Source: Natronospira bacteriovora (GTDB lineage: Bacteria > Pseudomonadota > Gammaproteobacteria > Natronospirales > Natronospiraceae). From it: a stretch of 64,000 nt of DNA. The stretch is taken from positions 1 through 64,000 of the forward strand of contig NZ_JAVDDT010000005.1 in assembly GCF_030848495.1 (NCBI RefSeq), read 5' to 3'. Below are positions 1-64,000 of this stretch, piece after piece. The position numbers and the translations under genes are program-made. Under the pieces are notes generated by a model. It saw nothing but the letters and a program-made list of their open reading frames with translations, ran no database searches and was not told the DNA's origin. Each line of letters starts with the position of its first letter. The stretch's first letter is position 1.

Positions 1-26
1 TAGATCCCCCGTACCAACGATCCCCC

Positions 27-58
27 AAAAAAAAGAAGCCCCTGGCACGCCAGGGGCT
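27..58 (-). terminator. Rho-independent terminator of the sigma/DUF3106 operon
   Basis: A perfect 9-bp stem (37-45 with 50-58, loop CACG) is followed, in the leftward direction, by a run of eight T (plus-strand A run at 27-34). It lies 26 bp beyond the stop codon of the DUF3106 gene, as expected for the end of that operon. Confidence 0.85.
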
Positions 59-84
59 CCCGAACGGACGGAACGCGGGGGGGG

Positions 85-747
85 TTACATTCCGTCCGGA
101 CCTCCTCGCCCGGGGCCGCGTCCTTCGCGGCGATCCTGGCGTTGCTCCCGGCGCATGTCGCGCCGGTCTTCACGCATGTCCTGTCGGTCCTGGCGCATTT
201 CGCGCTGCATGTCGCGGCGCTCCATGCCCCGTTCACGGGCTTCGTCACGACGCTCCATGGCTTCTTCGCGACGTTCGCGGGCGAATTCGCGGCGCTCTTC
301 CGGGCTCATCTGCTGCCAGCGCTCGCGGATTTCCTCGCGCTCTTCCGGGCGCATGTCGTGATAACGCTCGAAAGCGGCACGTACACGATCCTGGGCCTGG
401 GGCGGCAGGTTCTGGAAGGCGACGTAGCGTTCGCGGATGCCGCGGCGCTCACTGTCGTCCAGGGACTGCCACTGCCGATGACGCTCACGCGCCTGTTCCC
501 GTTCGGATTCATCCATCTGGCTCCAGCGCTCGGCGCCTCGGGCCAGATTCTCGCGCCGTTCTTCCGGCATCCGGTCGAACTGCTCAGCCAGGGGCTGGAG
601 CACCTGGCGCTGGTTGTCGCTCAGTTCATTCCAGTCAGGGGCGTTGGCGAAAGCGGTACCGGAGATCATCAATGCCCCGGAAAGCCATAGCGCGGGCCAC
701 AACCCCTGCACCTTCAGCCCCCCGGCCGTGCGATTAACGATCTTCAT
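85..747 (-). CDS. DUF3106-like periplasmic protein with Glu/Arg-rich low-complexity tail
   Basis: A 220-residue protein. The ATG at 747 is chosen because it starts a signal peptide (basic N-terminus, hydrophobic stretch, cleavage near AFA); a longer in-frame start at 855 would bury it. The mature part repeats a PEERRE-type motif with WQxMxxxERxxxRER spacing, typical of the DUF3106 family, whose function is unknown. The last ~70 residues are almost only R, E, D, M and Q, in short repeats such as RRDMRREQRQDRRE, probably helical. It is the last gene of the sigma-factor operon and overlaps the preceding acidic protein gene by 14 bp. An envelope role under the sigma factor is inferred from position only. 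Confidence 0.75.
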   Translation of the reverse strand: MKIVNRTAGGLKVQGLWPALWLSGALMISGTAFANAPDWNELSDNQRQVLQPLAEQFDRMPEERRENLARGAERWSQMDESEREQARERHRQWQSLDDSERRGIRERYVAFQNLPPQAQDRVRAAFERYHDMRPEEREEIRERWQQMSPEERREFARERREEAMERRDEARERGMERRDMQREMRQDRQDMREDRRDMRREQRQDRREGRGPGRGGPDGM

Positions 748-967
748 GGTCTTCCTCCTCTGCCAGCTCCTCGTCGAGCAGCTCCGGCAGTTCCGCTTCG
801 AGCAGGTAAAGATCCATGGGATCCACCCACTCGCCATCCGCCCCCGTAAATTCACCCAGGAACTCGATCAGTTCCATGTCGGGCTCTTCGCCGGCCGCCA
901 AGGGCAATGCCAGCAGAGCCAGCGCGAGGCCACATGCCTGACTAGCTCGCATCGCTGGCAGCCTCAT
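734..967 (-). CDS. Small acidic exported protein of the sigma-factor operon
   Basis: 77 residues: an N-terminal signal peptide (MRASQACGLALALLALPLAA region) followed by a mature part dominated by Glu, Asp and Leu. Both ends overlap neighbours (26 bp with the upstream membrane-protein gene, 14 bp with the DUF3106 gene), so it is translationally coupled. An internal ATG at 952 is an equally good start and would shorten the upstream overlap to 11 bp. I recognise no named family. Its strong negative charge beside the strongly basic DUF3106 partner is notable. Confidence 0.6.
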   Translation of the reverse strand: MRLPAMRASQACGLALALLALPLAAGEEPDMELIEFLGEFTGADGEWVDPMDLYLLEAELPELLDEELAEEEDHEDR

Positions 968-1325
968 CGGCCAGTTCGGCCTCCAGCCAGACGTAGAAAT
1001 CCAGGTCGGCGTAGAGACTCAATTCGTCTTCCGCCAGCAGGATTTCCAGGTCGGAAATCTCCTGTTCCGCCATCCGCAGTTCTTCCTCGGCGGGGACGGG
1101 CTCACCCGACCAGAAGGGCACGGTGAGCAGGGCCATCAGGGCCACCGAGGCGGCCAGCGCGGCGGGTACCACCCAGCCACGGCGGGCCGGCGGCTGCGCG
1201 GCCAGGGCCTTTTGACGGGCACGGCGCAGACGCGCGCGATCGAATTCGCTCACCGAGTCCAGCCCGGCGTCGAATCGCTCGCTCAGTGCCCGAATCAGGG
1301 CGTCGTCTTTGTCGTGCTCGCTCAT
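942..1325 (-). CDS. Single-span membrane protein in anti-sigma position
   Basis: 127 residues: a soluble acidic/basic N-terminus (1-50), one transmembrane helix (about 50-70, VVPAALAASVALMALLTV), then a Glu/Asp-rich C-terminal domain. Its start codon overlaps the sigma-factor stop as ATGA (1322-1325). The arrangement (sigma factor, then a one-TM protein with a cytoplasmic N-terminus) is that of an anti-sigma factor, but no ZAS-type His/Cys zinc motif is present. It also resembles the short DUF3619-like membrane proteins found next to ECF sigma genes. The anti-sigma role is inferred from context. Confidence 0.6.
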   Translation of the reverse strand: MSEHDKDDALIRALSERFDAGLDSVSEFDRARLRRARQKALAAQPPARRGWVVPAALAASVALMALLTVPFWSGEPVPAEEELRMAEQEISDLEILLAEDELSLYADLDFYVWLEAELADEAASDAS

Positions 1326-1849
1326 CGATGTTCTCCCAGCACCTCTCTCAATGCGCCCAGCGCCCTGGAGAGATGCGTCTTCACGCTGCCTTCCGAGCAG
1401 CCCATTGCGGCGGCGGTTTCCGCCACGTCCATTCCCTGGATGATGCGCAGGGTGACCGCTTCCTGCTGTCGCTCCGGCAGTTCGCCAATGGCGGCTGCCA
1501 GGGCCTGCATACTGTCATCGGTGCCGACCCGCTCCTCGGGCCGCAGCGCGGCCGGGCCTTCGGCGCGCTCAACGGGATCACTCCCGTCTTCCTCGTCCGG
1601 CCGTGGCGTCTGCAGGACGCGGTTTCGAACCTGGCCGTGACGCTGGTAATCCCGCACCCGGTTGTGAATGATCCCGTAGAAGAGCCGGGTCCATTCCTCC
1701 CGGGGCTTGTCCCGGTAGTGGCGCACGAAACGCTCCATGCCGTCCTGCACCACGTCGTGGGCATCATCCGCACTGCCCAGTCGCAGGCGGACGAGATGGA
1801 AGGCGCGAAGCTCGACCGAAGCCAGGAATTCATCCAGACTGTCCTGCAT
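1322..1849 (-). CDS. ECF-type RNA polymerase sigma-70 factor
   Basis: 175 residues, the normal length for ECF sigma factors. Region 2 (about 10-80) contains DDAHDVVQDGMERF and the FYGIIHNRVRDYQRH core-binding/-10 segment. Region 4 (about 115-170) contains LPERQQEAVTLRIIQGMDVAETAAAMGCSEGSVKTHLSRAL, split here only for description: the helix-turn-helix that reads the -35 box. A strong ribosome-binding site (GGAGGGGG) precedes the ATG at 1849. It is the first gene of a four-gene leftward operon with overlapping cistrons, presumably controlling the downstream membrane/periplasmic genes and itself. Confidence 0.9.
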   Translation of the reverse strand: MQDSLDEFLASVELRAFHLVRLRLGSADDAHDVVQDGMERFVRHYRDKPREEWTRLFYGIIHNRVRDYQRHGQVRNRVLQTPRPDEEDGSDPVERAEGPAALRPEERVGTDDSMQALAAAIGELPERQQEAVTLRIIQGMDVAETAAAMGCSEGSVKTHLSRALGALREVLGEHR

Positions 1850-1935
1850 TCCCCCTCCGGTTTCGCGCCGGCCCCGTTGTTTTCAGGGCCTTTACAGTGG
1901 GATTAACGCGCCTGCGGGGAGGCGGTTGACACAAA

Positions 1936-2176
1936 TGTGAAAAAAATTTTGATTCAGGCGTTTTCCCGCTTGACTTATGCACATGCACGGACTTGTCCGT
2001 AAAAATGCGTACCAAGCTGAAGCCCTGTTTCAGGTAATGATAGTAAATTGTTGTTTTAAAACAAGAAACGTAATCGGCTAAAATTTCACCATTCTGAAAC
2101 ACAGGCAACAGGCAACGCGGTTTGGAAGGAATGACAACAGCTCATCCACAGACTTATCCACAGCTTCTGTGGAAAA
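1936..2176. promoter_or_regulatory. Cluster of DnaA-box-like nonamers with AT-rich stretch
   Basis: Matches to the DnaA-box consensus TTWTNCACA lie at 1975-1983 (TTATGCACA), 2154-2162 (TTATCCACA), 2168-2176 (reverse strand TTTTCCACA) and 1936-1944 (reverse strand TTTTTCACA). A one-mismatch site lies at 2142-2150 (TCATCCACA). Between the left and right sites, 2029-2095 is markedly AT-rich for this genome and holds the 14-bp palindrome TTGTTTTAAAACAA (2051-2064). The spacer separates a leftward operon from rightward priA. It could regulate priA by DnaA, titrate DnaA, or be part of a replication origin. No dnaA, dnaN or mnmG gene is in the window. Confidence 0.55.
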
Positions 2177-2210
2177 CCCACAGGGCCTCGTCCAAACGGG
2201 CGGCTCGCCC

Positions 2211-4418
2211 ATGAGCGAGACTGTCTGGCGGGTTGCCATCCCCTCACCCCTGCGCCGGCTGTTTGATTACCTGCCACCCGACACCCCGGTCAGCGGCCCG
2301 GTGGCCGGGCGACGGGTGCGGGTGCCCTTCGGTTCCCGCCAGCTGGTGGGCCTGGTGGTGGAGACCGGCGAGGCTGACCCGGCCATGCCCCGCAGCCGCT
2401 TGCGACGGATCAGCCGGCTGCTGGACGAGGCGCCGGTGGTGCCGGCCGACATGCTGCGCCTGGCGCTCTGGAGCGTGAGCTACTACCACCACCCGCCGGG
2501 GGAAGTGCTCGAACACCTGCTGCCGGTGGCGCTGCGCCGGGGCGAGGCGGCCACGCGCAGCGCTGAACGCTGGTGGCAACTGAGCGAGGAAGGCCGGCAC
2601 CTGTCGCCTGGGGATCTGGCCCGCGCTCCCCGCCAGCAGCGCATCCTCGCCCGCCTGCAACAGGCCGGCGGCGCCCTGCCCGCCGCCGAACTGCAGGATC
2701 TGGGCGAGGGCTGGCAGGGCGTCATGCGGCGCATGGAGGAGAAAGGCCTGGTGGCCGGCGAGGAGCGCGGCCTGACAGTGGCGCTGCCCAGCGAACCGGT
2801 GGACGGGGGCGTGGCCCTGAATGAACGCCAGCAAACGGCGGTGGAGGCCATCAGCAGCCACCTGGACGGGTTCTCCTGCCATCTCCTGGAAGGGGTGACC
2901 GGCAGCGGCAAGACCGAGGTCTATCTGGCCCTGATGCGCCGCATTCTGGCCCAGGGGCGTCAATGCCTGGTGCTGGTGCCCGAGATCGCGCTCACTCCGC
3001 AGCTGACCCAGCGCTTTCGCGACAGCCTGCCGGCCCGCATTGGCCTGTATCACTCCGGCATGAACGAACGCGAGCGCCGCGACACCTGGCTGGCCGCCCG
3101 CGATGGTGAGCTGGACGTGCTCATTGGCACCCGCTCGGCGGTGTTTCTGCCCCTGAAACACCCGGGCCTGATGATCCTGGACGAGGAACACGATCCGGCT
3201 TTCAAGCAGCAGGACGGTTTCCGTTACTCGGCGCGGGATCTGGCCCTGGTGCGGGCGCGCCAGCAGGCGCTGCCGGTGGTGCTGGGTTCGGCCACACCGT
3301 CGCTGGAGAGCCTGCGCAATGCCCGCGACGGGCGTTACCAGGCGCTGGCCTTGCCAAAGCGGGCCGGCAAGGCAAAACCGCCGCTTATCCGCACGGTGGA
3401 TCTTCGCGGGCAGGATCTGGACGGGGGGCTCTCCGGCCAGCTGCTCACGGCCCTGGATCGGCACCTGCGCGCCGGCAACCAGGCGCTGCTGTTTCTCAAT
3501 CGCCGTGGCTATGCGCCGGTGCTGATCTGCAATCAATGCGGCTGGACCGCCGACTGCAGCCGCTGCGATGCGCGCATGACCTACCACCGGGGTCGCGGCA
3601 GCCTGGACTGTCACCACTGCGGCAACAGCCGTCGACTGCCCCGGGCCTGCCCGGAATGCGCCAGCGAGAAGCTGGGCGTGGCCGGCCAGGGCACCGAGAA
3701 GCTGGAACAGGTGCTGAGCCGGCGCTTTCCGGATGTGGGGGTAGTGCGCATCGACCGTGACACCACCCGGCGACGAGGCGAGATGGATGCCCGCCTGCAG
3801 GCCGCTCGTGAAGGGCGCGCGCGCCTGCTGATCGGCACCCAGATGCTGGCCAAGGGACATGATTTCCCCGACCTCACCCTGGTGGGCCTGGTGGACGCCG
3901 ACCAGGGCCTGATGAGCGCGGACTTCCGCGGCCCGGAACGCACCGCCCAGCTGATCACCCAGGTGGCCGGCCGTGCCGGGCGCGGAGAGAAACCCGGGGA
4001 GGTACTGATCCAGACCCGGGTGCCGGATCATCCCCTGCTGGAAACCCTGATCCAGGGCGGTTACGGCGCCTTCGCCGATGCCGCCCTGCGCGAACGCAAC
4101 GAGGCGGGCTTCCCGCCCTACAGTCATCTCGCCCTGCTGCGGGCCGAAGCTCACCAGCGCGAGGCGGTCAACGCCTTTCTCGAGGAAGCGGTGGACGAGG
4201 GCAGCCGCCGCGCCAGCCAGGAATTGCTGCTGATGGGCCCGGTGCCCGCCCCCATGGAACGCCGCGCCGGCCGTTACCGCGCCCAGGTGCTGATCCAGGC
4301 CGAGGCCCGCCCCGCCCTGCACGCCCTGCTGCGCGACTGGGCGCCCTGGCTGGAAGGGCTGAAATCGGCGCGCAAGGTGCGCTGGTCGCTGGATGTGGAT
4401 CCGATTGATCTGTTTTGA
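2211..4418 (+). CDS. priA: Primosomal protein N' (replication restart helicase PriA)
   Basis: 735 residues, full length for PriA. An N-terminal DNA-binding domain (VWRVAIPSPLRRLFDYLPP) is followed by Walker A GVTGSGKT (about residues 228-235), the DEEH box (about 324-327), a zinc-binding insertion with paired cysteines from about residue 440 (CNQCGW, CSRC, CHHCG, CPEC), helicase motifs around GTQMLAKGHDFPD and the QVAGRAGRG arginine-finger motif. PriA reloads the replisome at collapsed forks. The ATG at 2211 is chosen over an upstream in-frame ATG at 2169 because the latter lies in the DnaA-box cluster and adds residues lacking in the family. A 270-bp palindrome follows 7 bp after the stop. 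Confidence 0.96.
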   Translation: MSETVWRVAIPSPLRRLFDYLPPDTPVSGPVAGRRVRVPFGSRQLVGLVVETGEADPAMPRSRLRRISRLLDEAPVVPADMLRLALWSVSYYHHPPGEVLEHLLPVALRRGEAATRSAERWWQLSEEGRHLSPGDLARAPRQQRILARLQQAGGALPAAELQDLGEGWQGVMRRMEEKGLVAGEERGLTVALPSEPVDGGVALNERQQTAVEAISSHLDGFSCHLLEGVTGSGKTEVYLALMRRILAQGRQCLVLVPEIALTPQLTQRFRDSLPARIGLYHSGMNERERRDTWLAARDGELDVLIGTRSAVFLPLKHPGLMILDEEHDPAFKQQDGFRYSARDLALVRARQQALPVVLGSATPSLESLRNARDGRYQALALPKRAGKAKPPLIRTVDLRGQDLDGGLSGQLLTALDRHLRAGNQALLFLNRRGYAPVLICNQCGWTADCSRCDARMTYHRGRGSLDCHHCGNSRRLPRACPECASEKLGVAGQGTEKLEQVLSRRFPDVGVVRIDRDTTRRRGEMDARLQAAREGRARLLIGTQMLAKGHDFPDLTLVGLVDADQGLMSADFRGPERTAQLITQVAGRAGRGEKPGEVLIQTRVPDHPLLETLIQGGYGAFADAALRERNEAGFPPYSHLALLRAEAHQREAVNAFLEEAVDEGSRRASQELLLMGPVPAPMERRAGRYRAQVLIQAEARPALHALLRDWAPWLEGLKSARKVRWSLDVDPIDLF

Positions 4419-4425
4419 GGGGGTC

Positions 4426-4695
4426 GGACCACGAAATGGACACGAAATGCACACGAGATAAAGGCGAAAACCTTTGAAACATTTAGCCGCGAGATGGACG
4501 CTAGATGCACGCTAGATGTGGGCCATGCCTGGAGTGATGCCGTGCGGCTTCGGAGGGGCCGTGCCAGAGGATGGCACGGCCCCTCCGAAGCCGCACAGTG
4601 GCTAATCAAGCACGGCCAAACATCTAGCGTCCATTTCGCGTCCATCTCGCGGCTAAAGGGTTTTTGCCTTTCATATTGTGTCCATTTCGTGGTCC
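4426..4695. repeat. 270-bp imperfect palindrome with 11-bp iteron arms
   Basis: Left half 4426-4566 and right half 4572-4695 are inverted copies with a few indels; the outermost bases (GGACCACGAAATGGACAC) pair exactly. The centre is a perfect 25-bp stem (4542-4566 with 4572-4596) closed by a 5-base loop, GAGGA. The arms are built from near-repeats of about 11 bp: CGAAATGGACA, CGAAATGCACA, then CGAGATGGACG, CTAGATGCACG. It fills most of the priA-argS gap. The repeats can be read as amino acids in several frames, but these ORFs are not credible genes. It may act as a transcript hairpin or terminator, or be a dispersed repeat. Confidence 0.85.
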
Positions 4696-4739
4696 CGTCT
4701 TTAACCACCGCCCCGGCCCATCTGCACCCCCACAGTTAA

Positions 4740-4748
4740 TGTTAGAAT
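4740..4748 (+). promoter_or_regulatory. Possible extended -10 promoter for argS
   Basis: TGTTAGAAT (TG at 4740-4741, TAGAAT at 4743-4748) fits an extended -10 element 30 bp before the argS GTG. No good -35 hexamer is visible, as is common for extended -10 promoters. It lies just outside the palindrome. Confidence 0.4.
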
Positions 4749-4778
4749 CGCGGCTTTTAACCAGCCGGAAGTTGCATC

Positions 4779-6542
4779 GTGAAGGAAGAACTCAGCCAGT
4801 TGCTTGAACAGGCCCGGGAGACGCTGATCCGGGACGAGGTCCTGCCCGCGGAGGCGCGGGAGCTGCCGATTCAGGTGGAGCGCACGCGCGATCGCCAGCA
4901 TGGGGATTTCGCCTGCAACCTGGCCATGATGTTGGCCAAGCCGGCGCGCCGGAATCCGCGCGAGATCGCCACCGCCCTGACCGAAGCCCTGCCGGCTTCC
5001 GAGCATGTGGCCAAGGTGGAGATCGCCGGGCCGGGCTTCATCAATTTCTTCCTGACCCCGGCGGCCTGGCACGCGGTGGTGGATGAGGTCTTCGCCAAGG
5101 GCGCGGCCTACGGGCGCAGTGACATCGGCAAGGACGAGAAGATCCTGCTGGAGTTCGTTTCCGCCAATCCCACCGGCCCCCTGCACGTGGGCCACGGCCG
5201 GGGCGCGGCCTACGGCAGCACCGTGGGCAATCTGCTGGAGGCCATCGGCCATCCGGTGCACCGGGAGTACTACGTCAACGACGCCGGCCGCCAGATGGAC
5301 ATCCTGGCCGCGAGCATCTGGCTGCGCTACCTGGAAGCCGGCGGCGAAGCCATTGCTTTCCCCAGCAATGGCTACAAGGGCGATTACATCGTGGATATCG
5401 CCGCCAAGCTGCGCGAGGCACACGGTGAGCGCTTCATGAAGCCGGCCAACGAGGTCTTCGACGGCCTGCCCGCCGATGAGCCGGCCGGGGGCGACAAGGA
5501 AGAATACATTGATGCGGTGATCGCCCGTGCACGCGAGCTGCTGGGCGCGGCGGATTTCGACACCGTCTTCAAGCTGGGCCTGGATGACATCCTCGACGAC
5601 ATCCGCGAGGACCTGGAAGGTTTTGGCACCACTTTCGATGAGTGGTTCTCCGAGCGCTCCCTGACCGAGAACAAGCTGGTGGAGCATGCCCTGGAAGTGG
5701 GCCGGGAACGCGGTGACATCTACGAGAAGGACGGTGCGCTGTGGTTTCGCGCCGAGAAGTACGGCGACGAGAAGGACCGGGTGGTGGTGCGCGATAACGG
5801 CCAGACCACCTACTTCGCCTCCGACATCGCCTATCACCTGAACAAGCGCGAGCGGGGTTACGACCGCCTGATCGACATCCTGGGTGCCGACCACCACGGC
5901 TACATCGCCCGCCTCAAGGCCGGCCTGGAAGGCATGGGCCAGCCGGGGGATTCTCTGGAAGTGCGCCTGGTGCAGTTCGCTCATCTCTATCGCGGCAAGG
6001 AAAAGCTGCAGATGTCCACCCGCTCGGGTTCCTTCGTGACCCTGCGGGAGCTGCGCGAGGAAGTGGGCGCGGACGCGGCGCGCTACTTCTACGTCATGCG
6101 CTCCAATGACCAGCACCTGGATTTCGACCTGGAGCTGGCCAAGTCCCAGTCCAGTGACAACCCGGTGTACTACGTGCAGTACGCCCATGCGCGCATCTGC
6201 AGCGTCTTCGCCCAGGCGGCGGAGAAGGGTTTCGAGTACAGCCGGGATACCGGCCTGGCCAACCTGGATCAGCTGGACGAGCCGCATGAAGACCAGCTCA
6301 TGGTCAGCCTGTCGCGCTACCCCGAGGTGGTGGAAGCCGCCGCCCGCAACCGGGCGCCCCATCTGCTGACCCAGTACCTGCGCGATCTGGCCAATGACCT
6401 GCACACCTATTACAACGCCCACACCTTCCTGGTGATGGAAGAGGAACTGCGAAATGCGCGCCTGGCCCTGGTGGAAGCCACCCGCCAGGTGCTGGCCAAT
6501 GGCCTGGGCCTGATTGGCGTCTCCACGCCGGAAAGCATGTAG
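4779..6542 (+). CDS. argS: Arginyl-tRNA synthetase
   Basis: 587 residues, class I synthetase of normal length, charging tRNA-Arg. An N-terminal Add-1 domain is followed by the HIGH-equivalent HVGH (residues 136-139, in [14 protein letters not shown]), the KMSKS-equivalent MSTRSG near residue 412, and a C-terminal DALR anticodon-binding domain containing [11 protein letters not shown]. Translation starts at GTG 4779, preceded by GGAAG. The downstream SPOR gene starts 6 bp after the stop, an argS-SPOR pairing common in gammaproteobacteria. Confidence 0.96.
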
Positions 6543-6548
6543 GGCATC

Positions 6549-7136
6549 ATGCCAAAAGATTACAAGCACAGCGGACAGGCACGCAGGAGGAAGGACGTGG
6601 ACACCACGCCGGGATGGATCTGGTTGATTGGTGGTTTCGTGCTCGGCTTCGGCACCGCCATGGGCGTGACCTGGCTGCAGCAGTCGGACACGGAGCTGCC
6701 ACGCATCGACCTGGAAGCGGCCAAGGCCGAACGGGATCGCCAGCGCGAGGAGCAGGGTGAAGAAGAGCGCGAGCGCTTCAGCTTCTATCGCATGCTGGAG
6801 AGCTTCGAAGTGGTGGTGCCGGAAGAGGAAGTGCGCATCCGCACCCCACGCACCTCCGACGAATCCCGCGAACAACCCGCGCTGCCGGCCGATGGTCGTT
6901 ACGTGCTGCAGGTGGGTTCCTTCCGCCGCGAATCGGATGCCGACCGTCTGCGTGCCGAGCTGGGCATGGCCGGCTTTGAATCACATATCCAGCGCGTGAG
7001 CATTGACGACGGCCAGACCTACTACCGGGTCCGTGTCGGCCCCATCGAAGGCACCGAGCGCCTGGAGCGCACCCGTGGGCGGCTGGAGGATCAGGGGATT
7101 GAGCCGCTGCTGATCCGGCTTCGGGATGGGGATTGA
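6549..7136 (+). CDS. ftsN: FtsN-like SPOR-domain cell division protein
   Basis: 195 residues: a basic cytoplasmic tail (1-21), one transmembrane helix (about 22-42, GWIWLIGGFVLGFGTAMGVT), a charged periplasmic linker, and a C-terminal SPOR domain (about 115-195, beginning RYVLQVGSFRRESDADRLR) that binds denuded peptidoglycan at the septum. Topology and argS linkage match FtsN, although the protein is shorter than E. coli FtsN. The stop codon TGA (7134-7136) is also the first bases of the TGAGTGC tandem array that follows, so the repeat supplies the stop. Confidence 0.8.
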   Translation: MPKDYKHSGQARRRKDVDTTPGWIWLIGGFVLGFGTAMGVTWLQQSDTELPRIDLEAAKAERDRQREEQGEEERERFSFYRMLESFEVVVPEEEVRIRTPRTSDESREQPALPADGRYVLQVGSFRRESDADRLRAELGMAGFESHIQRVSIDDGQTYYRVRVGPIEGTERLERTRGRLEDQGIEPLLIRLRDGD

Positions 7137-7230
7137 GTGCTGAGTGCTGAGTGCTGAGTGCTGAGTGCTGAGTGCTGAGTGCTGAGTGCTGAGTGCTGAG
7201 TGCTGAGTGCTGAGTGCTGAGTGCTGAGTG
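7134..7230 (+). repeat. Tandem array of the 7-mer TGAGTGC (about 14 copies)
   Basis: An essentially perfect head-to-tail array of a 7-bp unit, the left outer arm of composite element A. Because 7 is not a multiple of 3, TGA occurs in all three forward frames every 21 bp. The complementary form (CTCAGCACTCAGTACTCAG) occurs at the right end, 7623-7660. Confidence 0.97.
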
Positions 7231-7660
7231 GGGGCGTTAGAAGGTGTCGGGGCGCTGGGAGTATTGCGGCTTCGAAAGTGAGGTGTGAGGTGTTAGGTGT
7301 GAGGGGAAAGGCGGGGCGCCTTTGGCGCCCAACGGCCGGCCGTTGGCCGGCCTTGTTCGCGCGAAGCGCGGAAGCCGTGAGGCTTCGGGTTTTCACCTTA
7401 CGCCTCACGCCTCACTCCTCACGTTCGGAGCCGGCGAATGGGCGGTGGCACCGGCGCGGCTAACGACTCCGAAAAAAGCTGATCGAGGCTGAAGCCTCTC
7501 CCACAGACACGGCTTCGGCCGGCGCCACCTTCCGATTCACGAATTACGATTTTCGATTCACGCCCAATGCCAGCCGAAAGCCCCGCCCCTCCGAGAACCG
7601 CCGTCCCCTCCGACCCGCACCCACTCAGTACTCAGCACTCAGTACTCAGTACTCAGCACT
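7134..7660 (+). repeat. Composite palindromic element A (core in forward state)
   Basis: Fills the 530-bp gap between the convergent ftsN-like and Anbu genes. Order: TGAGTGC array; conserved left flank (7230-7277, with GCGTTAGAAGGTGTCGG and GCGGCTTCGAAA); inner arm of GTGAGGT iterons (7278-7304); core 7305-7390 with hairpins GGCGCC, GGCCGGCC, GCGCGAAGCGCG and a GAAGCC..GGCTTC stem; inner arm (7394-7422); right flank (GTTCGGAGCCG ... CGGCTAACG); REP-like module 7478-7505; GATTCACG iterons; CTCAGCACTCAG array. No protein gene is seen inside. Confidence 0.85.
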
Positions 7661-7666
7661 ACCCTC

Positions 7667-8399
7667 TCACTCTTCCCAATCAAACTTTGGCAGATCCATG
7701 AAGGCCTGTCGGAGATTCCTGGCCCAGGCATCCTGCATGCGGCGCCAGAAAGGATCATCCTCTTCAAAGCGCAGCTGATGTTCGAGTTCAAAGGCATCAC
7801 GCCGATAGAAGGCCAGTTCGACGGGGGGGGCCGACACTGAGGTTGGAGCGCATGCTGGAATCCAGTGATACCAGGGCGCAGCGGGCGGCCATTTCCAGGG
7901 AGATGTCCGGCTCGACGATGCGATCCAGGATGGGCTTGCCGTACTTGGTTTCGCCAATCTGCAGGAAGGGCTTGTCGCGGCTGACGCGGATGAAATTACC
8001 TTCCGGATAGATCAGATAACAGTCCGGCTCATCATCGCCCAGTTGACCGGCGAGGATGAAACTGGCCTCGGGGCGGAAGTCAGCCTGGGTGCTGCCTTCC
8101 CCGCCTCGCTGCACGCGGGTGCTGATGCTGCCGATGTATTCGGCCACATCATCCATGTGTTCCAGCTGATCCAGTGACTGCTCCGCTTCAGGGTCCTTGA
8201 GATCCCGCTGGATGCGGCTGGTCACGGCCTGGGTGGTGGCCAGATTGCCGGCCGAGAGGAGCACCAGGCAGCGCCGTTCATTGCCGGGCAACACATGCAT
8301 CTTGCTGTAGACGCTGACATCGTCCACACCGGCACTGGTTCGGGAATCGGAGGCGAGCACCAGCCCGGCCTCGCTGCGGATGGCGACGCAATAGGTCAT
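7667..8399 (-). pseudogene. Anbu-type proteasome-like peptidase, interrupted by a frameshift in a C8 tract
   Basis: The product begins MTYCVAIRSEAGLVLASDSR; Thr2 would be the N-terminal nucleophile after Met removal, as in Anbu/HslV-type Ntn hydrolases, with DSRT and a downstream Lys (KMHVLPG). Reading frame 1 runs from 8399 and breaks after residues SNLSVGPP. The correct continuation VELAFYRRDAFELEHQL lies in another frame and runs to 7667. The break is at an eight-C run on the coding strand (G run at 7823-7830); seven C would restore a 243-residue protein of normal family length. This may be a sequencing error, a true pseudogene or a slippage switch. It heads the cluster with ATP-grasp, alpha-E and metallopeptidase genes. 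Confidence 0.85.
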
Positions 8400-8402
8400 G
8401 AC

Positions 8403-9752
8403 TCATTCACCGGCAATGGTCATCTCTTCGAGCAGCAAGGAACCACAGAGAATGTTGCCCCGCCAATCCACATCGTCACCGGCGGCAAGCACATGACCGA
8501 GCATATCGCGCAGATTGCCGGCGATGGTGATCTCCTCCACCGGGAAGGCGATCTCCCCTCCTTCCACCCAGAATCCGGCGGCACCGCGGGAATAGTCACC
8601 CGTCACGCCGTTGACGCCCTGACCCATGAGCTCATTGACGATCAAGCCGGTGCCCATGGTGGCCAGCAGCGCCTCCGGCGGGCGCTTTGGGCATTCCAGG
8701 GTCAGGTTGTGAACACCGCCTGCGTTTCCGGTGGTCTCCAGGCCAAGTCGGCGGGCGGAATAGCTGTCCAGCACATAGCGGCTGAGGTGACCTTCCTCCA
8801 CCAGGGGGTTGTCAGCAATGGCCACGCCTTCGGCGTCGAAAGGCGCACTGCCCAGGGCGCGGGGAACATGGGGATGCTCCACCAGATCCATCCAGTCCGG
8901 AAGGACGCGCTTGCCCACGCCCTCCAGCAACCAGGAGGCCTGTCGATACTGGGCCGGACCGGAAGCAGCCCCGACAATGGTGGCGATCAGGCCCCGCGCC
9001 AGCTGGGGCACGAAAAGTACCGGAGCCTTGCGGGTGCTAAGGCGGCGGCCACCCAGGCGACGAAGCGTCCGCTGTGCGGCTTCGCGGCCCACCGCTTCCG
9101 GCGATTGGAGGGCGCCGTGCTCGCGGGCTGTCGTGTACCAGAAATCACGCTGCATGCCCTTCTCGTCCCGCGCCAGCACGCTGCAGCTGATGCCATGGGT
9201 GGTGCCCTCGAAACTGCCGATGAAACCGTGGGAGTTGCCATAGGCACGGACGCCGTGCTGGGTATCCACACTGGCGCCATCGGAGTTGTCGATGCGTTCG
9301 TCCTCGTCACGGGCGGCGTTCTCGCACCGACGGGCCAGCTCAATGGCCTCGTCCGGCTCCAGCGCCCAGGGGTGACACAGGTCCAGATCCGGGATGTCCC
9401 GGGCCAGGCGGTCCGCTGGTGGCAAGCCGGCATGGGGGTCCGGCTGGGTGAAGCGGGCAATGTCACAGGCCTTCTGGACGGCCTCCTGAATGGCCTGTGG
9501 CGACAGGTCGGAGGTGTTGGCCACGCCCTTGCGCTGCCCCATGAAGACCGTGATGCCAATGCCCCGATCCTGACGGTATTCCAGGGTCTCGACCTCACCG
9601 AGGCGAACCGTCACCCCCAGGCCCACGTCCACACTGGCCCCGCACTCGGCGGCATCGGCGCCCAGGTCACGGGCCCGGGACAGGCCCATTTCCACGGCAC
9701 TTTCCAGCTCGGCTCGATCAATTGCGGCACTGACCTCGGCACGCTTGCCCAT
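8403..9752 (-). CDS. pmbA: TldE/PmbA subunit of the TldD-TldE metalloprotease
   Basis: 449 residues, full length. Sequence features match PmbA: early GLGVTVRLGEVETLEYRQDRGIGITVF, and the C-terminal NLTLECP plus VNELMGQGVNGVTGDYSRGAAGFWVEGG region. It lacks the HExxxH metal site, which sits in the TldD partner (31372-32811 here). TldD-TldE is a heterodimeric protease that degrades unfolded peptides and matures some ribosomal peptides. The gene ends 3 bp before the Anbu start, so the two are probably cotranscribed. In many gammaproteobacteria pmbA is adjacent to darP/yjgA; here about 6 kb of peptidase and amidoligase genes separate them. Confidence 0.94.
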   Translation of the reverse strand: MGKRAEVSAAIDRAELESAVEMGLSRARDLGADAAECGASVDVGLGVTVRLGEVETLEYRQDRGIGITVFMGQRKGVANTSDLSPQAIQEAVQKACDIARFTQPDPHAGLPPADRLARDIPDLDLCHPWALEPDEAIELARRCENAARDEDERIDNSDGASVDTQHGVRAYGNSHGFIGSFEGTTHGISCSVLARDEKGMQRDFWYTTAREHGALQSPEAVGREAAQRTLRRLGGRRLSTRKAPVLFVPQLARGLIATIVGAASGPAQYRQASWLLEGVGKRVLPDWMDLVEHPHVPRALGSAPFDAEGVAIADNPLVEEGHLSRYVLDSYSARRLGLETTGNAGGVHNLTLECPKRPPEALLATMGTGLIVNELMGQGVNGVTGDYSRGAAGFWVEGGEIAFPVEEITIAGNLRDMLGHVLAAGDDVDWRGNILCGSLLLEEMTIAGE

Positions 9753-9807
9753 GGACGCTCCAGTTCGGAAGGGATTGTGTGGAAAACGGGTGGATTCTAG
9801 CAGAGGG

Positions 9808-10146
9808 GTGTGAGAGGCGTGAATCGGGAGTGGTGAATCGTGAATCGAAGGAGGCGTTGATCGAGGCCGTGCCTGTGGGAGCGGCGTCCGCCGCGATCAA
9901 CGCTTGCCGGAGCCGTTAGCGGGTGGGATGGCGCCGCTGGTTTCTCGGCTCCGAATGTGAGGCGTGAGGGGAAAAGCAGGGCGCCTTTGGCGCCCAACGG
10001 CCGGCCTTAAGGCCGGCCTGGTCGCGCGAAGCGCGGAAGCCGAAGGCTTCGGGGTTTCACCTCACGCCTCACCTTCGAGGCCGCTATACCCCGAGCGCCC
10101 CGACATCCTCTAACGCCTCCTTCGATTCACGATTCACCATTCACGA
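9808..10146 (-). repeat. Composite palindromic element B (whole element reversed, core inverted relative to flanks)
   Basis: Between the pmbA start and the metallopeptidase stop. On the plus strand: GTGAATC iterons; REP-like module around 9874-9902 (TGTGGGAGCGGCGTCCGCCG); right-flank homologue in reverse complement (9903-9956); GTGAGGC arm (9957-9969); core 9970-10056 in the same plus-strand direction as element A; CACCTCACGCCTCAC arm (10058-10072); left-flank homologue in reverse complement (10073-10122); GATTCAC iterons. Flanks are reversed but the core is not, so within the element frame the core is inverted. No gene is seen inside. Confidence 0.82.
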
Positions 10147-11190
10147 TTCTCTCTTCCCTTCAATCGTGATCAGGTCGTGGATGTAGACCATCTTGTCCAG
10201 AACCGGGTCGGTGAGGGTGTAGGGATAGGCGTCGCGCAGGCCGAGGCTGCGGTTCATGAGATTGATGCTGGCACTGACCCGGTTCCAGATTCGGATCAGA
10301 TGACTGAAGTCCCGTGGTCGGTCACGCACCAGGCCAAGCGCCCAGGCGGTTTCCAGGGCATCCCGGATCTGCAGGTAGTGGCCCCAGCATTCGGCCCAGT
10401 CTTCCCAGGGATGGGAGGCCGCATAGGCACTGATGAAATTGTTCTGCCAGTCGGCAGGCGGGCCCTGTTGGTAATGACTCTCCAGGGCCTGCTGGTAGTC
10501 CAGACGCTCATCACCGAAAAGACTGCGGAAGGAGGTCAGGCGCTGGCCGTCCCGGATGAGCCGATCCCAGAAATAGTGCCCGATCTCGTGACGGAAATGC
10601 CCCAGCAGAGTTCGGGAGGCTTCATTCATCTGCTGGCGCATGGCTTCCCGGGCCACGTCATCGGCTTCCAGGATGTTGATGGTAATCAGGCCATTGGCAT
10701 GGCCGGTGAAGACCTTTCCACCCGACCAGTTGGTATCGACGAACTCCCCCGTACTCTGCTCATCCTCCATGAAGGCAAAGGCCAGTCCGGTGTCGTGGTT
10801 GTCCTGCTTGCCCTGAAAGGGCAGACCCAGTCGGAGCAGATCATAGATCAGGCGTCGCTTCTGCTGCTCCACATTGAGCCATTTGGCATGATTTCCGGCA
10901 ATCTTCAGATTGGGAATGACGCGATTCAGCCGGCAGGCCTGGCAGAAGATTTCCTCCTGCTCATCGGGCACCATCCAGTTGCAGACATTGTGCTCGATAT
11001 CATTATGGCAACGTCGATAGACACCAAGATCCCCGTCCGGGCTACGGGCCCGCCAGCGGCCGTTGCCCAGATCCTCCAGCGCCGCCTGGCTCAGGTGCTC
11101 GGGCAGAAAGCCCAGGCGACTGCCACAGGCGAGACACTGGTTGTTCTCGAAATAGAGCGTATTGCCGCAGGTGCAGCGGAAGGTATTCAT
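10141..11190 (-). CDS. Putative zinc-binding metallopeptidase (DUF2248/COG4307-like)
   Basis: 349 residues. The N-terminal ~100 residues carry zinc-ribbon cysteine pairs (CTCG, CLACG, later CNW and CQAC). The central zincin signature HEIGHYFWDRLI (about residues 203-214) gives the HExxH active site, and downstream acidic and aromatic residues (EDWAECWGHYLQIRDALETA) fit the family. It overlaps the alpha-E gene by 4 bp (11187-11190), so it belongs to the same operon. In related amidoligase clusters a transglutaminase-like protein often takes this place. Its stop (TGA, 10141-10143) and the tail residues R-E-S come from the GTGAATC iteron of element B. Confidence 0.85.
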   Translation of the reverse strand: MNTFRCTCGNTLYFENNQCLACGSRLGFLPEHLSQAALEDLGNGRWRARSPDGDLGVYRRCHNDIEHNVCNWMVPDEQEEIFCQACRLNRVIPNLKIAGNHAKWLNVEQQKRRLIYDLLRLGLPFQGKQDNHDTGLAFAFMEDEQSTGEFVDTNWSGGKVFTGHANGLITINILEADDVAREAMRQQMNEASRTLLGHFRHEIGHYFWDRLIRDGQRLTSFRSLFGDERLDYQQALESHYQQGPPADWQNNFISAYAASHPWEDWAECWGHYLQIRDALETAWALGLVRDRPRDFSHLIRIWNRVSASINLMNRSLGLRDAYPYTLTDPVLDKMVYIHDLITIEGKRES

Positions 11191-12131
11191 GCCGCCCGAT
11201 CCAGTAGAAAGTAGGTGGTGCTGATACTTTCGTGCAGGTGGGCCAGATCCAGCTGAACGTCATCGATGAATTCGTGCAGACCGGCCTCGGCCAGTTCTGG
11301 CACATCCGCTTCCTGCACCCGGCGCTGCATGCGCGTCACCGAACGCAGGGGGGCATCGTTCCTCGGCAGGTCATGCAGGCAGGATTCCACCTGTTCAAGA
11401 CAATGCATCAGTGCCCGGGGCAACTGGCGATCCTGAAGCAGGTATCGCAGCACATCGATTCCGCGTACCCGCACCCGCACATGCCGCCGATACATCTGAT
11501 AGGCCGTCAGTGACTTCAGAACACTCATCCACTGGATGTTCTCGAAGGGCGTAAGCTCTTCGGAACGCTTGGGCAGAAGATCCTGTGAGCGCACATCCAG
11601 GATGCGTGTGCTCATGTCTGCCCGCTCCAGATTGCGGCCAATGCGCAAGAACTCATAGGCCTCGTCATGGCTCATGGTGCCGGCGAGCAAGCCGGTGAAC
11701 TGCTGACATTGCTGGATCACACCGCGCAGGAAGTCATAGCGCTTGCGCTTGGCGATGCCGCCCTTGAGCTCCCGGCGGGCATACAAATAAAGGTCATTGA
11801 CCTGTTCCCAGGCTTCACGCGGCACAAGATCACGGGTGGAGCGCAGGTTTTCACGGGCCTGGAACAGGCAGGCCAGGATGGACCCGGTATTGCGCTTATC
11901 CGCGATCAGATAACGGGTGACATTGCGTTCATCCACCTCGTCGAACAGCTCGGCAAATCCCGCTTCACTGCCGGTAATGGCAACCAGGGGCTCCCAGCCA
12001 AGCTCGATGGAACGGGGCAGATCCAGCATCAGATTGGAATGGACATTGACCAGGCGTGCCAGGTCTTCCGCCCGTTCCATGTAGCGGGCCGTCCAGTAGA
12101 GGTTCTCGGCGACTCTCGACAGCATGATCAC
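11187..12131 (-). CDS. Alpha-E domain protein (DUF403)
   Basis: 314 residues, all-helical alpha-E family. Diagnostic start MLSRVAENLYWTARYMERAEDLARL and the later FLRIGRNLERADMSTRILDVR segment are visible. It overlaps both neighbours by 4 bp. Alpha-E proteins always travel with circularly permuted ATP-grasp proteins and often with Anbu and transglutaminase or peptidase genes; comparative genomics has proposed that these systems make a peptide tag or amide-linked small molecule. The reaction here is not known. Confidence 0.93.
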   Translation of the reverse strand: MIMLSRVAENLYWTARYMERAEDLARLVNVHSNLMLDLPRSIELGWEPLVAITGSEAGFAELFDEVDERNVTRYLIADKRNTGSILACLFQARENLRSTRDLVPREAWEQVNDLYLYARRELKGGIAKRKRYDFLRGVIQQCQQFTGLLAGTMSHDEAYEFLRIGRNLERADMSTRILDVRSQDLLPKRSEELTPFENIQWMSVLKSLTAYQMYRRHVRVRVRGIDVLRYLLQDRQLPRALMHCLEQVESCLHDLPRNDAPLRSVTRMQRRVQEADVPELAEAGLHEFIDDVQLDLAHLHESISTTYFLLDRAA

Positions 12132-13594
12132 TTCCTCCCCTTCTTCGGCTCGGTGTCCACGATCCAGGTGTCCTTGCTGCCACCGCCCTGGGAGGAGTTC
12201 ACCACGAAGGAACCGGCCTTGAGGGCGACGCGCGTCAGCCCACCGGTGGTGACATTGATTTCCTCGCCACTGAGGATGAAGGGGCGCAGATCCACATGTC
12301 GGGGTGCCACCTTGCCGTGACCATCAATGGTCGGTGTGGTGGACAGTTCGATCAGGGGCTGGGCGATGTAATTGCGCGGGTTGCGCCGGATGTGCTCGGC
12401 GAATTCCTCCCGTTCGCGCTGGCTGGCAAGGGGCCCCATGAGCATGCCGTAGCCGCCGGATTCATTGGCCGGCTTGACCACCAGCTCATGCAGATTGGCC
12501 AGCACGTGCTCGCATTGACGCTCATCGTGGCAGACAAAGGTGGGCACATTGTCGATGATGGGGTCCTGATCCAGGTAATAGCGGATCATGTCCGGCACAT
12601 GGGCGTAGACCACCTTGTCATCCGCCACCCCGGCCCCCGGGGCATTGGCCAGGGCAACCTGCCCCGCCTGCCAGGCACGCATCAGGCCCGGCACCCCGAG
12701 CGCCGACTCCGGATTGAAGACTTCCGGGTCCAGGAAGAGGTCATCGATGCGGCGATAGATCACATCCACCCGGGTCAGGCCCTCGATGGTGCGCATGTAG
12801 ACGCAGTCATCCTCGGCCACGATAAGATCGCGACCTTCCACCAGCTCGACACCCATCTGCTGGGCCAGGTAGGCATGCTCAAAATAGGCGGAGTTGTAGA
12901 TGCCCGGCGTGAGCACCACCACCACGGGGTAGTCCTGGGGCCGGGGCGAGAGGGAGGCCAGCATGTCGAAGAGCTGGGCCGGATAGTCGTCCACCGGCAG
13001 GATGCTCTGGTGCTCGAAGAGTTCCGGGAAGGTGCGTTTCATCACATGCCGGTTCTCCAGCATGTAGGAAACACCGCTGGGCACCCGGAGGTTGTCCTCC
13101 AGTACCAGGAAGCGACCGTCGCTGCCGCGGATCAGATCGCTGCCGCAGATATGTGCCCAGATACCCAGCGGTGGGCTGACCCCCACGCATTCCGGCCGGA
13201 AATTGCCGGAACTCTTGAGAAGTGCTTCGGGAAAGACACCATCACGGATGATCTTCTGATCATGATAGATGTCATTGATGAACAGATTGAGGGCCTGCAC
13301 CCGTTGCTGGAGTCCGGCCTCGGTCTGTTCCCACTCCCTTCGGGGGATGATGCGCGGAATGATATCGAAGGGCCAGGCGCGATCAATGCTCCCACCCTCG
13401 TGATAGACCGTGAAGGTAATGCCCATGACGAGAATGGCCAATTCGGCTGCATCGCGACGTTCCAGGAGCTCTTCATCACTGAGTTGGCGCAGGCGCTTGC
13501 ACAGTTCCCGCGCGGCCGCTCTCGGATAACCGGGAGAGCTGATAAGCTCATCGTAGAACGATCCCGGGTCGTAGGCTTTCCAGTCGATGGACAT
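12128..13594 (-). CDS. Circularly permuted type-2 ATP-grasp protein
   Basis: 488 residues. The ATG at 13594 (MSIDWKAYDPGSFYDELISS) has GGGAGG upstream and is chosen over an in-frame start at 13711 that would add a basic Cys-rich leader. ATP-grasp residues are recognisable in LFINDIYHDQKIIRDGVFPE, VLEDNLRVPSGVSYMLENR, VYRRIDDLFLDPE-like text and VVKPANESGGYGMLMGP. Members are predicted amide- or peptide-bond ligases paired with alpha-E proteins. It is the first gene of the leftward set continuing to the metallopeptidase and probably pmbA-Anbu. Confidence 0.92.
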   Translation of the reverse strand: MSIDWKAYDPGSFYDELISSPGYPRAAARELCKRLRQLSDEELLERRDAAELAILVMGITFTVYHEGGSIDRAWPFDIIPRIIPRREWEQTEAGLQQRVQALNLFINDIYHDQKIIRDGVFPEALLKSSGNFRPECVGVSPPLGIWAHICGSDLIRGSDGRFLVLEDNLRVPSGVSYMLENRHVMKRTFPELFEHQSILPVDDYPAQLFDMLASLSPRPQDYPVVVVLTPGIYNSAYFEHAYLAQQMGVELVEGRDLIVAEDDCVYMRTIEGLTRVDVIYRRIDDLFLDPEVFNPESALGVPGLMRAWQAGQVALANAPGAGVADDKVVYAHVPDMIRYYLDQDPIIDNVPTFVCHDERQCEHVLANLHELVVKPANESGGYGMLMGPLASQREREEFAEHIRRNPRNYIAQPLIELSTTPTIDGHGKVAPRHVDLRPFILSGEEINVTTGGLTRVALKAGSFVVNSSQGGGSKDTWIVDTEPKKGRK

Positions 13595-13714
13595 TGGCGA
13601 TGCCGCCTCCCTTCGCGGCTGCAGGGCAACACGGTCAGCCACAAACGTCAAACTACTCCGAATTCGGCCCCGGGCCAAGCAAGGGGCGCAACACCGGCAA
13701 GGAGAAAGCACAGC

Positions 13715-14560
13715 ATGACCATCGCCCTACTCTGTCACGGTGGTGCCGGCGAGATCAGCGCTGACCGCCACCCACCCTGTCGCCAGGGTGTCCGGGACGC
13801 CGGGCTGGCGGGCTACGCCCTGCTGCAACAGGGCACCAGCGCTCTCGACACGGTTGAACATGTGGTTCGCCTGCTGGAAGACAACCCCCAATACAACGCC
13901 GGTCTTGGTTCGGCGCTCAATGCCGACGGCCAGGTTGTCACGGACGCCTCCATCATGAGCGGGCATGACCGCCGGGCCGGCGCCGTGGGGGCCGTAAGCG
14001 GCATTGCCAATCCGGTGAGCCTGGCGCGGGCCGTGATGGACGACGGCCGGCATGTCCTCCTGGTCGGGCAGGGTGCCGAGGCCTTCGCGCGCGAGAGGGG
14101 TTTTGCCTTCTGTGACCCGGCCAGCCTGATCGTTGCCCACGAGCGCGAGCGCTGGGAGGAACGACATGGCACCGTGGGCTGTGTGGCCCTCGACACCCGT
14201 GGCCATCTGGCGGCCGCCACCTCCACCGGCGGTGTGGTGGGCAAACGGGCCGGCCGTCTCGGCGACACCCCTCTGATCGGTGCCGGTAATTGGGCGGACG
14301 AGCAGGTGGCCGTTTCCTGCACCGGTCAGGGAGAAGCCATGATCCGCACCGCCCTGGCGCACTACACGGCTTGCCGCCATGACGATTTCGACCGCCTGGA
14401 AGATCTGGCCAGAGCGGCAATTCAGCATATGGCGGATCACACACAGGGCCAGGGCGGACTGATCGCGGTGGATCACGACGGGCAGATCGGCTTTTCCCAG
14501 AACACCCGCCAGATGCCGGTCTATGGCATCGGCGTCAACGGTGAGATCGATGCCCTGTGA
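13715..14560 (+). CDS. Isoaspartyl peptidase/L-asparaginase, cytosolic (Ntn hydrolase)
   Basis: 281 residues, without a signal peptide, starting at ATG 13715 after GGAGA. Motifs: HGGAG near the N-terminus, LEDNPQYNAGLGSALNADG, and the autocleavage site HGTVGCVALD, where the Thr of GTVG becomes the nucleophile of the beta subunit; then TSTGGVVGKRAGRLGDTPLIGAGNWAD. The family hydrolyses isoaspartyl dipeptides and asparagine after self-processing. It is divergent from the ATP-grasp gene and followed by a secreted paralogue. Confidence 0.93.
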   Translation: MTIALLCHGGAGEISADRHPPCRQGVRDAGLAGYALLQQGTSALDTVEHVVRLLEDNPQYNAGLGSALNADGQVVTDASIMSGHDRRAGAVGAVSGIANPVSLARAVMDDGRHVLLVGQGAEAFARERGFAFCDPASLIVAHERERWEERHGTVGCVALDTRGHLAAATSTGGVVGKRAGRLGDTPLIGAGNWADEQVAVSCTGQGEAMIRTALAHYTACRHDDFDRLEDLARAAIQHMADHTQGQGGLIAVDHDGQIGFSQNTRQMPVYGIGVNGEIDAL

Positions 14561-14636
14561 GGGGCGGTGTTATCATTGCGAATGCCCTTCACGAAAAGCC
14601 GTTCGAATCCCCACACAACGACTTGAGGAGTGACGC

Positions 14637-15677
14637 ATGCGCAAGCTGCTACTGATCACCCTGATGAGCCTGGGCCTTGCCGCCTGCGGCAATGACAGCG
14701 AGCACAGTGCCGCCCACACCGAGAACAGTGGCGAGGCCCCCATCGGCATCGCCGTGCACGGTGGCGCCGGCACCATGGACCGTGAGGCCATGAGCGCGGA
14801 GCAGGAAGCCGAATACCACGCGGCCCTGGAAGAGGCTCTTGAGGCCGGCCATTCCATCCTGCGCGATGGCGGTGAAGCGCTGGATGCGGTGCAGGCCGCG
14901 ATCCGTGTGCTGGAAGACAGTCCACTGTTCAATGCCGGTCGGGGCTCGGTCTTCACCAGCGATGAACGCATTGAAATGGATGCCGCCATCATGGATGGCC
15001 GTGATCGCAATGCGGGTGCCTTGACTGGCGTGCGCACGGTCCGTAACCCCATCGACCTGGCCCGGGTCATCATGGACGAATCCCCCCATGTCTTCTTCTC
15101 CGGCGAAGGTGCCCAGACCTTTGCCGAAGAACATGCCCTGCCCATGGAAGCCCCGGAGTGGTTCGAGACCGAGCGCCGGCGTGAGGCCCTCCACCAGGCA
15201 CGCGAGCGGGAAGCCGAACAGGGCGAGGAATTCCGCAGCCAGCGGGAGAACCTGGAGTTCAACCTGGGCACGGTGGGTGCCGTGGCGCTGGACCGTAATG
15301 GCAACGTGGCGGCCGGCACCTCCACCGGCGGCATGACCAACAAGCGCTTTGGCCGTATCGGTGACGTGCCCATCCTCGGCTCCGGCACCTACGCCAACAA
15401 TGCCACCGGTGCCTTCTCCGCCACGGGGCACGGCGAGTACATCATGCGTGCCGTCACCCTGCATGACATCTCGGCGCAGATGGAGTACGCCGGTCGCAGC
15501 GTGGCCGAAGCCGCGGACGACGTGGTCAATCGCAAGCTGGTGGAAATGGGCGGCAATGCCGGCATCATTGCCATCGACCGCCACGGCAACATCACCATGC
15601 CCTTCAATACCTCCGGCATGTATCGCGGCAGCATCGATGCGGATGGCACGGTTCACACCGCCATCTTCCGTGACTGA
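14637..15677 (+). CDS. Isoaspartyl peptidase/L-asparaginase lipoprotein
   Basis: 346 residues with a lipoprotein signal (lipobox LAAC, Cys18), so the mature enzyme is envelope-bound. It is the paralogue of the preceding gene: HGGAGTMD, LEDSPLFNAGRGSVFTSDE, nucleophile site NLGTVGAVALD and TSTGGMTNKRFGRIGDVPILGSGTYA. A charged insertion of about 35 residues (ERRREALHQAREREAEQ) precedes the cleavage site. The Shine-Dalgarno sequence GAGGAG precedes ATG 14637. It lies 76 bp after the cytosolic copy and 5 bp before darP. It is suited to breaking isoaspartyl peptides in the periplasm. Confidence 0.93.
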   Translation: MRKLLLITLMSLGLAACGNDSEHSAAHTENSGEAPIGIAVHGGAGTMDREAMSAEQEAEYHAALEEALEAGHSILRDGGEALDAVQAAIRVLEDSPLFNAGRGSVFTSDERIEMDAAIMDGRDRNAGALTGVRTVRNPIDLARVIMDESPHVFFSGEGAQTFAEEHALPMEAPEWFETERRREALHQAREREAEQGEEFRSQRENLEFNLGTVGAVALDRNGNVAAGTSTGGMTNKRFGRIGDVPILGSGTYANNATGAFSATGHGEYIMRAVTLHDISAQMEYAGRSVAEAADDVVNRKLVEMGGNAGIIAIDRHGNITMPFNTSGMYRGSIDADGTVHTAIFRD

Positions 15678-15682
15678 TAGCC

Positions 15683-16219
15683 ATGCATGACTTCGACGAC
15701 ATTCCCGAACGGGAACCAGAGGACGGGGGGGATGCCGAACGGCGTCCCTCCCGCTCCCAGCTCAAGCGAGAAGCGGAAGCCCGGGAGAAGCTGGGCATGA
15801 AACTGTCGGCACTGCCGGACAGCGTCCTTGAGGAACTGTCCCTGCCGGTGGAACTGCTGGATTCCCTGAAACGCATCCGCACCATGCGCCGCGGCGGCGG
15901 ATTGCGGCGGGAGCGACAGCGCATTGGTGCCCTGATGCGCAAGCTGGATCCCGCCCCCATTGAAGCCCTGCTGGCACGCCTGGAGTCGGAAAAAATCGCC
16001 AGCGCCAAGGCCTTCCACCATCTGGAGCAATGGCGACAACGCCTCTTGAACGGTGATGAGAGCGCCTTCCTCGAACTGGCCAATGCCAGTAATGAAGACA
16101 CGGTAAAGGAAGCACGCAAGCTGGTGGAGCACGCTGAACAGGAACTCATCCACGGTCAACCACCCGCCGCCAGCCGTGCCCTCTTCCGCCTGCTGCGAGA
16201 CCGTCTCGATATTGGCTGA
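15683..16219 (+). CDS. darP: Ribosome-associated factor DarP (YjgA, DUF615)
   Basis: 178 residues, highly charged and helical, of the size and composition of YjgA/DarP, which assists late 50S assembly. Typical features are SRSQLKREAEAREKLGMKL, LELPLPVELLDSLKRI-like text and the MRRGGGLRRERQRIGALMRKLD segment. It is cotranscribed with the lipoprotein peptidase (5-bp gap) rather than sitting next to pmbA as in many relatives. Confidence 0.92.
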   Translation: MHDFDDIPEREPEDGGDAERRPSRSQLKREAEAREKLGMKLSALPDSVLEELSLPVELLDSLKRIRTMRRGGGLRRERQRIGALMRKLDPAPIEALLARLESEKIASAKAFHHLEQWRQRLLNGDESAFLELANASNEDTVKEARKLVEHAEQELIHGQPPAASRALFRLLRDRLDIG

Positions 16220-16296
16220 TTGTTTTTCCGGCCCGTCACGACGACGGACTCCGTTCCGAGCACCGTCGTTTTTCATCAAGCCAATTTTCATCAGGC

Positions 16297-16325
16297 AATA
16301 AAAAGGCCGCCCCGAAGGGCGGCCT
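16297..16325 (-). terminator. Terminator of the subtilisin gene
   Basis: A 9-bp stem, AGGCCGCCC (16304-16312) with GGGCGGCCT (16317-16325), loop CGAA. An A-rich run on the plus strand (16297-16304) becomes a T run for leftward transcripts. It lies 29 bp beyond the protease stop codon. There is no T tract in the rightward direction, so it does not obviously serve darP. Confidence 0.8.
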
Positions 16326-16354
16326 CTCCATCACTGACGATACTTGCTTGCCGT

Positions 16355-19300
16355 TCAGGCCCGGCTGCGACGGCGATGCAGCAGCCAGAACATACCCAGC
16401 ATAAACAACAGCGGCAGGGTCGGATCCATCGGACCCCGCTTGTCACTCAGGGTACAGCCTCGTGAAGAACCACCTCCACTGACCGGGCAGGCCATGGTCT
16501 GGAACTCAATGGCATCCAGCTCCCCGCTCATGCCGCGATCATTCTCTGCATAGAGGAAGAAGGAGTAGGCACTGCCACAGGCCAGGTTACTGGCGGTCAC
16601 GGACACTTCACCAGCCTCGGCATTGGCCGATACCTCACCGGCATCCAGGGTATGCAGATCGTCACCATCATCCAGAATGAAACTGACGGTGGTTACACGC
16701 TGGTTGGGATCCAGGATCGCCGACAGGTGCGCAGACGTAGCGGTGATGTCGCTGACGGCCAGATCGGACACCATGGGGCTGGTGGGCTCCATGAACAGAG
16801 TCAACTGAGCCTCCGTGCCCGCTTCGTCCTCCGGCACAAAACCGCCATTGTCGGCTACCACTTCCTGCTCCTCGTAGCCAAAGCCAGTGGCCACCACCCG
16901 GTTGTAGATCAAGGCGCCATCCAGAGGAAGGGCCTTGAGGACGAGTTCATCCTCAGCACTGCCTTCCACGGTGAATGGTCCAATCTCACCGGCACCTTCC
17001 ACGATGGTATCGAAGTAGACGTGAACATCCGCCTCTTCACCATCAAGCAGGTTCTCCACACCCACCGTGAGGTAAGCGGTGGCACCTTCAAGGTAGACCA
17101 CGCAGCTGGGCGTACTACCCAGACACAGATCACCCGCAATTTCGCCGATCTGGAAGTCATCAGCCGAGGCACTCAGCGTGTAATGCGGGTCGTCATTGTC
17201 CGGGCGCGGGGCCGCCAGCAGGAAATTCCCTTCCTCGCCGGTATGCGTCCGATAGGGTTCACTCAGCTCATTGCTGATACCCAGAGCACGCACGGAGACA
17301 TTGGCAATGGCATCACCCGCCATGTCGGCCACCTGGCCGGCATACCAACTGGCCGCCTGCACCAATGTCGTACCACTCACAACGTTCGAGTAGGGTGAAC
17401 CGGAGACGTGAACACGGAACTCACTGTTCTCGTCCACTTCCAGTGCCTCGACCATCGTGGAGGCCGGATTGCCCGTTGCTGGCTCGTCACTGGCGGTGAC
17501 ACTGCCGTCTGCCAGGCTGGCCACGCTTTCAGCTGGCAGGGCGCTGCCTTCACCATCCTGCAGGAGCAACGACAGGCCCGTTCCGGGCACCGCACCGCGA
17601 ACATGGATTTCGGCGGATTCCGCCCCACCCAGAAGCAGGCTTCTATCCACTTCCACCAACAGAGACACTTCCACAGTGAACGTGGCCTGCATGCCGCTTT
17701 CATCCGTCACGGTGACTTCATAGAGGCCGGCGAACGCACCCGTGGTCGGCGCCACAAAGCGATAGTTGCCATCACCATCATCGTGAACGGTCGCGCTCTG
17801 GCCGCTGGTGAGGTTGGGTGAGGACGACACACTGCTGTAGGTGCCAGATCCCCCCGAGACACTGAAGCTCACCTCACCACCTGCAGCCACTACCACCGAC
17901 TCCAGAGGATCTCCTTCACCGTCAAGAATCGACAGTGGCGGCAGCTGCTGGAAGGTGCGAATGACCACATCGCTGACATGACCCCCTTCATAGGCGATCA
18001 CGCGGACTTCCGTACCATCGCTGACAGTGATGCTGCCGCCATTGGCAATTTCAGTGCCGGTGTCCGGATCGGGATCCGTGCCATCCAGGGTATAACGCAG
18101 AGACGCGGTTTGCGGATAGGCCTCCAGCACGACTTCAAAATCCGCCCCCGTAAAGCCGGTCGCATTGGGGACAAACTGCGGCTCGGAAACATCCGCAACC
18201 CAGTTAAGGCAAACGGCCATACCGTTGTAGATTCGATCAATGCTGGCACCGTTGAAAGCCAACTGACGATAGCTGTCACCGCCATCAGCACTCAAACCGA
18301 CCGTTCCGATGGAGTCATCAACGCGGACATTGTCATAGGCAAAGACGATGTCATGCGCGGTGGGTGACAACTCATTTCGTGCGTAGAGCTGGAAGTCCAT
18401 CCGGGTATTCGGGTCACCGTAGGCCTGAACCCCTTTCCAGTCGATGGCATTGCCGGTGCCGAAATTAACCAGAGTAACGCCACGCTGGCCTTCCTCGTAA
18501 ACCACTACCCAGTCCCGCCACATGGGGGCGAGCAGAGCAGTCACGCCGGCCAGATCATCCAGACTGCGGTTTACCCACGGACTGGCCGGAGCACCGTCCC
18601 CGAATGTAGCAAAACCATCGTCGGTGAAACGCATGCCGACAAATTCTCGCCCGGCCACCGGGAAGGTGCGAGTTCCAAACACATTGAATGCGAAGGTATC
18701 TCCACTGACCGCTGCATTCGGGTTGAGGCCGAAGGGCCGGAAATCAGTGTAGCCACCGGAGTTGGCCAGCGGCATGGCACAGCTGGCGTCTTCCAGACTG
18801 GTGGTCATGGTGTAGTGGCCATACTCCACCGGCACGGGCTTGCGAACAGCCACCGGGAAACGCTGACTGGGAGCCTGGTCGGCATCTTCACTGATGACCA
18901 CTTCGCCGAACAGCCATTCACCCGGCTCGGCAGCACTGACGTCGGCCGTCAGGGTCAGTTCATGGGTCTCACCGTGGTTCAGGGCGAAGGTGGTGCTGTC
19001 CACGCTCAGCAGCAGGTCGGTATCGGCATTGACGGTAATCGTCCAGTTGCCGGGATCACCCAATACACTGCGCAGTTCTCGGGTCCAGCTGCAGCTGCCG
19101 TCACACTCCATGTTGGCGAAGGACGCCAGGTTCAGTGTGGTCAGGTCCCCGGTCTCGGCCGCTTCGAAGTTGGCACGGGTCTCGTCCAGCAACAATGCGG
19201 CTCGAACGGCCCGATCCAGATCCACGCGGCCGGCACCCATGTCGAATGCATCAGCCGGCGTTTCACCATCGGTATCCATCACCGAGGTAACGGCGGTGGA

Positions 19301-21178
19301 CATCAGGGCGGACTGCACTTCCATGGGGGACCAGCCGGGATGAACGGCACGAATCAATGCGCCGGCGCCCGCGATATGCGGGCTGGCCATGGAGGTGCCC
19401 TGAATGGCGACGAAACTGTCATTGTCTGGGACATAGGCGGCCAGAATCGACACGCCTGGCGCTGCGATGTCGGGCTTGATCACATCCGCCATCGGGCCAC
19501 CGGGACCACGAGAGCTGAAACCGGCCATGGTGTCACCGGAATCGGGATCCTGTATGCGCTCAGTGGTACCACCCATGGTTGCGGTGGCATCCGTGCTGCC
19601 GGAGACCCAGTCAATGATCGCATCACCGCCCGTCTTTCCAACCATCAATGACGGAATGGTGGCACTCTCCATGCCGCCCATGGTGGTCGGCGGGCCACCG
19701 GCATTATTGACCACCAGCAGGGCAATGGCACCTGCGTTGGCTGCATTGTTGGCCTTGTCGATGAATGTGCAGTTGCCTCGTCGCACCAGGGCAATGGCAC
19801 CGTCCATGCTATCTTCCGGCAGGGCGGTACAGGCGAAATCGTCTGCCGCATGATCACCGGCATACAGGATGGAAGCGCTCAGGTCGCCGTCCGGTGCCGG
19901 CCCGGTGCCAACCACGCCGGCCAAGCCCTGCAGCTCGGCCGGGACGGTACCCGGGCCCGTGATATCCACGGAACGGGCAAACAGGCGCGAATGGGTGGTG
20001 GCCGCCACGGTGATCATCCAGGGTGTGCGATGACCAACGGTGCCAGCCTCTGGACCGCTGTTACCCGCTGCCGTCGCCGAGAAGATGCCGGCATCCGTCG
20101 CGCCCAGGAACGCCAGTGAGGTGGCATCCGTGTAGGGGTTGATGCCGCCCCCAATGGAATGGTTCAGCACGTCCACGCCATCCAGGATGGACTGCTCGAT
20201 GGCGGCGGCACGATCCAAGGAATTACACAGGGTGTCGGGGCCACCACAGACACGATAGGAAATGATGTTGGCCCGCGGCGCCACGCCGGAGATATCGACT
20301 TCAACTCCCTGGAAGGTGGTGGTGACATGATTGCCCGCGGCGGTACCGGCCACATGGGTGCCATGTCCGTTCTCGTCCCAGGCGCTCTCCTCGCCCCAGC
20401 TCTCGATGAAGCTCCAGGCACCGATCAGCTTGTCGTTGCAGGGAAAGTCCGCATCGTACTGTTCGCTGCCCGGGTCACAGGCGCCGAGAAAATTGCCAGA
20501 GCCCAGGGGATTGACGTGCGTGTAGCCGTCATTGGGATCCACCTCGGCAAAGGAAGGATGGGTCGGATTGATACCGGTATCCAGGATACCGACCACCAGC
20601 CCTTCACCGCGTGTCTGCAAGCCCGCACCGTGACTGCCTTCCCAGAGGGCATCGGCGCCGATGAAGCCGGGACCGGTATCGGTCATCAACTCATCGATCT
20701 GCTCTTCCACGATCCGTGCCACGTCAGGCTGTTGCTGCAGACGCGAAGCTTCGGAAGCGGTCAACTCAAGAACCAGGCCGTTGATGGCGTACTGAAAACG
20801 GTGCCCCGGCTGCAGTGAGCGACCAAGCGCGTTGGCGGCGCGACCGAGGAATTCGTCCTGACGATATTCCAGATAGGCCGCATAGGCCTGCACCTGGGGT
20901 TTCTGATGATCCAGGCGGCTGGCGCCGGTCACGGCCGGGCTGGTGGCCGGGAATCCCAGGACGCCACCACGGTAGGATGCCGCCGGGGCGTCCTGCAGGA
21001 CAACCAGATAGCGGGCGACGCCCAGAGTTTCTTCAGTGATTCTGGAGACGGTGCTGGCTGACTCCAGGGTACTGGCGGCAACGGGCCGCTCGCTGGGGCT
21101 GCTGGCCGTGGCCGGCAGCATCGATCCCATGGCCGTGGTGGCCAGGATCGTTCCAATGACTAATCCCAATCCCTTCAT
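16355..21178 (-). CDS. Large exported subtilisin-like (S8) protease with PA domain, Ig-like repeats and CTERM-type tail
   Basis: 1607 residues from ATG 21178 (AAGGAG upstream; signal peptide MKGLGLVIGTILATTAMGSM). An I9-like propeptide is followed by the S8 domain with Asp in GILDTG (about 200), His in ENGHGTHVAG (about 272) and Ser in QGTSMASPH (about 596). A PA insert lies at about 440-530. Then come beta-rich modules, including a chitobiase C-terminal-like stretch (LRYTLDGTDPDPDTG) and fibronectin-like repeats. The last 34 residues form Cys-DPTLPLL-hydrophobic helix-RRR, a tripartite sorting signal resembling JDVT-CTERM/GlyGly-CTERM tails. It probably degrades extracellular protein while surface-anchored or after release. 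Confidence 0.93.
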   Translation of the reverse strand: MKGLGLVIGTILATTAMGSMLPATASSPSERPVAASTLESASTVSRITEETLGVARYLVVLQDAPAASYRGGVLGFPATSPAVTGASRLDHQKPQVQAYAAYLEYRQDEFLGRAANALGRSLQPGHRFQYAINGLVLELTASEASRLQQQPDVARIVEEQIDELMTDTGPGFIGADALWEGSHGAGLQTRGEGLVVGILDTGINPTHPSFAEVDPNDGYTHVNPLGSGNFLGACDPGSEQYDADFPCNDKLIGAWSFIESWGEESAWDENGHGTHVAGTAAGNHVTTTFQGVEVDISGVAPRANIISYRVCGGPDTLCNSLDRAAAIEQSILDGVDVLNHSIGGGINPYTDATSLAFLGATDAGIFSATAAGNSGPEAGTVGHRTPWMITVAATTHSRLFARSVDITGPGTVPAELQGLAGVVGTGPAPDGDLSASILYAGDHAADDFACTALPEDSMDGAIALVRRGNCTFIDKANNAANAGAIALLVVNNAGGPPTTMGGMESATIPSLMVGKTGGDAIIDWVSGSTDATATMGGTTERIQDPDSGDTMAGFSSRGPGGPMADVIKPDIAAPGVSILAAYVPDNDSFVAIQGTSMASPHIAGAGALIRAVHPGWSPMEVQSALMSTAVTSVMDTDGETPADAFDMGAGRVDLDRAVRAALLLDETRANFEAAETGDLTTLNLASFANMECDGSCSWTRELRSVLGDPGNWTITVNADTDLLLSVDSTTFALNHGETHELTLTADVSAAEPGEWLFGEVVISEDADQAPSQRFPVAVRKPVPVEYGHYTMTTSLEDASCAMPLANSGGYTDFRPFGLNPNAAVSGDTFAFNVFGTRTFPVAGREFVGMRFTDDGFATFGDGAPASPWVNRSLDDLAGVTALLAPMWRDWVVVYEEGQRGVTLVNFGTGNAIDWKGVQAYGDPNTRMDFQLYARNELSPTAHDIVFAYDNVRVDDSIGTVGLSADGGDSYRQLAFNGASIDRIYNGMAVCLNWVADVSEPQFVPNATGFTGADFEVVLEAYPQTASLRYTLDGTDPDPDTGTEIANGGSITVSDGTEVRVIAYEGGHVSDVVIRTFQQLPPLSILDGEGDPLESVVVAAGGEVSFSVSGGSGTYSSVSSSPNLTSGQSATVHDDGDGNYRFVAPTTGAFAGLYEVTVTDESGMQATFTVEVSLLVEVDRSLLLGGAESAEIHVRGAVPGTGLSLLLQDGEGSALPAESVASLADGSVTASDEPATGNPASTMVEALEVDENSEFRVHVSGSPYSNVVSGTTLVQAASWYAGQVADMAGDAIANVSVRALGISNELSEPYRTHTGEEGNFLLAAPRPDNDDPHYTLSASADDFQIGEIAGDLCLGSTPSCVVYLEGATAYLTVGVENLLDGEEADVHVYFDTIVEGAGEIGPFTVEGSAEDELVLKALPLDGALIYNRVVATGFGYEEQEVVADNGGFVPEDEAGTEAQLTLFMEPTSPMVSDLAVSDITATSAHLSAILDPNQRVTTVSFILDDGDDLHTLDAGEVSANAEAGEVSVTASNLACGSAYSFFLYAENDRGMSGELDAIEFQTMACPVSGGGSSRGCTLSDKRGPMDPTLPLLFMLGMFWLLHRRRSRA

Positions 21179-21350
21179 GATGCTTGACTCCTTCTTTGCG
21201 ACACACCGCCGCGTTACAACCGAACGCCGGCAATTGCCAGACGACCCGGTCCGGGACAACAAGACAAGAGGAACTTCATGATTGGGGGTGGGGAATCAAT
21301 GAAGGCAGGCGTCACCGTTCCACTGCTCCGGCACACCGGTCAACGGTTGG

Positions 21351-21377
21351 TGGGAGCGAACTTTCGCTGTCGCTCCT
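21351..21377. repeat. REP-like hairpin
   Basis: GGAGCGA (21353-21359) pairs with TCGCTCC (21370-21376), with a nested AGCGA/TCGCT stem, in the TGGGAGCGAACTTTCGCT motif style of dispersed REP sequences. The same TGTGGGAG hairpin type occurs inside composite elements A-D. Confidence 0.55.
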
Positions 21378-21539
21378 TTATTGATTCTCCGGGACAGGGT
21401 TCCCCAAGAATGTGCAGGACCTCCCCCCTATCACGACTTATTCTTTAGCCGAGGCCGAATAGTGCTGTCAAGCGAAAACGAAGCGCGGGCGCAGCCCAGC
21501 AATCAGAGGCCGTGGTTCGCCCTCTCGGGACGCTTTCGG

Positions 21540-21545
21540 TACAAT
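21540..21545 (+). promoter_or_regulatory. Possible -10 box for purEK
   Basis: TACAAT in GGTACAATACGCC, 74 bp before the purE ATG. The best upstream partner, TTCGCC at 21516-21521 with 18-bp spacing, is weak, so the promoter assignment is tentative. Confidence 0.4.
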
Positions 21546-21618
21546 ACGCCGTTTCCTCTTGACGCCTGGCGCGGCGAACCCCTGGTTCCGCTGTCTGTCG
21601 GGCTTTTGGTGATGGCAC

Positions 21619-22119
21619 ATGGAAATAGGCAAGCAGGTGAAAGTCGGCATCATCATGGGCTCCCAGTCGGATTGGGAAACCATGCAGCACGCGGTGGAGA
21701 CCCTGGAGAAACTGGGGGTGGGCCATGAAACCCGCGTTGTATCCGCCCACCGGACACCGGATCTGCTGTTCGAGTACTGTGCCGGCGCACGGGATCGCGG
21801 TCTTGAGGTGATCATCGCCGGTGCCGGCGGTGCCGCCCACCTGCCGGGCATGGCCGCGGCCAAGACTCCCTTGCCGGTGCTGGGCGTCCCGGTGCAGTCC
21901 AGGGCCCTGAACGGCATGGACTCCCTGCTTTCCATCGCCCAGATGCCGGCCGGGGTGCCGGTGGGCACTCTGGCCATCGGCCGGGCCGGTGCCATCAATG
22001 CCGCGCTCCTCGCCGCCGCCATGCTCGCCAACCATGATGACGATATACGCCAGGCCCTGGATACCTTCCGGGCCGAGCAGACGGAACGGGTGCTGGCCAA
22101 TCCGGACCCGCGCCCCTGA
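21619..22119 (+). CDS. purE: N5-carboxyaminoimidazole ribonucleotide mutase PurE
   Basis: 166 residues, class I PurE. Signature: [13 protein letters not shown] (phosphate loop), [41 protein letters not shown] and [13 protein letters not shown]. It converts N5-CAIR to CAIR in de novo purine synthesis, using the product of PurK encoded 54 bp downstream. ATG 21619 gives a normal-length protein. Confidence 0.97.
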
Positions 22120-22173
22120 CCTTTGTCCCTGACGGGCCGGTTTGGCCGTCAATGCAATGAGCAAGACAACATC

Positions 22174-23283
22174 ATGAGCATCGGAATCATCGGCGCCGGT
22201 CAGCTTGGACGCATGATGGCCCTGGCCGGCTACCCTCTGGGCATGCGTTTCACCTTCCTGGACAAGACCAGCGATACCCCGGGCGCCCAGGTGGGTGACA
22301 TCGTGCTGGGCGATTTCACCCGCTCCGATGACATCCGGCGCCTGGCAGAACAGGTGGACCTGCTGACCTACGACGTGGAGAACGTGCCGGTGGAGGCCCT
22401 GAAGTCCGCTGCCGGTGACACCCCGATTCATCCCTCTCCCGCCCTGCTGGGTATCGCACAGGATCGGCTGACGGAAAAACAGGCCTTCGCCGAGCATGGC
22501 ATGGCGACCGCCCCCTACCGCACGGTGGACAGCCTGGTCGATCTGCGAGCGGCCATTGATGAACTGGGCATGCCGGCTGTGCTCAAGCGCCGGCAGCTGG
22601 GTTACGATGGCCGCGGCCAGCGCTTCATCCGCCAGGCCGGCGACATTGAGTCGGCCTGGGAGGCCCTGTCAGGCGCCCCGCTGATCCTGGAGGGCTTCGT
22701 CGACTTCGATCGCGAGGTTTCCCTCATCGCCGTTCGCAACCGCTCCGGTGAAATGGCCTTCTACCCGCTCAGTGACAACCGTCACGAAGAGGGCATCCTG
22801 CGTCTCTCCATCGCACCCTGCGCCGACCGGACCCTGCAGACCCAGGCGGAGAGCCAGATACGTTCATTGATGGATGCCTTCGACTACGCCGGTGTACTGA
22901 CGGTGGAGTACTTCGAGAAGGGCGGTGAGCTGATTGCCAATGAAATGGCGCCCCGGGTTCACAATTCCGGCCACTGGACCATCGAGGGGGCGGCCACCAG
23001 TCAGTTCGAGAACCACCTGCGCGGCATTCTCGACCTGCCCCTGGGCGACACCAGCCCCCGCGGCCACGTGGCCATGATCAACTGTCTCGGGCAGATGCCG
23101 GCCCTGGCCGACTGCATCCGTTATCCGGACGTTCACTACCACGATTACGGCAAGGCCCCCCGCCCCCGGCGCAAGCTGGGGCATATCACGGCCGTGCGCC
23201 CGGACCGGGCGAGTCTGGACTCGGTGGTGGATGAATTGCTGGCGGTGGTTCGGGCGGCGGAAGCTACGAGTGCTGAGTGCTGA
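22174..23283 (+). CDS. purK: N5-carboxyaminoimidazole ribonucleotide synthase PurK
   Basis: 369 residues of the ATP-grasp family. ATG 22174 begins MSIGIIGAGQLGRMMALAG; an upstream in-frame start would add 17 unlikely residues. Motifs: LKRRQLGYDGRGQRFI, the ILEGFVDFDREVSLIAVR lid, and NEMAPRVHNSGHWTIEGA. It makes N5-CAIR from AIR, ATP and bicarbonate for PurE. The last codons (S-A-E-C-stop) come from the AGTGCTGAGTGCTGA array that begins composite element C, so the natural C-terminus has been replaced or extended by repeat DNA. Confidence 0.96.
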   Translation: MSIGIIGAGQLGRMMALAGYPLGMRFTFLDKTSDTPGAQVGDIVLGDFTRSDDIRRLAEQVDLLTYDVENVPVEALKSAAGDTPIHPSPALLGIAQDRLTEKQAFAEHGMATAPYRTVDSLVDLRAAIDELGMPAVLKRRQLGYDGRGQRFIRQAGDIESAWEALSGAPLILEGFVDFDREVSLIAVRNRSGEMAFYPLSDNRHEEGILRLSIAPCADRTLQTQAESQIRSLMDAFDYAGVLTVEYFEKGGELIANEMAPRVHNSGHWTIEGAATSQFENHLRGILDLPLGDTSPRGHVAMINCLGQMPALADCIRYPDVHYHDYGKAPRPRRKLGHITAVRPDRASLDSVVDELLAVVRAAEATSAEC

Positions 23284-23732
23284 GTGCTGAGTGGGGGCGT
23301 TAGAAAGTGTCGGGGCACTCGGGTCTGGGGGGCTTCGAAAGTGAGGTGTGAGGTGTGAGGTGACAAGCCGAAGCCTTCGGCTTCCGCGCTTTGCGCGTGT
23401 CAGGCCGGCCGGCGGCCGGCCTTTGGGCGCCGGAGGCGCCCTGCCTTTCACCTCACTCCTCACGCCTCACGTTCGGAGCTGTCGAACGAGCGGTGGCACT
23501 GAAACCGCTAACGGCTACGACAACCGCTGATCGAGGCTGAAGCCTCTCCCACAACTCCGGCATCCTCTTACGCCGCCCTCCGATTCACGATTCACGTTTT
23601 ACGATTCACGCCCAGAGCCAACCGAAAGCTCCTTCCCTTCGATCAGCCCCGGCCCCTCCGATCAGCACCGACTCAGCACTCAGCACTCAGTACTCAGTAC
23701 TTCGCCCCCCGGCCGACCGCCTTCCGATTCAC
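23267..23732 (+). repeat. Composite palindromic element C (core inverted relative to flanks)
   Basis: Between the convergent purK and holA stops. GAGTGCT iterons; left flank with GCGTTAGAAAGTGTCGG and GGCTTCGAAA in the same direction as element A; GTGAGGT arm (23341-23361); core 23362-23446 reading GAAGCC..GGCTTC first, then CGCGC, GGCCGGCC and GGCGCC last, the reverse of element A; CACCTCACTCC arm (23449-23470); right flank; REP-like module 23526-23553; GATTCACG iterons; CTCAGCACTCAG array; GATTCAC 3 bp from the holA stop. No gene is seen inside. Confidence 0.85.
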
Positions 23733-23735
23733 TCG

Positions 23736-24764
23736 TCAAGCCACCAGCCCAAGCCGCCGCCCCGCCTTCACGGACGCCATCGCCATCACCAGGCGCTGCA
23801 GCGCATCCCAGGCATTACCCGGTGCGGCGCCCTTGGCGATGGCATCAATGCGGCCCGCTTCCTCGAGCAGGGCCAGCCAGCGTTCCGCCGGGTGACGCTG
23901 CAGGGCCTTTTCCACCAGGCTGCGCCGGCTGGCCCAGACCCGGCGGGTGACATCCTCCATGCGCTTGCCCTGGGCCATGCCGGTGGCCATGTCGGCCAGT
24001 GACCGCACTTCCCGGGCCAGCACCCAGACCAGCAGGGGTGGTTCCACACCTTCACCGTGAAGCCCCTCCAGGATGCGTACGGCGCGGGCGGTCTCCCCAT
24101 TGAGCGCGGCATCGGCCAGCTGGAAGGGGTCGAAACGGGCGCTGTCCACCACGGCGGATTGCACATCCGAATCACTGACCTGCCCCTCGCCCAGCAACAG
24201 CCGCAGCTTCTCCACTTCCTGGGCGGCGGCAAGCAGGTTGCCCTCCACCCGTTCCGCAATGAATCGTGCGGCTTCGCGGGAGACGCTCAAGCCGGACGCG
24301 GCCATGCGCTTCTGCACCCAGGCCGGCAGCTGGTGCCGGGGGATGGGCCAGAACTCCACCATCGCGCCGGCCTGCTCCAGGGCCTTGACCCATTTGGCGT
24401 TGCGGCTGCCGCGGTCCAGCTTGCCGCTGATCACCACCAGGGTCGTGTCTTCCGGCGGCCGCTCGGCCCACTGAGTCAGAACCTTCGCCCCCTCCTGGCC
24501 AGGCTTGCCGCCGGGCAGGCGCAACTCCATCAGACGCTTGCTGGCGAACAGGGACAGGCTGGCCGCCTCTTCGGTCAGTCGTGACCAGTCGAAATCCTTT
24601 TCTGCCACCAGGGCAATGCGCTCCTCGGCCCCGGCTTCGCGCACCCGGCGACGAATGCTCGCCGCCGCCTCGTCCAGAAGAAGGGGTTCGTCTCCCGCCA
24701 GCAGATACAGGGGGGCGAGGCCTTTCTGGAGGTGGGCGTCGAGCTGTTCGGGACGGATTTTCAT
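23736..24764 (-). CDS. holA: DNA polymerase III delta subunit HolA
   Basis: 342 residues, normal length for the clamp-loader delta subunit. N-terminal MKIRPEQLDAHLQKGLAPLYLLAGDEPLL is diagnostic (LLxGDEPLLxxEA). The later FWPIPRHQLPAWVQKRM and the FIAERVEGNLLAAAQEVEKL lid region follow. It opens the beta sliding clamp during loading. In relatives holA sits directly upstream of nadD-rsfS-rlmH; here that block is 15-17 kb away, and holA is isolated between two composite palindromes. Confidence 0.95.
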   Translation of the reverse strand: MKIRPEQLDAHLQKGLAPLYLLAGDEPLLLDEAAASIRRRVREAGAEERIALVAEKDFDWSRLTEEAASLSLFASKRLMELRLPGGKPGQEGAKVLTQWAERPPEDTTLVVISGKLDRGSRNAKWVKALEQAGAMVEFWPIPRHQLPAWVQKRMAASGLSVSREAARFIAERVEGNLLAAAQEVEKLRLLLGEGQVSDSDVQSAVVDSARFDPFQLADAALNGETARAVRILEGLHGEGVEPPLLVWVLAREVRSLADMATGMAQGKRMEDVTRRVWASRRSLVEKALQRHPAERWLALLEEAGRIDAIAKGAAPGNAWDALQRLVMAMASVKAGRRLGLVA

Positions 24765-24828
24765 GAAGATGGCGGCGTGTGGAATTGGGCGTTAATGGTA
24801 GCGCAGTTGGGATGGGAGGTGGGGAGAC

Positions 24829-25212
24829 GAGTGAATCGTGAATGGTGAATCGTGAATCGGAGGGGGGCCTTAGAAGGTGCCGAGGCGCTCATTGCTGAAC
24901 GGCTTCGAAAGTGAGGTGTTAGGCGTGAGGTGTTAGGCGTGAGGCGTGAGGCGTGAGGTGAAAGGCGTGAGGTGAAAGGCGGGGCGCCTTTGGCGCCCAA
25001 CGGCCGGCCTTTGGCCGGCCTGAACGCGCGCAGCGCGGAAGCCGGAGGCTTCAGGTTTTCACCTCACGCCTCACACCTCACACCTCACGTTCGGAGCCGT
25101 CGAACGAGCGGTGGCACTGTGACCGCTAACGGCTCCGACAACCGCTGATCGAGGCTGAAGCCTCTCCCACAACCCCGGCTCCGATCGACGCCCCCGTCCG
25201 ATTCACGATTCA
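24829..25212 (+). repeat. Composite palindromic element D (core in forward state)
   Basis: Between the holA start and the znuB stop. GTGAATC iterons; left flank (CCTTAGAAGGTGCCGAGG ... GGCTTCGAAA); a long inner arm of about eight GTGAGGY units (24911-24973); core 24974-25058 in the same order as element A; inner arm 25060-25088; right flank with GTTCGGAGCCGTCGAACG; REP-like module 25144-25171; GATTCACGATTCAC, whose last TCA is the znuB stop. No gene is seen inside. Confidence 0.85.
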
Positions 25213-26025
25213 CTCGCCCGGCGCACCGGAGAGGCGGGCAGCCCGGTTGGCGAACAGACGCAGGGTGGCGGTCAGGGCCAGGCAGAGCACCAGGGTCGGG
25301 CCGAAGGGCTGATCCAGCAGCATGGAGGCCACGAAAGCCGTCAGGTAGCTGGCCACCGCCAGGACTATGGTCAGCATCAACGCCCGACGCCAGCCACGAG
25401 CCAGCACGAAGGCCACCCAGGCAGGTACGAAGAACATGGCGAAGGCGGCCATGGCACCCATGGCCAGGGTGCCCAGAACCGCGGCAACCACCACCAGGGC
25501 ACCAAAGACCAGACGGTGAGGCCAGGCCGGAATGCGATTGGCGGAGAAGTAGTCCGGGAAAAAGCGCTCGGTGAGCAGGCGCGGCGAGAGCCAGCTGAGG
25601 CTGGAAAACAGCGCCAGTATCAGCAGGGAAGCCGCGATCAGATGCGGCTTGCTGGTGAAGTAAAGCTGACCGCGCAGGAGAGCCTCACCCACTACTTCAC
25701 CCTGATGGGTATTGGCGGCCAGCATCAGGGCACCACCCCAGCCGAGCAGGAGCATCAGACCATAGTGATTGTTGCTGGCCTTGGGCAGCAGCCCCTTCAG
25801 CAGGGCCGCCAGGCCGGCGAAGCCCAGGGCACCCGCCAGGGCCGGAATACCCAGAGGCAGGGCGGCAATGCCACCGGCCGCCGCCATATGCGACAGACCC
25901 AGGGCGGCCAGCCACTCCTCGCGCATGCGCAGGTAGGCGCCGATCAGGGACAGGCCCACGGCCAGCAGCAGGCCAATCAGAAACGGCAGGCGAAACATGG
26001 GGTCGAAGAGAATGAAATCGCTCAT
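25210..26025 (-). CDS. znuB: Zinc/manganese ABC transporter permease (ZnuB-like)
   Basis: 271 residues with about eight hydrophobic segments, of the ABC-3 metal permease family (LRMREEWLAALGLSHMAAAG is the conserved early cytoplasmic loop). It overlaps the ATPase gene by 4 bp (26022-26025) and ends in GGCGAGTGA, whose TGA is part of the GTGAATC iteron of element D. With the ATPase and periplasmic binding protein it forms an importer. Zinc is favoured by the binding protein type and the His-rich neighbours. Confidence 0.88.
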   Translation of the reverse strand: MSDFILFDPMFRLPFLIGLLLAVGLSLIGAYLRMREEWLAALGLSHMAAAGGIAALPLGIPALAGALGFAGLAALLKGLLPKASNNHYGLMLLLGWGGALMLAANTHQGEVVGEALLRGQLYFTSKPHLIAASLLILALFSSLSWLSPRLLTERFFPDYFSANRIPAWPHRLVFGALVVVAAVLGTLAMGAMAAFAMFFVPAWVAFVLARGWRRALMLTIVLAVASYLTAFVASMLLDQPFGPTLVLCLALTATLRLFANRAARLSGAPGE

Positions 26026-26618
26026 GCCTCGGCCTTTCGGTGGGAAATCTCGACAATGCGGCTGCAGTTCTTCTGCAGAAAATCCCGTTCATGGCTGACC
26101 ATGAGAATGGCACGCGGGGGCCGCGCGGCCCTAATGAACTCGGCCAGCGCCTCCATGGCGTCGCCGTCCAGGTTGTTGGTTGGCTCATCCAGCAGCACCA
26201 GTTCGGCATCGCCTCCCAGACAGGCCCAGGCTTCAAGCAGCTGGAACTGTCCGCCACTCATGCGATTGATGGGGCGATCCAGGAGCGGACGGATGATGGC
26301 AGGGGCATCCCGCCGGTCGGCAGCCATGACCTTCAGCAGCTCCCGCCCGAGCAACGGCAGTTCCGGTGGCAGCTCGGGGCGTTGCTGGTGATGGGTCACT
26401 GTCAGCCCCTGGCAGGGCCTGACAGTGCCGGCAAAACGTTTGGCTTCGGCCGTGATGGCCTTGAGCACGGTGGACTTGCCGGCTCCATTGGGGCCACTCA
26501 GCCCAAGCACTTCACCGGGAAACACATCAAAAGACACGGGCCCCACAACGGGGCCCGTGTATCCCGCCACCAGACCGTCCACGGTCAACAGCGGCTTGTT
26601 GTTGTCATCATTTGACAC
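26022..26618 (-). CDS. znuC: Short ABC transporter ATPase (ZnuC-like)
   Basis: 198 residues, shorter than typical ZnuC (about 230-250). Walker A GPNGAGKST, signature MSGGQ and Walker B LVLLDEPTNNLD followed by a switch His (MVSHERDF) are all intact, so it should hydrolyse ATP. The Q-loop region reads THHQQRPELPPELP. It overlaps both the permease (4 bp) and the binding-protein gene (11 bp). Confidence 0.87.
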   Translation of the reverse strand: MSNDDNNKPLLTVDGLVAGYTGPVVGPVSFDVFPGEVLGLSGPNGAGKSTVLKAITAEAKRFAGTVRPCQGLTVTHHQQRPELPPELPLLGRELLKVMAADRRDAPAIIRPLLDRPINRMSGGQFQLLEAWACLGGDAELVLLDEPTNNLDGDAMEALAEFIRAARPPRAILMVSHERDFLQKNCSRIVEISHRKAEA

Positions 26619-27495
26619 TGGCCAGGGCCTCGACCCAACGATCGATCATCTCGAAGTAGGCATCCACCTTGCGGGCATCCGTGGCAACCTGGTTCGGCAG
26701 CTGACGGCTGGGCCACCCCAGTTCCCGCTCCAGGAACTCCGCACCCCGGGAGGGCTGGAAGTTCGTGTACAGGGTAATGCCTTGCTGACCTTCCAGACCC
26801 CGCACCAGCTCCCGCAGGTGGCGAGCCGTGGGCGGAATGCCTGGCAGGGGCTCCAGATAACCGAGAATCGGCGCATCCAGCAGACGCATCAGGTAGTTCG
26901 CGTCCTTATGATACAGCACCGCACCGGCCGTGCCTTCCGCCCTGGCGCGCCAGCCGTCCATGCGGGCGTCCACGGCATCGGCGAAGGCCTGGGCGTTGGC
27001 CCGGAAATAATCCGCATTGTCACCGTCCAGACGTGCCAGGCGATCAGCCAGTGCGTGGGCCACCTGCGCCATGCGGCCCGGATCCATGTAGTAGTGCGGG
27101 TTGCCCATGGGGTGAACATCGCCCCCGGCCCGGTCGGCTTCGACGCCGGTTTCGATCAGCTCAATATGGGCAGCTCCCTCGAAGTAGCCCGCGCGGCCAA
27201 CTTGAATCCGCGGGTTGTTGGCGCCCTGCAGGGCGGCCGGCAGCCAGCCTACTTCCAGCTCGGCACCCACGGCCACCACAAGATCCGCACGGCGCAGGGC
27301 CGCCATCATGCTGGGCCGGGCTTCCAGATAATGGGCGTCCCGATCGGATGGCGCCATCACGGTGACATCAACGGCTTCGCCACCCACCACACGGGCCAGC
27401 ATGCCCATGTTCGGCACGGTGGCGGCCACGCGGACTTCGGCACTGGCGGCCACCGCCGCCAGCATCAGAATGCTTCCGAGGATCCATTGCTTCAT
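26608..27495 (-). CDS. znuA: Metal ABC transporter substrate-binding protein (ZnuA-like)
   Basis: 295 residues. ATG 27495 has an AGGAGG site and starts a signal peptide (MKQWILGSILMLAAVAASA). Cluster A-I solute-binding features: VAATVPNMGMLARVVGG, a ligand His in MAPSDRDAHYLEARPS, a second His in GNPHYYMDPGRMAQVA, VLYHKDANYLM and late LYTNFQPSRGAEFLERELG. There is no long His-rich loop as in E. coli ZnuA. The first gene of znuABC here is transcribed leftward. Confidence 0.88.
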   Translation of the reverse strand: MKQWILGSILMLAAVAASAEVRVAATVPNMGMLARVVGGEAVDVTVMAPSDRDAHYLEARPSMMAALRRADLVVAVGAELEVGWLPAALQGANNPRIQVGRAGYFEGAAHIELIETGVEADRAGGDVHPMGNPHYYMDPGRMAQVAHALADRLARLDGDNADYFRANAQAFADAVDARMDGWRARAEGTAGAVLYHKDANYLMRLLDAPILGYLEPLPGIPPTARHLRELVRGLEGQQGITLYTNFQPSRGAEFLERELGWPSRQLPNQVATDARKVDAYFEMIDRWVEALASVK

Positions 27496-27613
27496 GTTTG
27501 CCTCCTGAGTGGCGGGCCCGTTCCCGGGCCCGCTCTCCATTTCAGTCATGGGCGGATCGCCCTCGATGGCCGATCCGCTCGAACGTCATCAGCCTGCCCA
27601 TGGCAGGCGCCCG
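27496..27613. other. Gap with three consecutive hairpins before znuA
   Basis: Stems at 27512-27520/27525-27533 (GCGGGCCCG, loop TTCC), 27552-27559/27571-27578 (GCGGATCG) and 27592-27598/27602-27608 (GCCTGCC, loop CAT). None has a T tract in the leftward direction, so they look like mRNA-processing or attenuating structures between the outer-membrane gene and znuA rather than terminators. Confidence 0.55.
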
Positions 27614-29164
27614 TCAGAATGTGTGGGCGCCATGCACGCCGATGCTGATGTTGTACTGCAGCATGAACTCCCAGGCATCGTGATGCTCATGGTCATGGTG
27701 ACCGGCCTCATCACCCACATCCAGATAGTTGAGCTGGGCCCGGATACGCGAAAACTCGGTCGGGGCATAGGTCAGCTGGGTGGAATAGCGCCATGAAGAT
27801 TCAAAAGGCGTGGGCAGGCCGCGACCTTCCGAGTGGTCGGCGTAGGCATCGTTGGTCAGTCCCATGCCTTCCACACGCAGACCCCAGTTCCAGCGCGGGG
27901 CAAAACCATAGGTGCCCTGCAGATAGAAACCGTCCTGCTTCCAGCGCTGGTTCACCACGTCACCATCCGGGTTGCGGGTGGTGGGCTCCAGGGTGCTGAA
28001 GTCGGTGAACTGACGGCTCATGTAGAGGGCGTCAATTTCGCGCATGGCGTATTCGAACTGCAGGGTGAAGTTGCGGTGCCCCATGGTACCGCCACCATCA
28101 CGCTTGTAGACGGCATCCACACCCCAGAAGGAGGCGTCACCGTCCCAGGTTTCATAACGGCCGCTGGAATGGGCTTCATCACGCTGATAGGCCTCGCTCC
28201 AACCGGCAAAGGCACCCAGCTGAAGGGCATGGTCGTAGCCCAGATCCGGCGCCCACTTGGCAAAGGCCGTGGCCAGACGCGGCCCGGTCACGTCGTCAAA
28301 ACCGTTGCTGGCACGCCAGCGGTTGCGGTTGGGGGAGAAATCATCGTTTTCCGGGTCATTGGGCAGCACGGTGACCATTTCGTGGTTACCGGAACCAATG
28401 TAGGGGGCGACACCGGAGCTCTCACCGTTGAGCAGTTCCACACCGAAGCGGGTGTAACTACGGGTAGCCGGCATCCAGCTCATCTGCACCCCCGTCTCCA
28501 GCAGGCCATGGTCGCCGAACAGATATTCGTTCATCCAGGGACGATCCACGAAAGCCCAGTCATGGGGATGCTGCTTGTTGATGTAGCCGATGTCACTCAG
28601 GAAGCGACCGGCCTTGAGCTGCAGCCCCGCCGGCAGTGCGCGGGTGGAAATGAAAGCCTCTTCGAGATCCACGCTGCCGTTCTCGAAAGTGAACATCACG
28701 AAGGCATCGAAATAGGGATCCACGGTGGCGGAGAAGGCGAACTCCACGTCGCGCATCTGGAATCCATCCTGGAAACCGTGGCCGCCGTGGCCGTGGTCAT
28801 GCCCATGCCCATGGCCATGACCGGCGTCAAAACCGCCCGGCGATTCCACATGACCACTGAATTCGTTGTAGTAGATACCATCGAGAATGACGGAAATGGC
28901 CGGGTTGAACTGCGTACCGGAAGTCACGGCCTGATCACCACCACCCAGCTGCATGGCGCGGGTACGGGCCGGTGCGGGATCCAGCGGATCACGGGCCGGA
29001 CCGGACTGTCGCCGCTGCTGCGCTTCCGGCGTCTCGGCCTGGGCGATGACATCGTCCATGCGCAGATTGTCGTCCTCGGCAACGACCGTACTCGAAATCA
29101 GGCTGACCGAAATCGCCATGGCGGCCATTCCGGACAGCTTGGCCAGAGAATATTTCGTTCGCAT
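27614..29164 (-). CDS. Outer-membrane porin-like protein with His-rich loop, linked to zinc uptake
   Basis: 516 residues. The signal peptide is followed by a Gln/Pro-rich segment, then a beta-barrel-like pattern of alternating residues ending in an aromatic (final residues GVHGAHTF). A surface-type loop contains GHGHGHGHDHGHGGHG, a likely zinc-binding segment. Conserved text such as RALPAGLQLKAGRFLSDIGYINKQHPHDWAFVD, given here only in part, belongs to a family often found beside Zn ABC importers. No TonB box or plug domain is obvious, so it is more likely a porin or specific channel than a TonB receptor. Confidence 0.75.
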   Translation of the reverse strand: MRTKYSLAKLSGMAAMAISVSLISSTVVAEDDNLRMDDVIAQAETPEAQQRRQSGPARDPLDPAPARTRAMQLGGGDQAVTSGTQFNPAISVILDGIYYNEFSGHVESPGGFDAGHGHGHGHDHGHGGHGFQDGFQMRDVEFAFSATVDPYFDAFVMFTFENGSVDLEEAFISTRALPAGLQLKAGRFLSDIGYINKQHPHDWAFVDRPWMNEYLFGDHGLLETGVQMSWMPATRSYTRFGVELLNGESSGVAPYIGSGNHEMVTVLPNDPENDDFSPNRNRWRASNGFDDVTGPRLATAFAKWAPDLGYDHALQLGAFAGWSEAYQRDEAHSSGRYETWDGDASFWGVDAVYKRDGGGTMGHRNFTLQFEYAMREIDALYMSRQFTDFSTLEPTTRNPDGDVVNQRWKQDGFYLQGTYGFAPRWNWGLRVEGMGLTNDAYADHSEGRGLPTPFESSWRYSTQLTYAPTEFSRIRAQLNYLDVGDEAGHHDHEHHDAWEFMLQYNISIGVHGAHTF

Positions 29165-29261
29165 TGGATTGACTCCTCAAATGGTCATGCATCAGCAGGC
29201 GCATCGCCATGAGCGATGCGCTGCGGTTCCTGAAGGGGAAATGACGGGCCTGCGCCCGGAT

Positions 29262-29573
29262 TCAGGCCGTTGGGGGCCCGCGTACCTTGATGGAAGCGGA
29301 ATCCAGGGTAATGGGGAGCTTGCTGCCAGGATGAGTAATGATCGCCACAATCAGGCGGCGAGGTACCGGCAGCTCGGCCTTTCCGGTGGGCAGGGGGCCG
29401 GCCTGCTGGCTGGCCACCTTGCAGAAGAGACACTGATCCAGAACATGAGCCGTTTCGTGCTCATGATCATGAACGAAACCGTGCGCCACCACGGAGACCG
29501 GCAGCATGAGACTCACCAGCACGAAGGCCAGCCAGGTCACTCGATGCAATGGCGTTCTGCGTTGATTCGCCAT
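29262..29573 (-). CDS. Small His-rich exported protein (DUF2946-like)
   Basis: 103 residues from ATG 29573: a signal peptide (LAFVLVSLMLPVSVVA), then HGFVHDHEHETAHVLDQCLFC, a compact cluster of His, Asp, Glu and CxxC that could bind zinc or copper. Size and the His-rich, CLFCK-like motif resemble DUF2946/DUF2607-type proteins. It lies between the outer-membrane and MerC genes in the zinc island. The function is unproven. Confidence 0.6.
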   Translation of the reverse strand: MANQRRTPLHRVTWLAFVLVSLMLPVSVVAHGFVHDHEHETAHVLDQCLFCKVASQQAGPLPTGKAELPVPRRLIVAIITHPGSKLPITLDSASIKVRGPPTA

Positions 29574-29635
29574 GTCAGTCACCCGTGTCAAGTGAGCGGT
29601 CGGGGCAGGTTATACAGGCCGGAGTCAAGCGGCGG

Positions 29636-30073
29636 CTATCGCCAGGCCCGGGGATGACCGGCCACCATGGAATCAGTGACGGTATTCGGTCGCAGGAAGT
29701 TCCGGAGGTTCAGCAAATGCGCCGCGCTCAGAAGGGCGGCGCCGCCGAGTGTCAGCACCACTTCAAGGGTATTTGTATGCCAGGCGGCAAATTCCAGTGT
29801 CGCCAGCACCATCAGGGCCATTCCGGCCATGCCTGTCAGCAACAAGCCCGTCTCGCCGCGCCGCCGCCAGGCCAGTCCCAGCGCCCAGCCACTGACCGGA
29901 ATCACCAGCAAGAGGATGGCCCGGTGGAACCAGTCGTCCACGATGCCCAGGGCCGCAATCCACGGCATGGCCGCTGCCATCACCGGCAATGCCGTGCAGT
30001 GCAGGACACACAGCAGGGACATGCCGATGGCGGCAAAGTCCAGTCGGGCCTTGTTGGCGGGTACTTCCTTCAT
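29636..30073 (-). CDS. MerC-domain membrane protein
   Basis: 145 residues with about four transmembrane helices. The first carries SLLCVLHCTALPV, the paired-cysteine motif of MerC-type transporters. ATG 30073 is chosen because it gives a usual N-terminus; an upstream in-frame ATG at 30127 lies within the Zur-like palindrome, but has a CAGG site and cannot be excluded. MerC proteins without mercury genes are often part of zinc-starvation regulons, which fits the position. Confidence 0.75.
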   Translation of the reverse strand: MKEVPANKARLDFAAIGMSLLCVLHCTALPVMAAAMPWIAALGIVDDWFHRAILLLVIPVSGWALGLAWRRRGETGLLLTGMAGMALMVLATLEFAAWHTNTLEVVLTLGGAALLSAAHLLNLRNFLRPNTVTDSMVAGHPRAWR

Positions 30074-30110
30074 CCGATAAGGCTGCCCATTGCTCTGATC
30101 CGAGAGCTCA

Positions 30111-30127
30111 ACATTATGCAATAACAT
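30111..30127 (-). promoter_or_regulatory. Zur-box-like operator upstream of merC-like gene
   Basis: Reading leftward, ATGTTATTGCATAATGT matches the general Zur palindrome ATGTTAT-N3-ATAACAT except for the last half-site (two mismatches). It is flanked by another TTATG and sits in a locally AT-rich patch. Its place at the 5' end of the zinc island supports Zur control. Confidence 0.5.
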
Positions 30128-30207
30128 AACACCTGCGTAAAGCGCCCAACCGCCGGCGGCCCTTCCCCGGGTTCATTCTGGGCTCATTCGACTCGACTAC
30201 AGGGCTG

Positions 30208-31173
30208 TCAGGGCAGAATCGCCAGCAGCCGATCGAGGAAGGCGTCTGGATGAGTTTCCATGGGATTATGGGCGGCTTCATCCAGAAGGTGGAGCTCGGC
30301 TTCGGCCGCCTCAGCAAGACGGCGCCCATGGGACAGGGGCACCCATTCGTCATGACCACCCCAGATCAGGTTAAGCGAAAAGGGCCTCAGCTCCGCCGAC
30401 GCCAGCGGAGGACTGCCGGCCTGCAGGCCACGAATGACCGCGTCGGGCTTGCCGCGGATGCGCAAGGGTGCAAGATAGGCGGCGACCACCGCCTCTTCCA
30501 CTTCCTGTCCGTAAGCCGAACTCAGCGCCCGCTCCATGCCCGGCTCGTTCAACAGGCGCCGGCTGCCGATCACGGTCAGCCAGCGCTGCACCGGCGGATA
30601 CTGCATGATCACGCCGCCAATACCGGCCCCACCTTCACTGGCGGTCTCGTGGGTCCCGGCGACCATCACCAGCTGATCGACCCGATCCGGCGCGGCCGCG
30701 GCCATCCTCGCCACCACGGCGCTGCCCATGGAATGGCCAACCAGATGCCAGCGCCCGCGCTGCTCACCGAGCGCGTCGATCAGCCCCCAAAGCAGCTCGG
30801 CCTCATCCGGCCCCTCCGCCCCGGGCACGATCGGTTCACTGTATCCGAAAGGCGGCACATCCACCGTCAGCACATGATAACCGGCCGCCTGCAGAGGCCC
30901 GTGCACATGGCGCCAGCTGTAGGTGGATCCGGCCAGGCCATGAACCAGCAGAAGCTGTCCACGAACCGCCTGCCCCTCCGCCGGTCGTGCCGGAAACTCG
31001 CGGTAATGCAGCGTCACGCCTCCCACGGCCTGAAAGCGACTCTCCGCAAACGGTGACTCCGGCACCCGCTGATCGGCCCCGGTGGGAATAATGTAGGGCA
31101 ACAGGGAAAGACCACCGACGATGATCAGAAACATGATGAGGCCGGTGCGCCAGAAGTTGGGGCTGTTGTTCAT
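30208..31173 (-). CDS. Membrane-anchored alpha/beta hydrolase
   Basis: 321 residues. ATG 31173 is followed by one N-terminal transmembrane segment (GLIMFLIIVGGLSLLPYII), then an alpha/beta-hydrolase fold: oxyanion HGLAGSTYSW, nucleophile elbow GHSMGSAV, acidic residue in LIWGGHDEW and catalytic His in LLDEAAHNPMETHP. The substrate is unknown. The ribosome-binding site (GAGAAAAG) is formed by the end of a CGTAGTCG-type repeat, so the start of this gene abuts the repeat. Confidence 0.85.
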   Translation of the reverse strand: MNNSPNFWRTGLIMFLIIVGGLSLLPYIIPTGADQRVPESPFAESRFQAVGGVTLHYREFPARPAEGQAVRGQLLLVHGLAGSTYSWRHVHGPLQAAGYHVLTVDVPPFGYSEPIVPGAEGPDEAELLWGLIDALGEQRGRWHLVGHSMGSAVVARMAAAAPDRVDQLVMVAGTHETASEGGAGIGGVIMQYPPVQRWLTVIGSRRLLNEPGMERALSSAYGQEVEEAVVAAYLAPLRIRGKPDAVIRGLQAGSPPLASAELRPFSLNLIWGGHDEWVPLSHGRRLAEAAEAELHLLDEAAHNPMETHPDAFLDRLLAILP

Positions 31174-31176
31174 TCT

Positions 31177-31366
31177 TTTCTCGTAGTCGTAATCGTAATC
31201 GGGTTTTGTACACAGCAACGAGCCACGCTCCACGAGCGGCAAGCTAAAAGCCGAAAATCCCGCAGCCTCAGGTTTTTCCTCGTAGTCGTAATCGTAACCG
31301 TAGTCGTAATCGGGTTTTCCTTAATACCCGAAAATGTCGATTACGATTACAATTACGACTACGAAA
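31177..31366. repeat. CGTAGTCGTAATCG-family composite palindrome, copy 1
   Basis: Fills the gap between the hydrolase start and the tldD stop. It contains TCGTAGTCGTAATCGTAATC at about 31181, a 7-bp-period segment (AGCAACG, AGCCACG, CTCCACG, AGCGGCA) at about 31213-31244, a second CGTAGTCG array at 31280-31313, and its inverted partner GATTACGATTACAATTACG at 31338-31364. The loop itself has a GGGT/ACCC hairpin. An eight-base A run touches the tldD stop. Confidence 0.85.
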
Positions 31367-31371
31367 AAAAA

Positions 31372-32811
31372 CTACCCCGTTCCACCCACCGTCAGGCTGT
31401 CGACCTTGAGTGTGGGTTGGCCGACGCCCACCGGGACAGACTGGCCATCCTTGCCGCAGACGCCGATGCCGCGGTCCAGCTCCAGATCATTGCCCACCAT
31501 ACTGACCCGGGTCAGGACATCGGGGCCGTTGCCGATGAGTGTGGCACCCTTGACCGGCCGGGTAATGCGTCCGTTTTCAATCAGGTAGGCCTCGCTGGCG
31601 GAGAACACGAACTTGCCGGAGGTGATATCCACCTGGCCACCGCCGAAGTTGACGGCATACAGACCGCGTTCCACGGACTGGATGATCTCTTCAGGGTCAT
31701 GGGGCCCCGGACGCATGTAGGTGTTGGTCATGCGTGGCATGGGCAGGTGGGCGTAGGATTCCCGCCGGCCATTGCCGGTGGATTTCTGCCCCATTAGCCG
31801 GGCGTTCATGCGGTCCTGCATGTAGCCCTTGAGGATGCCGTTCTCGATCAGCACCGTGCAGTTGGTGGCTTCCCCTTCATCGTCCACGTTCAAAGATCCG
31901 CGTCGACCTTCCAGGGTGCCGTCGTCCACCACCGTGCAGTATTCGCTGGCTACCCGTTCGCCGATGCGACCGGAGAAGGCCGACGTGCCCTTGCGGTTGA
32001 AATCGCCCTCCAGGCCGTGGCCGATGGCCTCGTGCAGCAGCACGCCAGGCCAGCCGGGGCCCAGAACCACCGGCATGCTGCCGGCCGGCGCCTCGACCGC
32101 ATCCAGGTTCACCAGTGCGGAACGGGCCGCTTCCTTCGCCAGACGCAGGGGCTCATCGCGCTCCAGCAGAGTCTGGATGGAAAAACGTCCCCCGGCACCG
32201 GCCATGCCCTGTTCACGGCGCCCCTTGTGCTCGGCAATGCAGACTACGTTCATGCGGATCAGCGGCCGCACATCGGCCACCAGACGACCATCGTTGCCGG
32301 CCACCAGCACCACTTCATGGGTGGCGGCAAGACTCACATTGACCTTGCAAATGCGCGGATCCTCGGCCCGGCAGGCGGCATCCACCCGCTGCAGCAGGGC
32401 CACCTTTTCGTCCGGGCTCAGGGTCTCGATGGGATCCATGGGCTGGTAGAGGCTGCGCCCGCCCCCGGCCCGCCAGGCCTGGAGACGCCCGGACTGCCCG
32501 CCGGAGGCGATGGCACGCGCCATCCCCGACGCCTTTTCCAGCGCCGGCAGCACGATTTCATCGGAATAGGCGAAGCCGCTCTTCTCACCGGACACGGCAC
32601 GCAGGCCCACACCACGATCCAGGCCGTGACCACCCTCCTTGACGATGCCGTCTTCCAGAGCCCAGCTCTCGCTGCGCCGAAGCTGGAAATACAGGTCGGC
32701 CTCGTCCACCGAGGCACTCATCATGCGATTCAGCACGCGGGCCAGGGCGTTCTCGTCGAGACCTCCCGGTTCCAGCAGTTGCTGCTTGGCAATATCCAGT
32801 GCTTGCGTCAT
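31372..32811 (-). CDS. tldD: TldD subunit of the TldD-TldE metalloprotease
   Basis: 479 residues from ATG 32811. The zinc site [12 protein letters not shown] is present (HExxxH), with the conserved N-terminal [16 protein letters not shown] and C-terminal [25 protein letters not shown]. It works with PmbA/TldE (8403-9752) to cleave unfolded peptides. It is the last gene of the leftward block that includes the nitrilase and yhdP, an order conserved in many gammaproteobacteria. Confidence 0.96.
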
Positions 32812-32830
32812 GTTTCTCCAACAATCACGT

Positions 32831-33670
32831 TCAGGCGCCCGTCCGGCGCCGGTGTTCAAGTACCGGGAAGCTCTCGCGCAGGGTGCGCAGGCGTTCCAGG
32901 GAAATCGGGGCGGTCACCACGCCTGCGCCCTGCTTGCGTTCGGCCACCACCGAACCCCAGGGTTCCACGATCATGCTGTGGCCCCAGGTTTCGCGGCCAC
33001 TGACGTGGAAGCCGCCCTGGGCGCCAGCCGCCACATAGGCCAGGTTCTCCACTGCCCGGGCACGCAGCAGCAGTTCCCAGTGGGCCCGGCCGGTCTGCAC
33101 GGTAAAGGCCGAGGGCACGGCGAAGACTTCGGCGCCCTGGTCGGTCATGGCCCGAAACAGCTCCGGGAAACGCAGATCGTAACAGACGGCGAGACCCAGG
33201 CGGCCCACGGGGGAATCGATCACCACGACCTCGTCACCGGGTCGGGTGGAATCCGATTCCCGATAACGCTCGCGCCCATCCGGCAGGGTGACATCGAACA
33301 GGTGCATCTTGTCGAAGCGGGCCCGACGCTCACCGGTATCGTCGTACACCAGGCAGGCTCCGCTGACCCGGCCGGCTCCGGCGGCCAACGGAATGGTGCC
33401 ACCGACAATCCACATGTCCAGGCGCCGTGCCCGATCGGCCAGCCAGGTCTGCAGTGGCCCGTCTCCATCCGACTCGGCCTCCTGCAGGCGCTCTTCGTCG
33501 GTCTGGCCCAGCATGGCGAAGTTTTCCGGCAGGACAGCCAGACAGGCGCCCGCGGCCCTCGCTTCTTCCAGCAGACGTTCAGCTTCGATCAGATTGGCGC
33601 TCACCTGGGGCCCCGAGGCCATCTGGATGGCCGCAATAACCGGATCCTTTTGTTCTGTTTTTTCGGTCAT
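32831..33670 (-). CDS. Carbon-nitrogen hydrolase (nitrilase superfamily)
   Basis: 279 residues from ATG 33670. The catalytic triad is visible: Glu in LPENFAMLG, Lys in FDKMHLFDV and Cys in [11 protein letters not shown]. The sequence is closest in style to the Nit/omega-amidase or deaminated-glutathione amidase group, and the yhdP-nitrilase-tldD order is widely conserved. The substrate is not proven. It lies 20 bp from tldD. Confidence 0.9.
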
Positions 33671-33712
33671 GGTCAATGCATTCCCCTGTCTTTCAACGTT
33701 TTCGTGGTTGCT

Positions 33713-34060
33713 TCAACGCAAGCGAAGGATAAGCACGTCCTCGGCACCGGAACCGGGCAGCAGGCGCACCTCATCGGCTTCGACCCCGAGTGCCACCAGC
33801 CAGTCCTTCAGTTCCGAGGCCCACAGTTCGCCCCGCTCTCCGCCCGGATAGACCAGTTCCAGCCGGGCATCGTTCCGCCCCTCCCAGGCTGCCATGGCCC
33901 GGGACACCGGTGTCATGGAAAGAACCACTTCACCCGAGCGCGGCCGGCTCCATTCCTCGGCCGACAGTTGCCAGCTCTCGGCCATGGCCGACAGGGGCAA
34001 CATCACCGCCATGACAAGCCCGGCTGCCGGCAGCAACCGTCCATGTGACCTTTCATTCAT
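33713..34060 (-). CDS. Small exported protein between yhdP and the nitrilase
   Basis: 115 residues. ATG 34060 overlaps the yhdP stop by 8 bp (ATGAATGA) and starts a signal peptide (LLPAAGLVMAVMLPLSAMA). The mature part (SWQLSAEEWSRPRSGEVV ... LELVYPGGERGELWASELKDW) is about 90 residues with no Cys. I do not recognise a family with certainty; it looks like a small periplasmic domain cotranscribed with yhdP. Confidence 0.7.
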   Translation of the reverse strand: MNERSHGRLLPAAGLVMAVMLPLSAMAESWQLSAEEWSRPRSGEVVLSMTPVSRAMAAWEGRNDARLELVYPGGERGELWASELKDWLVALGVEADEVRLLPGSGAEDVLILRLR

Positions 34061-37000
34061 CCAGCGCCCTCCTCGCAGCTTCATCAAGCGGCGTCACCCG
34101 CGGTGAATCCCAACTTCCGTCAATCCGGTATTCCAGCCGCCCCATTCTGGACAGTGGGCCGCGAAAGACTTCGGAGATCACCAGCATGGCGGCCCCCACA
34201 CCCACGCCGCCGGCGATGGCGCCCGCCACCGGCAGGGCCGAGCCAACCTGGGTTTCCACCCGCAGACGCTGATCATAGTCCCGACTGACGAGCCCCGTAC
34301 GCCCGATCAGTTCCACATTGGCCACCGGCCCCTCCAGTTTCAGATTACCTGTAAAGGCATCCCCGTTGGCAAGCACGAAATCCCCATTGACCCGATCAAA
34401 GCGAAGGCCGCGTCCGAAAACATCCCGGAAATCACCATACAGGCGCCGTGGCAGGGCGGAAAAACTCAGCAGACCGAAAACCCGCCCGGCCCCCGGGTTG
34501 ACTTCCCGCAGCTGGCCGGACCGCAGCTCCACACTCACCTGACCCAGCAGGGTTCTCAGGGCATCAGGCCCCGGGCTGCCTCGCCAGGAAACATTGCCTT
34601 CCAGCCGCCCGAAGCCGGCTTCGATGCCGGGCAGAAAGCCCAGGGCATCCATCGCGGCGGACACGTTCCGGCTTTCCACCTCGCCGCTCAACCGTCCTCG
34701 CTGCCCGCCGTCCGGATCCAGGCGCCAGCCGGCGGACATTTCCGCCGTCATGTCAGTGCCGCTGAGGCTGAAACGTTCGGTGATCACGCCGCCCGGCACC
34801 GCCATTACGGCAAGATCCATTGCGCCCAGCAGGCGGGAATCGCGCATCAGGGCGGTGACCTGGACGTCCAGGGAGGGAATGAACAGGGGGTTGAGCTCCA
34901 CCGGGGCACCGGCGTCGTCCGCGGCCAGTGGACGCAGATTCAGGCGACTCAATGCCCCGCGGATCGTGGCCCGCTCACTGACAACATTCAAGGGAAGGCG
35001 CAGCTCGCCTTCGGCATCCTCGCCCTCCAGTTGCAGCCGCCAGTACTCATCCCGGCGCAGGAGATTCAGTGTCTGGTTCTCGAACTGCAGACGACCAGCG
35101 CGCAGATTGCCGACACGAAGATCAATGGCATCCAGCACCAATCCATCATCATCCGCTTCGGCTGCCACCGGCCAGTCCACCCGCAACCAGGCCACGCCAT
35201 CCAGCTCGGCGATGTCGCCGGCAACGGAAATCCCGCTTTCGGGCAGCGCCACTTGCCGAGGCTGCCCCACATCCACATGCAGACCACGGACATGAGCGGC
35301 CCCTTCATCGGGGATGGCCACGTTCAGGCTCAGTGCCAGATCCGCGCCATAATCCACATCCACCCGGCTGTGACTGCTGCCCACCGGAAAACGAACCTGC
35401 AGCGGACGACGGGTTTCCGCCGTCTTGCCCGCCGGGGCGGGCATGGCAATGGCCAGTCCCTCCAGCTTGCTGTCCAGAATCACCTGGATGTCACCCTGCC
35501 CCGGCTCATTGGGCACCCGAACCTGTCCCCGCCACTGGAAATCACCCTCCAGCCAGTCCAGCATTCGGTAACCCGGCATAGCCGCCCGCAGGCGTTCGCT
35601 GTCGATCCCGCCCCGTAGCATGGCTACCGTTTCCCTTTCCGCATCCGGGGCGGCCTGTCGGCCACGACTGCCCGGATCAACCTGGACGTGGAAGGGGTGC
35701 CCCAGGTGACGACCGGTCAGCGCATCCGACCGCGCACCTTCCTCGGTAAAGCTCAGCTCACCACCCAGCTCGGAGATTTCCCCCGGCAGCCAGTCCACCT
35801 GTCCGTGGCCCGCGGCCAGTCTGGCGACCCCATCCAGCTGCAGTTCTGCGGCTTCTCTCAAGGGAATGTGCATGGCCAGTTCCAGGTCCACCTGCCCATC
35901 CAGCCGCACCGGTTCCAGGGGTGCCGCGAACCACTCGGCCAGAGGCGACTGACGCAGGAAGTCCAGGCCATCGGCCAGGCCGCCACTGGCCTGGCCCTCC
36001 AGCTCCAGTTCTGGCTCGCGCACGTCCGGGATTCGTGCTTCGGCACTCCTCAGACGATAGCCGGCAATGCGGCCGGAACGGGCGCGGATCGCCATGCCCG
36101 CCTGTTCGAAGCGCACCGCAGCACTCACCCCTTCCAGGGGCGGATAGCCCGGCTCGAAATCGACCCTGCCATCGTCGACATCGAATGTGACGAGAAAACG
36201 GCCCTCGTCATTTGCATAGGGAAAGGGCATTGCTGGACCGTCCACCAGTACTCGGCCGTTGCGGGCAACGCCGGCTTGAATGGCCTCATCCAGCCACGCC
36301 ACGGTGGCCTCCGGCATGCGGCCAACCGGAAGATAGTCGGAGAGATTGTCACTGCGGGCTTCCGGAACGTCCGCCTCGAGTCGAATCCATACCGGCTGAT
36401 CCGGCTGGATATCCAGACCGAGCTCGGCTGTCGCCCGAGCATCCCGATTGCGGGCCCGAATATCACTGGATACAAGACGCCAGCCCTCGCCCTGGCGTGA
36501 CCAGTCCACGGTAGCCTGCATGCGCTCCGCCGACAGCCGCTCCCGAAACAGCTCGGGATAATCGAAATGCACCGGGCCGGCATCGATTTCCATGCGACCA
36601 CCGTCCTGATTCAACCGCAGCCAGCCATTGACGCCGTCAAACCCCGGAATCCGCTCCCAACTCCGCATGCCGATTCCGGTCAGCCGCCCGCGCAGGGAAA
36701 AATCCTTTGGCTGGCCGTCTTCCAGGCGCACCTCCCCCAGCAGATCCCGAACCTCGCCCCGGGGCCGAAGACGGTCAAGCCACTGAATGACCGCCTGGTC
36801 ATGGGCGGTGATTTCCTGCATCAGTGAGGCCAGATCCTGGATGCGGGCATAACGGAGATTGCCGCTGAGGTGCTGATCACGGCGACGCAGCTCCAGTTGC
36901 GAACTCGGCCAGCGGACACCCTGGGGACTCAGATCCAGCTGCCTTACCTGCAGGCGCCAGCCACCCCGCTCCGTCTCCCAGCGGATTCCTTCGAACACAA

Positions 37001-37940
37001 GGTGACGGGAGCCACTCTCGTCACCCACGGGACGAAGGGCGGGCTCGTCGAAGCGGGCTTCCAGGGCATCCAGCATCAGGTCACCCCGCAGAAGGGTCGC
37101 CGCCGCCCCGCTTCCACGCAGCTGAAGATCCGCGCGGATACCGCCCTGCAACGGGCGCAGTCGTTCCCACGAGAGCAGGTCGGAAAGCAGGCCCAACCGG
37201 GCCGCCTCGGTATCCAGATCCAGTTGCCAGTCCCAGTTCTCCGGATGCCGCGCATCGCCTTCGGCCAGCAGATCGATTCGCAGATGCCCGCCGATCTCCT
37301 CGGGCAACTGCAGTTCGCTGCGATAGTGATGCCGGTCGGCCCGCGAATGCAGCCGGGTATGGGCAATGCGCAGATCCCAGGGGCCCAGGTCGAGCACTTC
37401 ATCCCGCAGGCGCAGTCGACTGTCTTCCACCCGATAATCGGCATTGGCAAGAATATCGGCCAGCACCACTCGCCAGTTCTGGTCACGGCTGTCCTGGCCG
37501 GCCGGGTCAAAGACCGCGACCCCGGGGATGCGGACGCGCCCTTCACGGTCACGAAGGACAGCGAAATCGCCCCGGCGAAGGATCACCCGCCCGGGCCGCA
37601 TGGGGCCGGGACGAATGAGATCCAGCGGCGAGACGCGAATGGCGATCTCACCGGCCTGAACCGGATCCACGCCCTCCGCTTCCGGCCGGATGATGACGTC
37701 TTCCAGCACCACTTCCGGCACCAGCCAGCGCCAGCGGACATCGATCTCGCTGATTTCCACCGGCGCCCCCAGGGCGTCACCGGCCCACTGGGCAATCACG
37801 TCACGGTATTCACTGATCTGGGGAACCAGCAGGCGGAACAGCCCCACCAGAATCGCCAGTGCAATGACCAGCGTGGCCAGCACGGCGGCCAGCCAGCGGC
37901 GAATGCGCTGACGCAGCGGGATATCAGGTGGGGACGACAT
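34053..37940 (-). CDS. yhdP: YhdP-family AsmA-like protein (DUF3971)
   Basis: 1295 residues with one N-terminal transmembrane helix (LAAVLATLVIALAILVGLFRL) and a very long periplasmic region of repeated beta strands, as in AsmA/TamB/YhdP bridge proteins that move phospholipid to the outer membrane. The C-terminal domain (SFSALPRRLYGDFRDVFG, FTGNLKLEGPVANVELIGRTGL) is typical. ATG 37940 overlaps the end of rng by 17 bp. Confidence 0.94.
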   Translation of the reverse strand: MSSPPDIPLRQRIRRWLAAVLATLVIALAILVGLFRLLVPQISEYRDVIAQWAGDALGAPVEISEIDVRWRWLVPEVVLEDVIIRPEAEGVDPVQAGEIAIRVSPLDLIRPGPMRPGRVILRRGDFAVLRDREGRVRIPGVAVFDPAGQDSRDQNWRVVLADILANADYRVEDSRLRLRDEVLDLGPWDLRIAHTRLHSRADRHHYRSELQLPEEIGGHLRIDLLAEGDARHPENWDWQLDLDTEAARLGLLSDLLSWERLRPLQGGIRADLQLRGSGAAATLLRGDLMLDALEARFDEPALRPVGDESGSRHLVFEGIRWETERGGWRLQVRQLDLSPQGVRWPSSQLELRRRDQHLSGNLRYARIQDLASLMQEITAHDQAVIQWLDRLRPRGEVRDLLGEVRLEDGQPKDFSLRGRLTGIGMRSWERIPGFDGVNGWLRLNQDGGRMEIDAGPVHFDYPELFRERLSAERMQATVDWSRQGEGWRLVSSDIRARNRDARATAELGLDIQPDQPVWIRLEADVPEARSDNLSDYLPVGRMPEATVAWLDEAIQAGVARNGRVLVDGPAMPFPYANDEGRFLVTFDVDDGRVDFEPGYPPLEGVSAAVRFEQAGMAIRARSGRIAGYRLRSAEARIPDVREPELELEGQASGGLADGLDFLRQSPLAEWFAAPLEPVRLDGQVDLELAMHIPLREAAELQLDGVARLAAGHGQVDWLPGEISELGGELSFTEEGARSDALTGRHLGHPFHVQVDPGSRGRQAAPDAERETVAMLRGGIDSERLRAAMPGYRMLDWLEGDFQWRGQVRVPNEPGQGDIQVILDSKLEGLAIAMPAPAGKTAETRRPLQVRFPVGSSHSRVDVDYGADLALSLNVAIPDEGAAHVRGLHVDVGQPRQVALPESGISVAGDIAELDGVAWLRVDWPVAAEADDDGLVLDAIDLRVGNLRAGRLQFENQTLNLLRRDEYWRLQLEGEDAEGELRLPLNVVSERATIRGALSRLNLRPLAADDAGAPVELNPLFIPSLDVQVTALMRDSRLLGAMDLAVMAVPGGVITERFSLSGTDMTAEMSAGWRLDPDGGQRGRLSGEVESRNVSAAMDALGFLPGIEAGFGRLEGNVSWRGSPGPDALRTLLGQVSVELRSGQLREVNPGAGRVFGLLSFSALPRRLYGDFRDVFGRGLRFDRVNGDFVLANGDAFTGNLKLEGPVANVELIGRTGLVSRDYDQRLRVETQVGSALPVAGAIAGGVGVGAAMLVISEVFRGPLSRMGRLEYRIDGSWDSPRVTPLDEAARRALDE

Positions 37941-39393
37941 CGAACTGTTCCTGGGAGTACTGGCTTTCCACCTGGAGGCGGATGGGTTTGCCCACCATTT
38001 CCTCCACTTCGGCCAGACTGGCGGATTCCTCATCCAGCAGGAGATCCACCACGGCCTGGGATGCGATCACGAGCAGCTCCTGCACCTCATACTGCCCGGC
38101 CTCGCGGAGCACTTCACGGAAAATATCGAAACAGACGGTTTCGGGGGTCTTTACCGAGGCGCGGCCTTCACAGGTGGGACAGGGCTCGCAGAGCACGTGT
38201 TCCAGGCTTTCCCGGGTACGCTTGCGGGTCATTTCCACCAGGCCGAGGGCGGACACCTCGCACACCTGGTTCTTGGCCGGATCCTGTGCCAGAGCGCGTT
38301 CAAGGGCATTGAGTACCAGGCCCTTGTGCTCCTGATCGTCCATGTCGATGAAATCGATGATGATGATGCCGCCCAGATTGCGCAGACGGAGCTGCCTGGC
38401 AATGGCACGGGCCGCCTCCAGATTGGTCTTGAGCGCGGTCTCTTCCAGATTGCGACTGCCCACGAAGGCGCCGGTGTTGACGTCAATGGTGGTCATGGCT
38501 TCAGTCTGATCGATGATCAGGTAGCCACCGGACTTGAGATTCACTCGCCGCTCCAGGGCACGATTGATTTCATCATCCACGCCGTAGAGATCGAAAATGG
38601 GGCGGCGGCCGGTGTAATGCTGCACCCGGGGGCTGAGCTCGGGAATGAACTGGTCGGCAAACCCCTTCATGCGGCTGAAGACCGTGGAGGAATCCACTCT
38701 CACCTGTTCCACTCCCTGCCCCATCATGTCACGCAGTATGCGCACCGGCAGTGGCAGATCCTCATGCACCAGATCACCCGGCTTTGCCGTGGCCGAGACA
38801 TCCTGGATGGATTCCCACAGGCGGCTGAGAAAGAGCATGTCGGCGCGCAGGGCATCCAGGGTGGCGTCCTCGCCCGCCGTGCGCACGATGTAGCCTCCCG
38901 GGGTGTCATCATCGATGATCTGCCCGAGCATGGCCTGCAGTCGCGCCCGCTCGTGTTCATTTTCGATGCGCGTGGACAGGCCCACGCCCTTGCCACCGGG
39001 CAGGTAGACCAGATAACGGGAAGGGATGCTGATGTGGGTGGTCAGGCGCGCTCCCTTGCTGCCGAGGGGGTCCTTGAGCACCTGAACCAGTATTTCCTTG
39101 CCTTCATGCACCAGGTCGCGGATGTTGGCCGGGCCGGCGGAGGGGGTTTCGTTCTCGGTGTGGGCCGAGCGGGCAATGTCATTGGCGTGCAGGAAGGCGG
39201 TGCGGGCCAGGCCCACGTCGATGAAGGCGGCCTGCATGCCGGGCAACACCCGGGAGACCCGACCCTTGTAGAGATTGCCGACCAGCCCCCGGCTGTTGGA
39301 GCGTTCGATCATCACTTCCTGGAGCGAGCCATTCTCCAGCAGTGCCACCCGGGTTTCCCGGGGGGTGACGTTGACCAGAATCTCTTCACTCAT
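37924..39393 (-). CDS. rng: Ribonuclease G
   Basis: 489 residues, RNase E/G family. Start MSEEILVNVTPRETRVALLE, S1-like domain with GNLYKGRVSRVLPGMQAAFID, DNase-like catalytic domain with IIDFIDMDDQEH (Asp ligands of Mg2+) and the zinc-link CEPCPTCEGRG-like cysteines (CEPCPTCEGR). It processes the 5' end of 16S rRNA and degrades mRNA. ATG 39393 is chosen over an upstream in-frame one at 39426. Confidence 0.96.
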   Translation of the reverse strand: MSEEILVNVTPRETRVALLENGSLQEVMIERSNSRGLVGNLYKGRVSRVLPGMQAAFIDVGLARTAFLHANDIARSAHTENETPSAGPANIRDLVHEGKEILVQVLKDPLGSKGARLTTHISIPSRYLVYLPGGKGVGLSTRIENEHERARLQAMLGQIIDDDTPGGYIVRTAGEDATLDALRADMLFLSRLWESIQDVSATAKPGDLVHEDLPLPVRILRDMMGQGVEQVRVDSSTVFSRMKGFADQFIPELSPRVQHYTGRRPIFDLYGVDDEINRALERRVNLKSGGYLIIDQTEAMTTIDVNTGAFVGSRNLEETALKTNLEAARAIARQLRLRNLGGIIIIDFIDMDDQEHKGLVLNALERALAQDPAKNQVCEVSALGLVEMTRKRTRESLEHVLCEPCPTCEGRASVKTPETVCFDIFREVLREAGQYEVQELLVIASQAVVDLLLDEESASLAEVEEMVGKPIRLQVESQYSQEQFDVVPT

Positions 39394-39478
39394 GCCCGAC
39401 AGATCCGTTTCAGGTAGAACCCCCATTCTGCCACAGGCGGGCTACCCCCTGACTCCGCCTGCCCCCTGAAAATGACCG

Positions 39479-40051
39479 TCAGAGCGAAGAGATGCCGGCT
39501 TCCTCGAGCAGCCGGGCGGTTTCAAACAGCGGCAAACCCATGACCCCGGAATAACTGCCGGAGAGATGTTCGACAAAGACCGCCCCCAGCCCCTGAATGG
39601 CATAGGCCCCGGCCTTGTCTTTGGGCTCGCCGCTGCGCCAGTAGGCGTGCATCTCCGTTTCGCTGATGGAACGAAAACGCACCCGGCTCACCTGCGTGAT
39701 CACCCGCTCAGCCTGCCCCGGAACGATCAGGGCCACGGCTGACAGCACCGCATGTTCACGCCCGGACAGCAGGCCAAGCATGCGCCGAGCATCGGCCTTA
39801 TCCGCCGGCTTGCCAAGAATGTGTTCATCCACCACCACGGCGGTATCCGAACCCAGTACCAGTGCATCCGGCTGCTGTCGGGCCACGGCTTCGGCTTTCT
39901 CCCGCGCCATGCGCGCGACAAAGTCCACGGCCAACTCACCGGCTTGAACGGATTCGTTGATGTCCGCCGGAATCACATCGAATGTCAGCCCGATCTGTTC
40001 CAGCAATTCACGGCGACGTGGGGATTGGGAGGCGAGAATGAGTCGGGGCAT
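39479..40051 (-). CDS. maf: Maf/YhdE nucleotide pyrophosphatase
   Basis: 190 residues from ATG 40051. The SQSPRRRELL motif, PADINES, VLGSDTAVVVD and the AGAYAIQGLGAVFVEHLSGSYS region define Maf, which hydrolyses non-canonical NTPs such as m5U/dTTP-type substrates. It lies upstream of rng, as in many gammaproteobacteria, 85 bp from the rng start. Confidence 0.95.
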   Translation of the reverse strand: MPRLILASQSPRRRELLEQIGLTFDVIPADINESVQAGELAVDFVARMAREKAEAVARQQPDALVLGSDTAVVVDEHILGKPADKADARRMLGLLSGREHAVLSAVALIVPGQAERVITQVSRVRFRSISETEMHAYWRSGEPKDKAGAYAIQGLGAVFVEHLSGSYSGVMGLPLFETARLLEEAGISSL

Positions 40052-40140
40052 GGGCTTTGTATTGCCTTGGTGGGTGAACAAGGGGGCATTGTGCCGCAGG
40101 GATGGGGGGTGCGTGAATCAGGGCCGGTGCATACCGGCCC

Positions 40141-40315
40141 CTCGTAGTCGTAGTCGTAATCGGCATTTATCAAGCGACGAGCGACGAGCAGCGAGCGACG
40201 AGCAAAAAACCAGAAACCTGCACGGCGAGGTTTTCGTCATTTAGCTCGTCATTCGTCACTCGTAGCTCGTTGCTGCTTTCGTAATGCCGATTACGATTAC
40301 GATTACGACTACGAC
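40141..40315. repeat. CGTAGTCGTAATCG-family composite palindrome, copy 2
   Basis: Outer arms CTCGTAGTCGTAGTCGTAAT (40141-40166, running on to CGGCAT) and its inverse ATGCCGATTACGATTACG (40284-40315). Nested inner arms have a 7-bp period: GCGACGA units at about 40173-40203, and at 40242-40278 their approximate inverse. The core is a short A-rich/GAGG segment. It fills most of the maf-rlmH gap (40052-40344); nothing else is seen there. Confidence 0.87.
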
Positions 40316-40344
40316 AAGGATTGGCCGTGCTGGGTCGAAGCGCC

Positions 40345-40812
40345 CTACGCGCGATGATAGGGATGACCGCTGCGGACCGACCAGGCGCGATACAGTTGCT
40401 CGGCGACCACGACGCGGACCAGGCCATGGGGCAGGGTCAGGGGTGACAGGCTCCAGCGCCGTTCGGCTCGTGCCAGGACGCTGTCATCAAGACCGTCGGC
40501 GCCGCCGATGACCAGGCTGAGGTCACGCCCGTCCATGAGCCAGTCTCCCAGCCAGGCAGACAGTTTGACGGTGTCGGGGGATTGGCCGCGTTCATCCAGG
40601 GCGATCAGGCGATCATTGCCGATGGCTTTCAGAATCCGCTCGGCTTCCTGCTGACGGGCACGATCCGGGGCGGTCTTGCCACTGCGGCGACCGGGTGGGA
40701 TCTCGTTCAGCTCCAGACGGCATTCATGGGGCAGACGCCGGGCGTACTCCGCGAAGCCATCGTTCATCCAGGCCGGCAGGCGCTGGCCCACGGCAAGCAG
40801 GCGAATCCGCAT
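40345..40812 (-). CDS. rlmH: 23S rRNA pseudouridine-1915 N3-methyltransferase RlmH
   Basis: 155 residues, SPOUT family. MRIRLLAVGQRLPAWMNDGFAEYARRL start, LDERGQ, the SAM-knot LVIGGADGLDDSV and C-terminal LPHGLVRVVVAEQLYRAW are all present. It methylates the pseudouridine in helix 69. Cotranscribed with rsfS (12-bp gap). Confidence 0.97.
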   Translation of the reverse strand: MRIRLLAVGQRLPAWMNDGFAEYARRLPHECRLELNEIPPGRRSGKTAPDRARQQEAERILKAIGNDRLIALDERGQSPDTVKLSAWLGDWLMDGRDLSLVIGGADGLDDSVLARAERRWSLSPLTLPHGLVRVVVAEQLYRAWSVRSGHPYHRA

Positions 40813-40824
40813 GGCGAGTGCGTC

Positions 40825-41244
40825 TCAGTGACCGGACAGGGACGGCGGGCGTCCGCCGCCGGCGACCCGGGCACGGGCCTCCCGATTGCCTTCATCCCGG
40901 TCGTCCAGGCTCCAGAGCTTTTCCAGGTTGTAGAAGGCCCGGGTCTCCGGGTGCATGACATGCACCACGGCCTCGCCCAGATCCACCAGCACCCAGTCCG
41001 AATCCTTCTCGCCTTCGATGCCGGCCTGCATGCCGGCCTTCTTCACCGAGCGCAGCAGGTGCTGGGCCACCGACGCCACATGTCGGCTGGAGGTACCGGA
41101 GGCGATGATCATGGTATCCACGATGGGCGTGACTTCGCGCACATCCAGCACCGTGATGTCACGGGCCTTCATGTCGTCAAGCACATCCACCAGCCACTCA
41201 TTCAGGGCTGCGCCACTGAGTACGGTCTTCGCTTCATCCGTCAC
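40825..41244 (-). CDS. rsfS: Ribosomal silencing factor RsfS
   Basis: 139 residues. Conserved DMKARDITVLDVREVTPIVD, IIASGTSSRHVASVAQHL, DWVLVDLGEAVVHVMHPETR and FYNLEKLWS. RsfS binds L14 and blocks subunit joining in slow growth. The C-terminal tail is extended by about 25 residues compared with E. coli RsfS. 4 bp separate it from nadD. Confidence 0.96.
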   Translation of the reverse strand: MTDEAKTVLSGAALNEWLVDVLDDMKARDITVLDVREVTPIVDTMIIASGTSSRHVASVAQHLLRSVKKAGMQAGIEGEKDSDWVLVDLGEAVVHVMHPETRAFYNLEKLWSLDDRDEGNREARARVAGGGRPPSLSGH

Positions 41245-41248
41245 GGTC

Positions 41249-41947
41249 TTACACTCCTCCTTCCCGCGTCACGCGGGCATAGGATCGGGCAGGTCGCCGA
41301 CTGTAATAGGGACTGCTCTCGATCATTCTCACCACCGGGTCAGGCGTGAGATAGCGCACCGACCCGCCCCGGTCGAGAATTTCGCGAATGACGCTGGAGG
41401 AAATCTCCAGCTGCGTCACCTGCTGGGTCAGTATCCGGCCCGCCGGCAGCCGGTGCAGGTCGGCCCTGTCGTCACTGCGACAGGCCTCCAGCACCCGGGA
41501 CAGGTCACCGTCCGGCGTCAGCTGCCAGCCGGGTCGATGGGCCACCACGATATGGGCCTGCTCCAACAGCGCTTCCCAGCGGCTCCAGCGTGGCAGTCCG
41601 AGGAAGGCATCACTGCCAAGGATCAGACACAGCGGACGTTTCGGCCCCAGTTCCTCGCGAAAGGCCAGCAGGGTATCCAGGGTGTAGGAGGGGCCGGGCC
41701 GGCGCATCTCCCGATCATCCACTTCCAGCCCCGGCTGGTCATGCACCGCGGCCCGGGCCATTTCCAGGCGAAAGGGGCCGGGCGCCATGGGCGCGCCGCG
41801 ATGGGGCGGATCAGCACAGGGAATCAGCCGCACCTGCTCCAGCTCGAGGATTTCGAGCAGTTCCAGAGCAGGACGCAGATGACCGTGGTGGATCGGATCG
41901 AATGTGCCACCGAACAGACCGATGGGCCGCTGCGAATGCTGTTCCAT
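41249..41947 (-). CDS. nadD: Nicotinate-nucleotide adenylyltransferase NadD
   Basis: 232 residues from ATG 41947. PIGLFGGTFDPIHHGHLRPA contains the nucleotidyltransferase GGTFDPIHxGH motif. ISSSVIREILDRGGSVRYLTP is the C-terminal SSTxIR-type motif. It makes nicotinate adenine dinucleotide for NAD. Neither this start nor the in-frame ATG at 41974 has a clear ribosome-binding site; the shorter one gives the usual N-terminus. Confidence 0.95.
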   Translation of the reverse strand: MEQHSQRPIGLFGGTFDPIHHGHLRPALELLEILELEQVRLIPCADPPHRGAPMAPGPFRLEMARAAVHDQPGLEVDDREMRRPGPSYTLDTLLAFREELGPKRPLCLILGSDAFLGLPRWSRWEALLEQAHIVVAHRPGWQLTPDGDLSRVLEACRSDDRADLHRLPAGRILTQQVTQLEISSSVIREILDRGGSVRYLTPDPVVRMIESSPYYSRRPARSYARVTREGGV

Positions 41948-42073
41948 CAGAACCGGAACGCGTCCGCGCGGCATGCCGTGGTGTAATTCCTCATGGCGCC
42001 ATTTTCTCGCAAATCGTCGCCTGAGTCATCCCGCATTCGCCCGCGACGGGCTTACCCGAATCGACGGGAACGG

Positions 42074-42079
42074 TAGAAT
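42074..42079 (+). promoter_or_regulatory. Possible -10 box for dgcNA
   Basis: TAGAAT lies 26 bp before the dgcN ATG; the best -35 (TTACCC, 42052-42057, 16-bp spacing) is weak. A strong AAGGAGG (42093-42099) follows, 6 bp before the ATG. Confidence 0.35.
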
Positions 42080-42105
42080 GTTGCTCCCGAACAAGGAGGC
42101 AAGGC

Positions 42106-43173
42106 ATGCAGGAAGAGGCAATCGTTCTGGCCAATGGGGCCTACAGGACAGCCAATGGCAAGGTGGCTCACGGCCTGATCAGGGGCAGCGAGCGTTTCCG
42201 GGTGAGGGCAGTGGTGGATCCGGATGCCGCCGGGAGTGATGCGGGGGAATGGCTGGACGGCACCCACCGGGACATTCCGGTGGTGGAGTCGGTGGCGGAA
42301 GCCATCGCCGCCTGTCCCACACCACCGCGCTGGTGTGTCCTGGGGGTTGCGCCCCATGGCGGGCGTTTCAACCCACCCCTGCGCGAAGCCGCCCTGAGTG
42401 CACTCTCCGCCGGCCTCGGCCTGGTCAACGGCCTGCATGACTGGGCCGGGCTGGATCCCGACATGAACCGGGTCGCCCGGGAGCAGGGTGTCGAGATCAT
42501 CGACCTGCGTCGCCCGCCGCCCAATGATCAGTTGCATTTCTGGACCGGCGAGATCCGCCATGTCGCCACACCGCGCATTGCCGTCCTCGGCATGGACTGC
42601 GCCATCGGCAAGCGCACCACCAGTCGCGTGCTGATTCAGGCGCTGCGCCAGCGCGGCCACACGGCGGAGATGATCTACACCGGGCAGACGGGCTGGCTGC
42701 AGGGTGGTCGCTATGGCTTCATCTTCGATGCCACACCGAACGATTACGTCAGTGGCGAACTGGAACATGCCATTCTGAGCTGCGCGCGGGAGCTGAACCC
42801 CGACATCATGCTGCTGGAAGGGCAGTCCTCCCTGCGCAATCCGAGCGGCCCCTGTGGCGCGGAGTTCCTGCTCTCGGGTGCCGCCGACGCCGTGATCCTG
42901 CAGCATGATCCGAAGCGGCAGTATTTCGATGGTCTCGAGGCGGGCGGTTATCACCTGCCCACGGTGGCGGACGAAATCGCCCTCATCCGCCATTACGGGG
43001 TCGAGACCATTGGCGTCACCCTCTATGGCCGCCCGGACGACCCCGTGGTGGCAGAGGCCCGCCAGACCCTCTCGGATACCCTGCAGCTGCCGGTGGCCTG
43101 CCCACTGTTCGAAGACAGCCCGGAGCTGCTCGCGGCCATCGAAGCCCGACTCGACCGGAGGAACACCGGATGA
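42106..43173 (+). CDS. dgcN: DUF1611 protein, DgcN-type N-acetyltransferase for D-glutamate
   Basis: 355 residues. N-terminal Rossmann-like part; GMDCAIGKRTTS (about residue 159) resembles a P-loop; TGQTGWLQGGRYGFIFDATPND and LLEGQSSLRNPSGPCG-type text are conserved in DUF1611. Proteins of this family paired with an enolase-superfamily racemase have been described as DgcN/DgcA: D-Glu is N-acetylated by DgcN and epimerised by DgcA to N-acetyl-L-Glu. The overlap with the next gene (ATGA, 43170-43173) supports that pairing. Confidence 0.82.
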   Translation: MQEEAIVLANGAYRTANGKVAHGLIRGSERFRVRAVVDPDAAGSDAGEWLDGTHRDIPVVESVAEAIAACPTPPRWCVLGVAPHGGRFNPPLREAALSALSAGLGLVNGLHDWAGLDPDMNRVAREQGVEIIDLRRPPPNDQLHFWTGEIRHVATPRIAVLGMDCAIGKRTTSRVLIQALRQRGHTAEMIYTGQTGWLQGGRYGFIFDATPNDYVSGELEHAILSCARELNPDIMLLEGQSSLRNPSGPCGAEFLLSGAADAVILQHDPKRQYFDGLEAGGYHLPTVADEIALIRHYGVETIGVTLYGRPDDPVVAEARQTLSDTLQLPVACPLFEDSPELLAAIEARLDRRNTG

Positions 43174-44234
43174 GAATTCTCCGCATCGAAACCTGGCGCG
43201 AAGACATTCCCTTGAGCCGCCCCTATGAGATCGCCTTTCGCCGCACCGAGGCCGTCGGCAACTGTTTCGTCCGCATCATCCCAAGTTCCGGCAGCCCGGG
43301 CCTGGGTTGCGCGGCACCGGAGCATCATGTCACCGGCGAAACACTGGATGACTGCGAAGCGGCACTTGATCCGGGCAGTCTCGACTGGTTGATCAACCAG
43401 GACGTACGTGAGCTGCCGCGGCTGCTGCGCCAGCTGGACGGGCACCTGCCCGACACGCCGGCTGCCCGCGCCGCCCTGGACATGGCCCTGCATGATGTCC
43501 TGTCACGACAGCTGGATATCCCGCTGGCGGCCATGCTGGGGCAATGCCATGAATCGCTGCCCACCTCGATCACCATCGGCATCATGGGCATCGAGGAAAC
43601 CCTGGAAGAAGCCGCCGAATACATCGGGCGCGGCTTCCGGCATCTGAAGGTCAAGACCGGCCAGCGAGTGGAAGAAGACGTTGAACGCATCCGCCGTTTG
43701 CGCGCCCGCTTCGGCCAGGACATTGCGCTTCGCGTGGACCCCAATCAGGGCTATGGCGTGCCGGACCTGAAACGCTTCATGGAGGCAGTCAGCGACTGTG
43801 GCGTGGAGTTCGTGGAACAGCCCCTGGCCAGCGACTACGACATGCGCCTGCTCAGCCCGGGCCTTAGGGATCAGCTGGCCGCCGACGAAAGCCTTCTGTC
43901 ACCCCTGGATGCCCTCAGGCTCGCGGCGCCACCCCGGGCCTGCGGCATATTCAACATCAAACTGATGAAATGTGGCGGCATTCATGCCGCACGACGGATC
44001 GCCGACATCGCTGACCTGACGGACATCCACCTCATGTGGGGCTGCATGGATGAATCCCGCATCAGCATTGCCGCCGCCCTGCATGCCGCCCTGGCCAGCC
44101 CGGCCACGCGTTATCTGGATCTGGACGGCCACCTGGATCTGGGCCGTGATCCGGCCAGCGGTGGTTTTACTCTGGAGAACGGCGTCATGCGACTGGATAC
44201 CGGGGCCGGCCTGGGGGTCACCCTCAGCGAATGA
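43170..44234 (+). CDS. dgcA: Enolase-superfamily racemase, DgcA-type (N-acetyl-D-Glu racemase / dipeptide epimerase fold)
   Basis: 354 residues. Lid domain 1-120, then a barrel with the KxK motif LKVKTG, metal ligands Asp in RVDPNQGYG, Glu in FVEQPLA and Asp in AADESL, and the second base Lys in NIKLMKCGG. This catalytic set is shared by dipeptide epimerases and DgcA. Coupling to dgcN makes the N-acetyl-D-glutamate racemase role more likely than L-Ala-D/L-Glu epimerase. Confidence 0.85.
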   Translation: MRILRIETWREDIPLSRPYEIAFRRTEAVGNCFVRIIPSSGSPGLGCAAPEHHVTGETLDDCEAALDPGSLDWLINQDVRELPRLLRQLDGHLPDTPAARAALDMALHDVLSRQLDIPLAAMLGQCHESLPTSITIGIMGIEETLEEAAEYIGRGFRHLKVKTGQRVEEDVERIRRLRARFGQDIALRVDPNQGYGVPDLKRFMEAVSDCGVEFVEQPLASDYDMRLLSPGLRDQLAADESLLSPLDALRLAAPPRACGIFNIKLMKCGGIHAARRIADIADLTDIHLMWGCMDESRISIAAALHAALASPATRYLDLDGHLDLGRDPASGGFTLENGVMRLDTGAGLGVTLSE

Positions 44235-44251
44235 CGGCAGGAGGTGGGGGT

Positions 44252-44276
44252 TGAGTGCTGAGTGCTGAGTGCTGAG
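44252..44276 (+). repeat. Short TGAGTGC array (solo arm)
   Basis: About 3.6 copies of the same 7-mer as element A, 17 bp after the dgcA stop, with no matching inverted arm nearby. It is followed by GAGGGGCCGTGCC, a 13-mer also present in the core of the 4426-4695 palindrome, and an 18-bp perfect palindrome AGCCTCTGATCAGAGGCT at 44323-44340. Confidence 0.8.
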
Positions 44277-44472
44277 GGGCCGTGCCTTCGTGGCGGCAAG
44301 GGTGATCGGGCTTTACCTGGCGAGCCTCTGATCAGAGGCTTCAAAGAAGGAGGATCCACCAGCGGGCATTGCTGCTAAGCTTGTTAAGGGTCTGCCGATT
44401 CGTTCATCGCCTCGGTCAGCGCCCTTGATATCGGAACCAGGGGACAGGGAGGCCCCATGCAGGAGCCTGTCC

Positions 44473-46809
44473 ATGCCCTACCGCAACGGCCTGATCGCTG
44501 TCGCCCTTCTCGCCCTGCTGTGTTCCCATTCCCTCCCGACCCGGGCCCAGTCCGGCACCGAAGTCCGCATCAATGTGCTGCTGGAGCAGTCACGGGAAGT
44601 CCTTGACGGCCAACCCGGCCTGGCTGCCGACAATGCGCGACAGGCGCTCTTGCTGGCGCGTGAGCATCAGCGCCGCCTCGACACGGGCCGTGCCCTTTAC
44701 CGTCTGGGCCGTGCGCTACAGGCCCAGGGGGAACTGGCTGATGCCCTGCTCCATTTCCGGGAGGCCGAGGAATTCATCGACGCAAACCAGGAGTCAGACT
44801 GGCAGGCACGTCTGCTGGTCGGCAAGGGAGCGGTGCTCACCGAGCTGGGTGACTACCAGCAGGCCCTGGCTTACCAGCTGGATGCCCTTCGCCTCTATCG
44901 TGACCTGGCCGCACCGCAGGAAGTGGTCGAGGTACTGAACAACATGGGAGCGCTTCACTTTCGCCTTGGCGACCTGGATGCGAGTCTGACCCACTTCCAA
45001 CAGGCGCGGGCGGAAGCGGAATCTGCCCGCCTCGAGGCGGGGCTTGCCAGCGCCATCAACAACATTGGCGTCATTCATCGGAATCGCCAGCAACTTGACG
45101 AAGCAGAAGCTCACTACCTGGCAAGCCTGGCCATTCGTGAACGCATCGACGAGCGAAGCGGTATCTCCGCCTCCCTCAACAATCTGGCGATCATCGCCTA
45201 TGATCGGGGCGATCTTGACACCTCGCAGGACTATCACGAACGCGCACTGGCCATGAATCGAAACATCGGTGACCGCTACGCCATTGCCCGATCACTGCAT
45301 AACCTCGGCCAGATCATGGTTGCCCGCGGTGACCTTGAGGCTGCGGAACCCTTCTTCCTGGACAGTATCGAGATCAATCGCGAGATTGGCGCTCGCAACC
45401 ACCTGATGGGAACCTACGAACAGATCGCGGACCTCTACCACGACATGGACAGGCCCGATGATGCCTTTGCCTTTCTCAGGCGCTACATCACGCTTCGTGA
45501 AGAGCTGCATAACGAAAACAGCCGTCGCCAGATCGGCGAGCTCCGAGCCCTGTTCGAAGTTGAGCAGAGAGAGCAGGAAATCAAGCTCCTCCAGGAACGT
45601 CAACGCACCGGCACCATTCTTCGAAACGGCCTGATCGTCGGCACCTTCGGCCTGCTCCTCATCATTGCCCTGCTCTTCAACCGTTACCGCCTCAAAAGTC
45701 GAAGCAGCCGATTGATTGAGGCCCGGAACCGGGAGCTTGAATCCCTGGACCGAATCGTGGCCACGCTTAATACAGAGAATGATTTTTCCCACATGCTCAG
45801 CCGAGTACTTGAAGAGGCGCTGAGTTTCTTCCGGGATGCCGATCGCGGGGTTTTCCTTGTCAAGGAAGGCGAGATGGATCGCTACCGTGTTGCTGTCTAT
45901 CAAGGCTATCGTTACGCGGCCATCGGAAACATCACCATGGAGGGCGAGACGGCAAGACGGCGCTACACCGACGGTGGCCTCCCTCTCGTTCATGGCGTGC
46001 GCCGTTTCCAGAATCTGCCACCACTGAAAGGTCACGAAGCACTCAAGGAATCGGATCCACAGAAGGCAATGGTGGTGATGGACATCGCACTGGACGGTGA
46101 AGCGGATGGCTTTCTCATTCTTCAAAGTACTCGTAATCATAGCGCCTTTGGGCAGGCCGATGCCGAGCGCTTTCAGCGTTTCCGGCGGCACGCGATTTCG
46201 GCGTTCCGAAACGCACGACAGATGACGGCACTGGAGCGAGAGAACGAACGGGCGGAGAATGCGCTGAAGCGGATGACAGCCGCTCAGGAGGAACTGCGAC
46301 GCCTGGCCCGCACCGACACCCTCACGACACTACCCAATCGACGGGCCGCCGAGGAGTGGATGAAGCAGGAAGCCCATCGGGTCAGGCGGCATCAGCGCCC
46401 ACTGACGGTTGCCCTTGCGGATATCGATCACTTCAAACGCATCAATGATGAACTGGGCCACGATGCCGGGGATGAGGTGCTCAAGGCCGTCGCGGAAAAA
46501 CTGTCAAGACGAGTGAGAAACGAGGATCTGGTCGCACGATGGGGCGGAGAAGAGTTTCTACTTCTGCTTCCGGAAACGGATCTGGCCGGTGGAGAGAGCC
46601 TGGCGAATAACCTGCGCACGCTTGTTACCGACAGCCCGCTCATGCATGAAGGCAAGCCCATATCCATCAGCGTGACATTCGGCCTGGCTCTGTTTTCACC
46701 GGGGGAATCACTGCATGACACGCTCAAGCGGGCGGATGCTGCCCTTTACCAAGGCAAGGCAATGGGAAGAAACAGGGTCATCACGGAAGTGGAACTGGCG
46801 GATGATTGA
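44473..46809 (+). CDS. Exported TPR sensor with transmembrane helix, GAF-like domain and GGDEF diguanylate cyclase
   Basis: 778 residues. ATG 44473 (AGGAG 7 bp before) begins a signal peptide (GLIAVALLALLCSHSLP). About seven TPR-like repeats (YRLGRALQAQGELADALLHF, NNLAIIAYDRGDLDTS) follow in the periplasm, then one transmembrane helix (GLIVGTFGLLLIIALLF, about 395), a cytoplasmic GAF-like domain, a coiled coil, and a GGDEF domain with RWGGEEF (intact active loop), DIDHFKRINDELGHDAGDE and no obvious RxxD inhibitory site mutation. It should synthesise c-di-GMP in response to a periplasmic cue. Confidence 0.9.
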   Translation: MPYRNGLIAVALLALLCSHSLPTRAQSGTEVRINVLLEQSREVLDGQPGLAADNARQALLLAREHQRRLDTGRALYRLGRALQAQGELADALLHFREAEEFIDANQESDWQARLLVGKGAVLTELGDYQQALAYQLDALRLYRDLAAPQEVVEVLNNMGALHFRLGDLDASLTHFQQARAEAESARLEAGLASAINNIGVIHRNRQQLDEAEAHYLASLAIRERIDERSGISASLNNLAIIAYDRGDLDTSQDYHERALAMNRNIGDRYAIARSLHNLGQIMVARGDLEAAEPFFLDSIEINREIGARNHLMGTYEQIADLYHDMDRPDDAFAFLRRYITLREELHNENSRRQIGELRALFEVEQREQEIKLLQERQRTGTILRNGLIVGTFGLLLIIALLFNRYRLKSRSSRLIEARNRELESLDRIVATLNTENDFSHMLSRVLEEALSFFRDADRGVFLVKEGEMDRYRVAVYQGYRYAAIGNITMEGETARRRYTDGGLPLVHGVRRFQNLPPLKGHEALKESDPQKAMVVMDIALDGEADGFLILQSTRNHSAFGQADAERFQRFRRHAISAFRNARQMTALERENERAENALKRMTAAQEELRRLARTDTLTTLPNRRAAEEWMKQEAHRVRRHQRPLTVALADIDHFKRINDELGHDAGDEVLKAVAEKLSRRVRNEDLVARWGGEEFLLLLPETDLAGGESLANNLRTLVTDSPLMHEGKPISISVTFGLALFSPGESLHDTLKRADAALYQGKAMGRNRVITEVELADD

Positions 46810-46835
46810 TCTTGGGAACGGAACGAATCCAATGC

Positions 46836-47864
46836 TCAGCCCTGCGCGGCCACCGGCTCGGACAACCAGCCTCCGCTACCGCTTGCACGAACCTGTTCAA
46901 GCCGTTTCATCGCGATTTCACTGAGCTGTTCCACACTGCTCACGGCGCCAGGCTTCAGCATGGCCATTCCGATACTCAGGGACAGCTCGATGGGCCGCCC
47001 CTGCCAGACCGGTGTCAGTGACCGCACCTGCGCACACAGCTCCTCGGCCAACGCTTCGCTGCCGGCCTCATCCCGTTCATGCAGCAGGAGAAACTCCCCG
47101 CTGTCACAACGCCCGAGCAGTTCCATTTCCGAAACGGATTCCCGCAACACGGTGACCACGGTGGACACCATGGCATCACGGGCGGAACTGCCAAAGTGGC
47201 GAGTCAACGCCGGCAGATCATCCAGATCGATGATGAGCAGACCCAGTCGACGGCCTTCCGCTTTTGCCCGCTCCAGCTCCCTTCCCATCATCTCCAGGAA
47301 GATGGTACGGGTATAACAGCCGGTGACTTCATCGCGCAGGGCACGGCGCCTCAGACTGTCACGCAGCTGATCCAGCTCTTCACGCTTCCTGCTCAGCCGG
47401 TGTTCAAGCTCGCGATTGTCCTGGCGCAGAACCTGCTCCGCACGACGCAGCCGGGTAATGGCCCGTGAGATTCCCAGCAGATGACTGATATGGCCGTCCC
47501 TATCACGCAAGGGCATGAGGATGGTTTCGAACACTTCACCTTCGGAAAGCGGAGAGCGGCTGGGTTCTTCGTACTCGATGGGTGCTCCGACGAGCAGGCA
47601 TTCCCGATAACGAGCGACAATTTCCGCTGCCATTTCCGGCCCGTGAATGGCCTCGATGGTCTTTCCCTCAATGGCCGCACGGGGCATGCCGAAGCGTTCC
47701 CGCAGCACCGGGTTGACGGCTTCGACAATGAAGCTGCCGCTGGATTCGACCCGGATCAGGAAGAGATTATCGGGGTAGACATCCCACAAGGCCTCGAGAA
47801 CACCGGGGCGACCTGGCCCCCGATGCTGAAGCATGCCCGTGGAGTTGTCGAGCGACTCTGTCAT
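46836..47864 (-). CDS. PAS-GGDEF protein with degenerate active loop
   Basis: 342 residues: a PAS domain (about 25-140), coiled coil (RLRRAEQVLRQDNRELEHRL), then a GGDEF domain (about 175-335). The catalytic loop reads CDSGEF instead of GGDEF/GGEEF, and the substrate DxDxFKxxND motif is altered to DLDDLPALTRHFG, so cyclase activity is unlikely; it may bind GTP or act as a regulator. It is convergent with the active GGDEF gene, only 26 bp apart. Confidence 0.88.
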   Translation of the reverse strand: MTESLDNSTGMLQHRGPGRPGVLEALWDVYPDNLFLIRVESSGSFIVEAVNPVLRERFGMPRAAIEGKTIEAIHGPEMAAEIVARYRECLLVGAPIEYEEPSRSPLSEGEVFETILMPLRDRDGHISHLLGISRAITRLRRAEQVLRQDNRELEHRLSRKREELDQLRDSLRRRALRDEVTGCYTRTIFLEMMGRELERAKAEGRRLGLLIIDLDDLPALTRHFGSSARDAMVSTVVTVLRESVSEMELLGRCDSGEFLLLHERDEAGSEALAEELCAQVRSLTPVWQGRPIELSLSIGMAMLKPGAVSSVEQLSEIAMKRLEQVRASGSGGWLSEPVAAQG

Positions 47865-47986
47865 GACGGTATTCCTTCCCTGAACGCAAGCCCCAAATCG
47901 ACGCGCAATCTCCTTGCGCCGCCTCCCCTAAGAAGCATTCTACTCGGCAAAGCATGATGCCGCCACCAGCACTGGCAGAATACGGC

Positions 47987-48448
47987 TCAATGCTGTAGCC
48001 GGATGCGCCCTTCCTGGCGATAGGGGCGCGCCCGCGCCCAGGAGAAATCCGGCAACACTTCCCCTTCCATGCGGTAAGGCAGGTCTTCGCTCGGCTGGCG
48101 CAGCCATTCCAACAGCCCCTGGCCGGTCGCCATCAGATCCGTTTCCACACTCAGATTCACTGTCTGGCTTGCCCCCGCCGCCAGCGAGAGGCCCTCGTCG
48201 AAGCGCCCCCGGGTGAGGGGCACATCCGCTAGGGTCATGTGGTAGGTGATGCTGGCGATGGGCAGGCGGAAGGCATTCGGGTTATGGACTTCCAGCGTCA
48301 CGCGGAATCGCTGTCGACTCAGGGACAGTGATTCCAGCGCAATGGCATCAAGCCGCACTTGAGGTGGCTCCAGTTCCCGTTGCAGGTGGGTGCAGGAGAA
48401 CAGCATGGGCAGACACAGGCACAGCAATACCGGAACCACCCTATTCAT
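47987..48448 (-). CDS. LEA type 2 (WHy-domain) lipoprotein
   Basis: 153 residues from ATG 48448, lipobox LFSC. The mature part has the LEA2 pattern: LESLSLSRQRFRVTLEVHNPNAF and the conserved NP dipeptide, then IASITYHMTLADVPLTRG and a G-rich SLAAG turn. These envelope proteins are implicated in desiccation or osmotic tolerance; the function here is not known. It overlaps the Lon-like gene by 8 bp. Confidence 0.85.
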   Translation of the reverse strand: MNRVVPVLLCLCLPMLFSCTHLQRELEPPQVRLDAIALESLSLSRQRFRVTLEVHNPNAFRLPIASITYHMTLADVPLTRGRFDEGLSLAAGASQTVNLSVETDLMATGQGLLEWLRQPSEDLPYRMEGEVLPDFSWARARPYRQEGRIRLQH

Positions 48449-50834
48449 CGTCACCGCCCTCCTCTTCCTGTTTGATCCTGGCAAAACGTACCAGTTTCTC
48501 CTCGATCATGGCATTGAGCGATTTCGCGGGATAGCTGCCGTCACGACGGCGTCGACCGGCGTTCCTGCCGGTCAGAAGGGACATGGCCTCGTCCACATCT
48601 GCGACGGCGTAGACATTGAACAGCCCCCGGGAAACAGCGTCGCGAACCTGGTGATCCAGCATCAGATCACCCAGGTTCGATCGGGGGATGATGACACCAT
48701 GGGAACCATCCAGGCCACGCTGCTGACAGACCTTGAAGAAACCCTCGATCTTCTCGTTCACACCACCAATGGCCTGGATCTGTCCCTTCTGGTTGACCGA
48801 ACCGGTCACCGCCAGGGCCTGGCGAATACCCACCCCGGCCAGATCGGAAAGCAGTGCACACAATTCGGCCAGGGAGGCGGAATCCCCGTCGATCTCGCTG
48901 TAACCCTGCTCGAAGACCAGACTCGCATTCACCGACAGATTGTGCTCCGGCGCGTAATGCGCGCCGAGAAAGCCGGACAGAATCAACACCCCCTTGGAAT
49001 GCAGCGGGCCGCCCAGCTCCACTTCCCGTTCGATATCGACCACGGAGCCGGAACCAAGACGGGTCGCCGCCGTGATGCGAACGGGGCGGCCGAAATGATG
49101 ACTGCCAAGCTGCATGACGGTCAGCCCGTTGATCTGGCCCGGAACCTTGCCGCTGGTATCCAGCAGTACTGTCTGGCGGGCAATCTCGCGATCCATCCGC
49201 TCTTCCACCCGCCGGGCGCGATACTCCTGTTGATCGATGGCCTTCTGGATGTCCTCCACACGAATACGCTCGGCCGCGTCCATCCTGGCCCAGTGATCGG
49301 CTTCCCGCAGCAGGTCGGCGATACTGCCGGCATGGGCGGACATGCGCTCCCTGTCTTCCGCCAGACGACTGCCATGCTCGATAACGCGCGCCACCGCTTC
49401 CGGCCCCAGGGCGAGCAGCGACTCCCGCTGCACGATGGAGGCCACCAGACGTGCATGCCCCATGTCATTGTCACGGCCGCGGGGCAGATCATCCTCGAAA
49501 TCGGCTTGTACCTTGAACAGCTCACCGAATTCCGGGTCATGCTCGGCCAGCAGATAGTAGGTATGACGATCGCCCAGCAGCAGCACCTTGATATCCAGGG
49601 GCATGGGCTGGGGCTCCAGGGACACGGTACTCACCGAGGAGTACATCTGTTCCAGGGACTCAATGCGTACCTGCCGGGCGTAGAGAGCGCGCTTGAGGCT
49701 GTCCCAGGCGAAGGGATGGCTCAGTACCTTTTCCGCTTCGAGGATGAGATAACCGCCATTGGCCCGATGCAGGGCACCGGGGCGAATCAGCGAGTAGTCG
49801 GTCACCAGGGCACCATGGCGCACCTTGTGTTCCACGCGCCCGATCAGGTGCTGATGGGTGGGGAAATCATGATAGACCACCGGCGCCCCGTCCTGATCGC
49901 TGTTGTCCACCAGAACCAGCAGGCCGTAACGGGTGAACAAATGCTCGAATGCCGCCCTGACTTCGGGTTCGTCCTCCTCGGCCAGGCGCGCAATGATCCC
50001 GTGGTTCACGACCAGGTCGCTGCCGATGGCACGGATATGGTCATGCAGCTCGGCATGATCCGGGTAGCTGCGCTCCACGTCTTCGAGAAAGGCCTCGCTG
50101 GCCTCGCGTATGGTCGCCTCATTGAGTTCCCGGACGCGTTCCTGCATTTCCGTTCGCCATTTTGGAAATTGCCCGGCGACGGTCTGCAATTGCTCCTGCA
50201 GGGCTTCGATGCGTGATTCGAAACGTTCCCGCTCCGCCTTGGGCAGACTGTGGAACTGCTCCGGCTCCATCACCTCACCCTTGCTGCGGGGGGCAAAGGA
50301 CATTTCCGAGGCGGTCTGAATCAGGGCGATATCGTATTCTTCCGCCTCATCCTCGATTTCCTTGACCGCCTCCTGCTGGCGTTTCTGGAAATCCTGTTTG
50401 ATGGCCTGCAGGCGGTTCTGATAATCCTCGCTTTCAAAGGAGGCCGGCAGCACGGTCTTGAGCCGATCCAGCAGCTTGTCCATGTCGCGCCGGCAGGCCT
50501 GGCCCTGACCGGATTCGAAACGCAACAGGCGTGGCCGGTTTTCATCCTCGAAGTTGTGCACGTGACACCAGTCCGGTGGCGTGGCAGCGGCCGCGGCCTG
50601 CTCGGCCAGAAATTTCCGTACCACCGTCTTCTTGCCCACGCCATTGGGCCCGAGAACGAAGATGTTGTATCCACGGCTGCGCATGCCCGCGCCGAAGGAC
50701 AGGGCATCCAGGGCCCGCTGCTGACCGATGACGCCTTCCGGGTTGTCCAGTTCGTCCGTGCTGTGAAAATCGAGATTGGCCGGATCACAGACCTGATACA
50801 ACTGCTCGACAGCGAGGGCTTTCGGTGCTGGCAT
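48441..50834 (-). CDS. Lon-like AAA+ protease (AAA_32 / Lon S16 domain)
   Basis: 797 residues from ATG 50834 (GGGGAG at good spacing). N-terminal AAA with VLGPNGVGKKT (Walker A), a helical coiled-coil region, a second ATPase-like half containing HRANGGYLILEAEKVL, and a C-terminal S16 protease domain with the catalytic Ser in GDSASLAELCA and Lys in NEKIEGFFKV. This is the atypical Lon family distinct from LonA. It overlaps the LEA2 gene, so the two share a transcript. Confidence 0.9.
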   Translation of the reverse strand: MPAPKALAVEQLYQVCDPANLDFHSTDELDNPEGVIGQQRALDALSFGAGMRSRGYNIFVLGPNGVGKKTVVRKFLAEQAAAAATPPDWCHVHNFEDENRPRLLRFESGQGQACRRDMDKLLDRLKTVLPASFESEDYQNRLQAIKQDFQKRQQEAVKEIEDEAEEYDIALIQTASEMSFAPRSKGEVMEPEQFHSLPKAERERFESRIEALQEQLQTVAGQFPKWRTEMQERVRELNEATIREASEAFLEDVERSYPDHAELHDHIRAIGSDLVVNHGIIARLAEEDEPEVRAAFEHLFTRYGLLVLVDNSDQDGAPVVYHDFPTHQHLIGRVEHKVRHGALVTDYSLIRPGALHRANGGYLILEAEKVLSHPFAWDSLKRALYARQVRIESLEQMYSSVSTVSLEPQPMPLDIKVLLLGDRHTYYLLAEHDPEFGELFKVQADFEDDLPRGRDNDMGHARLVASIVQRESLLALGPEAVARVIEHGSRLAEDRERMSAHAGSIADLLREADHWARMDAAERIRVEDIQKAIDQQEYRARRVEERMDREIARQTVLLDTSGKVPGQINGLTVMQLGSHHFGRPVRITAATRLGSGSVVDIEREVELGGPLHSKGVLILSGFLGAHYAPEHNLSVNASLVFEQGYSEIDGDSASLAELCALLSDLAGVGIRQALAVTGSVNQKGQIQAIGGVNEKIEGFFKVCQQRGLDGSHGVIIPRSNLGDLMLDHQVRDAVSRGLFNVYAVADVDEAMSLLTGRNAGRRRRDGSYPAKSLNAMIEEKLVRFARIKQEEEGGDDE

Positions 50835-50971
50835 GAATACTCCCCATTTGGTGTTTGAATGTCTGACAGGCGCGTGATTCTGCGCCATTTCGGAGAAGAT
50901 AGCACTCCCCGGCTGTGTCACGGCCCAGGCCCAGGAGGCCGATCGCTTGGCCACGGCACCACGGCCTGGCA

Positions 50972-50977
50972 TACAAT
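50972..50977 (+). promoter_or_regulatory. Possible -10 box giving a near-leaderless transcript
   Basis: TACAAT ends only 6 bp before the ATG at 50984, so a transcript from it would start at or within a few bases of the start codon. A possible -35 (TTGGCC at 50947, spacing 19) is weak, and no Shine-Dalgarno sequence is obvious. Confidence 0.3.
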
Positions 50978-50983
50978 CCCGTC

Positions 50984-52081
50984 ATGAACAGCCAAACCGA
51001 GTTTGTGGACTGCCTGATCGTGGGCCAGGGTCTTGCCGGCAGCCTGCTGGCCTGGGAGCTGATTCGCCGCCAACGGCGGGTCGTGATCGCCGACCCCGGT
51101 GGCAATGACGCTGACCCGGGTGCTTCCTGGGTCTCCGGCGGGGTCATCAACCCCATGAGTGGCCGGCGCTTCACCAAGCCGGCCGACCTTGAGCCGCTGC
51201 TGAGCAGCGCCATCGATCTCTATGGCGAAATCGAAGAAGCCTTTCGATTGATCCTGTTCCAGGAGACGCCAATCTGGCGAATCTTCAATGATGATCTGGA
51301 GGCCGCCCAGCTCGCCAAGCGGGCGGAGGATCCCGCCTATCAACCCTATATCGGCGAACGGAGGCCGCCGGGCAAACTGGGCCACGGCCTGGCTGACCCG
51401 CGGGGCAGTGTCTGCATCCGGGGGGCTCGGGTGGATCTGCCGAAACTGCTTGGCCGCCTGCGACAGTTCTATCGCGATACCGCCCGTCTGATCGAGCAGC
51501 GCCTGGAAGCGGAGGATTTGCAGATCCGGGACGGCCTCGTGCATTGGCGCCACCTGCGAGCCCGCCAGGTGGTCTTCTGTGAGGGGCACCGGGTCGGACA
51601 GAACCCCTGGTTTCACTGGGCCCCCGTGCGACCGTCCAAGGGGGAAGTGCTGACGGTGGGCGTACGCCGCCCCCTGCCCGAGGGCATCATCAGTGCCGGC
51701 AAGGGACTGATCCCCCTGGGGGAAGGTCGTTATCGACTCGGGGCCACCTACCAGCGTGATCACACTGACACCACGCCCACCGAGGCCGCACGCCGTGAAC
51801 TGCTGGAGGGCTTCCGCAACCTCTTTCTCGATCCGCCGGCGGTGACGGTCCTGGAGCATCTGGCCGGCATCCGCCCGGGCAAGACCGACCATCACCCGGT
51901 GCTCGGCCGCCATCCCGACCACCCCCAGCTGGCCATCTTAAACGGCCTTGGCTCAAAGGGCGCCATCCTGGCCCCCCACTATGCCCGGCTGCTTGCCGAC
52001 CACATGGAAAAGGGCTCGCCCATCCCGCAACCGGCCGACGCCCGTTACTGGCATGAACGCCGGAACAGTGCCTCTGGCTGA
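50984..52081 (+). CDS. FAD-dependent amine oxidase (DAO family), MnmC-oxidase-like
   Basis: 365 residues from ATG 50984. A dinucleotide-binding LIVGQGLAGSLLAWELIRR and a DAO-fold C-terminus (GIRPGKTDHHPVLGRHPDHP, NGLGSKGAILAPHYA). The text SGGVINPMSGRRFTKP is typical of a subgroup of DAO proteins often close to methyltransferase genes. It lies 23 bp upstream of a YtqB/MnmM-like methyltransferase, which together recall the two halves of MnmC. Glycine-oxidase-like activity is an alternative. Confidence 0.78.
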   Translation: MNSQTEFVDCLIVGQGLAGSLLAWELIRRQRRVVIADPGGNDADPGASWVSGGVINPMSGRRFTKPADLEPLLSSAIDLYGEIEEAFRLILFQETPIWRIFNDDLEAAQLAKRAEDPAYQPYIGERRPPGKLGHGLADPRGSVCIRGARVDLPKLLGRLRQFYRDTARLIEQRLEAEDLQIRDGLVHWRHLRARQVVFCEGHRVGQNPWFHWAPVRPSKGEVLTVGVRRPLPEGIISAGKGLIPLGEGRYRLGATYQRDHTDTTPTEAARRELLEGFRNLFLDPPAVTVLEHLAGIRPGKTDHHPVLGRHPDHPQLAILNGLGSKGAILAPHYARLLADHMEKGSPIPQPADARYWHERRNSASG

Positions 52082-52104
52082 AGGCCGCCCACGGGGAGTG
52101 GATC

Positions 52105-52665
52105 ATGCGCAAATCGCTGACAGCCATCGCCCACGAGCTGATCCGGGATCGCCTCCAGGCCGGTGACATGGCGGTGGATGCCACCGTGGGTAATGGCCAC
52201 GACTGCTGCTTTCTGGCCCGGCAGGTCGCCCCGGGTGGCCGCGTCCTGGGTCTCGACATCCAGGAATCCGCCATCCGGGTGGCCCGGACACGACTGGAGG
52301 GTGCCGGTCTGATGGATTCGGTGGATCTGCTTCAGTGCGGACATGAGGCCCTGGATCAGGTACTACCGGCGGGCATGCGCCAGGGGCTGGCCGTGGTGAT
52401 GTTCAATCTCGGCTATCTGCCCGGTGGGCGGCATGACATCGTTACGCGCCCGGAAACCACCCTAAAAGCCCTCCAGGCCAGCCTGGCTCACTTGCGCGAG
52501 GACGGGCTGATCAGCCTGATGATCTATCGTGGCCATCCGGGTGGCGGCGATGAATACCAGGCCATTCTCGACTGGCTCAGGCGGGAGGACATCGGCCACC
52601 GCTTTCCGGTGCCCGGCGCGGACAAACCCCATGCCCCGCGCTTGCTGCATCTCTTCCGCCAATAG
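52105..52665 (+). CDS. Class I SAM methyltransferase, YtqB/MnmM-like (PF06962)
   Basis: 186 residues. AVDATVGNGHDCCFLARQV is the SAM loop, VLGLDIQESAI the acidic strand, and VMFNLGYLPGGRHDIVTRPETT the catalytic motif shared with YtqB, reported as MnmM, the tRNA 5-aminomethyl-2-thiouridine methyltransferase. The linkage to a FAD oxidase supports a tRNA wobble-uridine role. Confidence 0.82.
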   Translation: MRKSLTAIAHELIRDRLQAGDMAVDATVGNGHDCCFLARQVAPGGRVLGLDIQESAIRVARTRLEGAGLMDSVDLLQCGHEALDQVLPAGMRQGLAVVMFNLGYLPGGRHDIVTRPETTLKALQASLAHLREDGLISLMIYRGHPGGGDEYQAILDWLRREDIGHRFPVPGADKPHAPRLLHLFRQ

Positions 52666-52728
52666 AAGTGGTCTCGCTGATCGCCGACATCGTTGCCGAG
52701 CACAGCCGGGCCATCGTTCGAGGCGTGC

Positions 52729-53265
52729 TCAATCGCCGCAGGCGAAGCCGGCTTCCTGCAGGTGTGCCTCCAGCGACTCCATTTCCCTGACGATGAAGTC
52801 ATCCAGGGCCGAACGGACAAAGACGATGGCCCAGCGCCCGAACAGGGTGCCGAACTCCTGAACCAGACGCACGGTCAGCCGCGTATCGTCACCCATGGCT
52901 TCGAAATTCACCCGCACCCGGGTGTTGAGGTCATCGTGGGTGTGGAAATGATAGGACAGTCTTTCCTGCGGCCGGCTTTCAGTGATGGTCAGTGAGAACC
53001 AGCGCTCGTTGCCGTCCACAAGACGCAGGGACGCCCCCTCACCGCTACGCCCGTCGAATTCACGCTCGCCCCCGGGCGCGCCCAGCAGCCGGGACCATTT
53101 CACCATCTCTTCCAGATCATGGAACTGGGCAAAACTGACCGATCCCGGCGCGCACAAGTGCTTTTCGTAAGTATGCGGCACCTCTTTCGGCAGCAGGGTG
53201 GTGACTGCAAGCAGAACCACCAGAATGGTTCCGATGACAATGCCGATGGTCTGCCCCGTCTTCAT
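52729..53265 (-). CDS. Membrane-anchored SRPBCC-fold protein
   Basis: 178 residues from ATG 53265 (GAGGGA upstream). An N-terminal transmembrane segment (GIVIGTILVVLLAVTTLLP) is followed by a START/SRPBCC-like domain: VSFAQFHDLEEMVKWSRLLG and GDDTRLTVRLVQEFG. The family often binds hydrophobic ligands. The gene is close to the membrane dipeptidase gene (10-bp gap), which suggests joint expression. Confidence 0.75.
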   Translation of the reverse strand: MKTGQTIGIVIGTILVVLLAVTTLLPKEVPHTYEKHLCAPGSVSFAQFHDLEEMVKWSRLLGAPGGEREFDGRSGEGASLRLVDGNERWFSLTITESRPQERLSYHFHTHDDLNTRVRVNFEAMGDDTRLTVRLVQEFGTLFGRWAIVFVRSALDDFIVREMESLEAHLQEAGFACGD

Positions 53266-53275
53266 GAGCCGTCCC

Positions 53276-54535
53276 TCACTGGAAATCCTCGATGCGTACA
53301 TCCGTTGGCCGACGTTCGCTGACCGATGCCTTGTAGGCCTCATTGGCTCGCATCACCCGCAGCAGATTGAGCCCGGCAATCTTCTCGAGCTCTTCGCGCT
53401 CATAGCCCCGGCGCAGCAGCTCGGCAAACAGGGCCGGATAGGTGGAAACATCCTCCAGACCGTCGGGAACGGTAGTGATGCCGTCGAAGTCTCCGCCGAT
53501 GCCGATGTAATCTGCACCGACCCGGTCACGAATGTAGTCAATGTGGTCGGCCACATCATTCAGGGTGGCACGGGGCGCGGGATTGGCCGCATCCCATTCC
53601 CCCATGGCGCGCTCGCGGGCGCCCGGATCCCCGATATGAAGCGAGGCCAGGCGGGCCTGCTGCGCCTGACGCTCGGCACCGTGCTGCCGAACCTGTTCAT
53701 TCACGAAGGACGGAACGAAGGTCACCATGACGATTCCACCGTTTTCCGGCAGGCGGTCCAGTACGTCATCGGGCACATTGCGCGGATGCGGTGTCACGCC
53801 CATGGCCGAGGAATGGGAGAAGATCACCGGGGAATGAGTGACATCCAGGGTGTCGTGCATGGTGGATGGGGCCACGTGGGAGAGATCCACCAGCATGCCA
53901 ATGCGATTCATTTCGCCGACGATGGCGCGCCCGAAGTCGGTCAGCCCCCCGTGACGGGGATCGTCGGTGGCGGAATCCGCCCAGTCATTGTTCTGCCAGT
54001 GGGTCAGAGTCATGTAACGGGCCCCCAGGGCATAGAAGGTGCGCAGGGTGGCAATGCTGTTATCCAGCACATGGCCACCCTCGATGCCCAGCAGGGAAGC
54101 AATGCGGCTGTCGGCAAAGGCCTCCTCGACCTCGTCCGCCGTGGTCACGAACTGAAGGTCCTCATTGCGGGCAATCATTCGCCGGGCCACATCGATCTGC
54201 TCCAGCTGAGCCTTGGTGGCTTCGGCACCGGGCATGTCCGGCGACACATAGATTGACCAGAACTGGCCACCGACCCGCCCCTGCCGCAGGCGCGGGATAT
54301 CGGTGTGCATGGGCGGCTCCATCTCGCTGGTGTCGACGGCGATATTGATCCGGGCAATGCGGTTGTCCACCCGCTGACGGTACTGCCATGGCACGTCGTT
54401 GTGGCCATCAATCAGGGGCACGGACTCAAGAATCTCGATGGCCTCGGCGCGATAATCGCGTTCTTCTGCCTCTTCAGCCAGCAGCGGCGAGGCGCTCAGC
54501 AGCAGCAGAAACAGGGCGGAAAGGCAATAACGCAT
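53276..54535 (-). CDS. Membrane (renal-type) dipeptidase, family M19
   Basis: 419 residues from ATG 54535; signal peptide MRYCLSALFLLLLSASPLLA. Metal ligands: HxD in LIDGHNDVPW, Glu in GIEGGHVLDN, His residues in LVDLSHVAPS and VIFSHSSA, and the GIGGDFDG motif with the conserved Asp. The enzyme hydrolyses L-Xaa-D/L-Xaa dipeptides in the periplasm, matching the peptide-scavenging theme. Confidence 0.93.
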   Translation of the reverse strand: MRYCLSALFLLLLSASPLLAEEAEERDYRAEAIEILESVPLIDGHNDVPWQYRQRVDNRIARINIAVDTSEMEPPMHTDIPRLRQGRVGGQFWSIYVSPDMPGAEATKAQLEQIDVARRMIARNEDLQFVTTADEVEEAFADSRIASLLGIEGGHVLDNSIATLRTFYALGARYMTLTHWQNNDWADSATDDPRHGGLTDFGRAIVGEMNRIGMLVDLSHVAPSTMHDTLDVTHSPVIFSHSSAMGVTPHPRNVPDDVLDRLPENGGIVMVTFVPSFVNEQVRQHGAERQAQQARLASLHIGDPGARERAMGEWDAANPAPRATLNDVADHIDYIRDRVGADYIGIGGDFDGITTVPDGLEDVSTYPALFAELLRRGYEREELEKIAGLNLLRVMRANEAYKASVSERRPTDVRIEDFQ

Positions 54536-54623
54536 CAGGTGCTCCCTTGATCCATTCGATAACAGGCCCATGATTCTATGTCAGGGCAGGGCCAATGGGA
54601 AAATCGGGGGGGGTGCCGGCACC

Positions 54624-54649
54624 GCAGGCGCGGATTCATCCGCGCCTAC
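54624..54649. repeat. REP-like hairpin
   Basis: AGGCGCGGA (54626-54634) pairs with TCCGCGCCT (54639-54647), loop TTCA. It has the CGCGGATTCATCCGCG pattern of dispersed REP sequences and is the main feature in the 329-bp spacer between the dipeptidase and RND operons. Confidence 0.6.
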
Positions 54650-54783
54650 AGGGGGCAAGATAATCATTCCATTGGCATCAGGCCGAATTTCCCGCCCCAC
54701 CCCAGAACCCTTCCCATCCGGGGCGCTCCAAGGGTCATCGCCCAATCTCGGCGCCTTGCGGGAGAAAAAAATCACCGTCACCC

Positions 54784-54811
54784 TTGCCAAGCTCGGACCT
54801 AGTGTTATACT
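54784..54811 (+). promoter_or_regulatory. Sigma-70-type promoter of the RND efflux operon
   Basis: TTGCCA (54784-54789), 16-bp spacer, TATACT (54806-54811), the best promoter match seen upstream of the adaptor gene. It is followed by a short leader and AGGAGA before ATG 54865. Confidence 0.55.
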
Positions 54812-54864
54812 TAGCTACATCACCTGAACGGTAAGTCACGCAGAGCATGCGCAGGAGAACGAGA

Positions 54865-55965
54865 ATGAACATGGCTGATCGCAAGATGGTTTGGCTCCCC
54901 CGGCTGCTGGTGGCGGTTGCACTGACCCTGTCACTGGCGGCCTGCCAGCAGGAAGCGGATACCCCGGAAAACCAGCAGGCGGAAGAATCCCGCGCCAGTG
55001 TGCGCGCCGAAACACCGCGCCTTGAGCGGGTCAGCGCCAATCACCGCACCACCGCCACCCTGCGGGCCATCTCGGACGCCCGCGTGGTCTCCCGCGCCGA
55101 CGGCCTGGTACGGGAACTGCGCGTGGAGGAAGGTGACCGGGTACAGGCCGGACAGATCCTGGCCGTGCTGGACGACGAGCGCCGGGCCCTGGAAGTTCGC
55201 CAGCGCCGCGCGGATCTGGGCGGCCTGGAACAGGACTATGCCCGCCAGAAACAGCTGCAGGCAGAAAACCTGGTCAGTGCTGATGCCGTGGAGAAACTGC
55301 GCTTCCAGATCGAAGCCCAGCGGGCGGCGCTGTCCCTGGCGGAAGTGGAACTGGCGGAAACGCGCATCAAGGCGCCGGTGGACGGCGTGGTCTCGGAGCG
55401 CCACATTCGACTGGGTGACAACGTCAGCCCGGGCGATGTGGTCTTCCGCGTCACCGACACCTCGCGCCTGGAAGCCGAGGTGCATGTGCCCGAGCGCCTG
55501 ATGGGGCGTCTGGCGGTGGATCAGCTGGTGGAAATCCGCAGCGATGCGTCCCCCGACCGGGTGCACGGCGGCCGCATCAGCCGCATCAGCCCGGTGGTGG
55601 ATGCCGATTCGGGCACCGTGCGCGCCACGGTGTCGGTGGATGACGGCAACGGCCTGCTCCGGCCCGGCACCTTCGCCCGCCTGCGCATCCTCTACGACAC
55701 CCGGGACAACGCCCTGCTGGTGCCGCGCCAGGCCCTGAGCTTCGAAAATGGCCGCACCACCCTGTTCGTGATCCGCGACGGCGTGGCCGAGCGCCGCGAA
55801 GTGCAGACCGGCTACAGTGAGGAAGGCTGGGTGGAGATCCTCGACGGCCTCATGGTCGACGAGCCGGTGATCACCCTGGGTCACGCCACCCTGCGCGATG
55901 GTGCCAAGGTTCGCATCAATGGCCGCGAGGACAGCATGGCCGTCGCCGAGAACAAGTCCATCTGA
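54865..55965 (+). CDS. RND efflux periplasmic adaptor lipoprotein (membrane fusion protein)
   Basis: 366 residues from ATG 54865 (AGGAGA at 54853). Lipobox LAAC, then the lipoyl/barrel-sandwich halves with GLVRELRVEEGDRVQAGQ, helical hairpin (RQRRADLGGLEQDYARQKQL), and the beta-barrel ending in RRQALSFENGRTTLF. It bridges the two RND permeases to an outer-membrane channel, which is not encoded here. Confidence 0.92.
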   Translation: MNMADRKMVWLPRLLVAVALTLSLAACQQEADTPENQQAEESRASVRAETPRLERVSANHRTTATLRAISDARVVSRADGLVRELRVEEGDRVQAGQILAVLDDERRALEVRQRRADLGGLEQDYARQKQLQAENLVSADAVEKLRFQIEAQRAALSLAEVELAETRIKAPVDGVVSERHIRLGDNVSPGDVVFRVTDTSRLEAEVHVPERLMGRLAVDQLVEIRSDASPDRVHGGRISRISPVVDADSGTVRATVSVDDGNGLLRPGTFARLRILYDTRDNALLVPRQALSFENGRTTLFVIRDGVAERREVQTGYSEEGWVEILDGLMVDEPVITLGHATLRDGAKVRINGREDSMAVAENKSI

Positions 55966-56036
55966 TTCCGGCCCCGGGGGGTGATTGATGTCACCCCTCG
56001 GCGCCACTCCCCTTTCACCATCAAGGAATTCGCCGC

Positions 56037-59000
56037 ATGCGTCGCAAAGCCCTGGGCATAGTCGAGTTCGCCACCCGTCGACGGGTCACCATCGCCATGA
56101 TTGCACTGGGCGTGGTGGTCTTCGGCCTGGTGGCCCAGTCCCGCCTGGCCGTGAATCTGCTGCCGGAAATGAGCTACCCCAGCCTGACCGTACGCACGGA
56201 GCTGCCGGGTGGTGCGCCACAGGAAGTGGAATACCTGCTCACCCGACCGGTGGAGGAAGTCCTGGCCACGGTCAGCGGCGTGCGCCGGGTGAACTCCGTC
56301 TCCCGCGCGGGCCAGTCGGACGTGACCCTGGAATTCGCCTGGGGCACCGGCATGGATACCGCCGTGGTGGAAGTGCGCGAGAAACTCGACCGCATCAATC
56401 TGCCCCTGGAGGCCGAGCGACCCCTGCTGTTGCGTTTTGATCCCTCCACCGACCCCATCCTGCGCCTGAGCCTGGGAGACGGCCGTGAGACGGGAGCCGC
56501 CACCCTGGATCGCCTGCGCCGCTACGCGGAAGACCAATTGGCCCGTGACCTGGAATCGGTGGATGGCGTGGCGGCGGTACGCGTATCCGGCGGCCTGGAC
56601 AGCGAAGTCCAGGTACTGGTGGACGACGACCGCCTGGATGCCCTGGGTCTGCAGATCGAGGATGTGCGCAATCGCCTGGCGGCGGAGAACGTCAATGTCT
56701 CCGGTGGCAGCCTCTTCGAGGGCTCGCGCGAGCTGCTGGTGCGCACCCTGAACCGCTTCGACAATCTGGATGACATCCGCAGCACGGTGGTGGCCCGTCG
56801 AGAGGGCGCAGTCATTCGCCTGGAGGAGATTGCCGAGGTCCGCATGGGCCACAAGGACCGCGAGGCCATCACTCGACTCAATGGTGAGCAGGCGGTGGAG
56901 ATCGGCATTTACCGTGAAGGGGATGCCAATACGGTGCGGGTGGCGGATCTGGTTCAGCAGCGTCTGCAGCAGGTCAAGCGCGGTCTGCCGGAGGGCATGG
57001 AAGTGGCCGTGATTGCCGACCAGTCCCAGTTCATCCGCCAGGCGGTGCGGGAAGTGGTGTCCGCCGGCCTGATCGGTGGCTTTCTGGCGGCGCTGGTTCT
57101 GTACCTCTTTCTGGGCAGTGCCCGGCCAACCTTCATCATCGGCATCGCCATTCCGCTGTCGGTGGTGGGCACCTTTCTGCTCATGCACGGCACCGGCATC
57201 AGCCTCAATGTCATGTCCCTGGGTGGCATCGCCCTGGCCGTGGGCCTGCTGGTGGACAGCGCCATCGTGGTATTGGAAAGCATCGCCCGCCGGCGCCAGG
57301 CCGGTGATTCCGCCCTGGAAGCCGCGGTCCGTGGCAGCAGCGAAGTTGGCGGTGCCATCACGGCCTCCACCCTGACCACGGTGGCGGTCTTTCTGCCCCT
57401 GATCTTCGTGGAAGGCCTGGCCGGCCAACTGTTCGGCGACCAGGCCCTGACCATTACCTTTTCCCTGCTGCTGGCCTTGCTGATTGCCCTGGCCGTGATT
57501 CCCATGCTGTCCGTGCCCGGCCAGCATGCGGGTGAAACCGAAGCCCTGCCGGATCCCGCCGAGGACAAGCGCGGCTGGCTGCGGCGCCTGCCGGGCCGTC
57601 TGTTTGGCGGCCTGATCCTTGCCGTGCTGCTTGTCCTGCGCGGTGTGGCCCGGGGTGTTGGCGGTGGCATGCGCGGGCTGTTGTGGCCCCTGCGTCGTGC
57701 CTTCGACCGCGTCTGGCGGGGGGTGGAATCCCGTTATCCGGCCCTGCTGGACTGGTCGTTGGCCCATGCCGGCACGGTCTGGCTGGCCACCCTGCTGCTG
57801 GTGGCCGTGGCGCTGGCCGTGCTGCCTCGCATGGGCACGGAGCTGATACCGGAAGTGAGCCAGGGCGAATTTGACCTGGTCATTGAATTGCCACCGGGCA
57901 CTGGACTGGATCGCACGGACGATACCCTGGAAAGTGTCCGGCGCGAACTGGGCACAGATCCACGCGTCGCCCTGACCGCCTCGGTGGCCGGCACCGGCAA
58001 CCGCCTGGATGCCGCCCCCGGTGATGCCGGCGAGAACCATGGCCAGCTCACCGTACGCATGCAAGCCGGCGCCGGTGCGGAAGCGGAAGCCGCCACGGCC
58101 GAGCGTCTGCGGCGTATCCTTGGCGGTCGAGACGACATCCGTCATCGCATCGAAACACCGGCCATCATGCGCTTCGAGCAACCGCTGGAACTGACTCTGC
58201 GCTCGGACAGCCTGGAGGATCTGCAGGATGCAGCCGACCTGATCCATGCCGCGATGAGTCGTGATGCGCGCTTTCAGGATGTACGTTCTTCCATGGCCGA
58301 GGGTTACCCGGAAGTCCGCATCCGCTTCGACCGTGACCGCCTGGCCACCCTGGATCTGAATGCGGGGGAAGTGGCCCGACGGGTGGCGGATCATGTGCGA
58401 GGCGAAACGGGCAGCCGCTATTCACTGCCGGAACGCGAGATCGACATTCTGGTTCGCGGACGCGAGGAAACCCGGCGCTCCCTGGAGGCCCTGCGAGCCC
58501 TGCCGGTTAACCCGGCCGACCCTCGCAGCCTGCCGCTGGAAGCGGTGGCCGATATCCGTATCGAGACCGGCCCGGTGGAAGTCCGTCGTCAGGCTCAGCA
58601 GCGGGTAGCAGTGATTTCCGCCACCGCCAGCGACGGTGACACCGGTCGGGCCTCCCGGGCCATGGCTGAACTGGCCGGCGGTCTGGAGCTTCCCCCGGGG
58701 GTGAGCCTGCGCGTATCCGGGCAGAGCGAGGACATGGAACAGGCCTTCTCGGCCATGCAGATGGCCCTGCTGCTGTCCATCTTCCTGGTCTACCTGGTGA
58801 TGGCCTCGCAGTTCGAATCCCTGTTGCACCCCTTCATCATCCTGTTCACGGTGCCCATCGCACTGGCCGGGGCCATCCTGGGCCTGTGGATCACGGGCTC
58901 AACCATCAGTGTGGTGGTTTTCATCGGCCTGATGATGCTGGGCGGCATCATCGTCAACAACGCCATCGTTCTGGTGGACCGCATCAATCGCAACCGGGTG

Positions 59001-59270
59001 GATGGCCTGGCGCTTCGGGAAGCCATCATGGAAGCCGGACAGACGCGGCTGCGCCCCATCCTCATGACCATGCTGACCACCCTGCTCGGGCTGATGCCCA
59101 TGGCCCTAGGCATGGGCGAGGGCGGCGAGCTGCGCGCACCGATGGCAATCACCGTGATCGGCGGCCTGTTGGTGGGCACCCTGCTCACCCTGGTGCTGAT
59201 CCCCGTGACCTATGAACGGGTGGAGGTCTGGCTGGGACGGCGCAAGACGCTGAAGGAGGCCTCGGCATGA
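56037..59270 (+). CDS. RND efflux permease 1 (HAE1-like)
   Basis: 1077 residues with the two RND halves: N-terminal VEFATRRRVTIAMIALGVVVFG helix, TM4 GLLVDSAIVVLES (the second Asp of the usual VDDAIVV is Ser), and C-terminal FIGLMMLGGIIVNNAIVLVD. A polybasic/Gly-rich loop of about 40 residues occupies the middle (VLRGVARGVGGGMRGLL). 71 bp downstream of the adaptor gene and overlapping the next permease by 4 bp, so a hetero-trimeric pair like MdtB-MdtC is plausible. The substrate is unknown. Confidence 0.93.
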   Translation: MRRKALGIVEFATRRRVTIAMIALGVVVFGLVAQSRLAVNLLPEMSYPSLTVRTELPGGAPQEVEYLLTRPVEEVLATVSGVRRVNSVSRAGQSDVTLEFAWGTGMDTAVVEVREKLDRINLPLEAERPLLLRFDPSTDPILRLSLGDGRETGAATLDRLRRYAEDQLARDLESVDGVAAVRVSGGLDSEVQVLVDDDRLDALGLQIEDVRNRLAAENVNVSGGSLFEGSRELLVRTLNRFDNLDDIRSTVVARREGAVIRLEEIAEVRMGHKDREAITRLNGEQAVEIGIYREGDANTVRVADLVQQRLQQVKRGLPEGMEVAVIADQSQFIRQAVREVVSAGLIGGFLAALVLYLFLGSARPTFIIGIAIPLSVVGTFLLMHGTGISLNVMSLGGIALAVGLLVDSAIVVLESIARRRQAGDSALEAAVRGSSEVGGAITASTLTTVAVFLPLIFVEGLAGQLFGDQALTITFSLLLALLIALAVIPMLSVPGQHAGETEALPDPAEDKRGWLRRLPGRLFGGLILAVLLVLRGVARGVGGGMRGLLWPLRRAFDRVWRGVESRYPALLDWSLAHAGTVWLATLLLVAVALAVLPRMGTELIPEVSQGEFDLVIELPPGTGLDRTDDTLESVRRELGTDPRVALTASVAGTGNRLDAAPGDAGENHGQLTVRMQAGAGAEAEAATAERLRRILGGRDDIRHRIETPAIMRFEQPLELTLRSDSLEDLQDAADLIHAAMSRDARFQDVRSSMAEGYPEVRIRFDRDRLATLDLNAGEVARRVADHVRGETGSRYSLPEREIDILVRGREETRRSLEALRALPVNPADPRSLPLEAVADIRIETGPVEVRRQAQQRVAVISATASDGDTGRASRAMAELAGGLELPPGVSLRVSGQSEDMEQAFSAMQMALLLSIFLVYLVMASQFESLLHPFIILFTVPIALAGAILGLWITGSTISVVVFIGLMMLGGIIVNNAIVLVDRINRNRVDGLALREAIMEAGQTRLRPILMTMLTTLLGLMPMALGMGEGGELRAPMAITVIGGLLVGTLLTLVLIPVTYERVEVWLGRRKTLKEASA

Positions 59271-62200
59271 ATCTGCCCCGCCTTGCGCTCAGCCGGCCAG
59301 TGACCACCTTCATGCTGTGCCTTTCTGTTCTGGCGGCCGGTATGGCCGCCACTCGGCTGCTGCCCCTGGCCATGTGGCCGGATCTGGATTTTCCGGGCGT
59401 CTTCGTGCAGATCAATGCACCCGGCATGGGGCCCGAGGAAATGGAACGGGAGGTGCTGCGCCCCATCGAGGAGTCGGTCTCCACCCTCACCGGGCTGCAG
59501 CGCCTGGAGGCCACGGCCAACCCCGATCAGGGACAGGTAAGGATCTTCTTTAACTGGGGCGAGGAAATGGGGCCCCGCAATCTGGAAGTGCAGGCCCGCA
59601 TCGATGCCATTCGCCATGAGTTGCCCACGACCGTGCAACGGGTACGGGTCTTCACCGGTTCCACCTCGGACCAGCCCATCCTGACCCTGCGCCTGTCATC
59701 GGAACGGGACCTGGCCAGGGAATACACCCTGCTTGACCGGCGCCTCCGTGCCCGCCTGGAACGGATCGAAGGTGTTTCCCAGGTGCAGCTCTACGGTGTC
59801 CAGCGTCCACAGATCGAGATCCAGCTGGATCCGGAACAACTGCAACGCTACGGCCTCAATGACCGCCAGGTGGCCGATCGCCTGCAGCGCAACCACCAGA
59901 CCGTCAGTGGCGGCCTGCTGGACGATCCACCGCGGCGCCTTCGGGTTCGTCCGGATGCCGAGTTTCACAGTGTCGAGGAAATGGCGGCCCTGCCCCTGGG
60001 ACCCGGCATTCGCCTGGATGATGTGGCCGACATCCGGGAAGTGACCCCCGACCTGCGGCTGGTTCGTCTGCTGGAGCGCCAGCCGTCGGTGGGCCTCAAC
60101 ATTCTCCGGGAATCGGGCGCCAACCTGGTGGAGGTGTCGCGGCGAGTCAAGGCCGAGCTGGAAGACGTTCGCCAGGAAGATGATTTCCACGGCATCCGCA
60201 TCTTCGAAATGAATGATGAGGCCAGGGGAGTGATCGAATCCCTGCGCCAGCTTCTGCGGGCCGGGCTGATCGGTGCCCTCCTGGCCCTGGCGGTGCTGTG
60301 GTTCTTCCTGCGCTCCTTCCGCATTACCCTGATCGTGGTGGCCACCATACCCCTGGCCATTGCCACGTCCCTGGCCAGCATGTATTTGCTGGGCATGTCG
60401 CTGAACATACTGTCCATGATGGGCCTGATGCTGGCGGTGGGCATGCTGGTGGACAATGCCGTTGTGGTGAGCGAAAACATCTTCCGCCACCGACAGGAGC
60501 TGGGCCGGCAACCCCTGTCCGCCAGTCTGCGGGGCAGTCGCGAGGTGGGCATTGCGGTGCTGGCAGGCACCCTGACCACCGTCATCGTCTTTCTGCCGCT
60601 GGTGTTTGGTGGCCAGGATCAGATCAGCATCTTCCTGCAGCATGTGGCCGCCGCCATCGTGGTCACCCTGCTGGCTTCCCTGCTGATTTCCCTGACCCTG
60701 ATCCCCCTGCTGCTGTCGCGCCTGTCCCGGACGGGGGCCGGCCAGGACCGGCCCAATCCGGTGGCGGGCCTGGCGAAACGCTATGGCTCGGCCCTGCAGT
60801 GGAGTCTGCGCCGCCCGAAGATCACCCTGCTTCTCGGCGCACTGGCCATGGGCTCGATCGTGATCCCCATGAATGCCGTGGAGACCGACATGTTCCCGCC
60901 GGAAGGCAGTCGCACCCTGTGGCTGAACTATCACATCCAGGGCAGCCACCCTCTGAACGACATGAAGGAGGCGGTGAACACCATCGAGGATTACCTCTAC
61001 GCCAACAAGGAGCGTTTCGACCTGGATTCGGTGTACTCCTGGTATGAAGCCGGGCGCGCCCAGTCGGGGCTGATTCTGAACGAAGGCGACAAGGCCCGCC
61101 TGTCACCGGAAGAAGTCCGCGACCGGGTGCTGGCGGATCTGCCCGACATCATCATCGGCCAGCCCAGTTTCGACTGGCAGCGGGCCGGCGGTGCCGAAGG
61201 CCTGCGCATCCACCTGGAAGGCGAGCGTTACGACGAGATGCTGCCCATGGCGATGCAGCTGGCCGAACGCCTGCGCGGTGTCGAAGGTGTGGTAGGCGCC
61301 CGGCCTGTCCTGGAAAGCCGCTCCCAGGAACTGCAGGTGAACGTCCATCGCCGTTCTGCGGAACAGTTTGGAATCAGCCCGCGTGAGATTGCGGATTCGG
61401 TCTCCCTCGCTCTGCAGGGTCGTAATATGCGTCCTCTGCGTGGTGACGTGGACGATACCCAGATGCGAATCATCTACAGGGATGCCGAACGCCGTTCCCT
61501 CAACGAGCTGGCCGCTCTCCCCGTGGCCCTGCCCGATGGCGGGCGTGTTCGCCTGGACAACCTGGCCGAACTCCAGATCGCGGAGCAGGCGGCGGCCATT
61601 CAGCGCCTGGATCGGCGCACCTCCATCCCCATCGAGCTGGATCTGGCCGAGGAACTGTCTGCCGGTGATGCCCGGCAACGGGTCAGCACGGCCATGAATG
61701 ACGTGGAACTGCCGCCCGGCTACCGCTGGGGCTTCGGTCGTGGTTTCCAGCAGGATCAGGAAGCCATGCAGCAACTGATGCAGAACATCATGCTGGCCAT
61801 CTTTCTGATCTTTCTGGTCATGGCGGCCCTGTTCGAGGCGCTGCTGAAACCGCTGGCCATTCTCAGCGCCATCGCCTTCTCGATCACCGGCGTGTTCTGG
61901 TTCTTCATGTTGACCGGCACCACCTTCAGCTTCATGGCCATGATCGGGATCCTTATCCTCATGGGCGTGGTGGTGAACAATGGCATCGTGCTGGTCAATC
62001 ACGTGAACCAGCTTCGCTGGGGCGGCATGAACATGCATGACGCCCTTTATCACGGCAGCCTGCACCGCTTCCGGCCCATTCTGATGACGGTCACCACCAC
62101 CATTCTGGCACTGTTGCCACTGGCCCTCGGCGATGTACGCATCGGCGGTGGCGGCCCCTCCTATCAACCCATGGCAAGGGCGGTGATCGGCGGGCTGGCC

Positions 62201-62335
62201 TTCTCCACCGTAGTCAGTCTCTTCCTGCTGCCGGTGCTGTATATACTGCTCGATCGCCTCGGCCACCGTGCCCGCCGCCGCTGGCGCCAGGCCGGCACCA
62301 TGGTGGGTCTGCGCCCCGCCGAATCGGCACAATGA
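59267..62335 (+). CDS. RND efflux permease 2
   Basis: 1022 residues. RND architecture with ALSRPVTTFMLCLSVLAAGM at the start, TM4 GMLVDNAVVVSENIF (second Asp replaced by Asn) and ILILMGVVVNNGIVLVNHVN in TM10-11. It overlaps permease 1 by 4 bp. The two permeases differ clearly in sequence, so they are not a recent duplicate. Confidence 0.93.
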   Translation: MNLPRLALSRPVTTFMLCLSVLAAGMAATRLLPLAMWPDLDFPGVFVQINAPGMGPEEMEREVLRPIEESVSTLTGLQRLEATANPDQGQVRIFFNWGEEMGPRNLEVQARIDAIRHELPTTVQRVRVFTGSTSDQPILTLRLSSERDLAREYTLLDRRLRARLERIEGVSQVQLYGVQRPQIEIQLDPEQLQRYGLNDRQVADRLQRNHQTVSGGLLDDPPRRLRVRPDAEFHSVEEMAALPLGPGIRLDDVADIREVTPDLRLVRLLERQPSVGLNILRESGANLVEVSRRVKAELEDVRQEDDFHGIRIFEMNDEARGVIESLRQLLRAGLIGALLALAVLWFFLRSFRITLIVVATIPLAIATSLASMYLLGMSLNILSMMGLMLAVGMLVDNAVVVSENIFRHRQELGRQPLSASLRGSREVGIAVLAGTLTTVIVFLPLVFGGQDQISIFLQHVAAAIVVTLLASLLISLTLIPLLLSRLSRTGAGQDRPNPVAGLAKRYGSALQWSLRRPKITLLLGALAMGSIVIPMNAVETDMFPPEGSRTLWLNYHIQGSHPLNDMKEAVNTIEDYLYANKERFDLDSVYSWYEAGRAQSGLILNEGDKARLSPEEVRDRVLADLPDIIIGQPSFDWQRAGGAEGLRIHLEGERYDEMLPMAMQLAERLRGVEGVVGARPVLESRSQELQVNVHRRSAEQFGISPREIADSVSLALQGRNMRPLRGDVDDTQMRIIYRDAERRSLNELAALPVALPDGGRVRLDNLAELQIAEQAAAIQRLDRRTSIPIELDLAEELSAGDARQRVSTAMNDVELPPGYRWGFGRGFQQDQEAMQQLMQNIMLAIFLIFLVMAALFEALLKPLAILSAIAFSITGVFWFFMLTGTTFSFMAMIGILILMGVVVNNGIVLVNHVNQLRWGGMNMHDALYHGSLHRFRPILMTVTTTILALLPLALGDVRIGGGGPSYQPMARAVIGGLAFSTVVSLFLLPVLYILLDRLGHRARRRWRQAGTMVGLRPAESAQ

Positions 62336-62384
62336 GACAAAAATGAATATCGGAACAGACACGACAACCATAAGAAGGGGAACG

Positions 62385-63383
62385 ATGATGACAAAGCAAC
62401 TCACCCTGCTTCTGCTGCTGCTTCTACCCACGCCGCTGCTGGCCGGAAACGACCAGTCGCCCCTGGAACTGGCACAGTCGGCACTGGACCAATGGCGTGC
62501 GGACCGGGCGGTGAGCATTCTCGAGCAGCACCGGGATCCCGAGAATGTGGAGTGGCTGAAGCTCAAGGGTCTGGCCCTGATCACGGTGGGTCGAATCGAC
62601 GAGGCCATGCCCTATCTGGAGGATGCCAAGACCCGGGCGCCGGAAGACGCCGAACCTCACTGGTATCGGCTGGCCGGCCTGACCGCTTCACTCAATGACA
62701 GCGGCGCCCTCGGTCAGATGCGCCTGGCCCGCCAGATCCGTCGTGCCCTGGAAACGGTGGTGGAGCTCGACCCGGACAACCCCGAATATCGTCTCGGACT
62801 CATGCAGTTCCACATGGGTGCGCCGCGGGTGGTTGGCGGTCGCTCCTCCGTGGCCGAGGAACAGCGCCAGCGCCTGGCTGAAATCGATCCCCACTGGGGC
62901 CTGCTGGCCGATGCCCTGTTCCTGATCAGCGAGAAGGAACAGCGGGCCGGCCTGGATGGCCTGCTGCAGGCCTGGGATGAGGGCCGTGGCATCGAAGACG
63001 CTGCCATGCCCGCCGTTTTCAATGCCCAGGCCCTTGAAGACTGGGCGGCCGCGCGCAAGACCCTGCATGAATACCTTGCCATGAAACCGGGCAATCCCAG
63101 TGCCCTGTATCAGCTTGGCCGCACCGCCGCTCTGTCCGGGGAAGACCGCCCCGCCGGCAAGGCCGCGCTGGAGGAATACCTGGCCCTGCCCTTCCACTCA
63201 CCCCTGATGCCGTCGGCGGCCGCGGCCTGGAGGCGGCTGGGCGAGATTCATCTGGCCGGTGGTGACGCTGAACAGGCACAACAGGCCTGGCATCAGGCCC
63301 TGAAACTGGATCCCGAATTCGAAGAGGCCCGCCTGGCGCTGGAAGCACTGCAGAATGGCGAGGACGAGGAGAAGCGGATATGA
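62385..63383 (+). CDS. Exported tetratricopeptide-repeat protein of the RND operon
   Basis: 332 residues. ATG 62385 begins a Leu-rich signal peptide (KQLTLLLLLLLPTPLLA) after GAAGGGG. TPR-like helices cover most of it: EWLKLKGLALITVGRIDEAM, YQLGRTAALSGEDRPAG, AAWRRLGEIHLAGGDAEQAQ. It starts 49 bp after permease 2 and overlaps the next gene by 4 bp. The role is unknown; such proteins often scaffold envelope complexes. Confidence 0.8.
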   Translation: MMTKQLTLLLLLLLPTPLLAGNDQSPLELAQSALDQWRADRAVSILEQHRDPENVEWLKLKGLALITVGRIDEAMPYLEDAKTRAPEDAEPHWYRLAGLTASLNDSGALGQMRLARQIRRALETVVELDPDNPEYRLGLMQFHMGAPRVVGGRSSVAEEQRQRLAEIDPHWGLLADALFLISEKEQRAGLDGLLQAWDEGRGIEDAAMPAVFNAQALEDWAAARKTLHEYLAMKPGNPSALYQLGRTAALSGEDRPAGKAALEEYLALPFHSPLMPSAAAAWRRLGEIHLAGGDAEQAQQAWHQALKLDPEFEEARLALEALQNGEDEEKRI

Positions 63384-63736
63384 GCGCCTACGGAAACGAG
63401 CAGGCCATGGGTCAGGACTATCGTCAGGACCAGACCGCCTGCCACATCGTCTATGCCCTTTATGCGGTCAGCCTTTTCAGTGGCGTGCCCGCCTTCATCG
63501 GCGTCATCGTGGCCCATCTTCAGAACGGCAAGGTGGTATCGGGGTTGACCGCCAGCCACCTGCGCTGGCAGATCCGCACCTTCTGGTGGTCCGTGCTCTG
63601 GCTGCTCATCGGCCTGGCCCTGACCCCGATTCTCATCGGCTGGGGCGTCCTGTTCCTGAACTGGCTCTGGTTTCTCTACCGCACGGCCCGAGGCTGGTTG
63701 AGACTGATGGATCGGATTCCGGGTTACCGGTATTAG
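63380..63736 (+). CDS. Small DUF4870-like membrane protein
   Basis: 118 residues with about three transmembrane segments: IVYALYAVSLFSGVPAFIGV, TFWWSVLWLLIGLALTPILI and a third close behind. The HLRWQIRTFWW segment is typical of DUF4870-type proteins. Last gene of the operon; its stop is 16 bp before a CGTAGTCG-family palindrome. Confidence 0.75.
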   Translation: MSAYGNEQAMGQDYRQDQTACHIVYALYAVSLFSGVPAFIGVIVAHLQNGKVVSGLTASHLRWQIRTFWWSVLWLLIGLALTPILIGWGVLFLNWLWFLYRTARGWLRLMDRIPGYRY

Positions 63737-63751
63737 TGAGTGCCCGGCTCT

Positions 63752-63824
63752 TCTCGTAATCGTAGTCGTAGTCGTAATCGGCTTTTCCAGACTTAAAAAT
63801 GCCGATTACGATTACGACTACGAC
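63752..63824. repeat. CGTAGTCGTAATCG-family palindrome, copy 3 (simple form)
   Basis: CTCGTAATCGTAGTCGTAGT onward (63753-63782) pairs with GCCGATTACGATTACGAC and more (63801-63824) around an 18-base loop (TTTTCCAGACTTAAAAAT). It lacks the inner 7-mer arms of copies 1 and 2. It may act as a hairpin between the convergent operons. Confidence 0.87.
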
Positions 63825-63840
63825 GGTTGTCGAATCCCGC

Positions 63841-63951
63841 TCACTCCATCCTTGGAATCAGCAGACCCGTAATCATCAATACCGCCAATAGGCCGATGAG
63901 AATGCCCAGGCGGATGAAAAGCTGCTTGTTGCTCGGTTGCTTGTCGCTCAT
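63841..63951 (-). CDS. 36-residue single-span membrane microprotein
   Basis: ATG at 63951 preceded by GGAG at good distance; stop TGA at 63841-63843. The peptide has a short charged start (MSDKQPSNKQ), then a 21-residue hydrophobic helix (FIRLGILIGLLAVLMITGLL), then IPRME. The ribosome-binding site, clean hydrophobic span and stop just before the repeat make it a credible small gene. I do not recognise a named family. Confidence 0.6.
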   Translation of the reverse strand: MSDKQPSNKQLFIRLGILIGLLAVLMITGLLIPRME

Positions 63952-64000
63952 GTTGGCTCCGGCAGTCAATGAATCAATCAATGTCGGGGCGGCGCTCGCG

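Follow-up and report, generated by a model that had tools for sequence, protein, structure and literature searches.

How does an intergenic gap of more than 500 bases come to be built as a series of layers that mirror one another, and is such a gap one element or a set of unrelated repeats? These questions are raised by positions 7134-7660 of the window, i.e. the whole 64,000-nucleotide stretch of DNA of the soda-lake bacterium Natronospira bacteriovora that was analyzed, for which an initial annotation had proposed a single composite palindrome, longer and more ordered than REP or ERIC repeats.

Structure of the element at 7134-7660

The gap is occupied by an inward-folding composite repeat, in which all of the layers named in the initial annotation, i.e. 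the arrays, the flanks, a four-hairpin core and a REP-like hairpin, were found in their places. From the left, layer A (7134-7230, +) consists of 14 perfect TGAGTGC (=GTGCTGA) units and is, as in other copies, outermost; it is followed by linker F (7231-7277, +; GGGGGCGTTAGAAGGTGTCGGGG...GCGGCTTCGAA), identified by blastn against the linker consensus, and by layer C (7278-7313, +), which is made up of GTGAGGT/GTTAGGT-type 7-mers. The core comprises hairpin 1 (7314-7330, GGGCGCC TTT GGCGCCC), hairpin 2 (7334-7352, GGCCGGCC GTT GGCCGGCC), hairpin 3 (7358-7370, CGCGC GAA GCGCG) and hairpin 4 (7371-7386, GAAGCC GTGA GGCTTC, then GGGTTTT). The right arm, all of it on the minus strand, has layer C (7393-7421, CACCTTACGCCTCACGCCTCACTCCTCACG), linker R (7422-7531), which holds a GGAGCC...GGCTCC-type stem and a REP hairpin (7480-7505, TGATCGAGGCTGAAGCCTCTCCCACA), layer B (7532-7562, CGATTCACG-type units, i.e. 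GTGAATC), linker P (7563-7621), and layer A (7622-7661, CACTCAGTACTCAGC...), with 5 to 6 units in a GTACTGA/GTGCTGA mix. Layers B and P, both lacking from the left arm, had been missed in the initial annotation; the mirror build that it proposed holds for the order of the layers, but not as a strict mirror of sequence, the inner flank being F on the left and R on the right.

The proposal that the gap can fold on itself over more than 500 bases is well supported by calculation. The predicted RNA fold of 7134-7660 has an energy of -320.2 kcal/mol, compared with a mean of -219.8 kcal/mol for dinucleotide shuffles (z -14.6; 0/100 shuffles as good), and the DNA fold gives z -13.0 against shuffles. 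The tandem 14-mer has 24 matches in the window, where 0.5 are expected.

On one side the element adjoins a SPOR-domain gene (Pfam SPOR), preceded by an ORF that we take to encode arginyl-tRNA synthetase, and the stop codon of the SPOR-domain gene is the first TGA of the left A array (7134). On the other side is a proteasome-type peptidase ORF (Pfam Proteasome) in the opposite orientation. The peptidase gene (7667-8399, -) spans two reading frames (7667-7957 and 7797-8399), and eight consecutive G residues occur near 7825; this may reflect a sequencing error or a real frameshift.

Copies in the genome and order of the layers

In the host's own genome (G000; 3.0 Mb in 15 contigs, 97% complete), the 391-bp interior of the element gives 87 BLAST matches. 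Annotation of layers in the regions around these matches, through pattern searches and blastn with consensus linker sequences, revealed at least 31 core-bearing composites of 195-594 bp each, 12,863 bp in total; as several contigs terminate within an element, this number is a minimum. Four of the composites lie in the window, i.e. the focal element, 9812-10151 (B R C core C F B), 23268-23701 (A F C core C R B P A, with the core inverted) and 24831-25213 (B F C core C R B). The sequence GTGCTGAGTGCTGA, allowing at most one mismatch, occurs at 295 places (both strands) versus 0 for a reversed control pattern. The interiors are about 70-90% identical between sites and no pair of composites exceeds about 90% identity over its length, so no recent burst is seen.

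The layers follow a fixed order from the core outward: C (GTGAGGC), then F or R, then B (GTGAATC), then P, H or Q, and finally A (GTGCTGA). The composite is a set of palindromes, one within another, each having inverted arrays of its own 7-base word as its boundary, and the linkers at a given level are interchangeable. Among 300 ordered layer pairs within arms, 283 obey this order, 7 tie and 10 break it, compared with a maximum of 183 obeying pairs in 2,000 shuffles of layers within arms, and only 1 of 214 layer tokens lies on the wrong strand. The exceptions are, in our judgement, mostly accounted for by brief (15-base) matches to the C pattern or by an adjacent REP pair; one breach is genuine (C5:216080), with an A array inside the B and H layers. 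The initial view of one composite element that is longer and more ordered than REP or ERIC repeats is thus upheld by its at least 31 copies and their strict order. The architecture is modular in that each layer is dispensable and the arms of one element frequently differ. All 15 arms with B as well as A have a linker separating these arrays; 27 of the 31 composites have linker F in at least one arm, F on one side is accompanied by R on the other in 17 of the 23 elements with both readable, and in two copies (C5:23268 and C8:3) the core is inverted relative to the A-array arm.

With respect to established classes, the genome has many intergenic tandem 7-bp arrays, as is typical of short tandemly repeated repetitive (STRR)-type or heptameric simple repeats; however, a lone array type is not the whole element, which combines linkers and a core with as many as three kinds of array, single arrays existing beside the composites. 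Its 31 copies also have the general build of a MITE, i.e. a dispersed, short, non-autonomous element with terminal inverted repeats, inverted array ends being present in those composites that have both arms.

Partial forms are numerous, and the GTGCTGA, GTGAATC and REP layers all occur also without the core. A left A array at window 44252-44276 (+; C5:44252) stands alone, with neither partner nor core, and a second one-armed array is at C1:440803. A arrays accompany a hexamer palindrome or array at partial sites (C3:313808, C4:38804 and C5:140361), A brackets surround a REP pair at C3:366184-366357, and a core-less A-P-B-R|R-B-H-A form at C6:9251-9795 has all of the outer layers and the REP arms, so that what the brackets enclose is replaceable within one genome. 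A palindrome of TCGTAA-type hexamers (linker H type) stands alone, without A, B, C or core, at window 31278-31367. Inverted intergenic arrays of other short units are also present in the window, i.e. AGCGACG at 40173-40314, TCGTAA at 31180-31367 and CGATTA at 63751-63826.

The core-bearing copies are unevenly placed: contigs C4 (with dnaA at C4:98824), C5, C6 and C8 have many, none was found on C1 (0.58 Mb) and none is reported on C2, the contigs themselves breaking at repeats. A largest-gap test on this distribution reaches only mild significance (P 0.046 for one gap, 0.008 for two), and a pattern search for a dif site, by which the replication terminus might be located, gave no match.

The hairpin core

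Alignment of 25 cores gives a mean column identity of 87%, with the four stems nearly invariant and change mostly confined to loops and spacers. For stems 1-3, 97% of cells pair (98% for hairpin 1, 94% for hairpin 2 and 100% for hairpin 3), hairpin 4 being left out of the count as the alignment slips there. Variation in hairpin 1 lies mostly in the loop; the single compensatory change is at one pair of hairpin 2, in two copies. The core therefore manifests conservation rather than covariation, and provides no genuine argument for selection acting on RNA structure. An Rfam search found no family at gathering score, with weak matches far below it.

The REP layer and the RAYT gene

Linker R contains a REP hairpin of the form GTGGGAG AGGCT...AGCCT CGAT. 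The only Y1/RAYT-like gene found in the genome (Y1_Tnp; C5:201536-201865) has, on both sides, REP pairs of the same kind, and in the genus relative G002 the corresponding position is occupied by a related gene, with 63% identity. Because the same REP flanks the Y1 gene, the composite includes, as one of its layers, a REP of the RAYT-associated type. The linker R REP also occurs in pairs elsewhere, REPIN-like and without arrays.

A many-copy short palindrome (20-40 bp) that flanks a RAYT (Y1) gene was found in the linker R REP only, and one or two REPs do not make up the whole element, the arrays, the core and some linkers being without REP. The contrast with REPs drawn in the initial annotation needs a qualification, as the composite contains a REP and so is not unrelated to them. 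The Y1 protein is a candidate enzyme for the REP part only; nothing ties its gene to the heptamer arrays or to the core.

Distribution in related genomes

The best relative of the neighbouring protein (82%) is from Natronospira sp. CSSed10_283R1 (G001). The full composite is absent from both this genome and the second genome of the genus, G002; simpler forms are present in G001, where un-nested A...A' brackets surround a 15-bp spacer (locus L267), an intrinsic-terminator-like hairpin (L269) and a short spacer (L273), and where one-sided A arrays also occur. No match to the tandem GTGAGGC pattern was found in G001, and in G002 none to the 391-bp interior or to the tandem GTGCTGA and GTGAGGC patterns.

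At conserved neighbours, the gaps of G002 that correspond to elements at C4:38.8k (35 bp), C5:199.5k (160 bp), C5:216.1k (168 bp) and C8:124.8k (113 bp) are without the searched layers, being short or occupied by other repeats. The G002 gap that matches C4:223.4k (L189, 17701-18019) holds a different nest, i.e. a CACGGAG-unit palindrome around a REP pair, its counterpart in the host genome being an A-H-B element. The intergenic DNA of the congeners has diverged so far that neither a target-site duplication nor an exact empty-site junction can be read at their empty sites.

Among 369 genomes of the class, GTGCTGA arrays occur in three besides the host's, in unrelated families. About a dozen genomes give matches, which in the loci read are mostly GTGAGGC-type arrays, and no match in these genomes covers the whole core. 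In one such locus (L207) GTGAGGC arrays enclose an ACACGGAA palindrome. Neither plasmid and phage collections nor a distant blastn search with the 391-bp interior gave a match. The distribution is patchy, and the composite is specific to this species among the genomes searched. In three species of the host's order (L033, L036 and L202), GTGAGGC or GTCTCAC arrays follow AT-rich stretches that resemble one another, in which a promoter-like TTGACA lies a few tens of nucleotides ahead of the array.

One difference in gene order (loci L098/L185) touches the focal element. The SPOR gene and a gene that we take, from reading of its sequence, to be NtrC-like face each other in G001 and are on separate contigs in the host genome, where the SPOR gene (window 7134) and apparently the same NtrC-like gene (C13:14319) each adjoin a composite. 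This separation suggests a rearrangement with breakpoints at composites. At the element gaps, synteny with the sampled part of G002 is conserved in 6 cases and broken in 2, with 8 undecided, i.e. there is no clear excess of rearrangement over other gaps, and a role of the composites in recombination is a suggestion only.

Position at gene ends

The edges of the elements abut stop codons. Of 51 gene 3' ends that face A- or core-bearing elements, 38 are within 20 nt of the element edge and 21 have their stop codon inside it, which is TGA in 20 of the 21; gene 5' ends (36) lie at a median of 72.5 nt from it, individual distances being subject to error as the gene calls come from a simple codon-usage model. 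Read inward, the A, B and C units contain a stop triplet, and read outward they contain none, the variant GTTAGGC excepted; 18% of all 7-mers possess such an inward-only asymmetry by chance. Since the unit length of 7 shares no factor with 3, each reading frame runs into a stop within 21 nt. Array units can serve as ready-made stop codons at gene ends. Convergent gaps are enriched for core elements (9/27 versus 10/113 element-free gaps, p = 0.0026); the other core composites lie between tandem (13/27) or divergent (5/27) genes.

These positions raise the possibility of a selected gene-end device, i.e. a two-way insulator whose arrays stop translation and whose hairpins terminate or protect transcripts. 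The stop-abutting edges with their preference for TGA, the inward stops of the A, B and C variants tested, the convergent enrichment and the high degree of stem pairing across 25 cores are all consistent with it, as is the G001 pair of A arrays that brackets an intrinsic-terminator-like hairpin (L269). The tandem and divergent sites need no two-sided device, however, and the sites are not common to congeners; moreover, purifying selection on insertions would also leave stop-adjacent copies, and covariation in the core is nearly nil. We regard selection for such a device as the most viable of the alternatives considered, albeit an unlikely one.

Discussion

We consider that the element is probably, though far from certainly, a modular repeat in which STRR-like heptamer arrays and REPs were nested stepwise and then spread as a unit. 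Simple heptamer-bracket palindromes, which are still un-nested in the sister species, would represent the older state; further palindromes, such as REP pairs and the unit of C arrays and core, would have been inserted at the bracket centres, where the loop of an extruded hairpin may have offered a single-stranded target. The composite would then have spread as a unit, non-autonomously, as we infer because the layer-junction sequences are common to copies. Array lengths would change independently through replication slippage, and recombination between inverted arrays could flip or swap the inner modules. The direction of nesting, i.e. outside-in or inside-out, is not proven, because inner-less and outer-less forms both exist.

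Any effect on the host would most likely be at gene ends, where the arrays would stop genes entering from either side in all three frames, and where the hairpins would end or stabilize transcripts. In our reading, such an effect is tolerated, and possibly useful, rather than being the cause of the spread; both the mode of spread and any function are inferred.

Growth in place, in which slippage makes the heptamer arrays, template switching across a quasi-palindrome yields an inverted copy of each, and repeated rounds build the nested arms such that the whole never transposed, would account for the free variation of array lengths between arms and copies (14 versus 5-6 units at 7134-7660) and for the one-armed arrays at C5:44252 and C1:440803. 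It is somewhat less likely than a gene-end device; independent growth at 31 sites would not yield the same linkers, core and junctions, nor interiors as similar as those observed between sites. A REP/BIME/REPIN family of the usual kind, with simple repeats beside it, is improbable: the REP hairpin in linker R and the RAYT gene flanked by REP pairs fit such a family, but 10 arms have the composition C-F-A, and others C-F-B, without a REP, neither the core hairpins nor the heptamer arrays are REP sequences, and the REPIN-like pairs occur separately without arrays. A family of structured non-coding RNA genes, to which the very stable fold and conserved core might point, is more improbable still, given the lack of an Rfam match at gathering score, the occurrence of the core in either orientation to the arms and the free variation of the arms. 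Chance assembly of unrelated simple repeats in one gap, which had been put forward as the explanation should the layers never recur together, can effectively be dismissed in that, although each array type is also found alone elsewhere, they do recur in 31 copies in one order, far beyond the shuffle maximum, with linkers and core in common.

The composite is built in part from known kinds of bacterial repeat. STRRs of cyanobacteria (Mazel 1990, cited in PMC2670836) are intergenic tandem 7-bp units that can form hairpins, as are the arrays reported here; in the case described in the cited article they lie near a gene 3' end, with a suggested role in transcript stability or termination. The STRRs in that account are single arrays or hairpins, in contrast with the ordered nesting of several families around a core. 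GGGAATC heptamers of Xanthomonas and Nostoc (Rehm et al. 2015, PMC4692102), which differ by one base from the layer B unit GTGAATC, form intergenic arrays near stop codons, with 70-75 inverted convergent pairs per Xanthomonas genome; as described there, they comprise one unit family in a single layer, with a preferred copy number of four and G4 formation, and, unlike the composite, no linkers, core or nesting are described.

The TAACTGA direct repeats of marine Beggiatoaceae, cyanobacteria and Bacteroidetes (MacGregor 2015, PMC4679880) have, like the units reported here, a stop in every frame when read one way and none when read the other way, and their patchy distribution led to the suggestion of horizontal spread. 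They differ from the composite in lying mostly just upstream of start codons and in one orientation, with a single inverted case. In the REP/REPIN system (Bertels and Rainey 2011, PMC3116915), REP pairs are inverted repeats that flank the RAYT gene; the linker R REP and the REP-flanked RAYT gene correspond to this arrangement, whereas REPINs are doublets without heptamer arrays, core or linkers. In a limited search of the open-access literature, we found no account in which several heptamer families, together with linkers and a core, are nested in a fixed order.

More tentatively, the elements may belong to an undescribed class of mobile palindromes with inverted 7-mer ends, which prefer the hairpin centres of palindromes, so that families stack in order. 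If so, the CACGGAG nest of G002 and the ACACGGAA nest at L207 would be independent instances across the gammaproteobacteria.

Heptamer arrays are over-represented in many bacteria, and their function and spread are left open in the papers cited above. The series of composites, together with the simple forms of the sister species, constitutes a natural stepwise record of the assembly and dispersal of arrays, REPs and hairpins, and makes insertion into palindrome centres versus growth in place a testable question.
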